A stretch of DNA of 64,000 nt from Draconibacterium aestuarii (lineage in GTDB: Bacteria > Bacteroidota > Bacteroidia > Bacteroidales > Prolixibacteraceae): positions 1 to 64,000 of the forward strand of contig JAPOHD010000024.1 of the NCBI GenBank assembly GCA_026671195.1, in the 5' to 3' direction. Positions 1 through 64,000 of the stretch are shown here, piece by piece. Within the stretch, counting starts at the first letter, position 1, and every line of letters starts with the position of its first letter. A model generated the notes under the pieces. The model saw nothing but the letters and a program-made list of their open reading frames with translations, was not told the origin of the DNA and made no database searches. The position numbers and the translations under genes are program-made.

Positions 1-2
1 AT

Positions 3-2585
3 GGTGACAGCACATTTACTGAAGCAGGTACAAAAGACGTAATATTCAAGTCAGCTTTGGGTTGCGACAGCACAATTGCAGTTACACTGAATGTGAATCC
101 TACTTATACAGGTACTGACGTTGTTACCATCTGCGACAGCGAACTACCTTACCAGTATGGCAATTCCACATTTACCGAAGCAGGTACTAAAGAAGTAGTA
201 TTCCAGGCTATAAACGGTTGTGACAGCACAATCACCGTAACACTAAATGTTATTGAAAGTACTACCAGCACAACTAATATTACTGAATGCGATTCATACA
301 CATGGAACGGTACAACATATACACAAAGCGGAACATATACTGCAAAATTTAAAAATGCAGCTGGCTGTGATTCTATTGCGATTTTAGTCCTGAATATACT
401 CAAAAGTGGAAAACAAACGATTAACAAAACTGAATGTGACCAGTATGTATTGAATGGAGAGGTATTTACCCAAAGTGGGACATACACAAGAGTGGTAACC
501 AATAACAACGGTTGTGATCTTACCATTACGCTTAACTTAACAATATTAAGTGACGATCCGGTTGTACTTACCAGCGAAGCAACTGACTTAACCGTTGAAT
601 GCGACGGAGAAGGCAACACAGAAACGCTGAACGAATGGTTGGCAACACAAGGAACTACAGGTGCCGCTGAGGCTGGTTTTGGAACTATTTCGTGGAACCA
701 CAACTACGAGGCACTTACACCAGGTTGCTGCAACACAGGTTCTGCAACAGTAACATTTACGGCATCTGATGATTGTGGAAACACCGTATCAACCACTGCA
801 ACATTTACAATTATCGACAGCGAAACTCCAACATTTACGGCTCCGGCTGACATTACCATTTACTCAGCTGATGATTGTCAGTACGATGCAAGTGTTGAAA
901 CAACCGGCGATGTTACCGATGAAACAGATGTTTGCTGCACCGATTTTAATGCAGAATTCACAGATGTTATCGAACAAGGTTCGTGTGCCGGAGAATGGAT
1001 TATTACACGCACCTGGACATTGGTTGACGGTTGTGAGAACGAAGCAGAACCACAAGTTCAGACTATTACCGTAATGGACAATACGCTTCCAACAGCTGTT
1101 TGCAAGAACATTACAGTTCAGCTCGACGAAAATGGAACTGCAAGCATTACTGCTTCCGACATCGACGGAGGTTCATCTGACAATTGCGGAATAGATACAT
1201 TGCTTATTAGCCAGGAAACATTCGTTTGCGAAAACCTTGGTGAAAATGAAGTTACTCTAACCGTTGTTGACCAGTGTGGAAATACTTCAATATGTACTGC
1301 CGTTGTAACGGTTGAACAAGGTAGTTTCGACTGTGGCACAAATCAATTGAAAGCGAATCCTGATGTTCTTACCTTAATTTACTGCCCGGGAAGAAACGTT
1401 TCAGGTGATATCGACCTATTTGCCAACGATGAAGGATTCTCGGCAGAGGATGTAAGTTTCAACGTGTTGACTGATATTCCGGATAACGTTTCTATTACAG
1501 ATGGAGCTCTGGATTACATTAACGCAGCAGCAACTCAGGCAGTTATTACTTTAACTTACTCAGTATGCCACAACGTTAATACCGAAAACTGCGACACAGC
1601 AGAGGTAACAATTCATGTATTACTCGATTCGGATTGCGATGGAGTACCAGACAACGAAGATATTGATGACGACAACGATGGTATAGTTGATACCGATGAA
1701 GAAGCAAATGCCTTGACAGCCAACCTGGATTCGGATAGTGACGGTATTGTTGACCGATTGGATATAGACTCTGACAACGATGGTATTGTTGATAATATTG
1801 AATGGCAATCGACTATTGCAGAAGGTGGAGATTATAATTATGTAACCCCACTGGGCACCGATACAAACGAAGATGGCTGGGATGATGCCTATGATTCTGA
1901 AAATGGAGGAAACTACTATGAAGCCTGGGATACAGACGGAGATGGTACACCCGACTACCTGGATGAAGATTCCGATGGTGACGATATAGATGACTACATT
2001 GAAGGTTGGGATGCTGTTCCTCACGATACAATTGCCGATACTGACTACACAGGTATCGACACTGACGGCGATGGATTGGATAATGCATACGACACATACA
2101 ACACAGGCATTGAATGGTTGAACGGTAAAAATGCAATTGGTAGCAATGCTCCATTACAGGACATGGCCGGAGATACAATAAATGGTGTTCGCGACTGGCG
2201 TGATACTTATTCTCCCCCACCAATTCCACCTAAACCACAGGCAACAACTCTGTTTATTCCTGAAGGGTTCTCTCCGAATAACGATAATAAGAATGATTAT
2301 TTTGAAATTTTAATGAATGAGGATGACACCGATAATGTACTCTTTGGTGAGACTTATCCTGATGCTCATCTGTACATCTACAATCGTTGGGGAAATCTGA
2401 TTTTTGAGAAGGAACATTTTGGAAACTATCAGGTATGGGGCAATAAGGTAGATACCTGGTGGGATGGTCGTTCAGAACACGGCTGGACCGTAGGTGGAGG
2501 AAAAGTGCCCGTTGCAACCTACGTTTATGTACTGATACTGGAAGGTAGCACCGTTGAGAAAGGAACTGTATTTGTAAATTATTAA
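3..2585 (+). CDS. Repeat-rich surface adhesin, type IX secretion substrate (5' truncated)
   Basis: The reading frame is open to the left window edge, so this is the C-terminal part of a larger secreted protein. Seen: tandem repeats of about 75 residues with the pattern CDS..Y..NG..T.SGTY....GCDS...L.L.V up to about residue 180. A cysteine-rich stretch resembling HYR/Ig-like modules follows (PTFTAPADITI, PTAVCKNITVQL). Next come Asp-rich DSDCDGVPDNEDIDDDNDG-type repeats like thrombospondin type 3 calcium-binding repeats. The end is FIPEGFSPNNDNKNDYF...IYNRWGNLIFE...TYVYVL, the gliding-motility-associated C-terminal domain (CHU_C family). Known for that family: the domain directs export by the type IX secretion system. 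The next gene is PorP/SprF, its usual partner. A cell-surface adhesive role is inference. The first ATG-like start inside the window (TTG at 57) is only an internal codon. Confidence 0.88.
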   Translation, partial: GDSTFTEAGTKDVIFKSALGCDSTIAVTLNVNPTYTGTDVVTICDSELPYQYGNSTFTEAGTKEVVFQAINGCDSTITVTLNVIESTTSTTNITECDSYTWNGTTYTQSGTYTAKFKNAAGCDSIAILVLNILKSGKQTINKTECDQYVLNGEVFTQSGTYTRVVTNNNGCDLTITLNLTILSDDPVVLTSEATDLTVECDGEGNTETLNEWLATQGTTGAAEAGFGTISWNHNYEALTPGCCNTGSATVTFTASDDCGNTVSTTATFTIIDSETPTFTAPADITIYSADDCQYDASVETTGDVTDETDVCCTDFNAEFTDVIEQGSCAGEWIITRTWTLVDGCENEAEPQVQTITVMDNTLPTAVCKNITVQLDENGTASITASDIDGGSSDNCGIDTLLISQETFVCENLGENEVTLTVVDQCGNTSICTAVVTVEQGSFDCGTNQLKANPDVLTLIYCPGRNVSGDIDLFANDEGFSAEDVSFNVLTDIPDNVSITDGALDYINAAATQAVITLTYSVCHNVNTENCDTAEVTIHVLLDSDCDGVPDNEDIDDDNDGIVDTDEEANALTANLDSDSDGIVDRLDIDSDNDGIVDNIEWQSTIAEGGDYNYVTPLGTDTNEDGWDDAYDSENGGNYYEAWDTDGDGTPDYLDEDSDGDDIDDYIEGWDAVPHDTIADTDYTGIDTDGDGLDNAYDTYNTGIEWLNGKNAIGSNAPLQDMAGDTINGVRDWRDTYSPPPIPPKPQATTLFIPEGFSPNNDNKNDYFEILMNEDDTDNVLFGETYPDAHLYIYNRWGNLIFEKEHFGNYQVWGNKVDTWWDGRSEHGWTVGGGKVPVATYVYVLILEGSTVEKGTVFVNY

Positions 2586-2605
2586 TCCAATTAATACGCA
2601 ATAAG

Positions 2606-3562
2606 ATGAAAACGACAAAAAATAAAAAACAAAACGTGAGTTTGAAGAGTTGTGTACTATGGATTATTCTTATCCTTGTTTCAACAACCGGAGAGATTCG
2701 AGCCCAGCAGGAACCTACCTACACCCAGTATATGTTCAATACTCAAACCATTAACCCTGCCTATGCAGGTACTTGGAACGCATTTGGAGTTATGTTACTG
2801 GCACGTGAACAGTGGGTAGGAGTTGATGGTGCCCCGTCAACACAAACATTATCATTCCAAAATCTTCTTAAGAATCAGAAGACAGGTTATGGTGTGAATA
2901 TAATAAATGATAAATTTGGTAAGGAAAAACGACTTTCAGTTTATGGCGACTATTCTCATTTGGTTCAAATGACAACCAAATTAAATCTCCGCCTTGGATT
3001 AAAAGCCGGATTCTCAGCTTACAGTAACAATCTGGGGAATTACCAGGTTATTAATGACGATGATCCATTTTTCCAGGGAGAAGTTGACTATAAATTTATG
3101 CCCAACTTTGGTATCGGATTATTTTTGTATCAAGACAATTTTTATGCTGGTTTGTCGGTTCCCAAGATTGTAAAAAACGAATTTGAGAACAATTATAACA
3201 ATTATTCAAGCCAGGCAGAATTACGCCATTTCTATCTAACAGGTGGTTATATCTTTAATTTATCAGAGAACTTTATATTTAAACCAACCGCTCTGGGGAA
3301 ATTTGTTCAGGGGGCACCCGCACAAGTGGATTTATCTGGTAATTTTTTAATTAAAAACAGAGTATGGTTAGGCGTTATGTACAGATCTGGTGACGCATTT
3401 GGATTTCTGGGGCAATGGATAATTAACAATAAGTTGCGTCTTGGTTATTCTGTTGACTTTTCAACAAATAAAATACGTTCTTACCAAAACGGTACGCATG
3501 AGGTAATGATTTCATACGAAATAAGTAAGATTAAAGAAGAAGTGATAAACAGATACTTCTAA
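2606..3562 (+). CDS. PorP/SprF family type IX secretion membrane protein
   Basis: A 318-residue protein with an N-terminal hydrophobic signal segment (LWIILILVSTTGEIRAQ) followed by QEPTYTQYMFNTQTINPAYAGTWN, the hallmark start of the PorP/SprF family. The rest alternates short hydrophobic and glycine/aromatic strands, consistent with an outer-membrane beta barrel. In this family each paralogue is usually paired with one large CHU_C-domain substrate, and it attaches or stabilises that substrate at the surface. The gene starts 20 bp after the adhesin stop and is surely cotranscribed with it. The family assignment is firm. The exact partner relation is inferred from adjacency. Confidence 0.93.
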   Translation: MKTTKNKKQNVSLKSCVLWIILILVSTTGEIRAQQEPTYTQYMFNTQTINPAYAGTWNAFGVMLLAREQWVGVDGAPSTQTLSFQNLLKNQKTGYGVNIINDKFGKEKRLSVYGDYSHLVQMTTKLNLRLGLKAGFSAYSNNLGNYQVINDDDPFFQGEVDYKFMPNFGIGLFLYQDNFYAGLSVPKIVKNEFENNYNNYSSQAELRHFYLTGGYIFNLSENFIFKPTALGKFVQGAPAQVDLSGNFLIKNRVWLGVMYRSGDAFGFLGQWIINNKLRLGYSVDFSTNKIRSYQNGTHEVMISYEISKIKEEVINRYF

Positions 3563-3583
3563 AGAAAAAAATTGATGTTGTGT

Positions 3584-3799
3584 TTAGAACCCGAGTTTCA
3601 GCTTTCCTTGCTGGGGCTTGGGTTTCTTGTTATTATGAGTCAATACTATCTCATCAATTTCAGGCAAACAGCGACCACAAGAGGTTCCGGCACGACTAAT
3701 CATTTGAATATCGGAAGTTGATTCGGCTCCTTTTTTTAACAACGAACATATCTCCTTTTCATCAATAAAATTACATAAACACACAAGTCTGTTTGCCAT
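3584..3799 (-). CDS. Bacterioferritin-associated ferredoxin-like (2Fe-2S) protein
   Basis: A 71-residue protein beginning MANRLVCLCNFIDEKEI with a CxC pair and later SCGRC, giving the four cysteines of the BFD-like [2Fe-2S] fold (CxC...CxxC). The middle TSDIQMISRAGTSCGRCLPEI matches the fold's helical pattern. BFD proteins release iron from bacterioferritin or act as small Fe-S domains of nitrite/nitrate reductases. The lysine-rich tail (KKPKPQQGKLK) is not part of the domain. It stands alone, convergent with PorP/SprF, with no bacterioferritin gene nearby, so the partner is unknown. Confidence 0.8.
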   Translation of the reverse strand: MANRLVCLCNFIDEKEICSLLKKGAESTSDIQMISRAGTSCGRCLPEIDEIVLTHNNKKPKPQQGKLKLGF

Positions 3800-3875
3800 T
3801 CTGTATTCATTTTAAAGCTTTCAAGCTAAACTAAAAGTTATTCTCCGGTTTCACGTTACTGCTTTCATTAACTCA

Positions 3876-4658
3876 TCAACCCAGGAATTTGTTTTCGGCA
3901 TAAACTTTTATCGTCCTGTATATCTCAATCACCTTATCGTTTTTAGGCATCGAGTTATAAATTTTTTCGAGGAAACGATTCTTCATTACAACTTCAAACG
4001 AGGATTTAAAGTTAATATCGTAGACCCACGATAATTGCATTACTTTTATATCGAGCTGACTCTCTACTTTTTCCTTCGATACCAGCGAACCTTTTACTAC
4101 TTCTTTCCAAACATCTTTCGAAACAGCAGTTCCGGTTGGCATTTCCCAGGTTAACGTATGGTTTGCTCTAGCTCTCGGATTTGAGTAGTAATCAGTTAAT
4201 ACTTTTAAGATATCAAGTTTGTCGGCATCCCGAATGATTTTTGCAAACAGTATTTCCTCCTCAGACATTCCTTTCGGCAAATTCCGTTTATTATGATTTG
4301 CTATGGCAAACATTGCAAGTTCTGTTTGCTTTTCATCAAGTAAATCAAAAAAAGTTCCGTCTTTTAATACCTGTAATGAATAATCTGCATGATCTACAGA
4401 TTTTGAATCATCAAAAGTATTGTATTCAACAAGTTGCTTAAACCGGCCAATGTCGTGAAACAAACCAATAAAAAAAGCCAGCGATTTATCTTTCTCTCCT
4501 AAATCCAAGCGCTCCGCCAGCTGAAGTGCAGTTTCTGCCACTCTTATCGAATGATCTTTCTTTATCTTGAAATTATTCTGTTGTTCTTCAGTAAGTCCGT
4601 TAAATGAACTGTAATACACATCAAACTTCTTCGTTGAAAGGTTAACCCACTCTTCCAT
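3876..4658 (-). CDS. HD-domain phosphohydrolase
   Basis: The protein contains HSIRVAETALQLAERLDL followed by FFIGLFHDIGRFKQ, the H...HD arrangement of HD-superfamily metal-dependent phosphohydrolases, and a later DHADYSLQVLKDG and IRDADKLDIL (a further metal-binding Asp). The frame extends to 4709, but the first 17 residues (MAMYLYNYICRTKKSGF) look non-coding. MEEWVNLSTKKFDVYYSS is the natural start, about 260 residues. The substrate is not predictable; family members hydrolyse nucleotides or signalling nucleotides. A single-gene unit on the minus strand. Confidence 0.75.
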   Translation of the reverse strand: MEEWVNLSTKKFDVYYSSFNGLTEEQQNNFKIKKDHSIRVAETALQLAERLDLGEKDKSLAFFIGLFHDIGRFKQLVEYNTFDDSKSVDHADYSLQVLKDGTFFDLLDEKQTELAMFAIANHNKRNLPKGMSEEEILFAKIIRDADKLDILKVLTDYYSNPRARANHTLTWEMPTGTAVSKDVWKEVVKGSLVSKEKVESQLDIKVMQLSWVYDINFKSSFEVVMKNRFLEKIYNSMPKNDKVIEIYRTIKVYAENKFLG

Positions 4659-4770
4659 AAATCCTGATTTTTTAGTCCGACAAATGTAATTATATAAGTA
4701 CATAGCCATTATTCAGCCTGCCAAATTTTTATCAACATTTAACCTTATGTATACGGATAAAAAATATGTC

Positions 4771-4799
4771 TTGATGATTGAGGAATTTTACTATTTTTG
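4771..4799 (+). promoter_or_regulatory. Bacteroidota-type promoter of tRNA-Arg
   Basis: A TTG at 4771-4773 and the octamer TATTTTTG at 4792-4799 fit the -33 TTG / -7 TAnnTTTG consensus with an 18-bp spacer. The tRNA begins 13 bp after the -7 box. Confidence 0.7.
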
Positions 4800-4811
4800 C
4801 AGCCACAAAAC

Positions 4812-4886
4812 GGTCCCATAGTTCAATGGATAGAATACAAGATTCCGGTTCTTGCGATCTGGGTTCGAGTCCCGGTGGGATCACCA
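4812..4886 (+). tRNA. tRNA-Arg (anticodon CCG)
   Basis: A full cloverleaf can be drawn: acceptor GGTCCCA/TGGGATC, D stem GTTC/GAAT, anticodon stem CAAGA/TCTTG with loop TTCCGGT (anticodon CCG, reads CGG), T arm CTGGG-TTCGAGT-CCCGG, discriminator A and encoded CCA (4884-4886). Confidence 0.95.
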
Positions 4887-4887
4887 C

Positions 4888-4929
4888 AAAACTGCATTTA
4901 GCTACAAATCTGCTCTTTGCAGTTTTTTT
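4888..4929 (+). terminator. Rho-independent terminator of tRNA-Arg
   Basis: AAAACTGCA at 4888-4896 pairs with TGCAGTTTT at 4918-4926 and runs into a T tract (TTTTTTT). It lies directly after the CCA end. Confidence 0.75.
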
Positions 4930-5051
4930 ATATCTTAACATCACAGTACATATCAGCTAATATTTTCTTTTTTTGAGTAGCGAAGATTTTGCGTAAAAAT
5001 TACAAATCCATCGGATTTTTGAAGTAATCCCAATTAGGCAATCGTGAAAAA

Positions 5052-5079
5052 CAAAAAAAGCTCCAGTTAAACTGAAGCT
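5052..5079 (-). terminator. Rho-independent terminator of tRNA-Lys
   Basis: On the minus strand AGCTTCAGT (5079-5071) pairs with ACTGGAGCT (5067-5059) around a TTA loop and is followed by a run of seven T. It lies 14 bp downstream of tRNA-Lys. Confidence 0.85.
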
Positions 5080-5092
5080 TTTTGTCTTGGTG

Positions 5093-5165
5093 TGACTCAG
5101 CTGGGTCTCGAACCCAGGACCCCATCCTTAAAAGGGATGTGCTCTACCAACTGAGCTACTGAGTC
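5093..5165 (-). tRNA. tRNA-Lys (anticodon TTT)
   Basis: Minus-strand cloverleaf: acceptor GACTCAG/CTGAGTC, D arm AGCTCAGTTGGTAGAGC, anticodon stem CATCC/GGATG with loop CTTTTAA (anticodon TTT), T arm with TTCGAGA loop, discriminator A. CCA is not encoded. Confidence 0.95.
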
Positions 5166-5221
5166 ATCCTTGTAGTGCCCTTGTTTTTCAAAGGCGATGC
5201 AAACAAACTTGTTTTGCATCA

Positions 5222-5248
5222 TAAAAAAAGGTCGACGCATATCGACCT
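5222..5248 (-). terminator. Terminator after the downstream tRNA-Val
   Basis: Minus strand AGGTCGA (5248-5242) and TCGACCT (5235-5229) form a perfect 7-bp stem with a 6-nt loop, followed by T7. It lies 8 bp from the 3' end of tRNA-Val. Confidence 0.8.
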
Positions 5249-5255
5249 CCTTTTG

Positions 5256-5330
5256 TGGGGAGTACTGGATTCGAACCAGTGACCCCCTGGGTGTAAACCA
5301 GGTGCTCTGAACCAACTGAGCTAACCCCCC
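5256..5330 (-). tRNA. tRNA-Val (anticodon TAC), copy 1
   Basis: Minus-strand cloverleaf: acceptor GGGGGGT/ACTCCCC, D arm AGCTCAGTTGGTTCAGAGC, anticodon stem CCTGG/CCAGG with loop TTTACAC (anticodon TAC), T arm ACTGG-TTCGAAT-CCAGT, discriminator A. It is identical in sequence to the copy at 5404-5478. Confidence 0.95.
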
Positions 5331-5365
5331 AAAATTTTAGTTACTTACAAACAAAATCTGCATTT

Positions 5366-5402
5366 GAAAACAAAAGAGGTCAACTCTTAGTCGACCTCTT
5401 TT
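5366..5402 (-). terminator. Hairpin terminator between the two tRNA-Val genes
   Basis: A 13-bp stem (5372-5384 with 5390-5402, one G-T wobble) around a 5-nt loop. The arms begin and end with A/T runs, so it can work in either direction. It resembles the terminator after copy 1, which suggests that tRNA and terminator were duplicated as a unit. Confidence 0.7.
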
Positions 5403-5403
5403 G

Positions 5404-5478
5404 TGGGGAGTACTGGATTCGAACCAGTGACCCCCTGGGTGTAAACCAGGTGCTCTGAACCAACTGAGCTAACCCCCC
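5404..5478 (-). tRNA. tRNA-Val (anticodon TAC), copy 2
   Basis: It has the same 75 bases as the neighbouring tRNA-Val gene, with anticodon TAC in loop TTTACAC. It is the 5'-most gene of the minus-strand tRNA group Val-Val-Lys. Confidence 0.95.
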
Positions 5479-5575
5479 AAATATGCTATTTCTGTTTCTG
5501 AACGCGCCCCCTTTTCAGTAAGGCGCTGCAAATATAATAGCTATTTTTAGTTCTGCAAAAATTTACGAAAAAAAA

Positions 5576-6901
5576 TTACGATAAAATCTCAGCCACTACA
5601 AATGTACTGCCTCCAATAAATATAAAATCGTTTTTATCTGCATTGGCCTTGGCTTCTGCCACTCCTTGAGTTACAGAAGTATAACTATCTCCTTTTAATC
5701 CTATTTCACCAGCACGGGTTAGCAATTCATTTTCATCCATGGCCCGCGGAAGATTTGCCCGTACAAAATAATACTGCGCATTTTGAGGTAACAATGCCAA
5801 TACTTTATCGGGATTTTTATCGGCAACCGTTCCAAAAACAATATGCAGACTTTTGTACGCCGTATTATTTATCTGTTCAACCACTGCTTTTATACCGTCT
5901 TCGTTGTGTCCGGTATCGCAAACAACCAGCGGATTGTTTCCCAGTATCTGCCAACGGCCCAGCAAACCACTTTTTTCTGAAACATTTGCCAGTCCTTCGT
6001 ATAAACTTGCATCCGAAATTTTTATTCCCTTTTCATTTAAAAGTTCAACTGCTTTTAACACAGCCGGTATATTTTTATGCTGATAAACTCCCAGTAAGTC
6101 CAATTTCAGATCGGGCAAAACCGACATACCATTTTTCTTTACTTTTAAGTTTTGTTTGCCGTCCATTCCCAAAGTAGAATAAACCACTTCAAATTCCTGA
6201 TCGGCAAAATAAATGTCGGTGCTTTTTTGTTCTGCTGTTTTTCGAAAAACCTCCACCGTTTCATTTTGCGTTGTTCCAATCACAACCGGGACATTCGTTT
6301 TTACGATTCCAGCCTTTTCTCCGGCAATCTCCTCCAGAGTTTCACCCAATAAATTCGTATGATCCAAACCAATATTTGTTATCACACTCACTTCGGGCGA
6401 AATTATATTTGTTGAATCAAGCCTTCCTCCGAGTCCTACTTCAACTACAGCAAAGTCAACTTCCTTGCGTGCAAAATAGTCGAATGCCATGGCAACAGTA
6501 AGTTCAAAGAAGGAAGGTTCAATTTTCCACAAATCATTGTTAATTCGATAATTCTCCACCCAGCTCACCACTTCACTTTCGGGCATCATTTCACCATTAA
6601 TACGGATTCGCTCTCTAAAATCTTTAAGATGAGGTGATGTGTAAAGGCCGGTTTTATAACCTGCCGATTGCAATACCGATGCCAACATATGCGCCACCGA
6701 ACCTTTACCATTAGTACCTGCTACATGTATCGTTTTAAATTTTCGATGCGGATTTCCGTACAAGCTGTCGAGCTGTATCGTATTGTCGAGATTATTTTTG
6801 TAGGCTGCCGGGCCACTTCGCTGAAACATGGGAAGTTGCCCAAACAAATATTCCAAGGTAGCTGCGTAATTCAATTCATTTAAATTTATTAACCGTTGCA
6901 A
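5576..6901 (-). CDS. folC: Bifunctional dihydrofolate/folylpolyglutamate synthase
   Basis: A 441-residue Mur-ligase-fold enzyme that joins glutamate to dihydropteroate and extends the polyglutamate tail of folates in the cytoplasm. Seen: IHVAGTNGKGSVAHMLAS (P-loop at about residues 58-70) and the folate-binding loop GLYTSPHLKDFRERIRING. VVEVGLGGRLDSTN and NIGLDHTNLLGETLEEIAGEKAGI follow, then the C-terminal glutamate-ligase domain (GRWQILGNNPLVVCDTGHNEDGI). Length and motif order are normal for FolC. It is divergent from the PhoH gene across 72 bp. The gene stands alone. Confidence 0.95.
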   Translation of the reverse strand: MQRLINLNELNYAATLEYLFGQLPMFQRSGPAAYKNNLDNTIQLDSLYGNPHRKFKTIHVAGTNGKGSVAHMLASVLQSAGYKTGLYTSPHLKDFRERIRINGEMMPESEVVSWVENYRINNDLWKIEPSFFELTVAMAFDYFARKEVDFAVVEVGLGGRLDSTNIISPEVSVITNIGLDHTNLLGETLEEIAGEKAGIVKTNVPVVIGTTQNETVEVFRKTAEQKSTDIYFADQEFEVVYSTLGMDGKQNLKVKKNGMSVLPDLKLDLLGVYQHKNIPAVLKAVELLNEKGIKISDASLYEGLANVSEKSGLLGRWQILGNNPLVVCDTGHNEDGIKAVVEQINNTAYKSLHIVFGTVADKNPDKVLALLPQNAQYYFVRANLPRAMDENELLTRAGEIGLKGDSYTSVTQGVAEAKANADKNDFIFIGGSTFVVAEILS

Positions 6902-6973
6902 GTTTATTAAATTTTATTCAGCCCCGAATTATTTCTCGTCAAATTATCTACATTTAAAACAAATCAATTAGGT

Positions 6974-8308
6974 ATGCTAAGTAAAACTAAAAAGAGTAAA
7001 ATTTTCGTTCTGGACACTAATGTAATTTTACACGACCACACATGCATTTACCAGTTCCAGGATAACGACATTATCCTTCCAATAACAGTCCTCGAGGAGC
7101 TGGACAAATTTAAGCGAGGCAACGACCTGATCAACTTTCAGGCACGCGAATTTACACGTGTGCTCGATGATATTGTTGGTGATGATATTTTTAACGGTGG
7201 AAAATCGCTGGGTACAGGAAAAGGAAAACTCCGCATTGAAACCGGAAAACCATTTTCGGATGAGTTAAAAGCTTCGTTCCGCGAAGATATTCCCGACCAC
7301 CGTATACTTTCTATTGCCGAATACACGGCCAATGCGTATCCAAAACGAAAAACAATTCTGGTAAGTAAAGACATCAATCTTCGCATGAAAGCCAAATCGC
7401 TGGGAGTTCAGGCAGAAGATTACAAAACCGACCAGGTTACCGACCAGAATGTACTGGATAAAACAGTAACTACCTTCGACAATTTTGATGATGGTTTAAT
7501 TGATGTTTTGTACAACCAGGGTTCGTTTGCAGTTTCCGATGTCCAGGAAAACTTTAGCCCCGAAGCCAACGAATGTTTTATTTTCAGAGGAAGTTCTTCG
7601 AGCGCTTTGGCACGCTACGACAACAAATCGGAACGTATTTACCGCGTTGAGAAAAAATCAGCTTACGGAATTAAGCCACGAAATGCAGAACAAACTTTTA
7701 GTTTGAATATGTTGATGGATCCGGAAGTACGATTGATTGCACTTACCGGTAAAGCCGGAACGGGAAAAACGCTTCTGGCGCTTGCGGCGGCAATCGAACA
7801 AAACCGCTCGTTTGAACAGGTGTTACTGGCACGACCAATTGTGGCACTCAGCAACCGCGATCTGGGGTACCTGCCCGGCGATGCTTCGGAAAAAATCAAT
7901 CCCTACATGCAGCCATTATTCGACAATCTTTCGGTAATTAAACATACATTCAACCCACGCAGTAACGAATACCAGCTTATTGAGGAAATGGTAAAGGAGG
8001 AACGTTTAAACATAACACCACTTGCCTACATTCGCGGACGGAGTTTATCAAATGCCTTTTTTATTATCGACGAAGCTCAAAACCTGACACCGCACGAAAT
8101 TAAAACTATTATTACCCGTGCCGGCGAAGGAACAAAAATGGTATTCACGGGCGACCTGCAGCAAATCGATTCACCTTACCTGGATATGAAATCGAATGGT
8201 TTGGCATACATGACAGATCGTATGCGCAACCAGGACATTTTTGCCCATATTAACCTGGTAAAAGGGGAACGGAGTTATTTGGCTGAATTGGCAAGTAACC
8301 TACTTTAA
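6974..8308 (+). CDS. PIN-PhoH family ATPase (PhoH2/YlaK type)
   Basis: A 444-residue two-domain protein. Residues about 9-150 form a PIN nuclease domain (KIFVLDTNVILHD with the first catalytic Asp, LEELDKFK, VSKDINLRMKA). Residues about 240-444 form the PhoH NTPase with P-loop LTGKAGTGKTLLAL (about 257-270) and Walker B FFIIDEAQNLTPHEIKTI, then FTGDLQQID. In studied PhoH2 proteins the pair acts as an RNA helicase plus RNase. The physiological target here is unknown. ATG at 6974 gives the expected N terminus. Confidence 0.93.
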   Translation: MLSKTKKSKIFVLDTNVILHDHTCIYQFQDNDIILPITVLEELDKFKRGNDLINFQAREFTRVLDDIVGDDIFNGGKSLGTGKGKLRIETGKPFSDELKASFREDIPDHRILSIAEYTANAYPKRKTILVSKDINLRMKAKSLGVQAEDYKTDQVTDQNVLDKTVTTFDNFDDGLIDVLYNQGSFAVSDVQENFSPEANECFIFRGSSSSALARYDNKSERIYRVEKKSAYGIKPRNAEQTFSLNMLMDPEVRLIALTGKAGTGKTLLALAAAIEQNRSFEQVLLARPIVALSNRDLGYLPGDASEKINPYMQPLFDNLSVIKHTFNPRSNEYQLIEEMVKEERLNITPLAYIRGRSLSNAFFIIDEAQNLTPHEIKTIITRAGEGTKMVFTGDLQQIDSPYLDMKSNGLAYMTDRMRNQDIFAHINLVKGERSYLAELASNLL

Positions 8309-8316
8309 AATAATCA

Positions 8317-8346
8317 TTTGCAATAAGCAGCTTTTTTCTACCTTTG
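8317..8346 (+). promoter_or_regulatory. Promoter of mtaB
   Basis: TTTG at 8317-8320 and TACCTTTG at 8339-8346 match the Bacteroidota -33/-7 consensus with an 18-bp spacer. The mtaB start codon lies 32 bp downstream. Confidence 0.75.
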
Positions 8347-8377
8347 CAGCCTATTTAGATTTTATCAAAATAAGGAA

Positions 8378-9679
8378 ATGAATTACAAAGGGAAGAAAGC
8401 TGCTTTTTATACACTGGGGTGCAAACTCAATTTTTCGGAAACATCAACTATTGCCGGCTCATTTAAAGAGGTTGGTTTTGAGCGTGTTGATTTTGAAGAA
8501 AAAGCGGATGTGTATGTAATCAATACTTGTTCGGTTACTAACCAGGGCGACAAAGCCAGCCGAAATATTATTCGAAAAGCAGCCAAACAAAACCCCAATG
8601 CAATGGTAATTGTGGTGGGTTGTTACTCGCAATTAAAACCCGACGAAGTGGGTCATATTGACGGTGTTGACATGGTTTTGGGAACACAGGAAAAATTTAC
8701 AATCCCGGCATTTCTTGGCGATTTGAGCAAAAAGGAAACCACAGAAATAAAAACGACCCGTTTAGCAGACATAAAAAGTTACCACAAAGCATTTTCGTGG
8801 GGTGATCGCACACGCAGCTTCCTAAAAGTTCAGGACGGTTGCGATTATTATTGTTCATTTTGTACCATTCCGTATGCACGTGGAAAAAGCAGAAACGACA
8901 ATATTTTAAATACCGTTAAGGAAGCTCAAAAATCAGTACAAAAAGGATTCAAAGAAATTATACTTACCGGTGTAAACATCGGTGACTTTGGAAAATCTAC
9001 CGGAGAAAATTTTCTTGATCTGTTAAAAGCTCTGGAACAAGTTGAAGGGCTTGAACGTTTGCGTTTGGGATCCATCGAACCCAACCTTTTAAAAGATGAA
9101 ATTATTGAACTGGTTTCCAAATCGAAGGTAATTATGCCTCACTTTCATATTCCTTTGCAAGCCGGTTCCGACGAGATTCTGTCGCTGATGAAACGAAAAT
9201 ACTCTACGGCTTTATTTGCCAAACGAGTACACCGTATCCGTGAGATTGTACCGCATGCATTTATTGGAGTTGATGTAATTGCCGGCACAAATGGCGAAAC
9301 CGAAAATTATTTCCAGGAATCATTCGACTTTATAAACAGCCTCGAAATTTCGCAGTTGCATGCCTTTACTTATTCGGAAAGAAGCGGAACACAAGCTTTA
9401 AAAATTCCGTGGAAAGTGGAAGTGGAGGAACGTAAAAACCGTACGCAGAAATACATCAACCTTTCGGAGAAAAAACTTCGGGCGTTTTACGAAAAACAAT
9501 TGGGAACCGAACAAACAGTTCTTTTTGAAGCCCAAAAGAACCAGGAAAAAATGCATGGTTTTACCGAAAACTACATAAAAGTTGAAGTACCTTACAACGA
9601 AAAACTGGTCAACAAACTTGGCGTGGTAAAATTAAAATCAATTCTACCCAATGGAAATGTTGAGGTAGAAATGATTTAA
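8378..9679 (+). CDS. mtaB: tRNA t(6)A37 methylthiotransferase MtaB
   Basis: A 433-residue radical-SAM methylthiotransferase that converts t6A37 to ms2t6A37 in tRNAs reading ANN codons. Seen: the N-terminal MTTase domain with cluster cysteines C15 (YTLGCKLN), C51 (INTCSVTNQGD) and C82 (VVGCYSQ). The radical SAM motif CDYYCSFC (C155, C159, C162) is followed by IPYARGKSRN. ILTGVNIGDFG and HIPLQAGSDEIL follow, then a short C-terminal TRAM-like end. The YTLGCKLN start and length point to MtaB rather than MiaB or RimO. Single-gene unit with its own promoter. Confidence 0.93.
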   Translation: MNYKGKKAAFYTLGCKLNFSETSTIAGSFKEVGFERVDFEEKADVYVINTCSVTNQGDKASRNIIRKAAKQNPNAMVIVVGCYSQLKPDEVGHIDGVDMVLGTQEKFTIPAFLGDLSKKETTEIKTTRLADIKSYHKAFSWGDRTRSFLKVQDGCDYYCSFCTIPYARGKSRNDNILNTVKEAQKSVQKGFKEIILTGVNIGDFGKSTGENFLDLLKALEQVEGLERLRLGSIEPNLLKDEIIELVSKSKVIMPHFHIPLQAGSDEILSLMKRKYSTALFAKRVHRIREIVPHAFIGVDVIAGTNGETENYFQESFDFINSLEISQLHAFTYSERSGTQALKIPWKVEVEERKNRTQKYINLSEKKLRAFYEKQLGTEQTVLFEAQKNQEKMHGFTENYIKVEVPYNEKLVNKLGVVKLKSILPNGNVEVEMI

Positions 9680-9833
9680 GAAATCTCTTTCTTTCAGACC
9701 AACACCTCTCACGAAGAAATTGATTCTTTCCTGCGTAATCATCATTCTGAATTGCCCCTAATTTCAATTGCAATAAGGCAATCGTAGTAAACCCTCTAAG
9801 CGGTTCAAATTCACAAAGTGCATAAAAAGGAAA

Positions 9834-9970
9834 GATTCCTCACTTTATTCGGAATGACAACATTGTATTGGATTTATTAGAGGAGAGAGCAGGTTGCAAA
9901 GCCGCCTGCTCTCTCCTCTCCTTTTATAAACACGTTTGTCATTCCGAAGGAGAATCACGACTGAGGAATC
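9834..9970. repeat. Nested palindromic intergenic repeat (REP/MITE-like)
   Basis: Within the 389-bp gap after mtaB, three inverted-repeat pairs are nested. GATTCCTCA (9834-9842) pairs with TGAGGAATC (9962-9970). TTCGGAATGACAA (9848-9860) pairs with TTGTCATTCCGAA (9936-9948). A perfect 14-bp stem GAGGAGAGAGCAGG / CCTGCTCTCTCCTC (9880-9893 with 9905-9918) sits in the centre, followed by TCCTTTT. The core could terminate mtaB. The outer arms are of the kind seen as dispersed repeats in Bacteroidota genomes (recalled, not checked). The rest of the gap (9680-9833 and 9971-10068) shows no gene. Confidence 0.75.
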
Positions 9971-10068
9971 TGTTCACGGATTAACTTCAAACAGGAACAG
10001 AATTTACTTGCTTAAATAAACTTCTCACCACAAGAATTTCCCTATTTTTACACCAAATACAATCACCA

Positions 10069-10866
10069 ATGGATTACAAAAAACTATGTTTTCAGGTTCA
10101 GGAAATTGCCCGCACAACTGGTCATTTCATTCGCAATGAACAGAAAAAGATTTCAGCAAAAAACATTGAAATTAAAAGTGTTGCCAGCCTGGTAACTTAC
10201 GTCGATAAAACCGCCGAACAACAAATAGTTTCGGCCTTAAAAGAGCTGATTCCTGACTCGGGTTTTGTAGCCGAAGAAGGAACCGCCGATTCGAACAACG
10301 AAAAATATACCTGGTTTGTTGATCCACTTGATGGAACAACCAATTACATTCACGGACTGGCGCCACACTCGGTAAGTATAGCTTTGGCCGAAGGTGACAA
10401 TTTGGTTTTGGGCGTAGTGTACGAAGTGGGCGCCGAAGAACTATTTTACGCATGGAAAAACAGCCCTGCCTTTTGTAATGGCGAGGAAATTCATTCAGCA
10501 AACCGATCAAAATCGGAAGATACTTTAATTGCCACCGGATTTCCTTACTACGAATTCGATCGTATGGACGACTACATAGAAGCCATGAAAGTATTGATGC
10601 AAAGTACACGCGGAATCCGTCGGTTTGGATCGGCTGCAATTGATCTTTGTTATGTGGCTGCCGGACGTTTTGATGCGTTTTGGGAACATGCCTTGCATGC
10701 CTGGGATGTAGCAGCCGGGGTTTTTATTCTTCAACAGGCAGGTGGAAAAACGGTTGACTTTAACGGTGGCAAAAATTGGTTGTTTGGAGGCGAACTGATT
10801 TCAGCCAGCGGAAGTTACTTCCCAGAATTTTATGGTATAATAAATAAATACCTGGGCACAAAATAA
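10069..10866 (+). CDS. Inositol monophosphatase family protein
   Basis: A 265-residue Mg-dependent, Li-sensitive-type phosphatase fold. Seen: VAEEG (Glu about 69-70), the motif WFVDPLDGTTNYIHG with metal ligands D85 and D88, and the second signature HALHAWDVAAGVFILQQAGG near the C terminus. The family dephosphorylates inositol phosphates or 3'-phosphoadenosine 5'-phosphate (CysQ). The sequence does not clearly separate these, so no symbol is given. Length is typical. It heads a plus-strand run with the next three genes. Confidence 0.9.
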   Translation: MDYKKLCFQVQEIARTTGHFIRNEQKKISAKNIEIKSVASLVTYVDKTAEQQIVSALKELIPDSGFVAEEGTADSNNEKYTWFVDPLDGTTNYIHGLAPHSVSIALAEGDNLVLGVVYEVGAEELFYAWKNSPAFCNGEEIHSANRSKSEDTLIATGFPYYEFDRMDDYIEAMKVLMQSTRGIRRFGSAAIDLCYVAAGRFDAFWEHALHAWDVAAGVFILQQAGGKTVDFNGGKNWLFGGELISASGSYFPEFYGIINKYLGTK

Positions 10867-10938
10867 GTCTCCGTTTTACTCTGTGTCTTCTTTGTGTTCT
10901 CTGTGGTAAAATTCGTAAATTGCGAAAAACAAATTAAC

Positions 10939-11415
10939 ATGGCAGAAAAAGAAATTTCGCTTTTAAAGGAACAACTGGCACGCCTCGACGAGAAAAAATT
11001 CGACCTGGATGCGTGGAAAAATCACACCTTGATTTTTTTGGAACGAATTTTTGGAAAAGATAATTCCAAACTGAAAATTATCAGGGACTTGCATTACGAT
11101 TATTCAAGCTGGAATTTGCGCGACACAGCTGCTTCCGGCAAATCGAAAGACAAAGATCCGGTAAAAATGCAGGCTCGTGAAATTTTGCAGGCTACCATTC
11201 TGGAACTGGAAACACTGGGACTGCCGCAGGGAGAAGACGACCAAAGAAAAGTGTGGCTTTTACTTCAGGATGAATTAACCGGAAAACAAACAAAAGAAAT
11301 TGAAGCCTTACTTAAATCGGATGACAAAGAAAAGGCGAAACGAATTAGTAAGATCCTGGAAAATATCGATAAAGAAAACCTGGCTGGTGTTCTTGCAAAA
11401 CTACTGACGAACTAG
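10939..11415 (+). CDS. Hypothetical helical protein
   Basis: About 158 residues with no recognised domain. It is charged and largely helical: MAEKEISLLKEQLARLDEKKFDLDAWKNHTLIF, then FGKDNSKLKIIRDLHYDYSSWNLRD, and a Lys/Glu-rich second half ending in LENIDKENLAGVLAKLLTN. The N-terminal heptad spacing suggests a short coiled coil. The frame is open to 10894, but MAEKEIS is the better start because the preceding stretch (ACTCTGTGTCTTCTTTGTG and on) reads as intergenic filler. It lies between the phosphatase and the glycosyltransferase with a 3-bp gap to the latter, so it is probably cotranscribed. Confidence 0.7.
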   Translation: MAEKEISLLKEQLARLDEKKFDLDAWKNHTLIFLERIFGKDNSKLKIIRDLHYDYSSWNLRDTAASGKSKDKDPVKMQAREILQATILELETLGLPQGEDDQRKVWLLLQDELTGKQTKEIEALLKSDDKEKAKRISKILENIDKENLAGVLAKLLTN

Positions 11416-11418
11416 CGG

Positions 11419-12459
11419 ATGACAAAAACAAAAAAGGTTGCTATTGTAATTTTAAACTGGAACGGGGTAAAACTTTTCCCGGATTTCCTTCCATCAATAC
11501 TGGAACATTCACAAGGCGAAAACATCGAAATAATTATTGCCGACAATGGCTCAACAGACCATTCGCTTGACTATTTAAAAACCAATTACCCGACGGTGAC
11601 ACTGATGGATTTGGAAACCAATTACGGTTTTGCCAAAGGTTACAACGTGGCATTGCAACAAATTGACGCCGATTATTTTGTTCTGTTAAATTCGGATGTA
11701 AAAGTTGAAAAAGGATGGATTGAACCTTGTATTAAACAATTTGAGAAGGATCAGAAAATTGCAGCGGTGCAACCCAAAGTATTGAGTTATAACGAACCCG
11801 AATATTTTGAGTATGCCGGAGCTGCCGGTGGTTTTATCGATAAATATGGTTATCCGTTTTGTCGCGGCCGAATACTTGACAAAGTTGAAAAAGACGAAAA
11901 ACAATACAATACATCATCTGAAATTTTTTGGGCAACGGGTGCCTGTATGTTTGTACGGGCCGATGTTTTTAAAAATTCAGGTGGTTTGGATGCTGACTTT
12001 TGGGCCCACATGGAAGAAATTGATTTGTGCTGGCGGCTTAAAAACCGGGGATACAAAATTGTATACGAACCTCAAAGTACAATCTATCATCTGGGAGGCG
12101 GCAGTTTGGAGTACGGCAATCCCAAAAAGGTATATTTAAATTTCCGCAACAACCTTTTTATGCTGTATAAAAATCTCCCGAAAAAGAAATTTACACGCAG
12201 ACTACTATCAAGAATGATACTGGATGGTGCGGCGGCGGCTAAATTTTTACTCGGATTCGAATTTAACGCATTTTGGGCAGTAACTCGCGCGCACGCATCA
12301 TTTTACAAAAATTTCTCATTGTTACTCACCAAACGAAAAGCCTTACAAAAACAAGTGATTGTTAATGATCATGAACAAATGTTCCAGGAAAGTATAATGT
12401 GGAAATTCTTTATTCAGAAAAAATATAATTTTGCCGACCTGAATTTCAATCCAAAATAA
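11419..12459 (+). CDS. Glycosyltransferase family 2 (rhamnosyltransferase-like)
   Basis: A 346-residue GT-A glycosyltransferase. Seen: VAIVILNWNGVKLFPDFLPS, the nucleotide-binding ADNGSTDHSLDYLK, ETNYGFAKGYNVALQ and the metal-binding FVLLNSDVKVE. WATGACMFVRADVF and DLCWRLKNRGYKIVYEP (catalytic-base region with ED-type motif HMEEIDLCWR) follow. It transfers a sugar from a nucleotide donor, probably in cell-surface polysaccharide synthesis at the inner face of the membrane. The donor and acceptor are unknown. One base separates it from the thioesterase gene. Confidence 0.9.
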   Translation: MTKTKKVAIVILNWNGVKLFPDFLPSILEHSQGENIEIIIADNGSTDHSLDYLKTNYPTVTLMDLETNYGFAKGYNVALQQIDADYFVLLNSDVKVEKGWIEPCIKQFEKDQKIAAVQPKVLSYNEPEYFEYAGAAGGFIDKYGYPFCRGRILDKVEKDEKQYNTSSEIFWATGACMFVRADVFKNSGGLDADFWAHMEEIDLCWRLKNRGYKIVYEPQSTIYHLGGGSLEYGNPKKVYLNFRNNLFMLYKNLPKKKFTRRLLSRMILDGAAAAKFLLGFEFNAFWAVTRAHASFYKNFSLLLTKRKALQKQVIVNDHEQMFQESIMWKFFIQKKYNFADLNFNPK

Positions 12460-12460
12460 A

Positions 12461-12877
12461 ATGCAGAAATTACAATTCACCGAACCGATTTATACCTATC
12501 AAATTGATTTTGTTGGGCACGTTAACAATATTATTTACGTGCAGTGGCTGGAAAATGCACGTGTTAAACTAATTGAAGCCATGGACCTTTCGATTCTGGA
12601 CCTGTCGGTAAAAGAAGATATTTTACCCATAATTACCGAAACCACTATTCAATATAAAAAGCCCTTTTTCCTAAACAATAAAGTACAAGTTGAGGTCTGG
12701 GTATCGGAACTGTTTAATGTTTCTGCCAATTTTAAGTTTCGTTTTCTGAATGAAAAAGGAGATGTATGTTCCACTGCTCAGCAAAAAGTATTGTTTATTG
12801 ATAAAGCCACACAACGTCCATCACGAAAAATTATAAAATTTAAAGAAAATTTTGAGCGGTATTTAATTCAGGAGTAG
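12461..12877 (+). CDS. Acyl-CoA thioesterase, 4HBT (hotdog) family
   Basis: A 138-residue single-hotdog protein. Seen: IYTYQIDFVGHVNNIIYVQWLENARVKLIEAM, with the Asp and the GHVNN..Y..W.E.AR pattern of YbgC/4-hydroxybenzoyl-CoA-type thioesterases. ITETTIQYKKPFFLNNKVQVEVWV follows. It hydrolyses acyl-CoA or acyl-ACP thioesters. The chain specificity cannot be read. Last gene of the plus-strand run. Confidence 0.88.
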   Translation: MQKLQFTEPIYTYQIDFVGHVNNIIYVQWLENARVKLIEAMDLSILDLSVKEDILPIITETTIQYKKPFFLNNKVQVEVWVSELFNVSANFKFRFLNEKGDVCSTAQQKVLFIDKATQRPSRKIIKFKENFERYLIQE

Positions 12878-12891
12878 CCTTAATTTTATAT

Positions 12892-13497
12892 TTAATCATT
12901 GACTTTGTAACGTTTCAAAAGTTGCCGATAGTTTTCGGGAGTATCCATATCTTCCAGAATATCGGCGCATTCGCAGCCAATTACCCGATCCGGATATTTA
13001 TTGATAATCGTTTTAGCTCCTTGAGTTCCGTCCAGGCACATGAGTTCGTTAAAATAAACTTTATCGAAAAGAGCAGGTGCACCTCGCCACCCCGAAACAC
13101 TTTGCGAAACAATTATCTGACGTTTTTCTGCTTGAAATTTCGAAATGAGATTTTTGAAGTGGTCTGTTGTTACAAGGGGTTGGTCTATCAAAGCAAAAAG
13201 TACTCCTTTTGCACCAGGAACTTCCCTTTCAACACGCTTTATACCGGCGGAGACTGAACTTCCCATTCCCTTTTCCCATAAATTGTTTAGAACAATTTCT
13301 ACTTCCGTTTTTTCAAACAGAGGAATAATCTGCCCGGCTGATGCGCCCAAAACAACATATAGGGGTTGAGTAGTTGCTTTTAACACATTTATTTGATGCT
13401 CAATTAAAGTGCCGGCTCCCCAGGGCAATAATTGTTTGGGCCGCTGCATGCGTGAAGAATTACCTGCTGCCAACAGTATTATTGGTATTTTATCCAT
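12892..13497 (-). CDS. MobA-like nucleotidyltransferase for molybdenum cofactor
   Basis: About 201 residues with MDKIPIILLAAGNSSRMQRPKQLLPWG (LAAG.S.RM..PK signature), FALIDQPLVTTDHFKNL and WRGAPALFDKVYFNELM, the MobA/MocA-like NTP-transferase pattern. The frame runs to 13551, but the ATG at 13497 overlaps the end of xdhC by 8 bp, a typical coupled start. Position at the end of the molybdenum hydroxylase operon supports a role as MocA-type CTP:molybdopterin cytidylyltransferase or a related cofactor step. Which nucleotide is used is inference. Confidence 0.87.
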   Translation of the reverse strand: MDKIPIILLAAGNSSRMQRPKQLLPWGAGTLIEHQINVLKATTQPLYVVLGASAGQIIPLFEKTEVEIVLNNLWEKGMGSSVSAGIKRVEREVPGAKGVLFALIDQPLVTTDHFKNLISKFQAEKRQIIVSQSVSGWRGAPALFDKVYFNELMCLDGTQGAKTIINKYPDRVIGCECADILEDMDTPENYRQLLKRYKVND

Positions 13498-14506
13498 GAA
13501 TTGCTCCCTCTTTTTCGCGCAGAGCAACAGGTCGCTGGCTTCGAACCACACTTAAAATCTCAGCTAAAATTGAAATGGCAATTTCCGAAGCACTTTCTGC
13601 TCCGATATTTATCCCGGTTGGCCCGTGAATCTGATCAAGAAAATCAAGTGGAATATCAGGATTATAATCCAGCAGCATAGAAATCACCCGCTCTCTCCTG
13701 CTTACCGATCCCAACAATCCCAGGTATGCCAGCTTTGTATCTTTTAAAGCCATCAGATATTGTACATCTTTATTAAAACTATGTGTTATTAACACCACTG
13801 CAGTTTGCTCATCAAAACCCGAGGTATCAATATTATCAATGGCAGGAGTTATCAATGCTCTGGCCCCGGGGAAATAATCGCATGATTTTTCCTGATCGGG
13901 AGAAGCCACCACAATAACTTCCCACCCCAGTAATTTGGCTGCCTGGCATAACTGAACGGCATCGTGTTCGGCTCCGAAAATATACAGTTGAAACAGGGGA
14001 CCAAATTCCTGCTCGAAACAGGGCTGGTTATTTATACTATCAATACTAAAGGAGGGATTCAGAACATGTTGTTTTCCATCCAGAATAAGAACCGAACCCA
14101 CATCAGAATATTCACCAACTTCGTTTCTAAAAGTAGATTCTAATTTGAAGGGCCGCCTGTTTTCCAGTTGTTTTTCAAAATCAAGGAGCAATTCTGAAGA
14201 TAAAAATACTGGTTCAATAAGAATGGTAATGATCCCTTCGCAACCAATCCGCAATCGCCCATCGTAGCTTATTATTTTGGCTTTGTTATTTATGAAAACA
14301 CTTTGAGCCTGACGTTCGATCTCACTCTCCACACATCCCCCACTCACTGCACCCGCATATTCACCATCTTCGCGAATCAGCATTCGAACACCGGGACGAC
14401 GATAAGATGAACCATTAAGAGCAACTACTGATACAAAGACCGCTTTTTTTCCTGATTGTTGCCATGCAGCCAGGGTTTCAAACAGGTGTTTTATTTCATG
14501 CGTCAT
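13490..14506 (-). CDS. XdhC/CoxI family molybdenum-cofactor maturation factor
   Basis: A 338-residue protein with the N-terminal XdhC domain (WQQSGKKAVFVSVVALNGSSYRRPGVRMLI, AGAVSGGCVESEIERQ) and the C-terminal Rossmann XdhC domain (LYIFGAEHDAVQLCQAAKLLGWEVIVVA, VVLITHSFNKDVQYLMALKD, YLGLLGSVSRRERV). Known members bind sulfurated molybdenum cofactor and deliver it to xanthine-dehydrogenase-type enzymes. The gene follows the molybdopterin-binding subunit and overlaps the MobA-like gene, so it is the dedicated insertion factor of this operon. Confidence 0.93.
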   Translation of the reverse strand: MTHEIKHLFETLAAWQQSGKKAVFVSVVALNGSSYRRPGVRMLIREDGEYAGAVSGGCVESEIERQAQSVFINNKAKIISYDGRLRIGCEGIITILIEPVFLSSELLLDFEKQLENRRPFKLESTFRNEVGEYSDVGSVLILDGKQHVLNPSFSIDSINNQPCFEQEFGPLFQLYIFGAEHDAVQLCQAAKLLGWEVIVVASPDQEKSCDYFPGARALITPAIDNIDTSGFDEQTAVVLITHSFNKDVQYLMALKDTKLAYLGLLGSVSRRERVISMLLDYNPDIPLDFLDQIHGPTGINIGAESASEIAISILAEILSVVRSQRPVALREKEGAIHG

Positions 14507-14532
14507 AACTTATGTTTGAGCAATTTTTCTAC

Positions 14533-16779
14533 TTAATCAAAAGAATTCTTTATAAAAGGCTGGTGGTAATAACGCGTTCCGGTTGCTTTATACATGGCAT
14601 TTGCCAGTGCAGCCATAACCGGCGGATATGGTGGTTCGCCCAAACCGGTTGGATGAATATTATTCTCAACAAAATGTACATCGATCTTTTTGGGAGCTTC
14701 TGTGTAACGGATTAAACGATAACCATCGAAATTATTCTGATCGGGTTGTCCTTCAGAGAAAGTAAGTTCGCCATACATGGCCGTACCAATTCCATCAACC
14801 ACCGATCCTTCTACCATATTCACAGCAGCGTCGGGATTCACAACAATTCCACAGTCAATTGCATTGTACACTTTTTCGACTTTGGGTTCGCCATTTTCCA
14901 TTACCAGATCGACCACCTGTGCAGCATAACTTCTGTGACAGAAATAAGCTGCCACTCCCCTGCTTTTTCCTTCAGCAGCCTGATTCCATCCCGACTTTTC
15001 GCGCACCATTTCGAGTACGCCGGCATAACGCGAGGCATCGTAATCGTTGTTTTCGCCAACAGGATTTTCCTGAGCGCGTTTTAACAGATCGAGGCGGAAC
15101 TGAATCGGATCGACTCCCATTTCTTCCGCCAATTCATCAAGGAACGACTGTTCGGCCGCAGCGTTAAAATTTGAACCGGGCGCCCGCATGGCACCTACAC
15201 TGATGTTGGAATCGGTTTCCCAACTTTCGGCCAGGTAATTATCCAGTGCGCCTGCCGGAAAACGATTGGCATGCAAGGCATTCTCAGGAATTCCGCCCAT
15301 TTTCACATGAAAAGCAGTTAAATTATTATCGGTATCAAGTGCTGCGCGATACACGGCGTGGTACATCGGCCGATAGATTCCGGCAGTCATTTCATCCTCG
15401 CGTGTATAAATCAGTTTAACTGGAGCTTTCATTTTTTGTGAAATTACAGCAGCTTCCACACCAAAGTGGCCATACAACCGTCGTCCAAAACCACCTCCCA
15501 TCCGGGTCATCTGAACTTCAACTTTGTCCAGCGGCAAACCAAGTCTTTCTGCCACACTTTTTCCCATGTATTCAGGACTCTGAATAGGACCTACTACCAC
15601 GGCACTGTCGGCTTTTACATCGGCAAAAAAGTTCATGGGTTCCATGGGGCTGTGTGCCAGAAAAGGAGCAGTATATGTACGTTCGATTACTCGTGCGGCA
15701 TTTTTAAACTCTTCTTCCGGATTCCCGTCTCTTCTGACTATTTCTCCCGGTTTTTTCGCCATCTCTTTCATTTTCGCTATGTGTCCGAAAGTACTTTCCA
15801 GCCCGGCAGGTACATTCACTTCGTAATCGTTTCCCCACCCCGCCATCGAGATTTTCGATTCAGCAGACAGTTCCCACTCCACATTCAACATCAACTTGGC
15901 ATTCCAAACTTCCCAGGTTGAATTTCCAATGATCACCACCTGTTCGTTAAACGAAATTGTATCCGACCATTGTCTTTTATAATCGTCGTTAAAGGTTTTC
16001 AGGGTAAATACATCTTTTATCCCCGGCATACTTTTTACTTCATCGGGATCAAACGATTTTAGTTTCATCCCAAATGCAGGTGGATGAATAAGCATTGCGT
16101 ACAACATTCCATCCACTTTGTAATCGAGGCCAAACAATGGTTTACCGGTTACGATTCCCATTCCGTCGACATTCTTTCGTGAGGTTCCGACAATGCTAAA
16201 GTCATCAAGTTCTTTTAAATCCACTTTCTCGGGGACAGCGACTTGCGCAGCTACCGATGCAAATTCGCCGTAACCGGCCTTTTTGCCACTTCCTTCGTGC
16301 ATTAAAACACCGGTCTCAGAAGTGACTTCTTCAACGGAAACATTCCACGCTTTGGCTGCTGCTTCCCGCAACATTGTCCGGGCAGTAGCTCCTGCCATGC
16401 GCAATGCCGACCAGGTTGTCCGGATCGAATCGCTTCCTCCGGCCAACTGACGCGTGTATTTGACCGTATCGAGTGGCGCCTGCTCAACCAGTACATTTTT
16501 CCAATCCACATCCAGTTCTTCAGCCACAATCATCGGCATGGAGGTTTTTACATTCTGACCAATTTCGGGATTGGGTGAAAAAATCGTCACCACTCCATTT
16601 TCACCGATCTTCAGGTAAGCATTTATCTCGAACCATTCATCTGGGATGGTCAGTTCCTTTGGCGTATTAACGCTGCAAGCCGAAGCCAGCCAGCTAAAGC
16701 CGATCATTAACCCGCCTCCGGCAGCGAGTGAACTTTTTAAAAATGAACGTCTGTTATAGGTTGTTTTTACAAGTGTCAT
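14533..16779 (-). CDS. Molybdopterin-binding subunit of a xanthine dehydrogenase-family oxidoreductase
   Basis: A 748-residue large subunit of the IorB/aldehyde-oxidase type. The N terminus has a twin-arginine signal (YNRRSFLKSSLAAGGGLMIGF) followed by LASAC, a possible lipobox, so the folded holoenzyme is exported and may be membrane-anchored. Cofactor-binding motifs include QSPEYMGKSVAERLGLP, RMGGGFGRR, MRAPGSNFNAAAEQSFLDELA and a late GLGEPPYPPVMAALANA with the Glu expected near the Mo site. It hydroxylates an aldehyde or N-heterocycle using water. The substrate is unknown. With the (2Fe-2S) subunit upstream and XdhC and MobA-like downstream it forms one operon. Confidence 0.92.
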   Translation of the reverse strand: MTLVKTTYNRRSFLKSSLAAGGGLMIGFSWLASACSVNTPKELTIPDEWFEINAYLKIGENGVVTIFSPNPEIGQNVKTSMPMIVAEELDVDWKNVLVEQAPLDTVKYTRQLAGGSDSIRTTWSALRMAGATARTMLREAAAKAWNVSVEEVTSETGVLMHEGSGKKAGYGEFASVAAQVAVPEKVDLKELDDFSIVGTSRKNVDGMGIVTGKPLFGLDYKVDGMLYAMLIHPPAFGMKLKSFDPDEVKSMPGIKDVFTLKTFNDDYKRQWSDTISFNEQVVIIGNSTWEVWNAKLMLNVEWELSAESKISMAGWGNDYEVNVPAGLESTFGHIAKMKEMAKKPGEIVRRDGNPEEEFKNAARVIERTYTAPFLAHSPMEPMNFFADVKADSAVVVGPIQSPEYMGKSVAERLGLPLDKVEVQMTRMGGGFGRRLYGHFGVEAAVISQKMKAPVKLIYTREDEMTAGIYRPMYHAVYRAALDTDNNLTAFHVKMGGIPENALHANRFPAGALDNYLAESWETDSNISVGAMRAPGSNFNAAAEQSFLDELAEEMGVDPIQFRLDLLKRAQENPVGENNDYDASRYAGVLEMVREKSGWNQAAEGKSRGVAAYFCHRSYAAQVVDLVMENGEPKVEKVYNAIDCGIVVNPDAAVNMVEGSVVDGIGTAMYGELTFSEGQPDQNNFDGYRLIRYTEAPKKIDVHFVENNIHPTGLGEPPYPPVMAALANAMYKATGTRYYHQPFIKNSFD

Positions 16780-16829
16780 CTTTCCTGATTTAAGTTAAAT
16801 ATTGCTCGTTTAGCAGAATGAGGCAGAAA

Positions 16830-17285
16830 TTATACTTTTGAAGCTGTTTTTATTGCTTCCTTAATTCGTAAATAAGTTCCACAACGGCAAATATTTCCGT
16901 TCATTGCAGTTTCAATCTCCTCATCGCTGGGATGTGGATTTTCATTCAGAAGAGCGGCAGCAGACATAATTTGGCCCGATTGACAATAGCCACACTGAGC
17001 AACATCCTGTTCCAACCAGGCTTGCTGCACAAGGTGATCTCCGTCTTCAGAAAGTCCTTCGATGGTTGTAATTTGTTTATCGCCAACCGAATCGACGAAG
17101 GTGATACACGAACGAACGGCCTTCCCATCGAGATGAATGGTGCAGGCGCCACACTGTGCAACACCACAACCGTATTTTGTGCCTAATAAGTTGAGATGAT
17201 CGCGAAGTACCCATAATACTGGAGTCGAAGGATCAACATCAACCTGATGTGTTTTCCCGTTAACATTAAGATTAAATACAGCCAT
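16830..17285 (-). CDS. (2Fe-2S) subunit of the molybdenum hydroxylase
   Basis: About 151 residues with two [2Fe-2S] domains: the plant-type cluster [23 protein letters not shown] and the helical CO-dehydrogenase-type cluster [17 protein letters not shown]...[14 protein letters not shown]. All eight cysteines are present. It transfers electrons from the Mo centre to an external acceptor. [11 protein letters not shown] (ATG at 17285) is the natural start; the frame upstream adds ten unlikely residues. It has no signal, so it is probably co-exported with the Tat-bearing large subunit. First gene of the operon. Confidence 0.93.
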
Positions 17286-17450
17286 ATTATTAATTGTTAT
17301 AAATCTTCTTATCAAATTGGTAGTACCAACAGTGTGTTTCCCAAGCTCTCACCTCTCCACTTTAACGCATTTAACAACAAACAGTTGCACAAAATGTTTA
17401 ACATTTCGTATTTCCTAAGAAATACGTATTGAAAGAAACCATCGTGCTCC

Positions 17451-18455
<1,005 letters not shown>

Positions 18456-18571
18456 TTAAAAAGCATCCGTAGATAACTCCCATGATTTTAATTATGCTTG
18501 TTTGTGGCAAATTTTTGTCATGGTCGTTTCATACTAATTTCCGTTACGTTTAACTTACGTTGAATACCATA

Positions 18572-18637
18572 CAAAGTTGTGTTATTATTCTGAAAATTGT
18601 GTTATACAAATTACGGGTTTGATTACCATTATTACTG
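18572..18637 (-). promoter_or_regulatory. Operator copy 1 and -7 box (aldo/keto reductase promoter)
   Basis: On the plus strand TTATACAAATTACGG, 7 variable bases, then TACCATTATTACTG (18602-18637). Exactly 22 bp away, the minus-strand octamer CAACTTTG (18579-18572) fits NAnnTTTG as a -7 box reading toward the 17451-18437 gene. The same arrangement occurs at 20.97 kb and 23.59 kb. Confidence 0.75.
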
Positions 18638-18784
18638 ATTATTGCAAGAACACAATTAACTGACAATAAACAAATTGCATAAGCTCTACTATTGCCTCAT
18701 AAGCTATTACGGGCATAAGTAGAAACTGATTCTTTGTAATGATTTGAAAAATTGAAACAGTTGAATAATTAATTTTACTTTTAG

Positions 18785-18813
18785 CGGAACTGCCACCCAA
18801 AGTGACAGTTCCG
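18785..18813 (-). terminator. Strong hairpin after the alcohol dehydrogenase side of the gap
   Basis: A 12-bp stem (18785-18796 with 18802-18813, one G-T wobble on the minus strand) with a 5-nt loop but no T tract on either strand. It sits 35 bp beyond the minus-strand alcohol dehydrogenase stop and may end that transcript or protect its 3' end. The rest of 18638-18784 shows no gene. Confidence 0.45.
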
Positions 18814-18847
18814 TACTCCTCTAAAAAAATGAATACAACCAAAAACC

Positions 18848-20032
18848 TTATGCGTAAGCTCTTTTATAGATTTCCAAAGCTTCTTCTTTTTCAATTTTGC
18901 ATAAAGCTCCAATGTTTCCCCACTCGGTTGCTTTTTCTGCCAGATACTCCAGTTTATCTTCTTCCACACCTGCTTCTTTCAGGTTTTTGGGCATATTAAG
19001 TTTAAGCGTAAATTCTTTAACCTTTCTAATTCCCAGTTTAGCCGCAACAAAATCATCATCTTCCAGTACTCCAAATACATTACGTGCAAAGTTGGCAAAC
19101 AACCAGGTGTACTCAGGCACTTTTCCCAGAGTTAACTCCAAATAAGCAGGAGTAACCAAAGCCAGCGTTATTCCATGTGTCATATCGTACAAACTTGAAA
19201 GCTCGTGGCCCATAGCATGCATCGGAAAATTCGAACCTTTTTTACCTACTGCAAACTGAAAGCTGGCCAAAGCCATAGAACTTGCCCACATAATGTTGGC
19301 GCGTGCATCGTAATCTTCAGGATTTGCCAAAACCCTTGGTGCATTTTTAACAATTGATTTCATTAATCCTTCGTTCATCATATTTTGCACATCGGTAGAT
19401 TCGCTACCTGCAACAAAATAGCACTCAATTAAATGATCCAATGCATCGAAACAACCTGCCATTGAATGTTTCTCGGGTACTGAAAAAGTATATGATGGAT
19501 CGAGAATCGAAAATTTCGGATACAAAAGCGGATGCATAATGGTGTGTTTTTTATGGTTTACCTCACCTGTAATTACACCTCCCATATCCAATTCGCTACC
19601 TGTTCCGGCCATTGTTAAAACCGATGCCAAGGGAGCAGCTGCTGTTATTTCGCCTTTTCCGTCGGCCATTAAATCCATTACATCGCCATCGTAACAAACG
19701 CCGGCCGCCATTGCTTTTGCTGCATCAATGGTAGAACCACCACCTACCGCCAAAATAAAGTCGCATGCATTTTCGCGGTATATTGCAATGCCTTTCCGAA
19801 CATCTGCTACCGGTGGATTTGGTCTAATCCCATCACAATCTACGTATTCAATGTTTGCCTTTTTTAACTCATTTACAACTTCATCGTAAATTCCGTTTGC
19901 TTTAATACTTCCGCCGCCATAGGCAAGCATCACTTTATTTCCTCCAAATTGTTTAATCGAAGGAGCTAAATTCTCAATCTGGCCTTTCCCGAAAGAAACG
20001 CTCGTTGGTACATAAAAACTAAAATTTTCCAT
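18848..20032 (-). CDS. Iron-containing alcohol dehydrogenase (butanol dehydrogenase/YqhD-like)
   Basis: A 394-residue group III alcohol dehydrogenase. Seen: MENFSFYVPTSVSFGKGQIENL, the NAD(P)-binding VMLAYGGGSIKANGIYDEV and GGGSTIDAAKAMA, and the iron-binding pattern with Asp/His ligands (FDALDHLIECYF, MHAMGHELSSLYDMTHGITLALV). It reduces aldehydes to alcohols, usually with NADPH in YqhD-like members. It lies 35 bp behind the aldo/keto reductase gene and is probably in its operon. Its grouping with aldo/keto reductases suggests reactive-aldehyde detoxification (inference). Confidence 0.92.
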   Translation of the reverse strand: MENFSFYVPTSVSFGKGQIENLAPSIKQFGGNKVMLAYGGGSIKANGIYDEVVNELKKANIEYVDCDGIRPNPPVADVRKGIAIYRENACDFILAVGGGSTIDAAKAMAAGVCYDGDVMDLMADGKGEITAAAPLASVLTMAGTGSELDMGGVITGEVNHKKHTIMHPLLYPKFSILDPSYTFSVPEKHSMAGCFDALDHLIECYFVAGSESTDVQNMMNEGLMKSIVKNAPRVLANPEDYDARANIMWASSMALASFQFAVGKKGSNFPMHAMGHELSSLYDMTHGITLALVTPAYLELTLGKVPEYTWLFANFARNVFGVLEDDDFVAAKLGIRKVKEFTLKLNMPKNLKEAGVEEDKLEYLAEKATEWGNIGALCKIEKEEALEIYKRAYA

Positions 20033-20067
20033 TATCTATTTCCTCTATTATAATTATTTATATTCCT

Positions 20068-20937
<870 letters not shown>

Positions 20938-20940
20938 CTA

Positions 20941-21006
20941 CAAAAGTCTGGAAAAAAGCACGCTCGATTGTTATACAGATTACGGATGGTTATACCATTT
21001 TTACAG
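20941..21006 (-). promoter_or_regulatory. Operator copy 2 and -7 box (aldo/keto reductase-ADH operon)
   Basis: TTATACAGATTACGG, 7 bases, TACCATTTTTACAG at 20971-21006 on the plus strand. The minus-strand octamer GACTTTTG (20948-20941) lies 22 bp away as the -7 box. The distance to the start codon is short (about 28 bp from the -7 box). The remaining gap 21007-21176 shows no gene. Confidence 0.78.
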
Positions 21007-21176
21007 GCCTGACAACCATATCGATCAAACACGATTAAACCACATGACAGCAAGAAAGCAAACCATTAAATACTTGTTTTGAAAATCAGGGTTAATTGAC
21101 AATCAAACTATTTTTGATTCGTTGAATCCGACTACACCTAAGTGCTCTCTTGTGCCATCACCATCAATCCGTTAAA

Positions 21177-22353
21177 CTATTTTCGCACCCGAAGAATAAT
21201 AGGTTTTAAAGCTGCGCCATACGAATAAATAAATGTAAAGAGTAATGATATGGCTACCATGGCTGCGGCCGACCAGCTTAACATTATGGTTGGAAAATTG
21301 TCGTATTCCAAACCACCCAGGGCAGCACCACATGCAAAACCAAACTGTATAATTGAATTGTACAAACTCATGATTACCTGAGGTGCATCGGGTGCCAGAT
21401 CGAGAACATTAAACCGCAACAAAGGTCCGGGAAGCCAAGCCGAGATCGCCCAAAACATTAAAACAAGAACCGTTGCATATGCGCAGCCACTCACCAACGA
21501 CAAAACCGTAAGTGCCAAAACATGCGAAAGCATACTAAAAATTATCGTTTTCGGAACGCCCAGTTTTTTCCCCAACATAAGCACCTGATTTATTCCCGAT
21601 TAATGTTGCCACACCAAAAGCAAAAAGAGCAACACTTATCATACTTTCAGTCATTAACGAAGTATTTTTTAAATACGGTGTGATGTAGGAATACAACATG
21701 GCATAACCGGTTATCCAAAAAAAGGAAACAAAAAAACTAACAATTAGCCTTGGCCTTTTTAAAATGGATAGTTGCTTTTTCAGATTTTCCGGCTTTTCGT
21801 CAAGAAGTGGCGGAATGTATTTATACACCACATAAATAGATATGAGACTAAACACAGCCGTAAACCAAAAAATTGTTTGCCAGCCAAATAAAGACGTTAC
21901 CACTCTTCCCACAGGTAAACCTACTATTAACGCAGCGTTAAAACCAACAGTTACCGTTGCAATTGCACTTGCTCGTTTCCATTCAGGAGCTAACTTTGAA
22001 GCAGCTATAAAACAATAAACATTAAAAATGCCTACTCCTAAAGCCATTATTATTCGGGCCAAAATCAATAGCTGATAATTGTATGCCACACTCATTAACA
22101 CACAGGCAACAACAATAATCGATAATGCTGTCATGAGTATTTTCCGTTGGTTTATACCTGCCATAAAATAAATGGCAATTGGTGTTCCAATGGCCGCAGT
22201 AATGGCAAACACAGAAATAAGCTGACCAGCTTGTGCAATGGTAATATTGGTCGATAGGGCTATTTTATCCAGAACTCCAACAATAACAAATTCGGAGGTT
22301 CCTAAAACGAAACAAATTATTGCCAGTACTATTATTTTCCAACTGTTCTTCAT
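21177..22353 (-). pseudogene. MFS exporter (AraJ/sugar-efflux type) with a frameshift
   Basis: Two overlapping minus-strand frames together make one 12-TM major facilitator. The N-terminal part (22353 to about 21570) has WKIIVLAIICFVLGTSEFVIVGVLDKIA, typical of the AraJ/YdhP group, and about eight membrane segments. The C-terminal part (about 21563 to 21177) continues with KLGVPKTIIFSMLSHVLALTVLSLV. The join falls at a T6 run (A6 on the coding strand) at 21564-21569. Dropping one base there gives SGAYVGEKLGVPKTII, a sensible MFS loop. This is either a sequencing error, a decayed gene or slippage-prone control. It would be the last gene of the flavodoxin operon. Confidence 0.8.
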
Positions 22354-22407
22354 TCAAATTTCTTCTAACTAAATTAATTTTATCGGATACGATTTTTGAT
22401 TCCGACT

Positions 22408-23016
22408 TTAACCACATTTGTATTTGTATTTTCCTTCGCAATTTGTCCAGACTTCCATCGGTACTTTTTTGTCGTCGGATTTTGTTCGTTGTAAAGCCAG
22501 GCTTACGGTTTTCCCATCAAGCTTTACAATACGTGCAGGAGCATCGATTACCGTAGAGTTTGAAGGTACATCGCGCATTACAATAACTGACTTTGCACCA
22601 ATTTTTACATTATCGCCTACATGAATGGGCCCCAACAAGGTAGCTCCGGTTCCGATAAACACATTGTTACCAACCGAAGGATGTCTTTTTGCCGAATGGT
22701 TTCCGGTCCCTCCCAAAGTTACACTGTGGTAAATAACACAGTTATCACCAATTTCGGCTGTTTCTCCAATTACTACTCCGTTACCATGATCGATAAACAA
22801 ACCTTTTCCAATTTTTGCCCCGGGATGAATTTCAACCTGCGTAACAAACCGGGCGATCTGGCAAAAAAACAATGCCCAAAATTTCAATCCAATTCGATAA
22901 AGTGGATGCGATACATAGCGATGAACAAAAACAGCCCAAAACCCGGGATACAATAAAAACTGCATTCCACCTGCTGCCGGATCATTTTTATAAATATTTT
23001 TTACAACTGAAACCAT
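22408..23016 (-). CDS. Serine O-acetyltransferase (EpsC/CysE type)
   Basis: A 202-residue left-handed beta-helix acetyltransferase. Seen: the N-terminal helical part ([26 protein letters not shown]) and hexapeptide repeats [45 protein letters not shown], with the catalytic DHG and GETAEIG signature. It makes O-acetylserine for cysteine synthesis. It is 6 bp downstream of the flavodoxin gene, so it is cotranscribed. A cysteine-forming step fits an oxidative or electrophile stress regulon (inference). Confidence 0.92.
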
Positions 23017-23022
23017 AAACTA

Positions 23023-23547
23023 TTAATCGTTATATGCCGAAAGCCAGACCTCAAGTGCTCTGTCGGCTGCTTGTACACTTCCTCCCCGAATAGCAATCCC
23101 GTCTTCTACATTAGCACCGGGGCAAAGCTTTTTAATGTCCTTTAATCCACCCATTCCACTGCCTTCGTGTGTACAAAAAGGTATGATTGTTTTTCCAGAA
23201 AAATCATATGATTCCAAGAAGCTAAAAACCGCCATCGGAAATGTTCCCCACCAATTGGGATAGCCGAGGTAAATAACATCGTAATCATCCATATTTTCAA
23301 GCGCCTCAGTTAATTCCGGTCGCGCATCTTCTCTCAGTTCCTGCTTCGCTACCCGTGTTGTTTCCATGTAGTCTACCGGATAGTTCTTTATCGTATCAAT
23401 TTTAAACAATTGGCTTCCGGTGCGGGCCTGAATTTTTTGTGCAATTATTTCTGTATTTCCAAGCTTTAAATCGACAATACTACCGCCAACATAATTCTGG
23501 CCTCTGCGCGAATAATATGCTATTAAACTTTTTTTCATCGTCATCAA
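23023..23547 (-). CDS. Flavodoxin family protein
   Basis: About 171-174 residues. Seen: KKSLIAYYSRRGQNYVGG (FMN phosphate loop, variant S-R-R-G), DVIYLGYPNWWGTFPMAVFSFLESYDFSGKTIIPFCTHEGSGMG and KKLCPGANVEDGIAIRGG, the pattern of the YSRxGxN flavodoxins often linked to aldo/keto reductases. It carries electrons with FMN. Three candidate starts exist (MMTMKK); the third (23538) may be the real one. It heads the operon with serine acetyltransferase and the MFS gene, behind an operator copy. Confidence 0.88.
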   Translation of the reverse strand: MMTMKKSLIAYYSRRGQNYVGGSIVDLKLGNTEIIAQKIQARTGSQLFKIDTIKNYPVDYMETTRVAKQELREDARPELTEALENMDDYDVIYLGYPNWWGTFPMAVFSFLESYDFSGKTIIPFCTHEGSGMGGLKDIKKLCPGANVEDGIAIRGGSVQAADRALEVWLSAYND

Positions 23548-23563
23548 TTTTTAATTCACGATA

Positions 23564-23629
23564 CAAAAATCCGGAAAAAATGATGGCACTTTATTATACA
23601 GATTACGGTTAAGCATACCATTTTTACTG
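23564..23629 (-). promoter_or_regulatory. Operator copy 3 and -7 box (flavodoxin operon / AraC intergenic)
   Basis: TTATACAGATTACGG, 7 bases, TACCATTTTTACTG at 23594-23629. The minus-strand octamer GATTTTTG (23571-23564) is 22 bp away as the -7 box for the flavodoxin operon. The site is also 70 bp upstream of the AraC start, so it could serve autoregulation. Confidence 0.78.
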
Positions 23630-23699
23630 ATTTGGCCGATCACATTATTTTTTTGGTAGTTAACCACTTATATTTGTTTTGACTTTTATGACAATGAAT

Positions 23700-24602
23700 A
23701 TGAAAAATATATATAGAATAGAATCGGTAGCCGATTACAACAAGTTAAGCGGTGCAGAAACCTTTCATCCATTGGTAAGTATTATCGACTTTTCAACGAT
23801 TGATGCTTCCTATACCGACCACACTCATTTCTATTATGGTGTTTACGCCATCTTTCTAAAAGAAGTAAATTGCGGAGAACTCAGATACGGACGCAACTCA
23901 TACGATTATGAAGAAGGCAGTTTGGTATTTATTGCTCCCGGACAGCTTATTGAGGTGATCAGAAACAATTCTGCCCCGGCAAGAAAAGGATGGGCATTAC
24001 TTTTTCATCCCGACCTGATTACGGGAACCAACCTTGGCAAACAACTGAGCGATTACAACTTTTTTTCGTATGACATAAACGAAGCGCTACACATATCGGA
24101 GCGGGAGAAAAAAATGGTAATCGAGTGTTTTGATAAAATTTCGTATGAAATTAGCCAGCCGATTGACAAACACAGCCGCAAGCTAATTGTAAACAACATA
24201 CAACTATTTCTTGACTACTGCATTCGTTTTTACGATCGACAGTTTATTACCCGCGAACACCTGAACCAGGGAGCAATCGAACAATTTGAAAAAGAACTTA
24301 ATTCCTACTACCAGTCGGATAAACCACTGAGCATTGGCTTGCCAACGGTTTCGTATTTTGCTGATATTTTACACTTATCGGCCAATTACTTTGGCGACCT
24401 GATAAAAAAGGAAACCGGTAAATCGGCCCAGGAATACATTCACCTAAAAATTATGAACCTGGCAAAAGAACGTGTTCTCGACGCTTCGAAAACAGTTAGT
24501 GAAATTGCCTACGAACTGGGTTTTAAATATCCGCAACATTTTACCCGCATGTTTAAAAAAGACCTGGGAATGTCGCCAAGTGAATACCGGAGTTTGAATT
24601 AA
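23700..24602 (+). CDS. AraC family transcriptional regulator
   Basis: About 300 residues. The N-terminal cupin-like sensing part is GVYAIFLKEVNCGELRYGRNSYDYEEGSLVFIAPGQLIEV. The C-terminal double helix-turn-helix is TVSYFADILHLSANYFGDLIKKETGKSAQEYIHLKIMNLAKERVL followed by TVSEIAYELGFKYPQHFTRMFKKDLGMSPSEYR. The frame opens at 23679; the fourth methionine (23700, MKNIYRIESV) is the likely start. It is divergent from the flavodoxin operon, with the shared operator in the gap. It is therefore the probable regulator of the three redox promoters at 18.6, 20.97 and 23.6 kb. The inducer is unknown. Confidence 0.92.
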   Translation: MKNIYRIESVADYNKLSGAETFHPLVSIIDFSTIDASYTDHTHFYYGVYAIFLKEVNCGELRYGRNSYDYEEGSLVFIAPGQLIEVIRNNSAPARKGWALLFHPDLITGTNLGKQLSDYNFFSYDINEALHISEREKKMVIECFDKISYEISQPIDKHSRKLIVNNIQLFLDYCIRFYDRQFITREHLNQGAIEQFEKELNSYYQSDKPLSIGLPTVSYFADILHLSANYFGDLIKKETGKSAQEYIHLKIMNLAKERVLDASKTVSEIAYELGFKYPQHFTRMFKKDLGMSPSEYRSLN

Positions 24603-25035
24603 ATCATTGTCATAAAACCTATTTACCTGCCCTGCACCACTTTGGATGTTTCCTGCTGCCTTTTTTCCCATCCTGCGTGGTTTTTGATCATTTCTGCATG
24701 CTTTCTACCTGTCCTGTGGTAATATTTCGTAATCCTGCGGCACAGGAAATCATAAAATGATACAGGGAAGGGTAAAATTAAGCAGGGCGGCCAACGTACT
24801 AGCAGGACGCCCCAAACTGGTGTAGAACGCTGTTATCCAGTAGCTTTACCACCCTTGAAATTAAAGATTCAATAAGGAACTATTGCCGATGCTGATTACA
24901 AATCATTAAGCTTTACTTTTGTCAGGTTTTTAGCAGAGGTCCACCTTCCTTACTCCGGCATCTCCCCTCTCCAGTGTAGAAAAAATCGATAAATCGACCC
25001 TGTCGACGATTATATAAATACATCAACTTACTAAA
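24603..25035. other. Gene-free interval with CCTGC-rich stretches
   Basis: No credible gene. The first 230 bp contain many CCTGC/CCTGT words (ACCTGCCCTGCACC, TTCCTGCTGCC, CATCCTGCG, ACCTGTCCTGTGG, ATCCTGCGGCACAGG) and their complements (GCAGGGCGG, GCAGGACGC). This gives several weak hairpins. The second half is AT-rich and featureless apart from GTCGACGATTATATAAATAC. Confidence 0.5.
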
Positions 25036-25066
25036 TACAAAAAACCATTCCCTCAACAGGGAATGG
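25036..25066 (-). terminator. Terminator of the PQQ-like gene
   Basis: Minus strand CCATTCCCT (25066-25058) and AGGGAATGG (25053-25045) form a perfect 9-bp stem with a 4-nt loop, followed by T6. It lies 63 bp past the stop of the minus-strand gene. Confidence 0.8.
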
Positions 25067-25128
25067 CTACCAAAACTTTAAATACTAGTTATGCTATTTT
25101 ATATTTAATTTGAATGATTAATCCGGCT

Positions 25129-26442
25129 TTAATTATTCTGCACTTTTACGCAAAGCATTTTACTTTGATCGCGAATTAACAGTTTACCGTCAGCGAGGGC
25201 AATGGGTGCCCAGTTTTGCGTTCCGAAACGTCCGCCTCCTTCTTCACCTTCCTGTTTTGTTAATAATTCTGCCGATGCCAACAATTTAAATGTTGTTGGA
25301 TCAGGTTCGATCAGATATAAGGATTTAGCGCCATCTGTAGCTAAAATCAAACCATCAGCAATAATCATACTCCCTTTGTTGAAATCAGGATCGCGTTTGG
25401 TCTTCCACATAATTTCGCCGTCCATGTTCATACAAGTAAGCCCATCGCGTGTACTGTTTGTACCGAATTCGGCATAAAAATAGCCATCGTAAAACAGGGG
25501 TGTTTTGGTTTGATCGCCAAATTCTTCGGTTCTGAAAAGCTCTTTTGTACCGTAAGTTCCGTCGGCTTGTTTTTCCACCTGGATCATCAAAGCACCCAGT
25601 TCGTAACCTCCAACTATCAATAACTTATTATCGCCGGCATCAACTGCGCTCGGAACAGGAATACGACATAACCAATTGTCGAATTCCCATATTTTTTCAC
25701 CACTCATTGGATCAAGTCCAACTACAAATCCCGGAACCGGATCTTCTCCTCTTCCACCACTCGATGCCGTAATCATAACGAGGTGATCGTTTCCATCAAT
25801 TTTAGTAATTATAGGACTTACATATCCTGTAGGTCCCAAAGAAGGAGTCTTCCATTTCACGTCGCCTGTCAACTTGTCGTATGCCACCACTCCGGCTTCG
25901 GGAGCTTGCGAGGCAATAATCAGTAAATCTCCATAAATAAGCGGACTCTGTGTTATCGCCCACCGTGGAATTTCTTCACCACCGAAATCGGTCCATACAT
26001 TTACATTCCAGACTGCTTTATGGGTTTTTATATCGATACAATAAAGGTCTCCGTAAGGACCACAAGAATACACATAATTTTCATCAACAATGGGTACACT
26101 GCGCGATCCCGGAAACATTACTGATCCTGCTGCGGTATATTCAAATTTCCAGAGTTCCTCGCCTGAATTCAAATCAAAACAACGCATTTTATCACCAACT
26201 TCATCGTCTCTGTCGAGTAAATATACCTTACCATCTTTTACAACCGGGCCACCGTAGCCAATTCCAACGTCAACCGACCATAAAACGTCAGGCCCCTTTT
26301 CAGGCCATACGCGTAAAATATTTTTTTGGGGAGAAATACTGTTTCTGTCCGGTCCCATGTACTGTGGCCAATCTTGTGCATTAAGATTTCCCAAAAATAC
26401 AATGGATGCCAGAACTGCAATTAAAATTGATTTTTTCTTCAT
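25129..26442 (-). CDS. Exported PQQ-like beta-propeller protein
   Basis: A 437-residue protein with a signal peptide (MKKKSILIAVLASIVFLGNLNAQ) and then DWPQYMGPDRNSISPQKNI, the WPQ..GP.R start of PQQ-like repeat proteins. Repeated strands carry the blade motif (GPVVKDGKVYLLDRDDEVGDKMRCFDLNSGEELWKF, LYCIDIKTHKAVWNV, VVAYDKLTGDVKWKTP, FVVGLDPMSGEKIWEF). No calcium- or PQQ-binding dehydrogenase residues are obvious, so binding of the cofactor is not implied. It is a single gene. Function unknown; relatives are often found beside carbohydrate or alcohol metabolism. Confidence 0.87.
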   Translation of the reverse strand: MKKKSILIAVLASIVFLGNLNAQDWPQYMGPDRNSISPQKNILRVWPEKGPDVLWSVDVGIGYGGPVVKDGKVYLLDRDDEVGDKMRCFDLNSGEELWKFEYTAAGSVMFPGSRSVPIVDENYVYSCGPYGDLYCIDIKTHKAVWNVNVWTDFGGEEIPRWAITQSPLIYGDLLIIASQAPEAGVVAYDKLTGDVKWKTPSLGPTGYVSPIITKIDGNDHLVMITASSGGRGEDPVPGFVVGLDPMSGEKIWEFDNWLCRIPVPSAVDAGDNKLLIVGGYELGALMIQVEKQADGTYGTKELFRTEEFGDQTKTPLFYDGYFYAEFGTNSTRDGLTCMNMDGEIMWKTKRDPDFNKGSMIIADGLILATDGAKSLYLIEPDPTTFKLLASAELLTKQEGEEGGGRFGTQNWAPIALADGKLLIRDQSKMLCVKVQNN

Positions 26443-26595
26443 TTTTTTGATTGTTGGTTAGTATTGATTGTTGGTTGTTTTCTGCTATCTTAAACTTAAG
26501 GTATAAAAAATAATCTTGCAAAATAATACGATGAATATTGTTTAAATCAGGACGTTTACCATTTTCGAATAAAGAAAATTCTTGAAGTTGACTAT

Positions 26596-26672
26596 CCCCG
26601 TGGCTCTGCCACGGGGAATTATTCAGATCAAACTATAAATTGCCTGTTTCCCTTCTTCGGTTACAAAGGGAA
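26596..26672. repeat. Two adjacent palindromes (REP-like)
   Basis: CCCCGTGGC-TCT-GCCACGGGG (26596-26616) is a perfect 9-bp hairpin. TTCCCTT (26648-26654) and AAGGGAA (26666-26672) form a second. No T tract follows the first, so a dispersed palindromic repeat is more likely than a terminator. The surrounding gap 26443-26865 holds no convincing gene. Confidence 0.6.
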
Positions 26673-26865
26673 TCTAAAGATCAGCCCATTTATAATAAAG
26701 CCCAAACAGATACTTTCAAAATTCAAACAATTAAAAATGAACTTTAATTTGGTACAGGAAACCGGACTTTCAGTCTCCCCATAAAAACTAAAGATTAAAT
26801 TCTCTTCTTTTAGCAGCTTCAATCTTGTGAGTTTTAAAAAAGCGTCATACATTTGCCCCCGATAT

Positions 26866-26951
26866 GTATGCAATGGGGTGTCCGTCGGCTGATGGACTGA
26901 GATTATACTCAAAGAACCTGATCCGGTTAGTACCGGCGTAGGGAGAGCAAA
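26866..26951 (+). promoter_or_regulatory. TPP riboswitch (THI element)
   Basis: The conserved core is visible: GGGGTGTCC, CTGAGATTATACTCAAAGA, ACCTGATCCGGTTAGTACC, GGCGTAGGGAGAGCA. These are the CUGAGA and ACCUGAU..GG..A..CC..CGUAGGGA parts of the thiamine pyrophosphate aptamer, in the right order. It precedes the TonB receptor gene and so predicts thiamine control of that gene. Confidence 0.93.
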
Positions 26952-26970
26952 AAAGGATTCGTCCTACTCC

Positions 26971-26999
26971 ATTGGTTAATTTTTATAACCAATTTTCTC
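26971..26999 (+). terminator. Expression-platform hairpin of the TPP riboswitch
   Basis: ATTGGTTA (26971-26978) and TAACCAAT (26986-26993) form a perfect 8-bp stem with a 7-nt loop, followed by TTTTCTC and, 5 bp later, the start codon. In addition GTAGG in the aptamer can pair with CCTAC at about 26963-26967, a possible switch between the two states. Confidence 0.6.
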
Positions 27000-27004
27000 A
27001 AAAA

Positions 27005-29446
27005 ATGAAAAGACTTAATGTAGTACTGCTTTTACAATTAATAGCAGTTGTGGCTTTCGGGCAAATTAATTTAACAGGAGTTGTTAAAGGAAAAGGAGAA
27101 CCATTGGCCGGGGCCAGTGTAGTCATCGACAAAACATTTTATGGTGTGTCAGCATCGGGCGATGGTACTTTCGAATTTAAAAACCTCGATGAAGGAGATT
27201 ACAAATTAAAGGTTTCGTTTATCGGATTCGAAACCAAAGAACTTGAGGTGAGCCTGAAATCAAACAAAAAAATTGAAGTAAACCTCCAATCGGATGTGGT
27301 GATGACCGACGAGGTTCTGATTTCGGCTACTCGCGCTAAAAACAAAACGCCAATGGCGTACAGCAACCTTTCGGGCGACGAAATTGCACAGCGCAACATG
27401 GGACAAGACATTCCTTACCTGTTGCAACTTACACCTTCATTTGTAACCACTTCGGATGCAGGAGCCGGTGTAGGATACACCAATTTCCGCATTCGCGGAA
27501 CTGACCTGAATCGTATTAACGTGAGTTTGAACGGCATTCCGTTGAACGACGCCGAATCCCATGGGACCTGGTTTGTTGATCAGCCCGATATGGCTTCTTC
27601 GCTGGAAAATGTTCAGATTCAGCGTGGAGTGGGAACTTCAACCAACGGAGCAGCAGTTTTTGGGGCAAGCATCAACCTTCAAACCAATGCGTTACACAAA
27701 GAGGCTTACGGTGAACTTAGATCCGCTGCCGGAACTTTCCACACCCTTAAAAATACGCTTTCTGCAGGTACAGGTTTACTAAACGATCATTTTGCAGTTG
27801 ATGTGCGTATGTCGAAAGTTACATCCGATGGTTATATCGACCGTGCAAGTTCCGACCTAAAATCATTTTCTGTTTCGGGAGGATATTATTCGGAAAATAC
27901 AGTTATAAAAGTGAATATCATGTCGGGTCTGGAAGAAACTTACCAGGCCTGGTACGGTGTTCCATCAGTACGTTTAAACAATGATACGGAAGGTATGCAA
28001 CACTATGCCGACCATTGGCTAATGACACAGGATGAAGTTGATCATATGATGGCTTCTGACAGCCGTACATACAACTATTACACTTACGAAAATCAAGTTG
28101 ACCACTATCAACAGGATCATTACCATCTGCATTTTTCACACAAGGTAAATCCAAACTTAAATTTAAATGCTTCGGCACATTATACATACGGACGAGGCTA
28201 TTACGAGAACTACAAAGCGGATGAAAAGCTGGAAGACTACCTTATGGATCCAATCGAAATTGGCGGCGGAACCATTGAAACTACTGACCTGATTAACCGC
28301 AAATGGCTTGACAATGATTTTTACGGACTTACCTATTCGATGAACTATGCAAAAGACAAAAGTGATTTTACGTTTGGCGGTGGGTACAGCGTTTACGACG
28401 GCAACCACTTTGGCAATGTGATTTGGGCACAATACCTAGGAAATACCGACTTTAACCACGAATGGTACCGGGGCACCGGATTAAAAAAGGATTTTAATGT
28501 GTATGCCAAATACAACTACCAGGTGGCCGAAAAGTTAAATCTCTTTGCCGATTTGCAATACAGATACATCAACTATAAAATTGACGGGATAGATGATGAT
28601 TTACGCGATTTGACACAAGAGCACGACTTTAATTTCTTCAATCCAAAATTAGGTGTATTCTACCAGGCAGCCGACAACCAGGAATTATACCTGTCGTTTG
28701 CTGTAGCCAACCGCGAACCCAACCGCACAGCATTTGTCGACTACCCGGCCGGACAAAAGCCACCTGTGCACGAAACACTGCGCGACTGGGAGCTGGGATA
28801 TAATTACGCTTCTTCGAAATTCTCGTTCAGTGCAAATTATTATTATATGTGTTACACAGACCAACTGGTACTAACCGGCCAAATCAATGACGTGGGAGCA
28901 CCCATTATGGTGAATGTAGACAAAAGTTTCCGTACCGGACTGGAATTGCAGGCAGGTGTGCAACTTGCCAAAAACTTTCAGTGGAACGGTAACACCACAC
29001 TCAGCTTAAATAAAATAAAAAACTTTACAGAATATGTTGACGACTGGGACAATGGCGGACAGATAGCTAATGATTTAGGCACAACTGATCTGGCTTTCTC
29101 ACCCAATGTAATAGCAAACAGTATTTTTACTTATTCGCCCGATAAACATTTTAGCCTGTCGTTTCACTCGAATTACGTGGGCAAACAATACATCGACAAC
29201 ACATCGAACGACGATTGTTCCTTAAATGCCTATTTTGTAAACAATCTGAAAGCCGATTATACCATTACTTCAACTTTGTTTAAAGAAATTACGCTACATT
29301 TTATGGCCAACAATTTATTGAATCATACGTACGAATCGAATGCCTGGGTATATTCTTACATTTTGGGTGGCGAACGCTACAAAATGGATGGGTATTATCC
29401 GCAGGCCGGCGCACATTTTATGTTTGGAGTTGATTTTAAGTTTTAG
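27005..29446 (+). CDS. TonB-dependent outer-membrane receptor, thiamine-regulated
   Basis: About 813 residues. A signal peptide (MKRLNVVLLLQLIAVVAFGQ) is followed by a carboxypeptidase-like regulatory domain (INLTGVVKGKGEPLAGASVVIDKTFYGVSASGDGTFEF). The plug domain shows PYLLQLTPSFVTTSDAGAGVGYTNFRIRGTDLNRINVSLNGIPLND. A long barrel ends in aromatic GVDFKF. It imports a ligand across the outer membrane with TonB energy. The TPP riboswitch 5' of it indicates thiamine or a thiamine precursor as cargo, as in other Bacteroidota. ATG at 27005 is chosen because it begins the signal peptide; the frame upstream lies in the riboswitch leader. Confidence 0.94.
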   Translation: MKRLNVVLLLQLIAVVAFGQINLTGVVKGKGEPLAGASVVIDKTFYGVSASGDGTFEFKNLDEGDYKLKVSFIGFETKELEVSLKSNKKIEVNLQSDVVMTDEVLISATRAKNKTPMAYSNLSGDEIAQRNMGQDIPYLLQLTPSFVTTSDAGAGVGYTNFRIRGTDLNRINVSLNGIPLNDAESHGTWFVDQPDMASSLENVQIQRGVGTSTNGAAVFGASINLQTNALHKEAYGELRSAAGTFHTLKNTLSAGTGLLNDHFAVDVRMSKVTSDGYIDRASSDLKSFSVSGGYYSENTVIKVNIMSGLEETYQAWYGVPSVRLNNDTEGMQHYADHWLMTQDEVDHMMASDSRTYNYYTYENQVDHYQQDHYHLHFSHKVNPNLNLNASAHYTYGRGYYENYKADEKLEDYLMDPIEIGGGTIETTDLINRKWLDNDFYGLTYSMNYAKDKSDFTFGGGYSVYDGNHFGNVIWAQYLGNTDFNHEWYRGTGLKKDFNVYAKYNYQVAEKLNLFADLQYRYINYKIDGIDDDLRDLTQEHDFNFFNPKLGVFYQAADNQELYLSFAVANREPNRTAFVDYPAGQKPPVHETLRDWELGYNYASSKFSFSANYYYMCYTDQLVLTGQINDVGAPIMVNVDKSFRTGLELQAGVQLAKNFQWNGNTTLSLNKIKNFTEYVDDWDNGGQIANDLGTTDLAFSPNVIANSIFTYSPDKHFSLSFHSNYVGKQYIDNTSNDDCSLNAYFVNNLKADYTITSTLFKEITLHFMANNLLNHTYESNAWVYSYILGGERYKMDGYYPQAGAHFMFGVDFKF

Positions 29447-29482
29447 GAAAACAGCAAGTAATTAACTACCCATTCATAAGTA

Positions 29483-29524
29483 AAATTCCATCTTTGTTTA
29501 CACGTAAATAAAGATGGAATTTTC
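29483..29524 (+). terminator. Terminator of the TonB receptor gene
   Basis: AAATTCCATCTTT (29483-29495) pairs with AAAGATGGAATTT (29510-29522), a 13-bp stem with a 14-nt loop, ending in a T run. It lies 37 bp after the stop codon. Confidence 0.8.
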
Positions 29525-29689
29525 GTTTAATAACTTCCGCCAAACATCCGTAAATATTTATTTATGCTTTTGCGATTTTAATAAATAATCGGTTTTTACG
29601 CAGGCGTAAGATCGGATTATGCGAACTCCATCCACCAACCGACCCGCCATTGAAAACAACCGGTTTTAATAACAGGTTATAGAAATTCT

Positions 29690-30820
29690 TTATTCCAGAA
29701 TAACTTTCCCTTCGATTTCAACCAGTAAATCGGGGCGGCAAATATCTGCAATAATATAAACCACCGGAAGGTTTCCAAAATGTTTTTTAAAGGTACTTTT
29801 TATGGCTGCGAAGTCCTTCCTGTTTTTTACATACACACGTGCATGACCATATTTGGGTTGTAGTTTATTATCCGAAAGACTTTTTAAAACATCGCCTGAA
29901 TACAAACGCTGAATATTTTGGATGGTAATTTCAGTTTGTAAAGCAGGATCGTCAACTCCAATTGTTTTTTCTCCTGTAATCGATGCCGTTCCGGAGATAA
30001 AGATCATCTTTTTATTGAAGAGTTCCAGGTAGCGTGCCCGCTCGAATTTTGGTGTGGTTTTTAACACACACTCTTCGCCAACCAGCACTTTTTCGCTGTA
30101 GTTGTGCGCGGCAATCTGCTCAGGATTATCAACCGGAGTTGTTATTGCCTCACTCGATTTAACCGCTACAAATTCAATAATTATTCCTCCACGGTTTGTA
30201 CCAATCCCGGTAGCTGCAGGGTAGCCTTTGGCTTCAAAATGATCATTATAAAATTCTGAGCGAACATTGTTAAACTCCTGGTATTTTTGCTTGTCGCCGT
30301 CAAAACCAATAATATCTTCCAGGTAATTCCACTGGCGAACAATCGAGTTCACAGGGAATTTTACTTCTTCAAGCATTTCGCTCAAAGCCGAAAAGGTATT
30401 TTCAGCATCTTTTCGGTAACCCGATTTTTGATCCGACTGTACATTCCCAATCAAAATATCGGTATTTTCTTTTTGAAATAATATGGCTGAATTCTCTCCT
30501 TTTATTATGGATTTTGTGTTCCATTCAGAAGGATCGTAAAGAAATGCCTCAACAATAATTTTACAGGTTAATGGTGGCTGGGCGATCAGATTCATAATAA
30601 CTTCAGAAGAAAACTGACGGGCAACTTTTGCTTCAATATCAGCCTTCATTTCATTATAAATATCGTCTGATTCAGCATCAACAAAAAAATTCAGTTTAAA
30701 AATCTTCTTTCCCGAATTAATCTGCCCAAGTTGCGACAAACAACTGTTTATCTGTTCATCAACATTTCCACATCTTCGCCCCGGATTAATATAAAGCCTG
30801 TCGCCGTTTAAAAAATACAT
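29690..30820 (-). CDS. Chorismatase/RidA-like protein (FkbO/Hyg5/XanB2-related)
   Basis: About 376 residues from MYFLNGDRLYINPG. The centre VRQWNYLEDIIGFDGDKQKYQEFNNVRSEFYNDH followed by GYPAATGIGTNRGGIIIEFVAV resembles the chorismatase family, which turns chorismate into hydroxybenzoates or dihydroxycyclohexadiene carboxylate. The C-terminal third (FISGTASITGEKTIG, VYIIADICRPDLLVEIEG) is a Rid/YjgF-like domain, as in those enzymes. The family link is from recall of the motifs. The product cannot be predicted. It stands upstream of deoC on the minus strand, 137 bp away. No obvious secondary-metabolite genes flank it. The frame opens at 30847, but the first nine residues look spurious. Confidence 0.62.
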   Translation of the reverse strand: MYFLNGDRLYINPGRRCGNVDEQINSCLSQLGQINSGKKIFKLNFFVDAESDDIYNEMKADIEAKVARQFSSEVIMNLIAQPPLTCKIIVEAFLYDPSEWNTKSIIKGENSAILFQKENTDILIGNVQSDQKSGYRKDAENTFSALSEMLEEVKFPVNSIVRQWNYLEDIIGFDGDKQKYQEFNNVRSEFYNDHFEAKGYPAATGIGTNRGGIIIEFVAVKSSEAITTPVDNPEQIAAHNYSEKVLVGEECVLKTTPKFERARYLELFNKKMIFISGTASITGEKTIGVDDPALQTEITIQNIQRLYSGDVLKSLSDNKLQPKYGHARVYVKNRKDFAAIKSTFKKHFGNLPVVYIIADICRPDLLVEIEGKVILE

Positions 30821-30956
30821 ATAACTTTCTGTAAAAAAGAACCACAAATATGGGGGTTTTTAGTTGAAATAAATGATTTGACTCAACTTTCTTGTTAAAG
30901 GTACAGCATGAAAACCTACTGATTTCTTATGCTGCACAAATTATCGAAGATTGATT

Positions 30957-31637
30957 TTAGTAGTCGCCTTCAGCTTTTGCTCCATTCAGAACTGCTTCGG
31001 TTGAGCCTACTCCCAAACGATCAGCACCCTGCTCTAAAAATGCTACGGCTGTTTCCCAGTCGCGAATTCCTCCCGATGGTTTTACCTTCATTTTACCGCC
31101 CACGGTTTTTATCATTACATCGATGTACTCGGGTTTTGCACCGCCCGGTCCAAACCCGGTTGATGTTTTTACAAAATCGGCACCAGCTTCGTACGACAAA
31201 TCACATGCTTTTACAATCTGATCCAGTGTTAAATGTCCGCTTTCCTGAATAACCTTTACCAACACATTGTGTTGGTGTGCTACCTCAACCACTGCTTTAA
31301 TATCGGCCACTACATAATCGTATTCGCCCGATAAAAAGCGACCGATGTTCATCACCATATCAATTTCGTCAACACCATCGGCAATGGCCTGTTTCGCCTG
31401 AAAAGCCTTTACAGGTGTAGCGTCGGCTCCGTGCGGAAAACTCAGCACACACGATACTTTTACATCGCTGTCTTTTAACAATGCAACAGTTGCTGCCACA
31501 TCGCAGGGTTTTACACACATGCTAAACACCTTATTTTCGATGCACATTTTGGCATTTGCCTCCAAATCGGCCAGGGTTTGCTCCGGTTTTAAAACCGCAT
31601 GATCTATGGTTTGTGCTACTTGTTCTTTGGTATACAT
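30957..31637 (-). CDS. deoC: Deoxyribose-phosphate aldolase
   Basis: A 226-residue class I aldolase splitting 2-deoxyribose 5-phosphate into glyceraldehyde 3-phosphate and acetaldehyde. Seen: IDHAVLKPEQTLADLE, VSCVLSFPHGADATPVKAFQAKQAI, DEIDMVMNIG, VKVIQESG, GADFVKTSTGFGPGGA (Schiff-base Lys) and VKPSGGIRDWETA (second Lys). Length is typical of the short bacterial form. It is 5 bp downstream of the DUF2007 gene, in the operon xseA-xseB-DUF2007-deoC. Confidence 0.95.
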   Translation of the reverse strand: MYTKEQVAQTIDHAVLKPEQTLADLEANAKMCIENKVFSMCVKPCDVAATVALLKDSDVKVSCVLSFPHGADATPVKAFQAKQAIADGVDEIDMVMNIGRFLSGEYDYVVADIKAVVEVAHQHNVLVKVIQESGHLTLDQIVKACDLSYEAGADFVKTSTGFGPGGAKPEYIDVMIKTVGGKMKVKPSGGIRDWETAVAFLEQGADRLGVGSTEAVLNGAKAEGDY

Positions 31638-31642
31638 TTCTT

Positions 31643-31873
31643 CTATTCTTCAGTTATTGCTTTCACCAGCTTCCTGGCTTTTTCAAAATTCTTTTCGGTT
31701 ACAAAGATATCTATTGCCGACGGAACTCCTCCTCCAAACCCGGCCTCAATTCCTTGTTTAAAACCATCTTTAATTAACGATTTAATCCCTTGCGCTTCAA
31801 GTTCCAGTTTTATCCGGGTTATAATAACATCACCTCCGGTATATAGTTTTACTAATTCGTCGTTTCCTGCCAT
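31643..31873 (-). CDS. DUF2007 family small protein
   Basis: A 76-residue protein: LVKLYTGGDVIITRIKLELEAQGIKSLIKDG, then AIDIFVTEKNFEKARKLVKAITEE. This is the pattern of the DUF2007 (putative signal-transducing) fold, an alpha/beta ferredoxin-like unit resembling PII-like or ACT folds. No function is established. It sits 17 bp after xseB and 5 bp before deoC, so it is part of that operon. Confidence 0.82.
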   Translation of the reverse strand: MAGNDELVKLYTGGDVIITRIKLELEAQGIKSLIKDGFKQGIEAGFGGGVPSAIDIFVTEKNFEKARKLVKAITEE

Positions 31874-31890
31874 AACTTACTTCTCAAATA

Positions 31891-32091
31891 TTAATCTTCC
31901 ATTTCTTTTAGAATCGCTTCTACCTGCTCGTTTGTTTTTGTGAGTTTGTCTTTGCAGGTTTTTAGCAGAACCGAAACCCGCTTTACCTTTTCGGCCAACT
32001 CATCAACATCCAGCTCTTCATTTTCAATCTTTTCCAGAATATCTTCAATCTCGGCCATTGCCTCGCTGTATGAAACTTTTTTGGTTGCCAT
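31891..32091 (-). CDS. xseB: Exodeoxyribonuclease VII small subunit
   Basis: A 66-residue helical protein: VSYSEAMAEIEDILEKIENEELDVDELAEKVKRVSVLLKTCKDKL, the XseB two-helix pattern. Several small subunits bind each XseA and are needed for single-strand-specific exonuclease activity. Directly behind xseA with 9 bp between. Confidence 0.94.
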   Translation of the reverse strand: MATKKVSYSEAMAEIEDILEKIENEELDVDELAEKVKRVSVLLKTCKDKLTKTNEQVEAILKEMED

Positions 32092-32100
32092 TATTTTATT

Positions 32101-33531
32101 TTATTTTATTGAAATTTTACTTTTTACGCTGCCATCGGCAAATTGCGTTTCAATCTCCTCGTTTAGTTTTAGATCTTTTGCCGATTTTACAATTTTTCCT
32201 TCTTTTAAAGTTAAGGTAAATCCGCGTTTCAACACATTCTCCGGATTTAATAGCCGAACTGTATTTTCATTTAAGCGCAATCTTTCCTGTTCTTTAAAAA
32301 CCAATTTTCTGGACTCACTTCCCATGATGTCTTTTAGGTGAGCCAATGTTGCTTTTTCTTTTAAAACTGCCTCGCCAACCACACGCTTCAAGATCCGCTG
32401 TTTCTGGCTGATTGTGTTTTTGGTTTCCACCGACCACACCGAAAGTGCCGATCGGAAATCGTGGGTTAAGTTATTGAGTTCGTATTGTTTTTTGAACGAA
32501 AATTCGCTCACATTTTGCTGCAATTCATTTCCCTTTTTTGTGAGTTGGTTTTGTTTATAGTTTATAAAACCTGTGATCGAATAATTTAACCCTTCGGCAA
32601 TCCTTTCCAGTTTCTTTTTCTGAAAATCCAGTGATTCGCGTGTAAGTTGAACAATGCTGTTTTCGAGTTCAAGTAAATGCTCGTAAAAACGGCCTACCCC
32701 ATTCACAAAAAATTCGGCTACCGCAGTTGGTGTTTTCAAACGTGTGTGTGCCACCAAATCAATAATGGTATCGTCTTTTTCGTGGCCAATACCTGTAATT
32801 ACTGGCAATGGAAATTGAGTGATATTTATGGCCAGATCGTAATTGTCGAAACTGCTTAAATCGGCCGTTGCCCCACCTCCGCGTATAATCACAACCGCAT
32901 CAAAAAAACCGTCGTATTGAAAAATCCGCTCCAGTGCATTAATTATTGACGGGACAGCTTCTGTCCCCTGCATATAAGCTTCAAACAATTTGGTATAAAA
33001 GGTAAATCCATAATCGTTGGATTCCAGCTGGTTCATAAAATCCTGGTAGCCAGCAGCTGTTGCCGATGAAATTACAGCGATTTTTTGTGGGACCAAAGGC
33101 AATTCCAACTCCTTATTCATATCGAAAACACCTTCGTTTTGCAGACGGGTAATTATTTCCTTACGTTGTAAAGCCATGTCGCCAACGGTATATGTCGGAT
33201 CAATGTCTTTTATGTTTAAACTTAAACCAAAAGCCGGATGATATTCGACCGAAACCTGCACCAAGACTTTAATTCCATGCGAAAAAGGTTTGCCAGTTGT
33301 GGTCTCAAAATAAGGTTTTAACATGCGATAAGTGTACGACCAAATGGTAGCCCGCGAACGTGCAATAATCGTGTTTCCTTCTTTTTCAATAAGCTCCAGA
33401 TAACAATGGCCACTTCGGTTTTCCTTCAATTCACTTACTTCGGCAACTACCCAAACCGTTGTCGGAAAAACATCCAGCAATGCATTTTTTATCGATTCGT
33501 TGAGTTGAGAAAGTGTAAATTGCTGTACCAT
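32101..33531 (-). CDS. xseA: Exodeoxyribonuclease VII large subunit
   Basis: A 476-residue catalytic subunit. Seen: the N-terminal OB fold (TVWVVAEVSELKENRSGHCYLELIEKEG...RATIW), the central catalytic domain (PQKIAVISSATAAGYQDFMNQLESN, VVIIRGGGATADLSSFDNYDLA, FPLPVITGIGHEKDDTIIDLVAHTRLKTPTAVAEFF) and a long coiled-coil region before the C-terminal GFTLTLKEGKIV. It degrades single-stranded DNA to oligonucleotides in repair. It abuts the subtilase stop (one base) and is followed by xseB. Confidence 0.96.
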   Translation of the reverse strand: MVQQFTLSQLNESIKNALLDVFPTTVWVVAEVSELKENRSGHCYLELIEKEGNTIIARSRATIWSYTYRMLKPYFETTTGKPFSHGIKVLVQVSVEYHPAFGLSLNIKDIDPTYTVGDMALQRKEIITRLQNEGVFDMNKELELPLVPQKIAVISSATAAGYQDFMNQLESNDYGFTFYTKLFEAYMQGTEAVPSIINALERIFQYDGFFDAVVIIRGGGATADLSSFDNYDLAINITQFPLPVITGIGHEKDDTIIDLVAHTRLKTPTAVAEFFVNGVGRFYEHLLELENSIVQLTRESLDFQKKKLERIAEGLNYSITGFINYKQNQLTKKGNELQQNVSEFSFKKQYELNNLTHDFRSALSVWSVETKNTISQKQRILKRVVGEAVLKEKATLAHLKDIMGSESRKLVFKEQERLRLNENTVRLLNPENVLKRGFTLTLKEGKIVKSAKDLKLNEEIETQFADGSVKSKISIK

Positions 33532-35172
33532 TTACCAATTACTTTTGGTTAGTTTAAACGTTTCTGAATTCTGCCCATCATTTATTCGGAGTAAAAACAT
33601 GCCGGTAACAAAAACAGGTATTTGGGTTAAAACAATTGTAGGGGAAGCTGGTTTAATCCATTGCTGAATAAGTTGCCCGGCAAGTGAATACATTTCAATA
33701 TTTATTTCCTTTTGTATCGTGTTTCCCACATACTGAATAACAATCCGTTTACCAACCGGGTTTGGGTAAACCTGCCATTTCTGGTTGTTTTCATACAACT
33801 GTACCGATAAGGGATCAAGTATTTCAGAAGCCGTTCGCATATTTGGCACCCCATACCCCACCAACGAATCAGGCGTTAAATACATATGGGCACTTTTCTC
33901 AAGTGCAGTTTTTATTTCGGCCGCTGTTTTATCCGGATAACGTTGCCATAAACAAGCAGCCATACCTGCCAGAACCGGAGACGAAAAAGAAGTTCCGTTG
34001 GACATCCCAATATTTCCGTTGGATAATTGAAGAGTAGTATGGTATCCCATTGCTGATACATTGGGTTTTATAGCCCCGCCAAACGCCGGACCAGCCGAAG
34101 TAAAATAAGCCGGATTTAACTCTTTATCTACCGCACCAACACCAACCACCAAATCTCCGTCAGAAGGAGCAATTATTCGTTGCCAGGAATCGTCGCGCTC
34201 GTTTCCGGCACTGGCAAAAACCAATATTCCACGCGATGCCGCAATGTTTGCTGCACGGGTAACACGTGTTGTATTACCATCCATGTCGGCATAAGTATGG
34301 TTGGTGGTCGAATCATCAAATTCATAGTACCCCAACGACGAATTGATAATGTCAACACCCGCGCTGTCGGCAAATTCTGCTGCATTCACCCAATGATCTT
34401 CTTCTACCATATATTCCGAGAATACATCCTCCGAACGAATAAGCCAATACGATGCTTTTGGTGCAGTGCCAATTAACTCCCCGGGTATGTTCCCTCCCAT
34501 ACATGAAAGTACGCTCATACCGTGGTAATGTGTTGTATAGATATCGGAGTTGGGATTTACGATATCCTTTGTTCCCAGAATTTGGTTATTAATCCACAAA
34601 CTATCGAAGGCAGAATAACTATTTACATTTAAAAATCCTCCGTCAAGAACGGCAATCTGGATTCCTTGTCCTTTAAAATTTTGCTGATGCAAAAACTGAC
34701 CTTCCAACATGCTAACCTGGTGTACCGATCCGCCATACAACGAAGTATCAATTACCCCATTATCGAACTCTCTTTCAACCGTAAATTTGTTACTTGAACT
34801 TTTGTTGGTTAGCGCAGGTTTGGTTAATTGAATTTCTTTTACAAAATACCAGTCTGGAATTATTTTATCCAAGCTGTCGACATCTGTTTTTACGGTTATT
34901 CCGTTTAGCCATTTTGATGCGTGTACAAATTCAACATCAAGCGATAAAACCGAATCAACATACCAGGAATTTACAGGCAGATCAAGTGAATCAATTGCGA
35001 TATTCTGTCTTTCGCGTCTTTCAATTGCTCTTTCAGAAAGGTACTCGCCGGCATTATCCAACGAATAGTTAGTATTATTTTTATCGGTAAAAGCAATCCA
35101 ATAATAATTTTGAGCCTTTATTTGAAAGACATATACAAAAAAGAAAACGATAAATAAAATGCTGTATTTCAT
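33532..35172 (-). CDS. Secreted subtilisin-like serine protease (S8) with T9SS sorting domain
   Basis: A 546-residue protein. Signal peptide MKYSILFIVFFFVYVFQIKAQ, a pro-region, then the catalytic triad: Asp177 (IQIAVLDGGF), His217 (THYHGMSVLS) and Ser395 (SNGTSFSSPVLAGMAA), with oxyanion Asn in SAGNERDD. The last 80 residues (WQVYPNPVGKRIVIQY...LAGQLIQQW...GMFLLRINDGQNSETFKLTK) are a type A sorting tail for type IX secretion. It is a surface or secreted protease. The gene is immediately upstream of xseA, probably by shared transcription rather than function. Confidence 0.93.
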   Translation of the reverse strand: MKYSILFIVFFFVYVFQIKAQNYYWIAFTDKNNTNYSLDNAGEYLSERAIERRERQNIAIDSLDLPVNSWYVDSVLSLDVEFVHASKWLNGITVKTDVDSLDKIIPDWYFVKEIQLTKPALTNKSSSNKFTVEREFDNGVIDTSLYGGSVHQVSMLEGQFLHQQNFKGQGIQIAVLDGGFLNVNSYSAFDSLWINNQILGTKDIVNPNSDIYTTHYHGMSVLSCMGGNIPGELIGTAPKASYWLIRSEDVFSEYMVEEDHWVNAAEFADSAGVDIINSSLGYYEFDDSTTNHTYADMDGNTTRVTRAANIAASRGILVFASAGNERDDSWQRIIAPSDGDLVVGVGAVDKELNPAYFTSAGPAFGGAIKPNVSAMGYHTTLQLSNGNIGMSNGTSFSSPVLAGMAACLWQRYPDKTAAEIKTALEKSAHMYLTPDSLVGYGVPNMRTASEILDPLSVQLYENNQKWQVYPNPVGKRIVIQYVGNTIQKEINIEMYSLAGQLIQQWIKPASPTIVLTQIPVFVTGMFLLRINDGQNSETFKLTKSNW

Positions 35173-35250
35173 TTCCCAACAAGCTGTTTGTGGTTGAAAT
35201 TGCCAAATTAGCTAAATATTACCGATTTCGAAATCGATAATAAGGAATCT

Positions 35251-36039
35251 TTATTGTTTCGTTTTATTTTTCATCAAATACTCAGAAGGATCTTGCATGA
35301 ACTTTTCAGGATCGAGAATGGCACCTTTGTTTTGCTCTAAATTTTGCATTTCCAGGTTATCGATACTATCACGAACAGCGGGATTTAAAATCTGCCCGTT
35401 ATCGTAAAAAAGCGTATAGATATTTTCACCATTTCTATTGTAATACTTCCATTCACCATGGCGAAGATTGTTTTTGTATTCCCCAACCAACTCTTGCTGA
35501 CCGTTATCAAAATATACAAGGAACAAACCATTGCGGACGTTATCTTTCATTTTGCATTGCATGTAAGGTTCTCCGTTTTTAAAAAACACCTGGTAGTTAC
35601 CATCCTGTTTCCCATTCATCCAATCGGTTTCTTCCATTATTTCGCCTGTATCGTAAAACCTTCGCAAAACACCGTTTAGTGCACCCTTCGAATAAGTTTC
35701 TTCTGCTACTTTCAGGTTTTCCTTGTAAATTCTCCAGACACCTTCTTTCTGTTGGTTCACATAATTTCCCTCGGCTACTTTTTTACGCCACACATCAAAA
35801 AGCTGGGTACGAGCCGTGTCCCCTTCATAAATCATTATCGCTTTTACCTGGCCCCCCGGATGGTAACGTTTCCATTCTCCAACAGGTTTATCATCTTTAA
35901 ACTCTCCTTCATAAACAGGTCTTCCATTAGCTTGTTTTTTTTCCCATTTCCCTTGACGCAATCCATTCGCATCGGTTTGGTTTATTTGAGAAAATGCCAG
36001 TATTGGAAGAAAAAATAATATTAGAAATACAATCCGCAT
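35251..36039 (-). CDS. Exported MORN-repeat protein (YwqK-like)
   Basis: A 262-residue protein with signal peptide MRIVFLILFFLPILAFSQ and about eight repeats of the type G.W..Y..NG....EG.Y.....G.W (QGKWEKKQANGRPVYEGEFKDDKPVGEWKRYHPGG, REGVWRIYKEN-like, RNGLFLVYFDNGQQELVGEYKNNLRHGEWKYYNRNG). These are MORN/YwqK-type beta-hairpin repeats. Role unknown; related Bacteroidota proteins are periplasmic or surface exposed. Single gene. Confidence 0.85.
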   Translation of the reverse strand: MRIVFLILFFLPILAFSQINQTDANGLRQGKWEKKQANGRPVYEGEFKDDKPVGEWKRYHPGGQVKAIMIYEGDTARTQLFDVWRKKVAEGNYVNQQKEGVWRIYKENLKVAEETYSKGALNGVLRRFYDTGEIMEETDWMNGKQDGNYQVFFKNGEPYMQCKMKDNVRNGLFLVYFDNGQQELVGEYKNNLRHGEWKYYNRNGENIYTLFYDNGQILNPAVRDSIDNLEMQNLEQNKGAILDPEKFMQDPSEYLMKNKTKQ

Positions 36040-36163
36040 AGCTTGTTTTTATTGCTTTACAAAACTATTCATTTATTTTTATGAAACCGGAATAGGGATT
36101 AAGGAAATAAATTCCGGTATAATTTTTTTTATATACATTTGGCTTTCTAATAAAAAAGGGCAA

Positions 36164-38245
36164 GTGAAAATCGACTCAATACATTTCTTATTCTACTTAT
36201 TCGTCTTTTTTCTGTTTTGTACCTTTCCCGGGAAGGCCCAGGAACAAGATTTACTTATAATCGACTCATTAAAAAAAGCTATTCTTACCGAAAAACAGCA
36301 ACAAAAAATTGTTGACAACAACAACCAGATTGCCTATACATTTGCCTCCATCAATATCGACAGCACTTTGTATTATATTGAAAAAGCTTCAGAATTAGCC
36401 CAAAAGATTAATTACAAAAAAGGCATCGCAGAATGTCATTATTATAATGCCAGATCGTTTATTCAAAAGGGAGAATTAACAAAAGCCATTGAAAGCTACA
36501 ATGAATCGCTTAAAATTTATAATTACCTTAACGACACTGTAAATATCTTAAATATATACAGGGGATTAAGTTATGCATATTCCTATTCGGCAAGCCAGAT
36601 TATTAGTCTCGATTATAGCCTCAAGGCTCTTGAAATAGCTGAAGAACTAAAAGACTCATTAAGTCTGTCGGTTATATACAATAACATTGCTGCCATTTAT
36701 CATAAACTCGACAATTACGAATCGGCCGTATATTATTTTCAAAAAACGCTGGAGCTAGACTTAATTTCAGGTAAAAGCCCCGATATAGCAATTACCTATT
36801 CGAATTTAGGAATGGTTAAAGTTGAAAACGGAAATTTTGAGGAAGCAGTAAGTGATTACAGCAAACTTAAAGCAATTTTACCTGACATTGAAAGTGATTA
36901 TGTAAGGTCCTACATTTACTTATCATTTGCAGGATATCATACTGGCCTTGCGGAATACGATTCAGCAAATTACTACATCACGCTTGCCGACCATATTTGC
37001 AGCGACAAAAATTACCTGCAGATACAAACCCGTGTATACAGGAGAACAGGAGAGCTGCTTTTTAAACAAAAACGATTTGAAGAAGCCATTTCTTATTTCG
37101 ATAAAAGCATCGAGCTAGCAAAATCGATCCAAATATTTGAAAAATTCCCAACGATTTACAACATGAAAGCTATTGCCTGTTCCGAATTGGGTAGGTTTGA
37201 AGAAGCCTATTATAATTCGCAGGAGGGAATAAGATTCAGAGACTCGCTTCAAAACAAAAAAATAGCAGTTTCGCTAGCTGAGTTCGAGAATGAACATAAG
37301 CTAAAACTTGAAAAAGAATTACTTGATCAACAAGCTAAAAACACAACAATTCAATTGAAATTCAAACTGCGGCTTGCAATTGTAACAAGTGCTTTATTAT
37401 TAATTTCGATAGTAATTTTTATTTACTTTTTTCTGAGACAAAGAAAAAGCAAGCTTATACTGCAAAAACAGCACGCAATTATTAATGAGCAAAAAAGCCT
37501 GATCGAAGATAACTTTAACAAGCTGCAGTTGAATGAACAAAAACTTCAAAAACTAAATGCCACAAAAGATAAACTATTTTCGATTGTTGCACACGATCTA
37601 AGAAGCCCGTTTAATGCACTACTCGGATTTAGCAACGAATTGAGTGAAAACTATGAAAGCTACGACGATAAACTGAGAAAAAAAATGATTTCTTTGATTT
37701 CTGCAAGTTCCGAATCAACACTTTTTCTGTTAGAGAATTTGTTGAATTGGGCACGGTCGCAAAGCGAATCCATAATGATACAAAAAGGTGAGTACAACCT
37801 GAAAAAACTTATTGAAGAAAGCATCTCACCATATCTGGGAAGTGCCGAAATTAAACTCCTTCATTTAAATAACTTCGTTTCTGATAATATCAAAATATGG
37901 GGTGACAAAGAAATCCTGAAAGTTGTTATTTCAAACCTGTTTAGCAATGCCATAAAATTCAGCCACAAAAAAGGCGAAATTATAATTAGTTGTACAAAAC
38001 AAGCTAAATTGGCAGAAGTGTGTATTCAGGACTCAGGAATTGGAATGAATAAAAAAATAACCGACAGCCTTTTCACCATTGATAAAAACACCAGCAGAAT
38101 TGGCACCTTGAACGAAAAAGGTACCGGACTGGGCTTAATACTTTGCCGCGAATTTATTCAAATGAACGATGGTACTATTCGTGTAAAAAGCGAAGAAAAT
38201 AAAGGCAGTACTTTCTGCATTACAATACCATTAGCAGAGGTCTAA
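36164..38245 (+). CDS. TPR-containing membrane sensor histidine kinase
   Basis: A 693-residue protein with a GTG start at 36164, chosen because it begins the signal segment (IHFLFYLFVFFLFCTFPGKAQ). Residues about 50-370 are tetratricopeptide repeats (AECHYYNARSFIQKGELTKAIESYNESLKIYN, SVIYNNIAAIYHKLDNYESAVYYFQKTLELD). A transmembrane helix (LAIVTSALLLISIVIFIYFFL) and a coiled coil follow. Next come HisKA (FSIVAHDLRSPFNALLGFSNEL with phosphoacceptor His) and HATPase (NLFSNAIKFSHKKGEI, DSGIGM, GTGLGLILCREFI). It phosphorylates a response regulator that is not encoded nearby, so it is an orphan kinase. The periplasmic TPR part probably binds a protein or peptide signal. Confidence 0.92.
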   Translation: MKIDSIHFLFYLFVFFLFCTFPGKAQEQDLLIIDSLKKAILTEKQQQKIVDNNNQIAYTFASINIDSTLYYIEKASELAQKINYKKGIAECHYYNARSFIQKGELTKAIESYNESLKIYNYLNDTVNILNIYRGLSYAYSYSASQIISLDYSLKALEIAEELKDSLSLSVIYNNIAAIYHKLDNYESAVYYFQKTLELDLISGKSPDIAITYSNLGMVKVENGNFEEAVSDYSKLKAILPDIESDYVRSYIYLSFAGYHTGLAEYDSANYYITLADHICSDKNYLQIQTRVYRRTGELLFKQKRFEEAISYFDKSIELAKSIQIFEKFPTIYNMKAIACSELGRFEEAYYNSQEGIRFRDSLQNKKIAVSLAEFENEHKLKLEKELLDQQAKNTTIQLKFKLRLAIVTSALLLISIVIFIYFFLRQRKSKLILQKQHAIINEQKSLIEDNFNKLQLNEQKLQKLNATKDKLFSIVAHDLRSPFNALLGFSNELSENYESYDDKLRKKMISLISASSESTLFLLENLLNWARSQSESIMIQKGEYNLKKLIEESISPYLGSAEIKLLHLNNFVSDNIKIWGDKEILKVVISNLFSNAIKFSHKKGEIIISCTKQAKLAEVCIQDSGIGMNKKITDSLFTIDKNTSRIGTLNEKGTGLGLILCREFIQMNDGTIRVKSEENKGSTFCITIPLAEV

Positions 38246-38544
38246 CATTTGTTTTTTTTAGCTTTTAATAAGCGCACAACTGGTTTTTAAACGGTATCCA
38301 ATTCGAAGAAAAGAAGTAAGGCAAAGTTGGTACATACAATTATGTCGCTATAAGTGTTATCGTTTTTAGTAATTGATAATTTGAAACAACCTAACGTAAA
38401 CGCTTAGAAAAAAGAATAAGCAACAGTTCAAGTCTGCCCCAGAAAAAACCAATGCATTGCAACAGCAATTTGTTAAAAACGATACCGAATGTCAGCCTGG
38501 CTGCTTTCCCTACTATTAAATTGCGAATAGTATTTTATTGAGGC
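38246..38544. other. Gene-free interval between the kinase and dps
   Basis: AT-rich with no coding potential that I can support. One distant inverted repeat is visible: TTATCGTTTTTAG near 38358 and TTAAAAACGATAC near 38473. Confidence 0.5.
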
Positions 38545-38578
38545 GGCCAAACAAAAGCCCCTCCAAAAATGGAGAGGC
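38545..38578 (-). terminator. Terminator of dps
   Basis: Minus strand GCCTCTCCA (38578-38570) and TGGAGGGGC (38565-38557) pair with one T-G wobble around a TTTT loop and run into TTTTGT. It lies 23 bp beyond the dps stop. A near-identical hairpin occurs at 40642-40665. Confidence 0.8.
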
Positions 38579-38600
38579 TCCCTATTGCAAATAGTTTTTT

Positions 38601-39047
38601 TTAGTTCAGATACGACTTTAACATCCATATCTGTTTTTCGGCAAATCCAATCCATTCACTCATTAATCCGGCGGTTCCTTCATCACCTACTTCCTGAGCC
38701 TGTGCTAAAATCTCGTTAAACTGTTTCAAAAAATACTCTGTATAATTCAATACAATTTCAACCCCTTCTTTTCCGTCCGACACATTTACAGCCTCTTCTA
38801 ACTGAGCGTTTTTAAGGTATTCGCCAAAGGTGTGAAACGGCTGGCCACCCAGCATTAAAATACGTTCTGCAATTTCATCAATCACTTCCGATGCCTGATT
38901 GTATAACTCTTCGTACTTTTCGTGCAACATAAAAAACATGTTACCTTGTACATTCCAGTGCAAACCTCTTAGGTTCTGATAATAAATCTGATAATCTGCC
39001 AATAAGGAATTTAATTTCTCTGCTACAACTTGATTCTTAGTATTCAT
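38601..39047 (-). CDS. dps: Dps family ferroxidase / DNA-protecting protein
   Basis: A 148-residue four-helix protein. The inter-subunit ferroxidase site is present: H30 (LRGLHWNVQG), H42 (FFMLHEKYEELY), D57 and E61 (EVIDEIAERILMLGGQP). Dps dodecamers oxidise and store iron with peroxide and protect DNA. It is divergent from oxyR, which is expected to activate it under peroxide stress. Confidence 0.94.
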   Translation of the reverse strand: MNTKNQVVAEKLNSLLADYQIYYQNLRGLHWNVQGNMFFMLHEKYEELYNQASEVIDEIAERILMLGGQPFHTFGEYLKNAQLEEAVNVSDGKEGVEIVLNYTEYFLKQFNEILAQAQEVGDEGTAGLMSEWIGFAEKQIWMLKSYLN

Positions 39048-39092
39048 AATTCTAATTTTTAAATGATTATTTTCTTATTTTTTTTCTCGATT

Positions 39093-39113
39093 CAAAGATA
39101 CTATAAGCAGTAT
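39093..39113 (-). promoter_or_regulatory. dps promoter -7 box with candidate OxyR palindrome
   Basis: Minus strand TATCTTTG (39100-39093) matches the -7 consensus. ATACT-N6-AGTAT (39098-39113) is an inverted repeat overlapping its upstream edge. No good -33 TTG is seen, consistent with activator dependence. OxyR binding is inference. Confidence 0.5.
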
Positions 39114-39152
39114 TTATTAATTTTATACCCATATTAACTCAAGTTATACTAC

Positions 39153-40100
39153 ATGAATTTGAATCAACTTAAATACCTAAAAGAATTGTATTTACAGGGT
39201 AATTTTTCGCGCGCAGCGGAGAAACTAAATCTCACGCAACCCGCTTTATCCCTGCAAATTCAAAAACTCGAAGAAGAAATAGACTTTAAATTACTCGATC
39301 GTACCAAACGCCCACTTCAGTTTACCGATGAAGGAAAACTGTTTTATCAGAAATCGCTCGAAATATTAAAAAGTATTCAGGAGTTAAAACAAATATCGTT
39401 CGAAATAAGTGAAGAAGTAAAAGGAAGTCTTACGGTTGGAATAATACCAACACTGGCACCGTATCTGGTGCCTCTTTTTATTCACCAACTCAATAGCCAA
39501 TTCCCTGAGTTGACATTAGAAGTTAGTGAATTAAAAACCGAAGAGATTATTTCAAGGTTGAAACTGGGGAACCTTGATTGTGGAATTATTTCAACTCCGG
39601 TTGCAGCGAACGGAGTAATTTTTACTCCCCTTTTTTACGAACGTTTTTACATTTATATGTCAGAAGATCATGCATTATTTAACACCGACAGCATTGAAGC
39701 CGACCAGCTAGACGAAGAAGAAATATGGTATTTGGAAGAGGGAAATTGTTTCCAAAATCAGGTAAATTCTATTTGCAAAATAAACAACAGGCAAAATAAT
39801 TCGCAAAACCTGATTTACCGAAGCAGCTCCCTCGAATCGCTTCGAAAAATTGTAGAGAATAAAAAAGGAATTACTTTTTTACCCGAACTGGCAACCATTA
39901 CAATTCCCTCTGAATTTGAAGATCTGATAAAGGATTTTGCCGGAGAACAACCTGTACGTGAGATAAGTTTGGTTACACTAAAAAGTTTTTCGAAAGAACG
40001 ACAAGTAGCAGCCTTACAGCAAATCATTAGCGAAAGTATTCCTCAGCGTATGAAAACCAAACTTAAAAGCTGGATTGTTGACACAAATATAAAAGCCTAA
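39153..40100 (+). CDS. oxyR: Peroxide-sensing LysR-type regulator OxyR
   Basis: A 315-residue LysR-type protein: N-terminal helix-turn-helix (NFSRAAEKLNLTQPALSLQIQKLEEEI) and a two-lobed sensing domain. The region GNCFQNQVNSIC places cysteines at exactly 199 and 208, the redox pair of E. coli OxyR, eight residues apart. Oxidation to a disulfide by H2O2 activates it. It is divergent from dps over 105 bp, a known regulatory pairing. Confidence 0.93.
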   Translation: MNLNQLKYLKELYLQGNFSRAAEKLNLTQPALSLQIQKLEEEIDFKLLDRTKRPLQFTDEGKLFYQKSLEILKSIQELKQISFEISEEVKGSLTVGIIPTLAPYLVPLFIHQLNSQFPELTLEVSELKTEEIISRLKLGNLDCGIISTPVAANGVIFTPLFYERFYIYMSEDHALFNTDSIEADQLDEEEIWYLEEGNCFQNQVNSICKINNRQNNSQNLIYRSSSLESLRKIVENKKGITFLPELATITIPSEFEDLIKDFAGEQPVREISLVTLKSFSKERQVAALQQIISESIPQRMKTKLKSWIVDTNIKA

Positions 40101-40148
40101 AAAATTCCATCCGCATTTAATTTCTGTTTCCAAAAACCAAACAGAATA

Positions 40149-40187
40149 AAACAGATGAATGTCTTTTCGGCTAAGACAGGTCTGTTT
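40149..40187 (-). terminator. Long hairpin between oxyR and the Tat-signal gene
   Basis: AAACAGA (40149-40155) pairs with TCTGTTT (40181-40187), and inside it GTCTT (40161-40165) pairs with AAGAC (40173-40177). On the minus strand the stem is followed by TTTTATTC. It overlaps the stop codon region of the small minus-strand gene. A second weaker hairpin (40122-40129 with 40139-40146) faces oxyR. Confidence 0.55.
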
Positions 40188-40545
40188 AATAAACTTCTTT
40201 CGTTAAACGTTCAGTGGCAGTCATATAATAGCGTGCAAAGTTTTCATCTTTCATGAATTCTGTCAGTTCTGCCCGCCAACTCTCGGCCTCCTCGCTTAAT
40301 TCCATAATTTTTGCTTTGGCAACCTGATCGTTCTGATCTTTCCGTTGCGCTCGTACTGCCGGAATAAATTTATCCATCCACACTTCGTAGTTGTCCATCA
40401 ATTGCTTTTGTTCGTGGGTCAATTCAAACTCCGCTTTATCATTCAACACTGTTGCCGAAAGTTTGGCAGAACCAATTGCAACAGAACCAACAGTCAACCC
40501 CAATTTAGTTATAAAGCTTCTTCTCGATTCTTCGTAGTCGTTCAT
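40186..40545 (-). CDS. Small Tat-signal protein of unknown function
   Basis: A 119-residue protein starting MNDYEESRRSFITKLGLTVGSVAIGSAKLSA, a twin-arginine motif plus hydrophobic segment. The remaining 85 residues are charged and helical (THEQKQLMDNYEVWMDKFIPAVRAQRKDQND...WRAELTEFMKDENFARYYMTATERLT). No cysteines or obvious cofactor ligands. It may be a twin-arginine-dependent small subunit or an anchor protein, but no partner enzyme is adjacent. Function not recognised. Confidence 0.75.
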   Translation of the reverse strand: MNDYEESRRSFITKLGLTVGSVAIGSAKLSATVLNDKAEFELTHEQKQLMDNYEVWMDKFIPAVRAQRKDQNDQVAKAKIMELSEEAESWRAELTEFMKDENFARYYMTATERLTKEVY

Positions 40546-40633
40546 CTCTGAAATTTTAAATCAATCGTTCTTTTCAACAACGTTTGGTATTTATTGTTTA
40601 ATCTGAAAATTAATACAACACGGATTTCATCGT

Positions 40634-40665
40634 AAAACAAAGCCCCTCTGTAAAAACAGAGAGGC
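40634..40665 (-). terminator. Terminator-like hairpin without an adjacent gene
   Basis: Minus strand GCCTCTCTGT (40665-40656) and ACAGAGGGGC (40651-40642) pair with one wobble and are followed by TTTGTTTTACG. It is oriented for a minus-strand transcript coming from the gntR direction, but the next minus-strand gene ends 606 bp away. It may be the relic of a lost gene or the end of a long gntR transcript. Confidence 0.6.
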
Positions 40666-40940
40666 TTCTCAATATATCATTTCTGAAATCCCTACTTGAC
40701 TTCTTCAAAAATAACCATATCTAATTATCAGCCCATTAAGAATTCATGGTACAAATAGGATACAAGTACTAATCTGCATCCCATTCAAAAAGAATAAAGG
40801 TATAATTTTATTTGTTTTTTAGCTCGTGTAAGCAAATCTAACATAGATGCCTGTTTATGTAAAAATGGTTTGTCTCTTTGAATGATCTGCAGAATAAACA
40901 TTTGATCTATAAACTCTCTAATAAATTTATACTGATCATA

Positions 40941-40980
40941 ACCATGGGGCCGGCGGTTCAAGCCCGCCTGTCGCTACTGA
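40941..40980 (+). other. tRNA-like 3' half (remnant)
   Basis: GGCGG-TTCAAGC-CCGCC (40952-40968) has the stem and TTCRANY loop of a tRNA T arm. TCATAA and a variable-loop-like GGGGCC come before it, and TGTCGCTACTGA after. No matching 5' half (acceptor or D arm) is present. A tRNA fragment or integration scar is possible. Confidence 0.4.
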
Positions 40981-41023
40981 AATTTAAGAGGTTTTGCTTA
41001 TAAAAACAATTGGACCAAAATAA

Positions 41024-41158
41024 AAGACAGCTAACAAAATAATAAAAGAAAAAGAATCCGAAGAATTATCAGAAAACGAAAATTCTACAATTGAGGAATA
41101 TTATGCTGAAATATTTGACAAGGTACTAAGCCAAACAATAGAACACCATTTTTCTTGA
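41024..41158 (+). pseudogene. Possible gene remnant without start codon
   Basis: An open stretch of 44 codons reads KEKESEELSENENSTIEEYY then AEIFDKVLSQTIEHHFS and stop. It looks protein-like (acidic, helical) but has no ATG and a stop immediately upstream. Together with the tRNA-like fragment it suggests a decayed insertion in the gene-free interval 40546-41270. The source gene is not recognised. Confidence 0.3.
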
Positions 41159-41270
41159 AAAATAAATACGGAGAACAATCGTGTCGTGAATAGTTTCAGA
41201 ATTTGATAAGCAAGCTTCTTTTTTTATCTAAAATATTCAGGAATCCTAAATATATATATAAAATTGTCTA

Positions 41271-42023
41271 TCAATACATTTCGGGCTTTACATCAATAGA
41301 AAATTTATAACGATCCCCACGATAATATGATTTTTCAATCTCAACTACCTTGTCATCCGAACATAAAATAGCGCCATCCAAAATAAATACGGCCAATGGA
41401 ATCTCATTTTCAAAATAATTGTTTTTATCAGATGGAAACATTATCATATTGCTTAGTGAGCGCTGTACTTTTTCCAACTGTAAGCTGTACTCTTTATGGT
41501 ATATACCAATTAGAGGCTTTTCCAAATCGAGCATGTGTATTTTCGGACAAACCGTCATTGATATGTATTTTGTCTCATCCTTTAAAAGAACATCATTTCC
41601 ATAACGTAAACGGTGGATTTTCAGCACGGGTCCGTCAATGATCAAATGCCGGTTATTAATCTCGGAAGAAATTCCATTCTCCAGAATTACTTTTTCCAGA
41701 ATAATATTTTTGGGAGCAAAGCCTTCCCTGATTAAGTTATTGGTAAAACTTTCCTTAATCGCATTGAAGGACCCCAATACACGGGTGATGTGTTTATCAG
41801 CAGTTCGGTTAAGCACAAAAGTCCCCTTCCCTTTGATCCGGGCAGCCCATCCCTGTAATTCAATTTCGTGAAGGCTTTTACGAGCCGTGGTATTGCTAAT
41901 CCTGTAATTTTTTATCAGTTCATTTTCTGAAGGGATTTTATCACCTGGTTGCAAATCTCCCGATTCAATTCGCTTGATTATATCTTTGCTAATCGCAATA
42001 TATTTAGGAACCTGTACATTCAT
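41271..42023 (-). CDS. GntR family transcriptional regulator (UTRA type)
   Basis: A 250-residue protein with an N-terminal winged helix (YIAISKDIIKRIESGDLQPGDKIPSENELIKNYRISNTTARKSLHEIELQGWAARIKGKGTFV) and a C-terminal chorismate-lyase-like UTRA ligand domain (VLKIHRLRYGNDVLLKDETKYI...NYFENEIPLAVFILDGAILCSDDKVVEIEKSYYRGDRYKFSIDVKPE). HutC-subfamily repressors bind sugar or metabolite effectors. It is divergent from the MFS-isomerase-hydrolase operon across 102 bp. It is the probable repressor acting at the TACYTAGTGCGT sites. Confidence 0.92.
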   Translation of the reverse strand: MNVQVPKYIAISKDIIKRIESGDLQPGDKIPSENELIKNYRISNTTARKSLHEIELQGWAARIKGKGTFVLNRTADKHITRVLGSFNAIKESFTNNLIREGFAPKNIILEKVILENGISSEINNRHLIIDGPVLKIHRLRYGNDVLLKDETKYISMTVCPKIHMLDLEKPLIGIYHKEYSLQLEKVQRSLSNMIMFPSDKNNYFENEIPLAVFILDGAILCSDDKVVEIEKSYYRGDRYKFSIDVKPEMY

Positions 42024-42065
42024 ATGGCAAAATTAAATGAAACACCAAACATTATCAACAGATAC

Positions 42066-42120
42066 TTGCAAATTAATTTTTCTTACTTATATTTGCAATA
42101 AATCATACTTAGTGCGTTAA
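42066..42120 (+). promoter_or_regulatory. Promoter and downstream operator of the MFS operon
   Basis: TTG at 42066-42068 and TATATTTG at 42088-42095 (19-bp spacer) form a good Bacteroidota promoter. The element TACTTAGTGCGTTAA (42106-42120) lies just after the expected start point, where a bound repressor would block transcription. The same core recurs at 43417. Confidence 0.75.
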
Positions 42121-42125
42121 CTAAA

Positions 42126-43367
42126 ATGAAGAAGAACTTAACCTGGATACCCTGGGCAATTGTTGCGATGGCGTTCTTTGCAACTGCCTTAAGTTTTCTG
42201 GATCGCCAGGTACTCTCCATTTCGATTATAAAAATAAAGCAAGACTTTCACATTTCAGATATTGAATATGGCTTTATAAATACCGGTTTTTTAATCAGTT
42301 ATGCAATCATGTTTACGGTTGGAGGAATTTTAATCGATCGTTACGGGAGTCGCAGAGGACTGGCATTTTCGGTAGGAATCTGGTCATTTGCAACACTTCT
42401 ACACAGTCTGGCAAACAATACTGCGCAGTTTGGCCTGTTCAGATTTTTGCTTGGTGTGGGAGAAGGAGGTGCGTTCCCCGGAGCAATAAAAGCGGTTGTT
42501 GAATGGGTACCGAAAAACAGGCAGGCATTAGCAAACGGAATTGCCATTGGAGGTTCAGCAATCGGCGCGGTGGTTGCTCCCCCCTTGTGTGTTTACCTCA
42601 TTAACATTACCGGCTGGAGGGGTGTTTTTCTTGTGACCGGTGCATTTGGTCTTGTATGGGTTGTTGCATGGTTGCTTTTACCCAAAAAGAAAAAAACTGA
42701 TAACGTTCCCGACGAGCCCGACAAAGCACTTCCCCAAAAAGGATTCAACAAAGTAAAACTGATTGAGACTTTGAAAATAAAAGAAGTTTGGGTATTTATC
42801 ATCATTCGTTTTTTACTGGATCCCATTTTCTATTTTTATATGTTCTGGATCCCAAAATACTTAAACGAAGCGCGCCATATAGACATAGATCTCATCGGAA
42901 GCCTTTTCTGGATTCCTTTTCTTGCCCTGGGTGTCTCAAATATGTTTGGAGGTTTTGCTTCCGACTGGATGTTCCAAAAAACAGGAAACCTTAATTCATC
43001 AAGAAAAGTGATTATGGGAATTGCTGCCCTGCTTACAGCTCCGGCACTTTTTGTGAAAATTGCACCCAATGTTGAATGGGTAATCATTATTATTTCCATT
43101 GCCTTTTTTGCCCACGGTCTTTGGATAACAAACTATATTACTGCAATCAGTGACATGTTTGGTAACAGAATAACGTCAACTATTATTGGTTTCTCCGGGT
43201 CAGCAGGGGCTTTGTCGTCTTTGATTCTCAATCCCATAATTGGCCTGATTATTACAAAATTTTCATACAATCCTGTATGGATTTATGCAGGGGCAATGTA
43301 CTCTGTTGCATTTGTTGTATTCATCATTTTTATACCCAAAATAAAACCACTAAAAATTTCGGTATAA
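42126..43367 (+). CDS. MFS sugar/organic acid transporter (ACS family, ExuT-like)
   Basis: A 413-residue, 12-TM transporter. Seen: LSFLDRQVLSISIIKIKQDFHISDIEYGFINTGFLISYAIMFTVGGILIDRYGSRRGLAFSVGIWS and FRFLLGVGEGGAFPGAIKAVVEWVPKNRQALANGIAIGGSAIGAVVAPPL, the anion:cation symporter signature shared with hexuronate and galactonate carriers. It probably imports a monosaccharide or sugar acid by H+ symport through the inner membrane. First gene of the GntR-controlled operon. Confidence 0.92.
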   Translation: MKKNLTWIPWAIVAMAFFATALSFLDRQVLSISIIKIKQDFHISDIEYGFINTGFLISYAIMFTVGGILIDRYGSRRGLAFSVGIWSFATLLHSLANNTAQFGLFRFLLGVGEGGAFPGAIKAVVEWVPKNRQALANGIAIGGSAIGAVVAPPLCVYLINITGWRGVFLVTGAFGLVWVVAWLLLPKKKKTDNVPDEPDKALPQKGFNKVKLIETLKIKEVWVFIIIRFLLDPIFYFYMFWIPKYLNEARHIDIDLIGSLFWIPFLALGVSNMFGGFASDWMFQKTGNLNSSRKVIMGIAALLTAPALFVKIAPNVEWVIIIISIAFFAHGLWITNYITAISDMFGNRITSTIIGFSGSAGALSSLILNPIIGLIITKFSYNPVWIYAGAMYSVAFVVFIIFIPKIKPLKISV

Positions 43368-43416
43368 GTTGCAAGTAAAATCAACTTCCCGTTATAATAA
43401 AAGATATGACAAAATA

Positions 43417-43430
43417 TACCTAGTGCGTAA
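43417..43430 (+). promoter_or_regulatory. Second copy of the GntR-type operator
   Basis: TACCTAGTGCGTAA lies 19 bp before the isomerase start and shares the TACYTAGTGCGT core with 42106-42117. A TATAATAAAAG stretch at 43392-43402 may be its own promoter, so the isomerase could be separately controlled. Confidence 0.6.
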
Positions 43431-43449
43431 AGATTAAAAAATAAAATAT

Positions 43450-44928
43450 ATGAATAAAACGGACGTACAAGATATTCTTATGAATGCTAAAACATCCACT
43501 CCCAATGTTGGTGTATTTGGAGTTGGATACGATAAATATTGGGAGCAGTTCCCCGGCCTGCTGGATGAACTGATGCAGAAACATTCGACCATTATTGAAA
43601 AGATTCAGGTTCATGATGTTTCCACTACAGATTTCGGGATGGTTGACACCCCCCGAAAAGCCTATGAGACTGCTCAAAAGCTGGAAGCTGCGAATCTGGA
43701 CATCATTTTTTGCAACATGCTGACATACGCAACATCGGGAACGTTTGGGGTAATCATTAAAAATATAAATGTCCCCGTTGTATTGGTGGCTTTGCAACCT
43801 AGGAAAGCACTCGATTACAGCAAAGCTTCCACCTACATGCAACTGGCAAACGACGACATTTGCGCTTTGCCGGAGTTTGCAGGAGTAGCTGTTAGGATGG
43901 GAAAAAAAGTGCCGGACATGATTATCGGAACTTTGCACGATGATTCGGCTGTCGACAAGCAATTTGAAGAGTACTGTCTTATTTCACGCGTATTACATGA
44001 CTTAAAGAATGCGCATTTGGGGCATCTTGGCCATCCTATCAATGCGATGCTCGACATGCATACCGATGCAACGATGTTAACCTCTGCATTTGGCAGCCAC
44101 ATCGTTGAATGTGAAGCCAACGAACTCCATTCCTGCTACAACAAAGTTACAGAAGAAGAAATAAAATTATGTAAAGAACTGATACTTAACTTTTTTGACA
44201 CACCTGATCCGGTTTCTGATCCCATTTCAATGAAACTTCGGGATGAAGACCTCAGAATAGCAGCAAAAGTAAGTGTGGCTTTAACAAAATTTGTAGAAGA
44301 AAAACAACTCGACGGCCTTGCTTATTATTATGACGGCCCGGAAAACAGTGAAGAAAGAACTGTTCTTACCAACTTAATCGTGGGCAACTCACTTTTGACT
44401 TCGAAAGGTTTCCCGATGTGTGGAGAATCAGATTTAAAAACACTTATTGCTCTTCTGATTATGGACAGACTTGGAATTGGTGGAAGTTTTGCCGAGTTTC
44501 ACCCGGTAGACTTTAATGACGGTTTCGTGCTTGTCGGCCACGACGGCCCCCACAACATTGCCATTGCTGAAGGAAAACCCATTTTAAGAAGCCTGAAAAA
44601 ATACCATGGAAAACCTGGAAATGGTGCAGGTGTCGAATTTAAAATCAAAGAAGGCCCGATTACCATGCTTTCAATAAATTCAACATACGACGGGAAATTT
44701 AAATTTGTAATTGCAGAAGGAGAATCGGTTGCAGGACCTATTCCACCTACGGGGAATACCAATACCAGGGGATTTTTTAAACCCGACATTAAAACATTTT
44801 TAGACCGTTGGATGCGCGAAGGTCCGACTCATCATTTCTCGCTTGGTATCGGTCATATTGCATCAACCATACAAAAAGTAGCAAATTATTTAAATATTGA
44901 ATCCGTAATTATCAATTCTGAATCGTAA
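43450..44928 (+). CDS. L-fucose/L-arabinose isomerase-fold sugar isomerase
   Basis: A 492-residue protein of the fucose/arabinose isomerase superfamily. Seen: the N-terminal Rossmann-like start (NVGVFGVGYDKYWEQFPGLLDEL, ANLDIIFCNMLTYATSGTFG) and the central domain (LGHLGHPINAMLDMHTDATMLTSAFGSHIVECEANEL). The C-terminal part has FPMCGESDLKTLIALLIMDRLGIGGSFAEFHPVDFNDGFVLVGHDGPHNIA, which includes candidate metal ligands (Glu, His), and ends HHFSLGIGHIASTIQKVA. It interconverts an aldose and ketose; whether arabinose, fucose or rhamnose is used is not decided. A second, broken copy lies at 51834-53249 with about the same domain order. Confidence 0.85.
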   Translation: MNKTDVQDILMNAKTSTPNVGVFGVGYDKYWEQFPGLLDELMQKHSTIIEKIQVHDVSTTDFGMVDTPRKAYETAQKLEAANLDIIFCNMLTYATSGTFGVIIKNINVPVVLVALQPRKALDYSKASTYMQLANDDICALPEFAGVAVRMGKKVPDMIIGTLHDDSAVDKQFEEYCLISRVLHDLKNAHLGHLGHPINAMLDMHTDATMLTSAFGSHIVECEANELHSCYNKVTEEEIKLCKELILNFFDTPDPVSDPISMKLRDEDLRIAAKVSVALTKFVEEKQLDGLAYYYDGPENSEERTVLTNLIVGNSLLTSKGFPMCGESDLKTLIALLIMDRLGIGGSFAEFHPVDFNDGFVLVGHDGPHNIAIAEGKPILRSLKKYHGKPGNGAGVEFKIKEGPITMLSINSTYDGKFKFVIAEGESVAGPIPPTGNTNTRGFFKPDIKTFLDRWMREGPTHHFSLGIGHIASTIQKVANYLNIESVIINSES

Positions 44929-45021
44929 AGGTAATCGATTGATAAAAGGAATTATTAACTTTCAATTGTACTTTTTTTAGAACATATAACTTCAAATAAC
45001 CAAAGCATCTTGCAAAACACC

Positions 45022-48000
45022 ATGAAAAGAAAACCAAATAGAAAAGGATACTTCATTTTAAATATGGCGACTGCCATAGCATTTCTAATTGCCTATTTTT
45101 CAACAGGATGCTCAAATAAAAAGACAAAAGACAGGGTAAATTCACTGAAAGCCAACATCTCAGAAAGCGAATTCCTGTCTGCTCCCGAATCCGACAAACC
45201 ATGGGTTTATTATTGGTGGCTAAAAGGCAATGTAACCAAAGAACAGATTACGCATGATTTGGAAGAAATGCAGAAAAAGGGTATTGGAGGATTTTTGCTA
45301 TTCGATTCCCGAGGTTATTGGGATTCTTACGATGGCAGAACCGGGCACATTCCCGTTCCTCTTCAGATTAAATATGAATTTATGAATCCCGAATGGCGTG
45401 AGATGGTAAAATTCACGATGCAGGAAGCTAATCGCCTGGGATTAAAAATGAGCATCAACATGGCCAATACAGGGGGTTCTCTTCGTGGTCCCTGGGACAT
45501 GGAAGAAGACGGCCCTAAACAACTTATCTGGACATCATCAGACATTTCCGGACCTAAAACAATATCGGTGCAGCTGGAATCGCTGTCTGACCAAATGTAC
45601 TACCAGGACGTTGCCTTAATGGCCGTTAAAATAAAATCCGACAAAAAATCTGCAAAAAACAATGATTTGAACCAGGGCTGGGAAACCATGGTGATTCCCA
45701 ATGAAGATGCTCCGGTTGCAGGTGAAATCATCGATTTAAATAACCAAATCAGCAATGGAACATTACAATGGGACGTTCCGGAAGGAGAATGGAGAATTAT
45801 CCGTTTTGGATATCATGTTATTGGAGAAGAAGGCAGCGTTGATATTTTAAATCCCGCAGCTGTCACAAAATACTTTCATTTAATGGGATCTGAAATTTTG
45901 AAAGATGCCGGTGAGCTTGCCGGAAACACATTGACCCATTTTTACAATGTTAGCTGGGAAGGTGGTCAGCCCAACTGGACAGTCAATTTTGAAAATGAAT
46001 TCAGAAATTACCGCGGGTACGACATAAAGCAATACATGCCCATCTTAACAGGTATATCACTGAAAGAAAAATCATTAAACAAACGATTTATCCGTGACTA
46101 CATGAGAACGGTAAGCGACTGTTTCAGGCACAACTGTTACGAAACCATCGGGAAACTTTGTCATGATAACAACATAAAGTGGCACCCTGAAGATGGTGGA
46201 CCCTGGCCCCGCATAGCTCCCATGTTTAAAGAAGCCGACCAGTTGACTTTTTGGGGAAGCAACGACATGCCACAGGGCGAATTTTGGTGTTCCGGGTTGG
46301 AAGATCTTCAAACAAAATCGAACATGCGTTACGCAGCAATGGCCGGCCACATTCATGGACATCCTCTGATTGCGGTGGAAGCCTTTACGCACATGGGGCG
46401 GCACTGGACCAAATACCCGGCTTATTTGAAACCTTTTGCGGATATCAATCTAATTGATGGAGCTAACTTCTTTATCTGGCATACCTTCACTGCCTCACCC
46501 ATCGAAATTGGAAAACCCGGTTATGAATATTTTGCCGGCACGCATATTAACTCAAATATTACCTGGTGGAACAAAGCAGGAAGCATTATGGATTACCTTG
46601 GCCGGTCCCAGTATTTGCTGCGAAAAGGAAATTTTGTGTCTGATGTTTGTTGTTATGTAAGCGATAAAAACTATGTAAGATGGGGCCGCGGGGAGAAATG
46701 GAATCAAAATTCATCCCTAAATCCAGTGACCGGATACTCTTACGATCTCCTTGACTCAAAGGTCCTTCTTAATGATTTGTCTGTCAGAGATGGCAAACTT
46801 GTTCTCCCTGACGGAATGAGTTATAAACTGCTGGTAGTCGATCTTGAAGAACCTGTTATACCGGCTGATGTTTTGCAAAAAATAAAGGAGTTGACTGAAG
46901 AAGGTGCTACCATTGTTTTGGGGCAAACAAAACCATTAAATACACCGGGCATAAACAATTATCCGGAAAGTGATGAAAAAATCCGCATCCTGGCGGATGA
47001 ACTATGGACGAAAACTTCAGAACAAATGGCGATTCGTGAAGTCGGAAAAGGCAAAATATACACTGGTACAGACATGAAAGATATTTTAGCTGACAATCAA
47101 ATCCTTCCCGATTTTGAAGGCCCCTTCGAATACATCCACCGGGCCGATGAAAATCTTGACATTTATTTTATCTCCGGTGAAGGAAAAGTAAAATGTACGT
47201 TTCGCGTGAATGGGAAGAAACCGGAAATCTGGGATCCTGTAACGGGACAAACAATAGAAGCAATAAGTTATCATTCAACCAACGATGGAAGAACAAACGT
47301 ATCGCTTCAGCTTCCTGTAAACGGTTCTGTTTTTGTGGTATTCAGAGAAAAAGCAGAAGAAAATTACTTCATTTCTGTTGACGGACCGGGTTATCCTGAA
47401 GTAAAATCCAAAGAAGAAAATGTTTACGAATTGGTTTTATGGGAAAGTGGTGAATATTACTTAACCACCAATACTGGGAAAAAAGAGAAAATTTCAACAA
47501 CGGTTACTCCTTCCATAGAGATTACAGGAGACTGGAATGTTACATTTATTCCTGCTACGGAAGCAAAAGAGATTGAAACAACGTTTGATAAACTGACGCC
47601 TTGGAATAAAAACCCGGTCCCGGAAATTAAATATTTTTCAGGGACAGCAGACTACACAAATTCTTTCACTATAACAACAGAGCAGGCAGCAAGACCAGCC
47701 CGTCTTAATCTAGGTGAAGTACTCAACATTGCCAGGATTTGGGTAAACGGAAAAGATCTGGGAATTGTCTGGACAGCCCCCTGGTCGGTCGACATATCTG
47801 ACGCGATCAAAGAAGGGAATAATGAACTTAAAATTGAAGTCACCAATTGTTGGGCCAACCGTTTGATTGGCGACGCCGGATTACCGGAAAGTCAATGGAC
47901 AACCAGAACCAACGTCCGCCGTGTTCCGGATCGTTCGGAATACAAAGCTGGTCACCAGGCTTTTTCCGCTGAGGATGAACTGATGCCCTCGGGTTTGGTG

Positions 48001-48051
48001 GGGCCGGTTAAAATTGAATTTGGAAAGGAAGAATTGGTTACATTAGAATAA
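45022..48051 (+). CDS. GH106-like alpha-L-rhamnosidase, lipoprotein
   Basis: About 1009 residues. The N terminus has a hydrophobic segment ending YFSTGCSNKK, a lipobox, so it is probably anchored at the outer membrane. The barrel begins DKPWVYYWWLKGNVTKEQITHDLEEMQKKGIGGFLLFDSRG, the signature of GH106-type hydrolases, with WHPEDGGPWPRIAP and IAVEAFTHMGRHWTKYP carrying the likely catalytic acidic residues. A C-terminal galactose-binding-like domain (YFSGTADYTNSFTI...LNIARIWVNGKDLGIVWTAPWSVDISDAIKEGNNELKIEVTNCWANRLIGD) follows. ATG at 45022 is preferred to the upstream TTG. It removes terminal L-rhamnose from polysaccharide or oligosaccharides (family-level inference). Confidence 0.85.
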   Translation: MKRKPNRKGYFILNMATAIAFLIAYFSTGCSNKKTKDRVNSLKANISESEFLSAPESDKPWVYYWWLKGNVTKEQITHDLEEMQKKGIGGFLLFDSRGYWDSYDGRTGHIPVPLQIKYEFMNPEWREMVKFTMQEANRLGLKMSINMANTGGSLRGPWDMEEDGPKQLIWTSSDISGPKTISVQLESLSDQMYYQDVALMAVKIKSDKKSAKNNDLNQGWETMVIPNEDAPVAGEIIDLNNQISNGTLQWDVPEGEWRIIRFGYHVIGEEGSVDILNPAAVTKYFHLMGSEILKDAGELAGNTLTHFYNVSWEGGQPNWTVNFENEFRNYRGYDIKQYMPILTGISLKEKSLNKRFIRDYMRTVSDCFRHNCYETIGKLCHDNNIKWHPEDGGPWPRIAPMFKEADQLTFWGSNDMPQGEFWCSGLEDLQTKSNMRYAAMAGHIHGHPLIAVEAFTHMGRHWTKYPAYLKPFADINLIDGANFFIWHTFTASPIEIGKPGYEYFAGTHINSNITWWNKAGSIMDYLGRSQYLLRKGNFVSDVCCYVSDKNYVRWGRGEKWNQNSSLNPVTGYSYDLLDSKVLLNDLSVRDGKLVLPDGMSYKLLVVDLEEPVIPADVLQKIKELTEEGATIVLGQTKPLNTPGINNYPESDEKIRILADELWTKTSEQMAIREVGKGKIYTGTDMKDILADNQILPDFEGPFEYIHRADENLDIYFISGEGKVKCTFRVNGKKPEIWDPVTGQTIEAISYHSTNDGRTNVSLQLPVNGSVFVVFREKAEENYFISVDGPGYPEVKSKEENVYELVLWESGEYYLTTNTGKKEKISTTVTPSIEITGDWNVTFIPATEAKEIETTFDKLTPWNKNPVPEIKYFSGTADYTNSFTITTEQAARPARLNLGEVLNIARIWVNGKDLGIVWTAPWSVDISDAIKEGNNELKIEVTNCWANRLIGDAGLPESQWTTRTNVRRVPDRSEYKAGHQAFSAEDELMPSGLVGPVKIEFGKEELVTLE

Positions 48052-48225
48052 TCCTTTCTAATAATTTTATCCTGCTATGAAAAAACGAAAGTTATTAAAA
48101 AAAAAATTACTATTTAACTAGGGATCCGATTACGACAAGGTAATCAGCAAAAATGCCCATAAAAAAAAGACAATAAATAAATTCTGAAAAAACAGATTGA
48201 TAATTTTAAAACGATAACCTGAATT

Positions 48226-51213
48226 ATGAAAATATATTTTGCATCAATATTCGTTCTCTTCATTGTATTTTCCGGTGTGCCGGTAAAGGGTCAAAAAAGT
48301 GACGACTACCAGAGTGTTAAAAATAATTTTCTAAATCCACCGCAATCTGCCCGCCCAAAAGTATACTGGTGGTGTCTAAACGGAAACATTGATACAGTGC
48401 GAGCCAAACAGGAACTTCGTGCAATGAAAGATGCCGGGATCACTGGTTTTGATCTTTTTGAAATAGGTGTTCCTCCTTCAGATACCATGATTCCGGGAGG
48501 ACCGGCATTTATGAGCGACAAGTCTCTTCAGTTGATAAAATTTGCGGTTGATGAAGCCGGAAAACTGGGAATGACCGTTGGACTAAATCTGGCCAGCAGC
48601 TGGAATGCAGGAGGGAACTGGGTAAAACCTGAACACGGAGGAAAATCGCTGTATTCCTCAAAAGTCAATATAAAAGGAAACGCTCAATCGCAAAAAATTA
48701 AACTTCCTTTTCCTGAGGTTTCGTTTCCAGAAGAATCGTTAATTGGTGGAAATGGAGAAACACTAATCCCTTTTAGAAAGGATGGCCGGCCTGAATATTA
48801 TGAAGAAATAGCCGTCCTTGCCATTCCTGCGGAAATTGAAGAAGGCAGACTCGATACAACAGACATTATTGATATAACCCCATTTTTCGACCCAGAAACA
48901 GACGAACTTAACTGGAATGCTCCAGATGGTAACTGGGAAATATGCAGGTATGTTTGTTCCAATTCAGGCCAGCAGGTAGTTCGTCCCAGTCCGCTTTCAG
49001 CAGGATTAACCATCGATCATTTTGACTCAACAGCTGTGGAAACTCACTTGATGTATTTTATTAACCGGCTGCAGCCTGTTTTAGGAGACTTTCGAGAAAC
49101 AGCTTTACAAAGTTTATACCTTGCCAGTTATGAAGCCCGTGGTTTTGTATGGACTTCCACCCTGCCTGAAGAATTCAAAAAAGTTAACGGTTATAACATT
49201 CAAAAATTTATTCCGTCGTTTTTTAATCCCGAACTTTTCAAAGAGGAAACTGCTGAAAAAATTCAGACCGATTTCAAAAAAACCTTGTCGGAACTGATGA
49301 TTAACAATCTTTATAAAAAATCTCAGGAAATTTGTAACCGTTACGGATTAAAAATAAACAGTGAAGCTGGCGGTCCGGGATATCCGCTTTATAACGGTCC
49401 GGCTGAACCACTAAAAGCACAAGGTTCCATCGATATTCCTAGGGGCGAATTCTGGATAAATCATTCACGTTTTTATAAAGACGGGAACGACAGTATTGAT
49501 ATACTGCGAGTGGTTAAAGAAGCCGCAGCAGCATCTCATATTTATGAAAAAGGAATTGTGGAAGAAGAAGCTTTTACCTCGTTCATGCACTGGCAGGAAG
49601 GCCCCTTCGACATGAAACCTTTTGGTGACCGGGCCTTTTGTGAAGGAATGAACCGCGTTGTTTTTCATGGATTCAGCCACAATATCAGCAATTCGGGATT
49701 CCCGGGTTATGTGTATAATGCAGGCACCCATTTTAACGACAAACGAGCCTGGTGGCCCAATGTAAAACCTTTTACCGATTATGTTTCGCGGATTTCTGCT
49801 GTTTTTCAGGAAACGAATTTCAAAGCCGACGTAGTTTGGTATTATGGTGATAAAGTCCCTAATTCGGCAACCTCAAAAAACACCCATTTTAAAGTGGGGC
49901 CAGGTTACGATTATGAAGTAATTAATACCGAGATCCTGCTTGATAAACTTTCCGTAAAAAACGGAAAACTGATATTATCCAATGGCGCTGAATTTAGCTT
50001 GCTGGCTCTGGAAGATGAAGGAAATTTAAATTCAAATGTTCTAAAAAAACTGGATGAACTAGCAAAACAGGGAGCTGTAATAATTGGCGAAAAACCCGGG
50101 AAAGTTGACGGTGTTGTTGCCAAAAATGAAAACAAAATCTTGATTGATAATTTATGGGACAGTGCATCAGGCCTTTCTCAAAATAATTTATCTGAAAAGG
50201 GTAAAATATACTACGGAATTTCATCGCTCCAAATGTTGCATATATTGGGTATTCAACCCGATATTGATTATTCGGGAAGGAATTCTGATTTAATCGACTT
50301 TATTCATTTCAACAAAAATGAACTCGATTTTTATTTTATCAGAAATACACAAAATGAATGGCTTTCCAGAAACATTAATTTCAGGCAAAAAAACAAATCA
50401 CCTGAAATATGGGATCCGGTTTCAGGTAAAATTTTACCCGTGTACATTTATAACCAGGAAGGAGAATATGTAAATCTACCGCTAACCCTTCCTCCTTACG
50501 GAGCTTGTCTGGTTGTATTCCGGAAATCTTCTCTTCCACCTCAATTTACCGGAATTTCAGAAACAAATCCTCCACTTTTCGAATACACGACCAACGGCAT
50601 TAACTTTTTGCAGGAAGGATCTTTTATTCTGGAAGGTTCAAAACAATCACTTTCGGTCCAGAATAATATTGAAACAAATACGATAGACGGCCCTTGGGAT
50701 GTTGAGTTTACCAAAGGTTGGGGAGCGCCAGAAAAAACAACTTTTCCAGAGCTAATTTCCTGGACAGATTCTCCGAATGACGGGATAAAATATTATTCGG
50801 GAACAGCAACCTACAAAAAATCATTTCATTATGAAAAAAATAAAAAAACGGGAAATGAAAGCATTTATCTTGACTTGGGTGAAATATCAAAAGTAGCCGA
50901 TGTTTGGTTGAACGGGAAACACCTAGGGATTAGCTGGGCAAAACCTCATCGTTTTGATGTAACAAATAGCTTAAGCCAGGGTAAAAATACGATTACCGTT
51001 GAAGTTGCAAACGTTTGGTCGAACCGGTTGACAGGTGATGCAGTTACGGGACAAAAATTTACGAATACCAACATTAACACAACCATTGTACCGGCTGCTA
51101 CACTGGAAACGGGAGATCAAACACGCTACCCCTGGGCTGAAGTACCTCTTATTAAATCGGGACTGCTCGGACCTGTTACCATTCAAAGCATTTCTCCGGT
51201 GGCAATAAAATAA
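48226..51213 (+). CDS. GH106-like alpha-L-rhamnosidase, secreted
   Basis: A 995-residue paralogue of the preceding gene. Signal peptide MKIYFASIFVLFIVFSGVPVKGQ and no lipobox. Seen: RPKVYWWCLNGNIDTVRAKQELRAMKDAGITGFDLFEIG, KINSEAGGPGYPLYNGPAEP (GG-flanked Glu), EEEAFTSFMHWQEGPF, and a C-terminal carbohydrate-binding-like domain (YYSGTATYKKSFHY...KVADVWLNGKHLGISWAKPHRFDVTNSLSQGKNTITVEVANVWSNRLTGD). It differs from its neighbour in the catalytic surroundings, so a different linkage is likely. The 174-bp gap before it contains only a 14-codon ATG stretch and an A-rich tract. Confidence 0.84.
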   Translation: MKIYFASIFVLFIVFSGVPVKGQKSDDYQSVKNNFLNPPQSARPKVYWWCLNGNIDTVRAKQELRAMKDAGITGFDLFEIGVPPSDTMIPGGPAFMSDKSLQLIKFAVDEAGKLGMTVGLNLASSWNAGGNWVKPEHGGKSLYSSKVNIKGNAQSQKIKLPFPEVSFPEESLIGGNGETLIPFRKDGRPEYYEEIAVLAIPAEIEEGRLDTTDIIDITPFFDPETDELNWNAPDGNWEICRYVCSNSGQQVVRPSPLSAGLTIDHFDSTAVETHLMYFINRLQPVLGDFRETALQSLYLASYEARGFVWTSTLPEEFKKVNGYNIQKFIPSFFNPELFKEETAEKIQTDFKKTLSELMINNLYKKSQEICNRYGLKINSEAGGPGYPLYNGPAEPLKAQGSIDIPRGEFWINHSRFYKDGNDSIDILRVVKEAAAASHIYEKGIVEEEAFTSFMHWQEGPFDMKPFGDRAFCEGMNRVVFHGFSHNISNSGFPGYVYNAGTHFNDKRAWWPNVKPFTDYVSRISAVFQETNFKADVVWYYGDKVPNSATSKNTHFKVGPGYDYEVINTEILLDKLSVKNGKLILSNGAEFSLLALEDEGNLNSNVLKKLDELAKQGAVIIGEKPGKVDGVVAKNENKILIDNLWDSASGLSQNNLSEKGKIYYGISSLQMLHILGIQPDIDYSGRNSDLIDFIHFNKNELDFYFIRNTQNEWLSRNINFRQKNKSPEIWDPVSGKILPVYIYNQEGEYVNLPLTLPPYGACLVVFRKSSLPPQFTGISETNPPLFEYTTNGINFLQEGSFILEGSKQSLSVQNNIETNTIDGPWDVEFTKGWGAPEKTTFPELISWTDSPNDGIKYYSGTATYKKSFHYEKNKKTGNESIYLDLGEISKVADVWLNGKHLGISWAKPHRFDVTNSLSQGKNTITVEVANVWSNRLTGDAVTGQKFTNTNINTTIVPAATLETGDQTRYPWAEVPLIKSGLLGPVTIQSISPVAIK

Positions 51214-51228
51214 TGGGATGAAATACCC

Positions 51229-51576
51229 ATGACAAAGGATTTGACACAAACGAGAATGATTAATAACTTTGCAAAGTTCCAAGAGAACATGAAGGGCGAT
51301 CGTTACTGGAGGTTGAAATATCTTATGCTACGAGCATTCAGAAACCCCGAAGATGAAATTGCCTGCAATACAGCTAAGTACAAACGAATATTGCCAATTT
51401 CGGTTTCGACTGAGAGGGAGCATGCACATGAAACTTTCAATTTCTTAGCTGTTTTTTCTCCCCAAAGTTTTTCTCATTTACAATGGGTAAGGGTTTCTTT
51501 GGTCTCACGCAATGGTGTGAAGAATACTTCCCTTTCTTTGTCAAACAGTTGTGGACTTTTTAGTTTTAAAAATTAA
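51229..51576 (+). CDS. Doubtful short ORF
   Basis: 115 codons with no recognised domain: MTKDLTQTRMINNFAKFQENMKGDRYWRLKYLMLRAFRNPEDEIAC, then a Ser-rich, less protein-like half. It begins 15 bp after the hydrolase stop. The first half may be a remnant of a coding gene. It lies in a region of broken genes, so I would not rely on it being expressed. Confidence 0.25.
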   Translation: MTKDLTQTRMINNFAKFQENMKGDRYWRLKYLMLRAFRNPEDEIACNTAKYKRILPISVSTEREHAHETFNFLAVFSPQSFSHLQWVRVSLVSRNGVKNTSLSLSNSCGLFSFKN

Positions 51577-51580
51577 TCAC

Positions 51581-51734
51581 ATGAAACGATTTTCTATAAT
51601 TGCTTTGTTATTCTTTATTCAAAAGGATTAACACAAATTAAACCATGCGTATTTTCTCTGACAATATGGTTCTTCAGCGAGAAGTAAAAATCACTTCAGG
51701 GGAAGGTGGTTCCTTTCAGTACAACCACTCATGA
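51581..51734 (+). pseudogene. Truncated start of a sialate O-acetylesterase-like gene
   Basis: MKRFSIIALLFFIQK begins a signal peptide, then the frame breaks at a TAA. Shifting frame gives KGLTQIKP, and a second shift gives RIFSDNMVLQREVKI, the opening SDNMVLQ signature of sialate O-acetylesterases (SGNH esterases). The sequence ends at a TGA after GGSFQYNHS. So only about 50 codons of the original enzyme remain, with at least two frame breaks. Such esterases are common in polysaccharide utilisation loci, which fits the location. Confidence 0.6.
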
Positions 51735-51750
51735 AAAGAGATAGATAACC

Positions 51751-51788
51751 AAAACAGCTTAAAAAGCGAATTTTTTAAAGCTGTTTTT
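51751..51788. terminator. Bidirectional terminator between the convergent operons
   Basis: AAAACAGCTT (51751-51760) pairs with AAGCTGTTTT (51778-51787), a 10-bp stem with a 17-nt loop. T runs follow in both directions, so it can serve both the plus-strand and minus-strand operons. Confidence 0.7.
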
Positions 51789-51833
51789 GCATAAATAACA
51801 TTATTTGCACAAAACATCACCGGCAGATTGACA

Positions 51834-53249
51834 TTATAACTTTAAACACTTAACACCAAGAACAAAGGCCAGTTTTTCAATTTTCTTTGCCTGATGACCG
51901 ATGCCGATAGCACAGTGATGGGCCGGACCAGCTTTTGACCACTGTTCGATGAAATTCTTTGCTCCCATTGAAAATTTGTACCGGCTGTTTGTATTTCCAA
52001 TTTTTAAAGTTGCCCCCGGGACAGATTCTCCCTCTGCAAGCAGGAGGAACACCTCATCCTTCCCTTCCACAACCGACAACAAAGTCACCGGTCCGTGTCT
52101 TACCGTCATTTGAATGGAAAGCCCTTTCCCCGGCTTCCCATGATAAACCGGCAAAGGAACCTGTTTTACCCTTCCTTCGGCGATGGCAAAGTGAGCTGGC
52201 CCATCGTGACCAAGTTATATAACATCGTCGTTAAAACCCATCAGATAAAGTTCAGAAAAAGACCCGCTGGCTCCCATTTCAGCCATTATTTTCATGGCAT
52301 GGGCATTTTTTACTTCGCACTCCCCTGCAACCGGAATATTTCTTCCTGTTAGCAATGTATTTCCTGCAATTACCGAGGTTACGATATTCTCGTATTCGTT
52401 TCCCGATTCACCTTCATAATAATATGCCAGAGAATTGAGGTTATGTTTTTGCACCAGGTCGTCAAGTGCTGCCGATGTGCTTGCCACACGTTCCAGTTCA
52501 GATGTTTCACATTCCGGAGCAACATCAAATGTATCTGAAAATTCTTTCAGTTTAACTTGTAGCTGCGTTGGAGTTACGGTATCACTAAGTGCTTTCAATT
52601 CACACATTTCCAGCATTTCGAAATGCGTTCCAAAGGTAGCGCTCTGGCGGGTAAGGTCGGTATACACATCGAGCATCCCCCCATAGTAATGTCCCAGAAT
52701 ACCCATCCGGTTTTTACGTAGTGATTTTGCTACGCGTGCTGCTTCTGTCCAGGCAGCTATTCCCTCCCAGGCAGTTTCATCGGAGAGATATCCGGAAACC
52801 ATGCCATAACCGATTCCTGAGCGATTAAAAACGCCGGCAATTTCAGGCACAGAACAGGCCTGGCAATGTTCCAACCAGACACCAGTCAGCTTTCCACTAT
52901 CCTCAAGATTATTGAATGAACTATAATCCAATTGAGGAACAGGCTGAAGATTGAGTATGATAATGGGTACTTCTACTGCTTGGGCTATAGGCAAAACCGT
53001 TGACGATAATGCCTATGTTGAAACATACAAAAATACAATTTCAATATTCTCTGATTTAAGGAAATCCGCGGCTAACTTGCCCTTAATAGAATTATCTATC
53101 ATTCCTGTGTCAACAACGTCTACATGAAAACCATTTATCTTCTCTCTAATTTGTTTCTGATAGTTTATCAAATTGTCATGTAAGCCTTCAAATTGAGACC
53201 ATTAGGTTTCAAGCCCAATTCCAAATAATCCAACTTTAGCAATATCCAT
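51834..53249 (-). pseudogene. Second sugar isomerase (fucose/arabinose isomerase fold) with three in-frame stops
   Basis: Reading from ATG at 53249, one single frame runs 471 codons to 51834 with no frameshift but three internal stops. These are TAA at 53204-53202 (codon 16, context GIGLET*WSQFEGL), TAG at 53015-53013 (codon 79, FLYVST*ALSSTV) and TAA at 52217-52215 (codon 345, [13 protein letters not shown]). The conserved parts are intact: [70 protein letters not shown]. The first two stops align with Tyr in the intact copy at 43450-44928 (DKYWEQF, NMLTYATSG). The third aligns with Leu there. It is either a recently inactivated isomerase or a gene needing readthrough. Confidence 0.85.
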
Positions 53250-53337
53250 GTTACTAATATCGTTTTAATGTTCTTTAAAATCTAGATATGATTAAGTAAA
53301 ACTAACTTCTATACTAATCAAGTAATTTTATATGATT

Positions 53338-53493
53338 TCAAAGTGGATAACTGAAATGGTAGTTTCCATATCCAAGTTCAAACTGTACTCCATCTTCAAC
53401 TTGTTGATAAATTTCAAGCAAAACAACTGTTTCAATGTGATTTAGTCATGCAATTGGAAGAGCAATCGTTGCAGTTGTATTGCAGGAATTCAT
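53338..53493 (-). pseudogene. Remnant of a GH78 C terminus
   Basis: On the minus strand NTTATIALPIA, a TGA stop (53448-53446), then LNHIETVVLLEIYQQVEDGVQ and FELGYGNYHFSYPL. This matches the final strand pattern of GH78 rhamnosidases in this window (NSSATIALPLSGFNDVVVYEG...LMIKTGSGNYRF). No upstream part of the enzyme is found; 53494-53645 holds nothing recognisable. The piece is a leftover of a deleted or rearranged rhamnosidase gene. Confidence 0.6.
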
Positions 53494-53645
53494 TGCGACA
53501 ATAAATTATGACAACAGGTTCTTTTTTCCCTTAGTTTTATTTACTTTCATTTTCATATAAATGATACAATATTGATATAGTTTTATTCATTCAATTAGAT
53601 ACAACAATTCATATTATATGAATTTGTAACATTTATTAAAAAAGC

Positions 53646-56600
53646 TCACTTATAATAAATTTTGAAGTCCTGAGTCAATCCATAATCCATTAATTGATAA
53701 TCATTACCAGCAGGTAATTTTTGGGGTCCGATAAACCAGCTCCAAGGACTTGCAATTCCTTTAGTTACATTTCCATGGTGAGGCCCCAGTAAGTTTTTCA
53801 ATGAACCAACAACTTCAACAGTAACTTCTTGATTTCCGGGCTCAAGAAACTCTGTTAGATCGAATTCGTGCGGCAGCCAACCAATAATTCCTACCTGTTC
53901 GTTATTTACAAGAATTCTTGCAACAGTTCCGTTCCATTCATTCAATTCAATTTTATATTGATTTCCTTTTTTAACATCCAAATTTTTAGTGTACTTCACG
54001 CTTTGACTATAAAAAGGCCTTCCTTGTTTTTTCCACGAGCCAATTTTTAGCGGTTGTTCCTCTTTCATAAGAAACCCTGCGTCCTGTGGCTCCAATGCAA
54101 AATTACCAATCAAATAAACTGGTTCAATTTCAGCGTAAATACTCATTGGATTAATAGTTAAGGTTAATTCATTATTTCCCGGTTTAACCTTATTCCCAAT
54201 ATCAAATACATTAAAAGAACGATCGAGCCAACTTTCTCCGGGGATTGGTTTGATATTTACACCATTTACCGACACTTGGTATAGATGCGCCCATTCAACA
54301 ACTGCCCTTAATTCATCAGGTTGAAATCCCTGAGAAATTTTAAAATTATATGTAACCGTAAAACCACTGTCATTAGTAAAATTTTCTCCCATATCAATGA
54401 TATTGGTTCGGTATTGTACTCCTGCTGACCATGGATTATAGCCAGTGCGTCCGTATTGCTCCAGCCCATTCAATTTAAAGGCCGAGTCGGATGCAGCAGT
54501 GAAATAAATATTTTCGAATGTCTTATCCTGTACTTTTAAATCAACATGGTCAATAGTAAAGCTGTTAGGAGCAGTTGCGGAAGGCTGCGAATATTCAGTA
54601 TTCAGCATTTTCCAACCATCGGTGATTTCTGCAGATTTTATTACCTGTTGTTCTATTTTTTCATTATGTATAAAAAGTAACTTACTCCCTTCGGCAGACA
54701 GTTGAAATCTAAACTGAACCATATCTTCATTGGTTGAAACAGGATATCCTGTAATTTCGCCTGAAACAGGATCAAGTAATGAAACGGCTTTTCCTTTTGC
54801 TTTAAACTGAATTTCTTCCGAACCTTCTTTATTGAAGTTTGACCAGAAAATAAGTTGTCCATCTTCAAATTGTCTTCTCATATGAAACACTTTACCATTA
54901 ATGGATAAAGGATTTTCTACTGAGAAGTCCGATTGCTGTAATTTAGAAACTACATCAGGCTGTTGAATGTTGTCAATATTGATCCAGTTGGAATGACTTC
55001 CGGCTAAATTTTTCACTTCATTTGAAGGTTCTCCATTTATAAATTCAGGTATAGCAAAACTATACACCATACCCCCATTTTCAACAAACTTCTTCAATAA
55101 CTTCCAGGTTGTATCATCAATATTTTTAAAATATGGCGGTAAAATAACTTGATCATAATCGCGCAATCCAACAGAAAACTTTGCCCCATTAATTGATCCT
55201 TGATTTTTGATGATATTTTCAGCACCCAAATCATATTCAAGCTGTAATTTTTCCATGTCATCAATGAGTTCTCTGAAACTATTCTTGATATTTTCAATGT
55301 TTTCATTTCTCACTAGTGGAGAATAATACATCCAAGCTGTTGTTGTGGGTTCAATAATCAGGGTGTTATTAATTTGCTGGCCCTGACTTAAAACAAAAGA
55401 TAAACGTGCAAAATATTTGGCAAGTATTCCATAATCATTCCAATAGGGAGCATGAGAAAGAAAAGATTGGGGATAATCACCTTTTCGCCGACCTTTCAAA
55501 GTCATATGAGCAAGGTGCTGATTCATGAAATTTACTCCTAATGTATACTCCCAATCGCCTAATCGCTTCATATCGCCAAAAGTCAATTCCCAGCCAGCCC
55601 CACCATATGTTTCTGAAAGAGCCCTTTTACGTCCCATCTGATTGGCAACGGAACTCATTTCCTTTACTGCCCGAACGTTTCCAAATTGATCAGGACGTTT
55701 TTCATAGGTATTGAACAGCATATCAATCCCGGGCATTTGATGCCACTCATACATAGCCATATTATCTCCGCCATGATGAGGGCTTGGCCATCCGTGTTCC
55801 CAGTAATGACCTGTCCATGCGAGATTTTTACTTTCGGTGTAATCATACCAGGGTTTCGCCCAGCGTTCGATAAACATTTCAAGTAACAACCGGTAATAGT
55901 TATATCTTACTTTTTTAAAATCACCAACTTCAGCAAATAGTGCAGGTAAATGTTGATTCAAATCATATCCCCACCTTTGCTGAAAAGCTTCAAACAAACT
56001 GGGCGTGAACCTTATACCGCCGCGTCCTGCACGCGGAGCTATGTTAGGTTCATCTGTAAAAACACCAGGAACAGACTTGCTAAATTCTCCTCCTAAGGCT
56101 TTTTCATATCCCGTCATAGTAAGTTCAATAAATTTCTCAGTGACTCCGGGAATTAATAAATCAACATATGGAAAACCACCTTGCCAACCACTGCCTCTTT
56201 CATTTAATATTTCGAAGGCAAAATAATCATCAATCCACTTTTGCGGCCACTCTTTCACTTTCTCAAACCCGTTGCCTGCTTTTTTTAGCACTAAAAAATA
56301 ATCATCCCTTTTTTCAGGATCAACTTGGTCTCCCTTTCTCATTACAATTGCATTTCCCTGATTATAGGATTCCGGCATTTCCGCCTGAACATGTCCACCT
56401 GCAAATCCGCTTGGATATGAATTTTCATCATATATCCAAACATTCATGCCCAATTCCTCGGCTTTCTCCAATGTGTAACCTGATAATTCAAACCATTCTT
56501 CGGACAAATACTCTGTAATAAGTCCTGGCCGAGGATGAATAAATACCTGCAGGATATTTTCATTTTTAAATTCCTGCAACTGAGTTGCAATTTTTTCTTT

Positions 56601-56786
56601 GGTAACTAAATCGTTCCAAACCCACAATGGTGATGTACTGTAATCCTTTGAGGGATTTTTAAAGGCTTCCGAAACATCTTTAAAAGTTTGCTCACTTATT
56701 TGATTCTTTTGAACGTACTGACATTGAGCAGAAATAGCTCCTCCCAGTAAAAACACTAAGCATGTAAAAATCTTTATCCGTATCAT
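53646..56786 (-). CDS. Large secreted glycoside hydrolase, GH106-related
   Basis: A 1046-residue protein with signal peptide MIRIKIFTCLVFLLGGAISAQCQ. The TIM-barrel part opens SPLWVWNDLVTKEKIATQLQEFKNENILQVFIHPRPGLITEYLSEEW and includes NVWIYDENSYPSGFAGGHVQ, PGVFTDEPNIAPRAGRGGIRF, WTGHYWEHGWPSPHHGGDN and RALSETYGGAGWELTFGDMKRLGDWEYTLGVNFMNQHLAHMTL. C-terminal beta domains (HLYQVSVNGVNIKPIPGE, NGTVARILVNNEQVGIIGWLPHEFDLTEFLEPGNQEVTVEVVG) resemble galactose-binding folds of GH2/GH106 proteins. The exact family is not assigned. It is last in the GH78 operon (103-bp gap). Confidence 0.75.
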   Translation of the reverse strand: MIRIKIFTCLVFLLGGAISAQCQYVQKNQISEQTFKDVSEAFKNPSKDYSTSPLWVWNDLVTKEKIATQLQEFKNENILQVFIHPRPGLITEYLSEEWFELSGYTLEKAEELGMNVWIYDENSYPSGFAGGHVQAEMPESYNQGNAIVMRKGDQVDPEKRDDYFLVLKKAGNGFEKVKEWPQKWIDDYFAFEILNERGSGWQGGFPYVDLLIPGVTEKFIELTMTGYEKALGGEFSKSVPGVFTDEPNIAPRAGRGGIRFTPSLFEAFQQRWGYDLNQHLPALFAEVGDFKKVRYNYYRLLLEMFIERWAKPWYDYTESKNLAWTGHYWEHGWPSPHHGGDNMAMYEWHQMPGIDMLFNTYEKRPDQFGNVRAVKEMSSVANQMGRKRALSETYGGAGWELTFGDMKRLGDWEYTLGVNFMNQHLAHMTLKGRRKGDYPQSFLSHAPYWNDYGILAKYFARLSFVLSQGQQINNTLIIEPTTTAWMYYSPLVRNENIENIKNSFRELIDDMEKLQLEYDLGAENIIKNQGSINGAKFSVGLRDYDQVILPPYFKNIDDTTWKLLKKFVENGGMVYSFAIPEFINGEPSNEVKNLAGSHSNWINIDNIQQPDVVSKLQQSDFSVENPLSINGKVFHMRRQFEDGQLIFWSNFNKEGSEEIQFKAKGKAVSLLDPVSGEITGYPVSTNEDMVQFRFQLSAEGSKLLFIHNEKIEQQVIKSAEITDGWKMLNTEYSQPSATAPNSFTIDHVDLKVQDKTFENIYFTAASDSAFKLNGLEQYGRTGYNPWSAGVQYRTNIIDMGENFTNDSGFTVTYNFKISQGFQPDELRAVVEWAHLYQVSVNGVNIKPIPGESWLDRSFNVFDIGNKVKPGNNELTLTINPMSIYAEIEPVYLIGNFALEPQDAGFLMKEEQPLKIGSWKKQGRPFYSQSVKYTKNLDVKKGNQYKIELNEWNGTVARILVNNEQVGIIGWLPHEFDLTEFLEPGNQEVTVEVVGSLKNLLGPHHGNVTKGIASPWSWFIGPQKLPAGNDYQLMDYGLTQDFKIYYK

Positions 56787-56889
56787 CAGGTTTTGATTTT
56801 GATTAATTTATCTTGTTTATAACTTTAACTTTTAAATAAGCGGCTAACTTCCAGCCATTTATTGTCTTATTTGTTTACGTATTTTCGCA

Positions 56890-59673
56890 TTACAAATCCA
56901 GTCCCGAATGAATTTTGTAAACTCCGGAGCCCAGTTTTAGCACAATTTGATTTCCCTTTCCAGTTGAAATCAAATTTTGTTTTGGTGGTTTTACACCGTT
57001 CAATCTAACAGTATTTATTTTATTTGTTGGCAGAATTACATTTGCTGATGTGTTATTGGGGATTTCAACTTCTAACGTAACGCCTTCATTTGTACGTTGC
57101 CATTCAGAACGTATCAATCCAAACGGGGAATTAAATCCGGTTTTAGCAAAAGTTAAATCACCAACAAATTCTGGTTTGATAACAATTTCTTTGTAGGCTA
57201 CAGAAGTTTCGGACTGACCAATTCCACCAAGCCCGGCATAAAACCATTCCATCACATGCCCCAACATTAAATGATTATTTGATACATTTTCAAGCGCTTC
57301 CCACGATTCTGTTAGTGCTGTTGCTCCTTTTTTAAGCTGGTATCCATATCCCGGAACATCGTCACGATTAATCATTTCGTAAATAAGTTGAGATTTCCCG
57401 CCTTTGGTAAGCGCTTCAACAAGAAAATGAAATCCAACATCACCGGCAGTTAAAGCTTTGTTGTTTGAAACCACAGAATCAACCAAATTATCGAGAATTT
57501 TTTGCTTAAATTGTTCTTCAACAATTTCGAAACAATATGGCATTGACATGGCTGTTTGGCTTCCGGTTGAGTAAACTTTTGTTTCTGAATTAAAAAATTC
57601 TGAATTGAATCTTTTACGAATTTCTTCAGCCCAATTAAGTAGCATTTCTTTTTCCTGCTTTTGTATTACATCTGCCATTTCAGCCATAATTTTCACATCA
57701 TAAAAATAAATAGCAGTGGCGGTAAGAGACACTGGAGTTAATTGAGCAACTCCCGGTCGTTCCGGGCCAAGGTCGAACCAATCTCCAAGTCCATGAGTCA
57801 ATAAATGATCATCTGACATTTTTTTCAAGTAGTTGATGTATTTAATGATCATTGGCCATGCATCTTTGATTATTTCTGCATCTCCGTACCACTTGTATAA
57901 AAGATACGGGAGAAATACTGAAGCGCTGCCCCATTCAGGAGAATCACGAAACCCATCTAAAAACTCAACATATTCAGGTGCAATATCTGGCACTAATCCT
58001 TCCGATGTCTGAGCATCTATCATATCAAATATTAATTTCTTGTAGAGATGATAGTTGTCGTAGCGGAAATGGATGCCGTTTCCCATTAAATGGGTTTGTT
58101 CAAGCCAACCCAGCTTCTCACGATGGGGACAATCGGTAACAACGCTTTGAAAGTTACTTTTTATAGCCCAATCAATAAGATTGTGGATTTGATTCAGTCG
58201 GTCATTACTGCATACAAACGTACCATTTTGGGGGGCAGAATTCCGGGTGTATAAAAAATTTAAACTTTTAATTACGGGTAGTCTCTCAGCGTTATTAAAA
58301 CCATCTGGCACTGCTCCAAAAACTTGAACATATCTGAATCCGTAGTAGGTGAATTTTGGGGTCCATTTTTCTGTTCCATTACCACTCAACACATAAGTAT
58401 AATAATAGGGGTTTCCGGTTGCTTTTTGATTGTTTGTGTTGTCAGGGTTGATTAACTCTGAAGGCCATAATTTAATTGTTTGCCCTTTGGCTCCTTCGGC
58501 GGTAAGTTCAATGATGCCCGATGCGTTTTGTCCAAAATCGTAGAGAAAAGAACCATCTTCAAGAGGAATGATCTTTTTAACCGGTAATACTTCCATAACT
58601 TTTACCGGATATCCAATCTCAGCTACTAATTTTCCTGTGGGTTCTTCAGCAATAAGAACTTGTTTCCATTCTGAATCATCGAAGTTTTGTTTATTCCAGC
58701 CAGATTGTTCTTTTGTCGCATCGTAATCTTCGCCACCAAATATACTTGCATAAAATATTGGCGATTGAGATGTTTTCCAGGTTTCATCTGTCGTGATGAT
58801 TTCCGAAGTTCCATTATCAAATTCAATTTTAAGATGCGCTATCATCTTGGGATAGCCATAAGCTATTACCAGTTTCCGGTATCTCTCCCGATTGATATTG
58901 TAAAAACCATTCCCAACAATTGCTCCAATCACATTTTTTCCTTTTTCCAGTATTGGAGTTACATCATATGTGTTGTAATAAACAGTTTCATCATAGTCTG
59001 TCCAACCCGGTGCAAGAAATGAATTTCCGATTTTTTTCCCATTCAAATAAGCTTCATAATGCCCGAGTCCCGAAATTGACAAAGTTGCAGAAATTACATT
59101 TTTACTGGCATCAAAAGATTTACGGAACATAGGAATTACCGGTCGTTCTACAGCTTTTTCACCCAGATTATTTCCATTGCCATGAATACCCGGGACCAAA
59201 CGCAAAGAGGCATCCATGTTTTCGAATGCAATCCACTTTGCAGCATTCCAATCTTTTTTAGAGAGCATCCCCATTTCCCATTTTGAAGGTTCGCTCCAGG
59301 TTGATTCATTACCTGACTCATCCCAAATTTTAACCTTCCAGAAATAATTTTCTCCGCTATTAAGAGATTTACCATCAAAAGAAACATTTATGGAATTGCC
59401 GGACAGTATCTTTCCTGAATTCCAAATGTCTCCATTTTCATTTGCAAGATTCTGCAAATTTGATGAAACAAGAATATGATACGCAGTTTGAGATTTATTA
59501 CCCTTCTCCGAATTAATCTCCCAGCTTAATGTGGGATACTCATTTTCTATTCCAAGAGGATTAATCAAATTATTACATTTTAAATTTGATATCATTAAAT
59601 CTGATGCACGATCACAAAAAGAGAAGGTTGACAGTATGATTAACAAAATCAAATATGATTTAAATTGCTTCAT
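56890..59673 (-). CDS. GH78 alpha-L-rhamnosidase, lipoprotein, variant active site
   Basis: A 927-residue protein. The N terminus LLIILSTFSFCDRAS is a lipobox. The usual GH78 layout is present: N-terminal beta domains (NPLGIENEYPTLSWEINSEKGNKSQTAYHILVS; VISATLSISGLGHYEAYLNGKKIGNSFLAPGWTDYDETVYYNTYDVT), an (alpha/alpha)6 barrel and a C-terminal beta domain. The catalytic-loop motif reads DCPHREKLGWLEQTHLMGN, whereas most GH78 enzymes have DCPxRE..GW.GD, so the third acidic position (D579 in Bacillus RhaB numbering) is Gln. It lies 29 bp behind the next GH78. Confidence 0.88.
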   Translation of the reverse strand: MKQFKSYLILLIILSTFSFCDRASDLMISNLKCNNLINPLGIENEYPTLSWEINSEKGNKSQTAYHILVSSNLQNLANENGDIWNSGKILSGNSINVSFDGKSLNSGENYFWKVKIWDESGNESTWSEPSKWEMGMLSKKDWNAAKWIAFENMDASLRLVPGIHGNGNNLGEKAVERPVIPMFRKSFDASKNVISATLSISGLGHYEAYLNGKKIGNSFLAPGWTDYDETVYYNTYDVTPILEKGKNVIGAIVGNGFYNINRERYRKLVIAYGYPKMIAHLKIEFDNGTSEIITTDETWKTSQSPIFYASIFGGEDYDATKEQSGWNKQNFDDSEWKQVLIAEEPTGKLVAEIGYPVKVMEVLPVKKIIPLEDGSFLYDFGQNASGIIELTAEGAKGQTIKLWPSELINPDNTNNQKATGNPYYYTYVLSGNGTEKWTPKFTYYGFRYVQVFGAVPDGFNNAERLPVIKSLNFLYTRNSAPQNGTFVCSNDRLNQIHNLIDWAIKSNFQSVVTDCPHREKLGWLEQTHLMGNGIHFRYDNYHLYKKLIFDMIDAQTSEGLVPDIAPEYVEFLDGFRDSPEWGSASVFLPYLLYKWYGDAEIIKDAWPMIIKYINYLKKMSDDHLLTHGLGDWFDLGPERPGVAQLTPVSLTATAIYFYDVKIMAEMADVIQKQEKEMLLNWAEEIRKRFNSEFFNSETKVYSTGSQTAMSMPYCFEIVEEQFKQKILDNLVDSVVSNNKALTAGDVGFHFLVEALTKGGKSQLIYEMINRDDVPGYGYQLKKGATALTESWEALENVSNNHLMLGHVMEWFYAGLGGIGQSETSVAYKEIVIKPEFVGDLTFAKTGFNSPFGLIRSEWQRTNEGVTLEVEIPNNTSANVILPTNKINTVRLNGVKPPKQNLISTGKGNQIVLKLGSGVYKIHSGLDL

Positions 59674-59702
59674 TTATATATAATTCAAATTGTTTTTAGT
59701 TA

Positions 59703-62405
59703 TCAATTAATAAGTTTAAAACTGTAGTTGCCAGATTTCAATTTTAAAGAAAACTGGTCACCTTCTTTTTGCAGTAATTCTATCCGGGAATTTTGTTTTA
59801 CATTTTTCCCATTTTCCTCCAATTTATTGGCTGTCAAATAAATTGTTGCTGTACTGTTGTCTGGAATAGTTACATTATAAACCGTATTGTTGCCTGTTTT
59901 TTCCCATGAAGAAATAATTGTCCCGTAAACCGATTCATATTGAGCTTCAAATTTTTCGAGTCCATTTACAAATTTAGGTTTGAGAATGATATTTTTAAAT
60001 CCGGGATTTTGTTCGTCAGGAAATATTCCTCCCAGCGCTTTATAATACCAGGCATTAATCTCACCAAACATAATATGATTCATTGAAACGTCACGTGATG
60101 CATCAAGTGGCCAGTTTTCATAAAATGTTGTAGCGCCATTAACAATCCACCAACCCCACGATGGAAAAGTCTCCTGTGAAGCCACTTCGTATGCCAAATC
60201 GGCATATCCGTTTTCACTTAAAGCATTAAGTATTGCTTTGGTACCAAGCAATCCGACATCAATGTGTTTATTGTCAGCAACTACTCTTTTTGCAAGGTTT
60301 TCGGCTACTTTTGTTTTTAATTCATCAGGTACAAGTCCCCAGTATAAAGCTACACTGAGTTCAGTTTGAAGCCCGCTTCCATACATTCCGGTTTCGCGAT
60401 TGAGATATTTTTTATTTACTTCATTTTTAATCTTTTCCGAAAGAGCATGATATTTTTTAAAATCGGCATCCTTGCCTAAAATTTTTGCTGTTTTCGAAAG
60501 AATTACTACATCAACATAGTAATAAGTTGTAGAAGTAAATTCCTTTGGTGTTCTTGACTTAACCGGCACCCAGTCACCCAGCCCCCAATCGGTTATTCCC
60601 GAAGGATAGTTTTCTTCAATATAATCCACATATCTTTTGATATTATCATAGCATTGTTCCAGTAATCTTGAATCGCCATAAAAAAGATAAATATTCCATG
60701 GGATAATCGCAATGGTACTGGTCCAGTCAGGTCCGTTTGCCCAATGATATCCCCAACCGCTTGTTGGTATGATAGCTGGTAAAACTCCATTGGGTTGTTG
60801 TTCGTCACGATGATCGGCCAGCCATTTTTCATAAACGGTAATACCATCATAATTATAAAGTCCTGTTTCGATGGCGATATGTGCATCACCAGTCCATCCG
60901 TTTTTTTCGCGCTGCGGACAATCGGAGGGATAGCCAAAAAGATTGGACAGATAGGAAGCATTGGATGCTTCCCAGATTTTGTTTAATGTGTTGTTTGAAG
61001 AATGAATCTTTCCAACCGGAGGAACATCGCTGTGCATGAAGTAAGCGGTAAGGCTTTCTTTTGTCAGGTCTAGCGGTTTATCAGATGTCACTTCCACATA
61101 TTGAAAACCTTTGTAATTAAACCTGGGCATAAATTCATCCTCTTTCTCTCCGCTTAAAATGAATATATCGGTTTGAAATGGATCTGAATCGTCTGTTGGG
61201 CGGTAATGTACATCAATGTTTGACATGTCGGCTCGTCCGTCAGCATCAAGCTTTTCCACATGCTTAAGTCGGATAGTAGTTCCTTCAGATCCGGAAACAC
61301 TCATTTGTGTAACACCAGCCATATTTCTTCCAAAATCAAACAGCCAGATTTGAGGTCCCACTTTTTTCATTTCTTTGGCAGGAATCTCAGTTACATTGCG
61401 AATAGGATGTAAAACCTGTGCAGTTATGTTTTGTGATGGAGCACCTGTATTCATGGCATTTTTCCAATCCTCGCCTGCAAAACCAGGTTCATCCCAACCG
61501 GATTGTTCCAGTCGCGCATCATAATGTTCAGCGGTATAAATACTGTTAAAGGTTACCGGGCTATGTGTTGTTTTCCAATCCTGCCCCGTAGTGATGGTTT
61601 CTACTGAACCATCGTTATAGGTTATGCGCAAATCCATACAGAACTTTGGACGTGCACGCCATGGAGCCTTATCAAAATACCATACAGCAGTTGACTGATG
61701 GTTGTACCAACCATTGCCCAACAGCACACCAATGGCATTTTCTCCCGTTTGAAGTTTTTTTGTTACATCGTAAGTAACATACAGGTTTCGCCTGTCAAAA
61801 CGTGTATAGGTGGGATCGAGCCGGTGGTCCCCAATGCGTAGACCGTTAATGGAAAGCTCATACAAACCTGCAACAGCAATATAAGCCCTTGCCGATTGAA
61901 CCGTTTTCCCTGCACTAAACTCTTTTCGGAAATAGGGAGCTGGCTTGACATTATAGTCGTATGTATCTGTTATCCATTTCCCTTTCCAATTTCTCTGGTC
62001 CATCATCCCGGTTTCGAAATAAGCTACCTGAGACCAATCAGACCAGATACCTTCATCATCCTGAATCCGTACTCTCCAAAAATAGCGGGTGAAAGGCTTT
62101 AATTTCGAACCCTGATACACTACAGGAAGAGATGAGGAATTTACCGTTCCCGATTCCCAGGTGTTTCCTTTCCCCTGTTCAACTTTGCTCTCATCAGTAC
62201 CTACCACAATTTGATAAACTTTCTGAAAGCTTCCCTGCCTTTCCGATTGTAACTGCCAAATCAATCTTGGATTGGATGCATCAATACCTATGGGATTTTT
62301 TAAGTATTCGCATTTTAAATTTTCTATTTTTATTTCTGTAAACCCCTGAATGCTTGCAAGCAACAAACTGAACAGTATTGTTAATCGCACTATTTTCTTC
62401 ATCAT
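59703..62405 (-). CDS. GH78 alpha-L-rhamnosidase, secreted
   Basis: A 900-residue protein with signal peptide MMKKIVRLTILFSLLLASIQGF. It shows the full GH78 order: NPIGIDASNPRLIWQLQSERQGSFQKVYQIVVG, fibronectin-like and D4-type domains (SARAYIAVAGLYELSINGLRIGDHRLDPTYTRFDRRNLYVTYDVT), the catalytic motif DCPQREKNGWTGDAHIAIETGLYNYDG and WGLGDWVP. The C-terminal GATTFYENWPLDASRDVSMNHIMFGEINAWYYKALGGI carries the base region. It cleaves alpha-L-rhamnosyl ends. It lies 23 bp behind the next GH78 and is cotranscribed. Confidence 0.93.
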   Translation of the reverse strand: MMKKIVRLTILFSLLLASIQGFTEIKIENLKCEYLKNPIGIDASNPRLIWQLQSERQGSFQKVYQIVVGTDESKVEQGKGNTWESGTVNSSSLPVVYQGSKLKPFTRYFWRVRIQDDEGIWSDWSQVAYFETGMMDQRNWKGKWITDTYDYNVKPAPYFRKEFSAGKTVQSARAYIAVAGLYELSINGLRIGDHRLDPTYTRFDRRNLYVTYDVTKKLQTGENAIGVLLGNGWYNHQSTAVWYFDKAPWRARPKFCMDLRITYNDGSVETITTGQDWKTTHSPVTFNSIYTAEHYDARLEQSGWDEPGFAGEDWKNAMNTGAPSQNITAQVLHPIRNVTEIPAKEMKKVGPQIWLFDFGRNMAGVTQMSVSGSEGTTIRLKHVEKLDADGRADMSNIDVHYRPTDDSDPFQTDIFILSGEKEDEFMPRFNYKGFQYVEVTSDKPLDLTKESLTAYFMHSDVPPVGKIHSSNNTLNKIWEASNASYLSNLFGYPSDCPQREKNGWTGDAHIAIETGLYNYDGITVYEKWLADHRDEQQPNGVLPAIIPTSGWGYHWANGPDWTSTIAIIPWNIYLFYGDSRLLEQCYDNIKRYVDYIEENYPSGITDWGLGDWVPVKSRTPKEFTSTTYYYVDVVILSKTAKILGKDADFKKYHALSEKIKNEVNKKYLNRETGMYGSGLQTELSVALYWGLVPDELKTKVAENLAKRVVADNKHIDVGLLGTKAILNALSENGYADLAYEVASQETFPSWGWWIVNGATTFYENWPLDASRDVSMNHIMFGEINAWYYKALGGIFPDEQNPGFKNIILKPKFVNGLEKFEAQYESVYGTIISSWEKTGNNTVYNVTIPDNSTATIYLTANKLEENGKNVKQNSRIELLQKEGDQFSLKLKSGNYSFKLIN

Positions 62406-62428
62406 GACAATTTTTTATATACTTTCAA

Positions 62429-64000
62429 TTATTTATTTTCAACTCTGAATCGGTAGTTTCCGGAGCCAGTTTTAATCATTAAACTGTTTTCCTCTACTTT
62501 TGCCTGGGTTACTCCTGTTACCCCCTCAACAAAATTATTATTATCCCAAATTTTTTCTTCACCTTCATATACAACCACATCGTTAAATCCCGAAAGAGGC
62601 AGGGCAATGGTGGCTGAAGAATTTGCAGGTACAATAATATCGTGGGTAAAAACATCAGTTTCTTTTTTCCAGTTTGACGAAACCTTTCCGGCAACTGTTT
62701 CCAACGATGCATTAACAAAATCAAGTCCCGGAGGAATATAGGGAGCTATGTGGATGTTCTTATAACCCTTTGTTGTATTCCCTTCCATAGGAGACTGTAT
62801 TCCTGCAAGAAACTTGTAAAAATATTCAGTAATGGAGCCAAACATCTGATGGTTGTGTGAATTTTCACCTGACCATTTTTCCAGCAATGTGGTGGCATCG
62901 TTTTTTAACCAGTATCCAAAACTTGGCCAGGTTGTTTGGGTGGCAACCCGGTAAGCCAGCTCATTTTCTCCTCCCTGAACAAGAGCCGGCCATAAATATT
63001 TCGTCCCTATGATTCCTGTATTCAGGTGGTCGTCGCGCATTTTAATGTCCTCAACTATGGTTTGAAATACCTTATCTCGGTAGCCATCAGGTACAACATT
63101 CCCTATTAGTGCTATCAGTTGATAAGTTTGATAGGCTTCCTCAGTGCCATAAAGTGCTGTTTCCGGGTTAAAAAACTTTCGGTTAAAATGCTGTTTAACG
63201 GTATCCGATAAGTTTTTGTAATATAAGGCATCCTCATCGTGTCCTAAAACGGCAGCAATTTTAGACAAAAGGAGATTGTTATTGTAGTAATAAAATGTAT
63301 TAACTACCGGATGGTTTGGTCCATCACTTTCCCCGGGAGCACACCATTCTCCCAATGAATACCAGTAACCATCGAAATTATCTATAATAAATGGTTCAGA
63401 TGGATCTTCATCCTTTGTGCCCAGTTCTTTTAAATAATTCACATACCTTTTCATTGACGGATAATGCTCTTCCAAAATACGGTTATCCTGATAATAATGG
63501 TTCATCCACCATGGAATAAGTATATAAGCGCTGCCCCAGGCTACTCCTCCGCCCATTCCACCAACAAGCACAGGAGAAGTATTTGGTATCCGTCCATTCT
63601 CTTCCTGCGAATCACGCATATCATTTATCCACTTGGTATAAAAGGAAGCCATGTGAAAGTCATGCATTGATGTTTCAGCAATCACCTGTCCATCGCCATT
63701 ATAGGCTCCTTTTTCCCGATGTGGACAATCGGTAGGATAACTTTGCATATTAGACATCTGTGACCACACTCCTGCTCTATGAATTTGATTGAGCAAAGAA
63801 TCTGATGATTCAAATGTGCCATTTATTTCATTGGCCGAACGTACAACTCTTCCTGTAACTTTTAAACCAGGAAGGTCTTTGTTATCATTTGAAGTAACTT
63901 CAATATAGCGAAAACCGGAATAAAAAAAGCGCGGTTCATAAACTTCCTGTTTATTGCTCTTGATTGTATAGTCGGTCCATGTGTTTGCATGATACCTGAA
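62429..64000 (-). CDS. GH78 alpha-L-rhamnosidase (5' end beyond the window)
   Basis: The frame stays open to the right window edge; 524 C-terminal residues are present. Upstream of the first in-window start-like codon the sequence reads RYHANTWTDYTIKSNKQEVYEPRFFYSGFRYIEVTS, the usual pre-barrel domain, so the TTG at 63796 is internal. The catalytic motif is DCPHREKGAYNGDGQVIAETSMHDF, then a barrel and a C-terminal GATTLLEKWSG-like base region (DATTLLEKWSGENSHNHQMFGSITEYFYKFLAGI). It differs from the other two copies by AYNGDGQ in place of GWTGDAH. First visible gene of the minus-strand operon. Confidence 0.92.
   Translation of the reverse strand, partial: FRYHANTWTDYTIKSNKQEVYEPRFFYSGFRYIEVTSNDNKDLPGLKVTGRVVRSANEINGTFESSDSLLNQIHRAGVWSQMSNMQSYPTDCPHREKGAYNGDGQVIAETSMHDFHMASFYTKWINDMRDSQEENGRIPNTSPVLVGGMGGGVAWGSAYILIPWWMNHYYQDNRILEEHYPSMKRYVNYLKELGTKDEDPSEPFIIDNFDGYWYSLGEWCAPGESDGPNHPVVNTFYYYNNNLLLSKIAAVLGHDEDALYYKNLSDTVKQHFNRKFFNPETALYGTEEAYQTYQLIALIGNVVPDGYRDKVFQTIVEDIKMRDDHLNTGIIGTKYLWPALVQGGENELAYRVATQTTWPSFGYWLKNDATTLLEKWSGENSHNHQMFGSITEYFYKFLAGIQSPMEGNTTKGYKNIHIAPYIPPGLDFVNASLETVAGKVSSNWKKETDVFTHDIIVPANSSATIALPLSGFNDVVVYEGEEKIWDNNNFVEGVTGVTQAKVEENSLMIKTGSGNYRFRVENK

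Follow-up and report, generated by a model that had tools for sequence, protein, structure and literature searches.

Could a bacterial gene that carries three in-frame stop codons still be a working gene? This question is raised by an isomerase-like frame of Draconibacterium aestuarii that lies in the window, that is, in the whole stretch of 64,000 nucleotides analysed here. On the minus strand of 51834-53249, translation gives a single frame of 471 codons followed by a terminal TAA, free of frameshifts and interrupted at codons 16, 79 and 345 and nowhere else, just as the initial annotation had described it. Point inactivation, sequencing error and readthrough or suppression of the stops were all considered there. 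From a comparison with close orthologues, with the substitutions of the sister lineage and with the neighbouring genes, we conclude that the frame is very probably an ordinary, dispensable young pseudogene. The frame and its stops are as follows.

51834..53249, minus strand: isomerase pseudogene, L-arabinose/L-fucose-isomerase-like, with three in-frame stops (translation and homologue alignment)
53202..53204, minus strand: codon 16, TAA; every one of the 92 further sequences in the alignment described below has Tyr here
53013..53015, minus strand: codon 79, TAG; again Tyr in every one of these 92 sequences
52215..52217, minus strand: codon 345, TAA; Tyr in L008 and L009, the nearest orthologues; among the further 92 sequences, Met 44, Tyr 23, Leu 11, Phe 10 and Ile 4

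The broken frame, with X at the stops, was searched against 61 genomes, its own included, and 20 of them gave a match. Internal stops occur only in the broken frame among the matches listed from this search. The nearest orthologues, in genomes G031 and G010, are 80% identical and stop-free. In D. aestuarii itself, intact paralogues occur at 71% (C66) and 70% (C4) identity, both closer to the broken frame than the paralogue in the window.

43450..44928, plus strand: intact isomerase paralogue in the window, 38% identical to the pseudogene

Opposite the three stops, this window paralogue has Tyr, Tyr and Leu, as had been stated, but it is only 38% identical. When the frame is aligned to its close homologues, as had been proposed, L008 and L009 (80% identical) turn out to have Tyr at all three positions, not two, and all three stops are third-position differences in Tyr codons.

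For a broader sample, a wider contig search found 134 stretches encoding a relative, 80 of which were kept. The resulting alignment has 95 rows (the broken frame, L008, L009 and 92 others), drawn from 75 of the 80 contig-search loci and from 19 loci of the 61-genome search, with minus-strand loci turned; L038 (the same gene as L009), L082, L091, L101 and L114 were left out, and some genes are represented by two rows, such as L010/L058, L012/L077 and L013/L078. Wherever a column is filled by a majority of those 92 rows, the broken frame is filled too, without internal gaps. G058 contains, besides its first isomerase relative, another one that was recovered in two short pieces on one contig (L032 and L036, 61% and 45% identity; G058:C53:17441-18139), perhaps a further broken or truncated copy. 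Among the papers listed for Maribellus, to which the bacterium is related, none concerns this isomerase gene as judged by title or the start of the abstract, and no paper was found on pseudogenes formed by nonsense mutation in polysaccharide utilization loci of Bacteroidetes.

Then, how surprising is it that all three stops fall on Tyr? One-step nonsense mutations were enumerated on L008, L009, L039 and the broken frame under three mutation models. Tyr codons account for 12-17% of them, and for a single stop the argument from an unusual TAY-to-TAR route is thus weak. The joint coincidence is the stronger argument, and it had been missed: under random nonsense mutation, the probability that three of three stops fall on Tyr is 0.003-0.005 starting from L008, L009 or L039, and 0.002-0.003 starting from the broken frame. 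For any one amino acid, the corresponding probability is about 0.017 (a hand sum of cubes on the L008 fractions). It had also been remarked that TGA is not used, which is true of the three stops and yet uninformative, with a probability of 0.42-0.55. The three Tyr hits are therefore odd without being compelling, a mild numerical oddity that counts against a plain pseudogene and that, if the frame is one, would be coincidence.

The rest of the frame was compared with its intact sister, the stem common to L008 and L009, with changes polarised by residue frequency in the 92 other rows; ties and sites differing between L008 and L009 were dropped, and the sister count covers the shared stem only. 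The broken lineage shows 49 residue changes and the sister lineage 34. Residues never seen in the 92 rows make up 17 of the 49 changes on the broken lineage but a single one of the 34 on the sister (Fisher, p = 0.0004), and changes at sites conserved to at least 90% make up 13 of 49 versus 3 of 34 (Fisher, p = 0.052). At fully invariant columns, the sister has no change and the broken lineage four, which are listed here with the residue that L008, L009 and the 92 rows all share.

52485..52487, minus strand: codon 255, A255V; shared residue Ala
52266..52268, minus strand: codon 328, G328S; shared residue Gly
52236..52238, minus strand: codon 338, D338G; shared residue Asp, which the window paralogue has as well
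52161..52163, minus strand: codon 363, L363Q; shared residue Leu

A count over 50 rows of unique residues at otherwise invariant columns gives 4 for the broken frame and 0-2 for most rows, with four intact rows at or above its value (L023 17, L015 5, L095 5, L104 4). By the never-seen residues, constraint on the remaining sequence appears to be relaxed.

Could the decay also be read from dN/dS? A codon branch model was fitted to 14 sequences, the optimiser being stopped after 15-25 iterations. Omega on the broken branch is 0.21 against a background of 0.064, and both equality with the background (2 delta lnL 20.6) and omega = 1 (2 delta lnL 10.6) are rejected. However, omega on the intact sister stem is 0.216 (2 delta lnL 11.5), and therefore the branch test cannot separate broken from intact and was dropped as evidence of decay. 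The 11 other terminal branches range from 0.02 to 0.13, but they are longer and probably saturated. Counts of changes by codon position are likewise similar in the two lineages (25/20/63 on the broken, 25/15/52 on the sister). Most of the broken branch would thus have passed under selection, and the inactivation would be young. With an excess of about 16 changes, some 20-40 mutations may have accumulated in a neutral phase, in which three or more stops would arise with a probability of 0.05-0.23, and the lack of any indel in 1.4 kb has a probability of 0.02-0.37 if 0.05-0.1 indels per substitution are assumed.

By fold and by C-terminal domain, the intact form is predicted to belong to the L-arabinose/L-fucose isomerase superfamily. 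The predicted model of the intact orthologue (mean pLDDT 86) matches L-arabinose isomerases in Foldseek, with a best E of 3e-31 and a TM of about 0.8 at 14-17% identity, and resembles fucose isomerases less well. Orthologue L008 scores 36.9 bits against PF11762, whose cut-off is 25, and the broken frame with X at the stops still scores 26.9 bits; L008 reaches 56 bits against the NCBIfam AraA equivalog NF002795, short of its cut-off of 622 bits. The likeness to the known enzymes (AraA, PDB 4f2d, 2ajt and 4r1o; L-fucose isomerase, 1fui) therefore lies in the predicted fold, through the AraA match, and in the C-terminal AraA domain, while the orthologue is far under the equivalog cut-off and the copy studied here is broken. 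Glu306, Glu333, His350 and His450 of Escherichia coli AraA, which we take to be its metal-site residues, align with Glu310, Glu333, His348 and the His444/445 pair, all of which are kept in the broken frame. The conserved active-site segments reported earlier hold to that extent, whereas four residues invariant in the 92 rows are changed. A reading of D338G as the loss of a metal ligand was rejected, since D338 stands opposite His338 of AraA and not opposite any of the four residues above.

Rhamnosidase genes of the GH106 and GH78 types surround the broken frame, together with genes for an MFS transporter and a GntR regulator. The features that bear on its history are listed below.

48226..51213, plus strand: GH106 gene, uninterrupted; its orthologues in G031 and G010 are 85% identical
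51214..51580, plus strand: extra DNA of about 370 bases that separates the GH106 gene from the esterase remnant, unmatched at this place in G031 and G010
51581..51700, plus strand: esterase remnant, 5' end, sialate-O-acetylesterase-like (DNA match to the G031 and G010 copies)
53353..53481, minus strand: probable GH78 alpha-L-rhamnosidase remnant, C-terminal end (weak local matches)
53646..56786, minus strand: GH106-type gene, uninterrupted, upstream of the pseudogene (frame and domain search)

The GH106 gene at 48226-51213 has orthologues in G031 and G010, each of which is followed directly by an open frame that codes for about 650 aa and includes a SASA esterase domain. Here, about 120 bases of that esterase gene are left, with gaps of 13 bases and 1 base relative to the intact copies and a frameshift, and beyond them no further match to the G031 and G010 copies was found. 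The identity of this remnant is based on the DNA match and not on the peptide score, because as a peptide it is barely above its shuffles (50 versus 37-49). Within the extra DNA, 51288-51396 and 51418-51449 match G018 DNA that lies past an IS110-family transposase frame, at a distance of about 280 bases (77% over 109 bases); short matches to 51214-51580 also occur in G019, G021 and G023.

On the other side of the isomerase, 53353-53481 is probably a GH78 remnant, as judged from sequence comparison. Its best local score against GH78 proteins is 58, compared with 41-53 in 20 shuffles, while the next scores (at most 51) fall within the shuffle range; the five best local matches all align at GH78 C-termini. 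Matches by blastx to GH78 are weak (E 1.1 to 7.4), and a 26-base match (88%, E 0.003) lies in the last 200 bases of a GH78 gene of G031. As DNA against 37 genomes of the genus, the segment matches, apart from itself, 37 bases in G008. Neither of the two short remnants has a match in Pfam or NCBIfam.

The positions of these genes in the relatives are also informative. In G031 and G010, a GH78 gene stands directly before the isomerase, and in G031 the isomerase (1.797 Mb) and the GH106 gene (0.688 Mb) are about 1.1 Mb apart on one contig; in D. aestuarii, the isomerase and the GH106 cluster are adjacent. Point inactivation, one of the explanations first offered, is supported both by the missense excess over the intact sister and by the gene remnants alongside.

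Two further observations concern the window at large. The cluster at 41271-51213 comprises a GntR regulator, an MFS transporter, the isomerase paralogue and two GH106 genes, and relatives of the window paralogue and of the GH106 genes are also found near each other in G031 and G010. In addition, a TPP riboswitch aptamer (26864-26961, plus strand, 66.4 bits) lies directly 5' of an 824-aa frame at 26972-29446, outer-membrane-receptor-like by eye, which suggests a thiamine-related uptake gene.

Could the gene instead be intact, and the three stops be wrong base calls or errors of assembly? The assembly is a draft of 69 contigs (6.37 Mb), the frame is free of indels, and each of the three stops differs from a Tyr codon at the third position. 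However, such errors leave unexplained the 17 never-seen residues among 49 changes, as well as the esterase remnant and the probable GH78 scrap. In 131,240 bases of the organism's own DNA, we found 15 same-frame splits of long frames, by criteria that overlook any stop close to the end of a gene, as codon 16 is; two of the splits are in the broken frame, and by eye the 13 others are gene junctions or antisense frames, and no other frame with such stops was thus judged present in this part of the genome. We regard sequencing or assembly error as very improbable.

Suppression or readthrough, by which TAA and TAG would be read as Tyr and the frame would still be a working gene, is more improbable still. 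In its favour are the three Tyr stops, two of them at columns where each of the 92 remaining rows has Tyr, the absence of a frameshift, the retention of the AraA-aligned residues, and an omega on the broken branch no higher than that of the intact sister. From 418 first-look candidates, 150 were scored with a covariance model, which yielded 43 tRNAs, and ARAGORN was run on the 42 loci holding these 43. No TTA, CTA or TCA anticodon occurs among the 43 tRNAs, in answer to the suggestion that a tRNA with anticodon TTA or CTA be sought, and the single tRNA-Tyr has GTA. An RF1-like and an RF2-like protein with the GGQ motif are present in the genome together with an ArfB-like protein, the RF1 and RF2 assignments being based on sequence motifs. 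Other genes with internal TAA or TAG, which had likewise been proposed as a check, were not judged by eye to occur in the 131 kb of 6.37 Mb, and the four changed invariant residues and the gene remnants that adjoin the frame also argue against a working gene. The suppression option thus stands unsupported. It shares with natural nonsense suppression and stop-codon reassignment the in-frame TAA and TAG at Tyr positions, and departs from them in the lack of a suppressor anticodon among the tRNAs found, in the release factors kept and in the lack of a second case judged genuine in the 131 kb covered.

A milder form of the same idea supposes that, under some condition, the ordinary tRNA-Tyr(GUA) inserts Tyr at UAA and UAG frequently enough for TAY-to-TAR changes to be tolerated, so that the stops of low-demand genes favour Tyr. 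The main sign for it is that all three stops are on Tyr, and the unremarkable dN/dS is compatible with it; we give it a very slim chance. Nor is it at all likely that the 265 residues open between stops 79 and 345, which do contain start codons, are translated as a useful piece, since a 259-aa frame there has no Pfam match at E up to 0.001, the AraA-like fold predicted for the intact orthologue takes in residues from either side of the stops, and A255V, G328S and D338G fall within the open stretch.

The reading as a young pseudogene places the frame beside known bacterial nonsense pseudogenes, which it resembles in its premature stops, in the intact orthologues of sister species, in the intact paralogues, in the adjacent remnants and in the excess of changes at conserved sites. 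Unlike them, it lacks a frameshift and has all three stops on Tyr codons. The order of events is inferred as follows, while either arrangement of the two rhamnosidase clusters, apart or adjacent, may be the ancestral one. At the junction of the two clusters, the esterase gene, and probably the GH78 gene too, would have been reduced to fragments. The isomerase between these fragments would then have gathered nonsense and missense substitutions, and its redundancy with the two closer paralogues (71% and 70%) may be the reason for its loss.

The locus therefore shows gene remnants where two rhamnosidase clusters, which are apart in G031, adjoin. It also serves as a worked control, in which a long stop-bearing frame without a frameshift, although it may look like recoding, turns out to be a probable young pseudogene.
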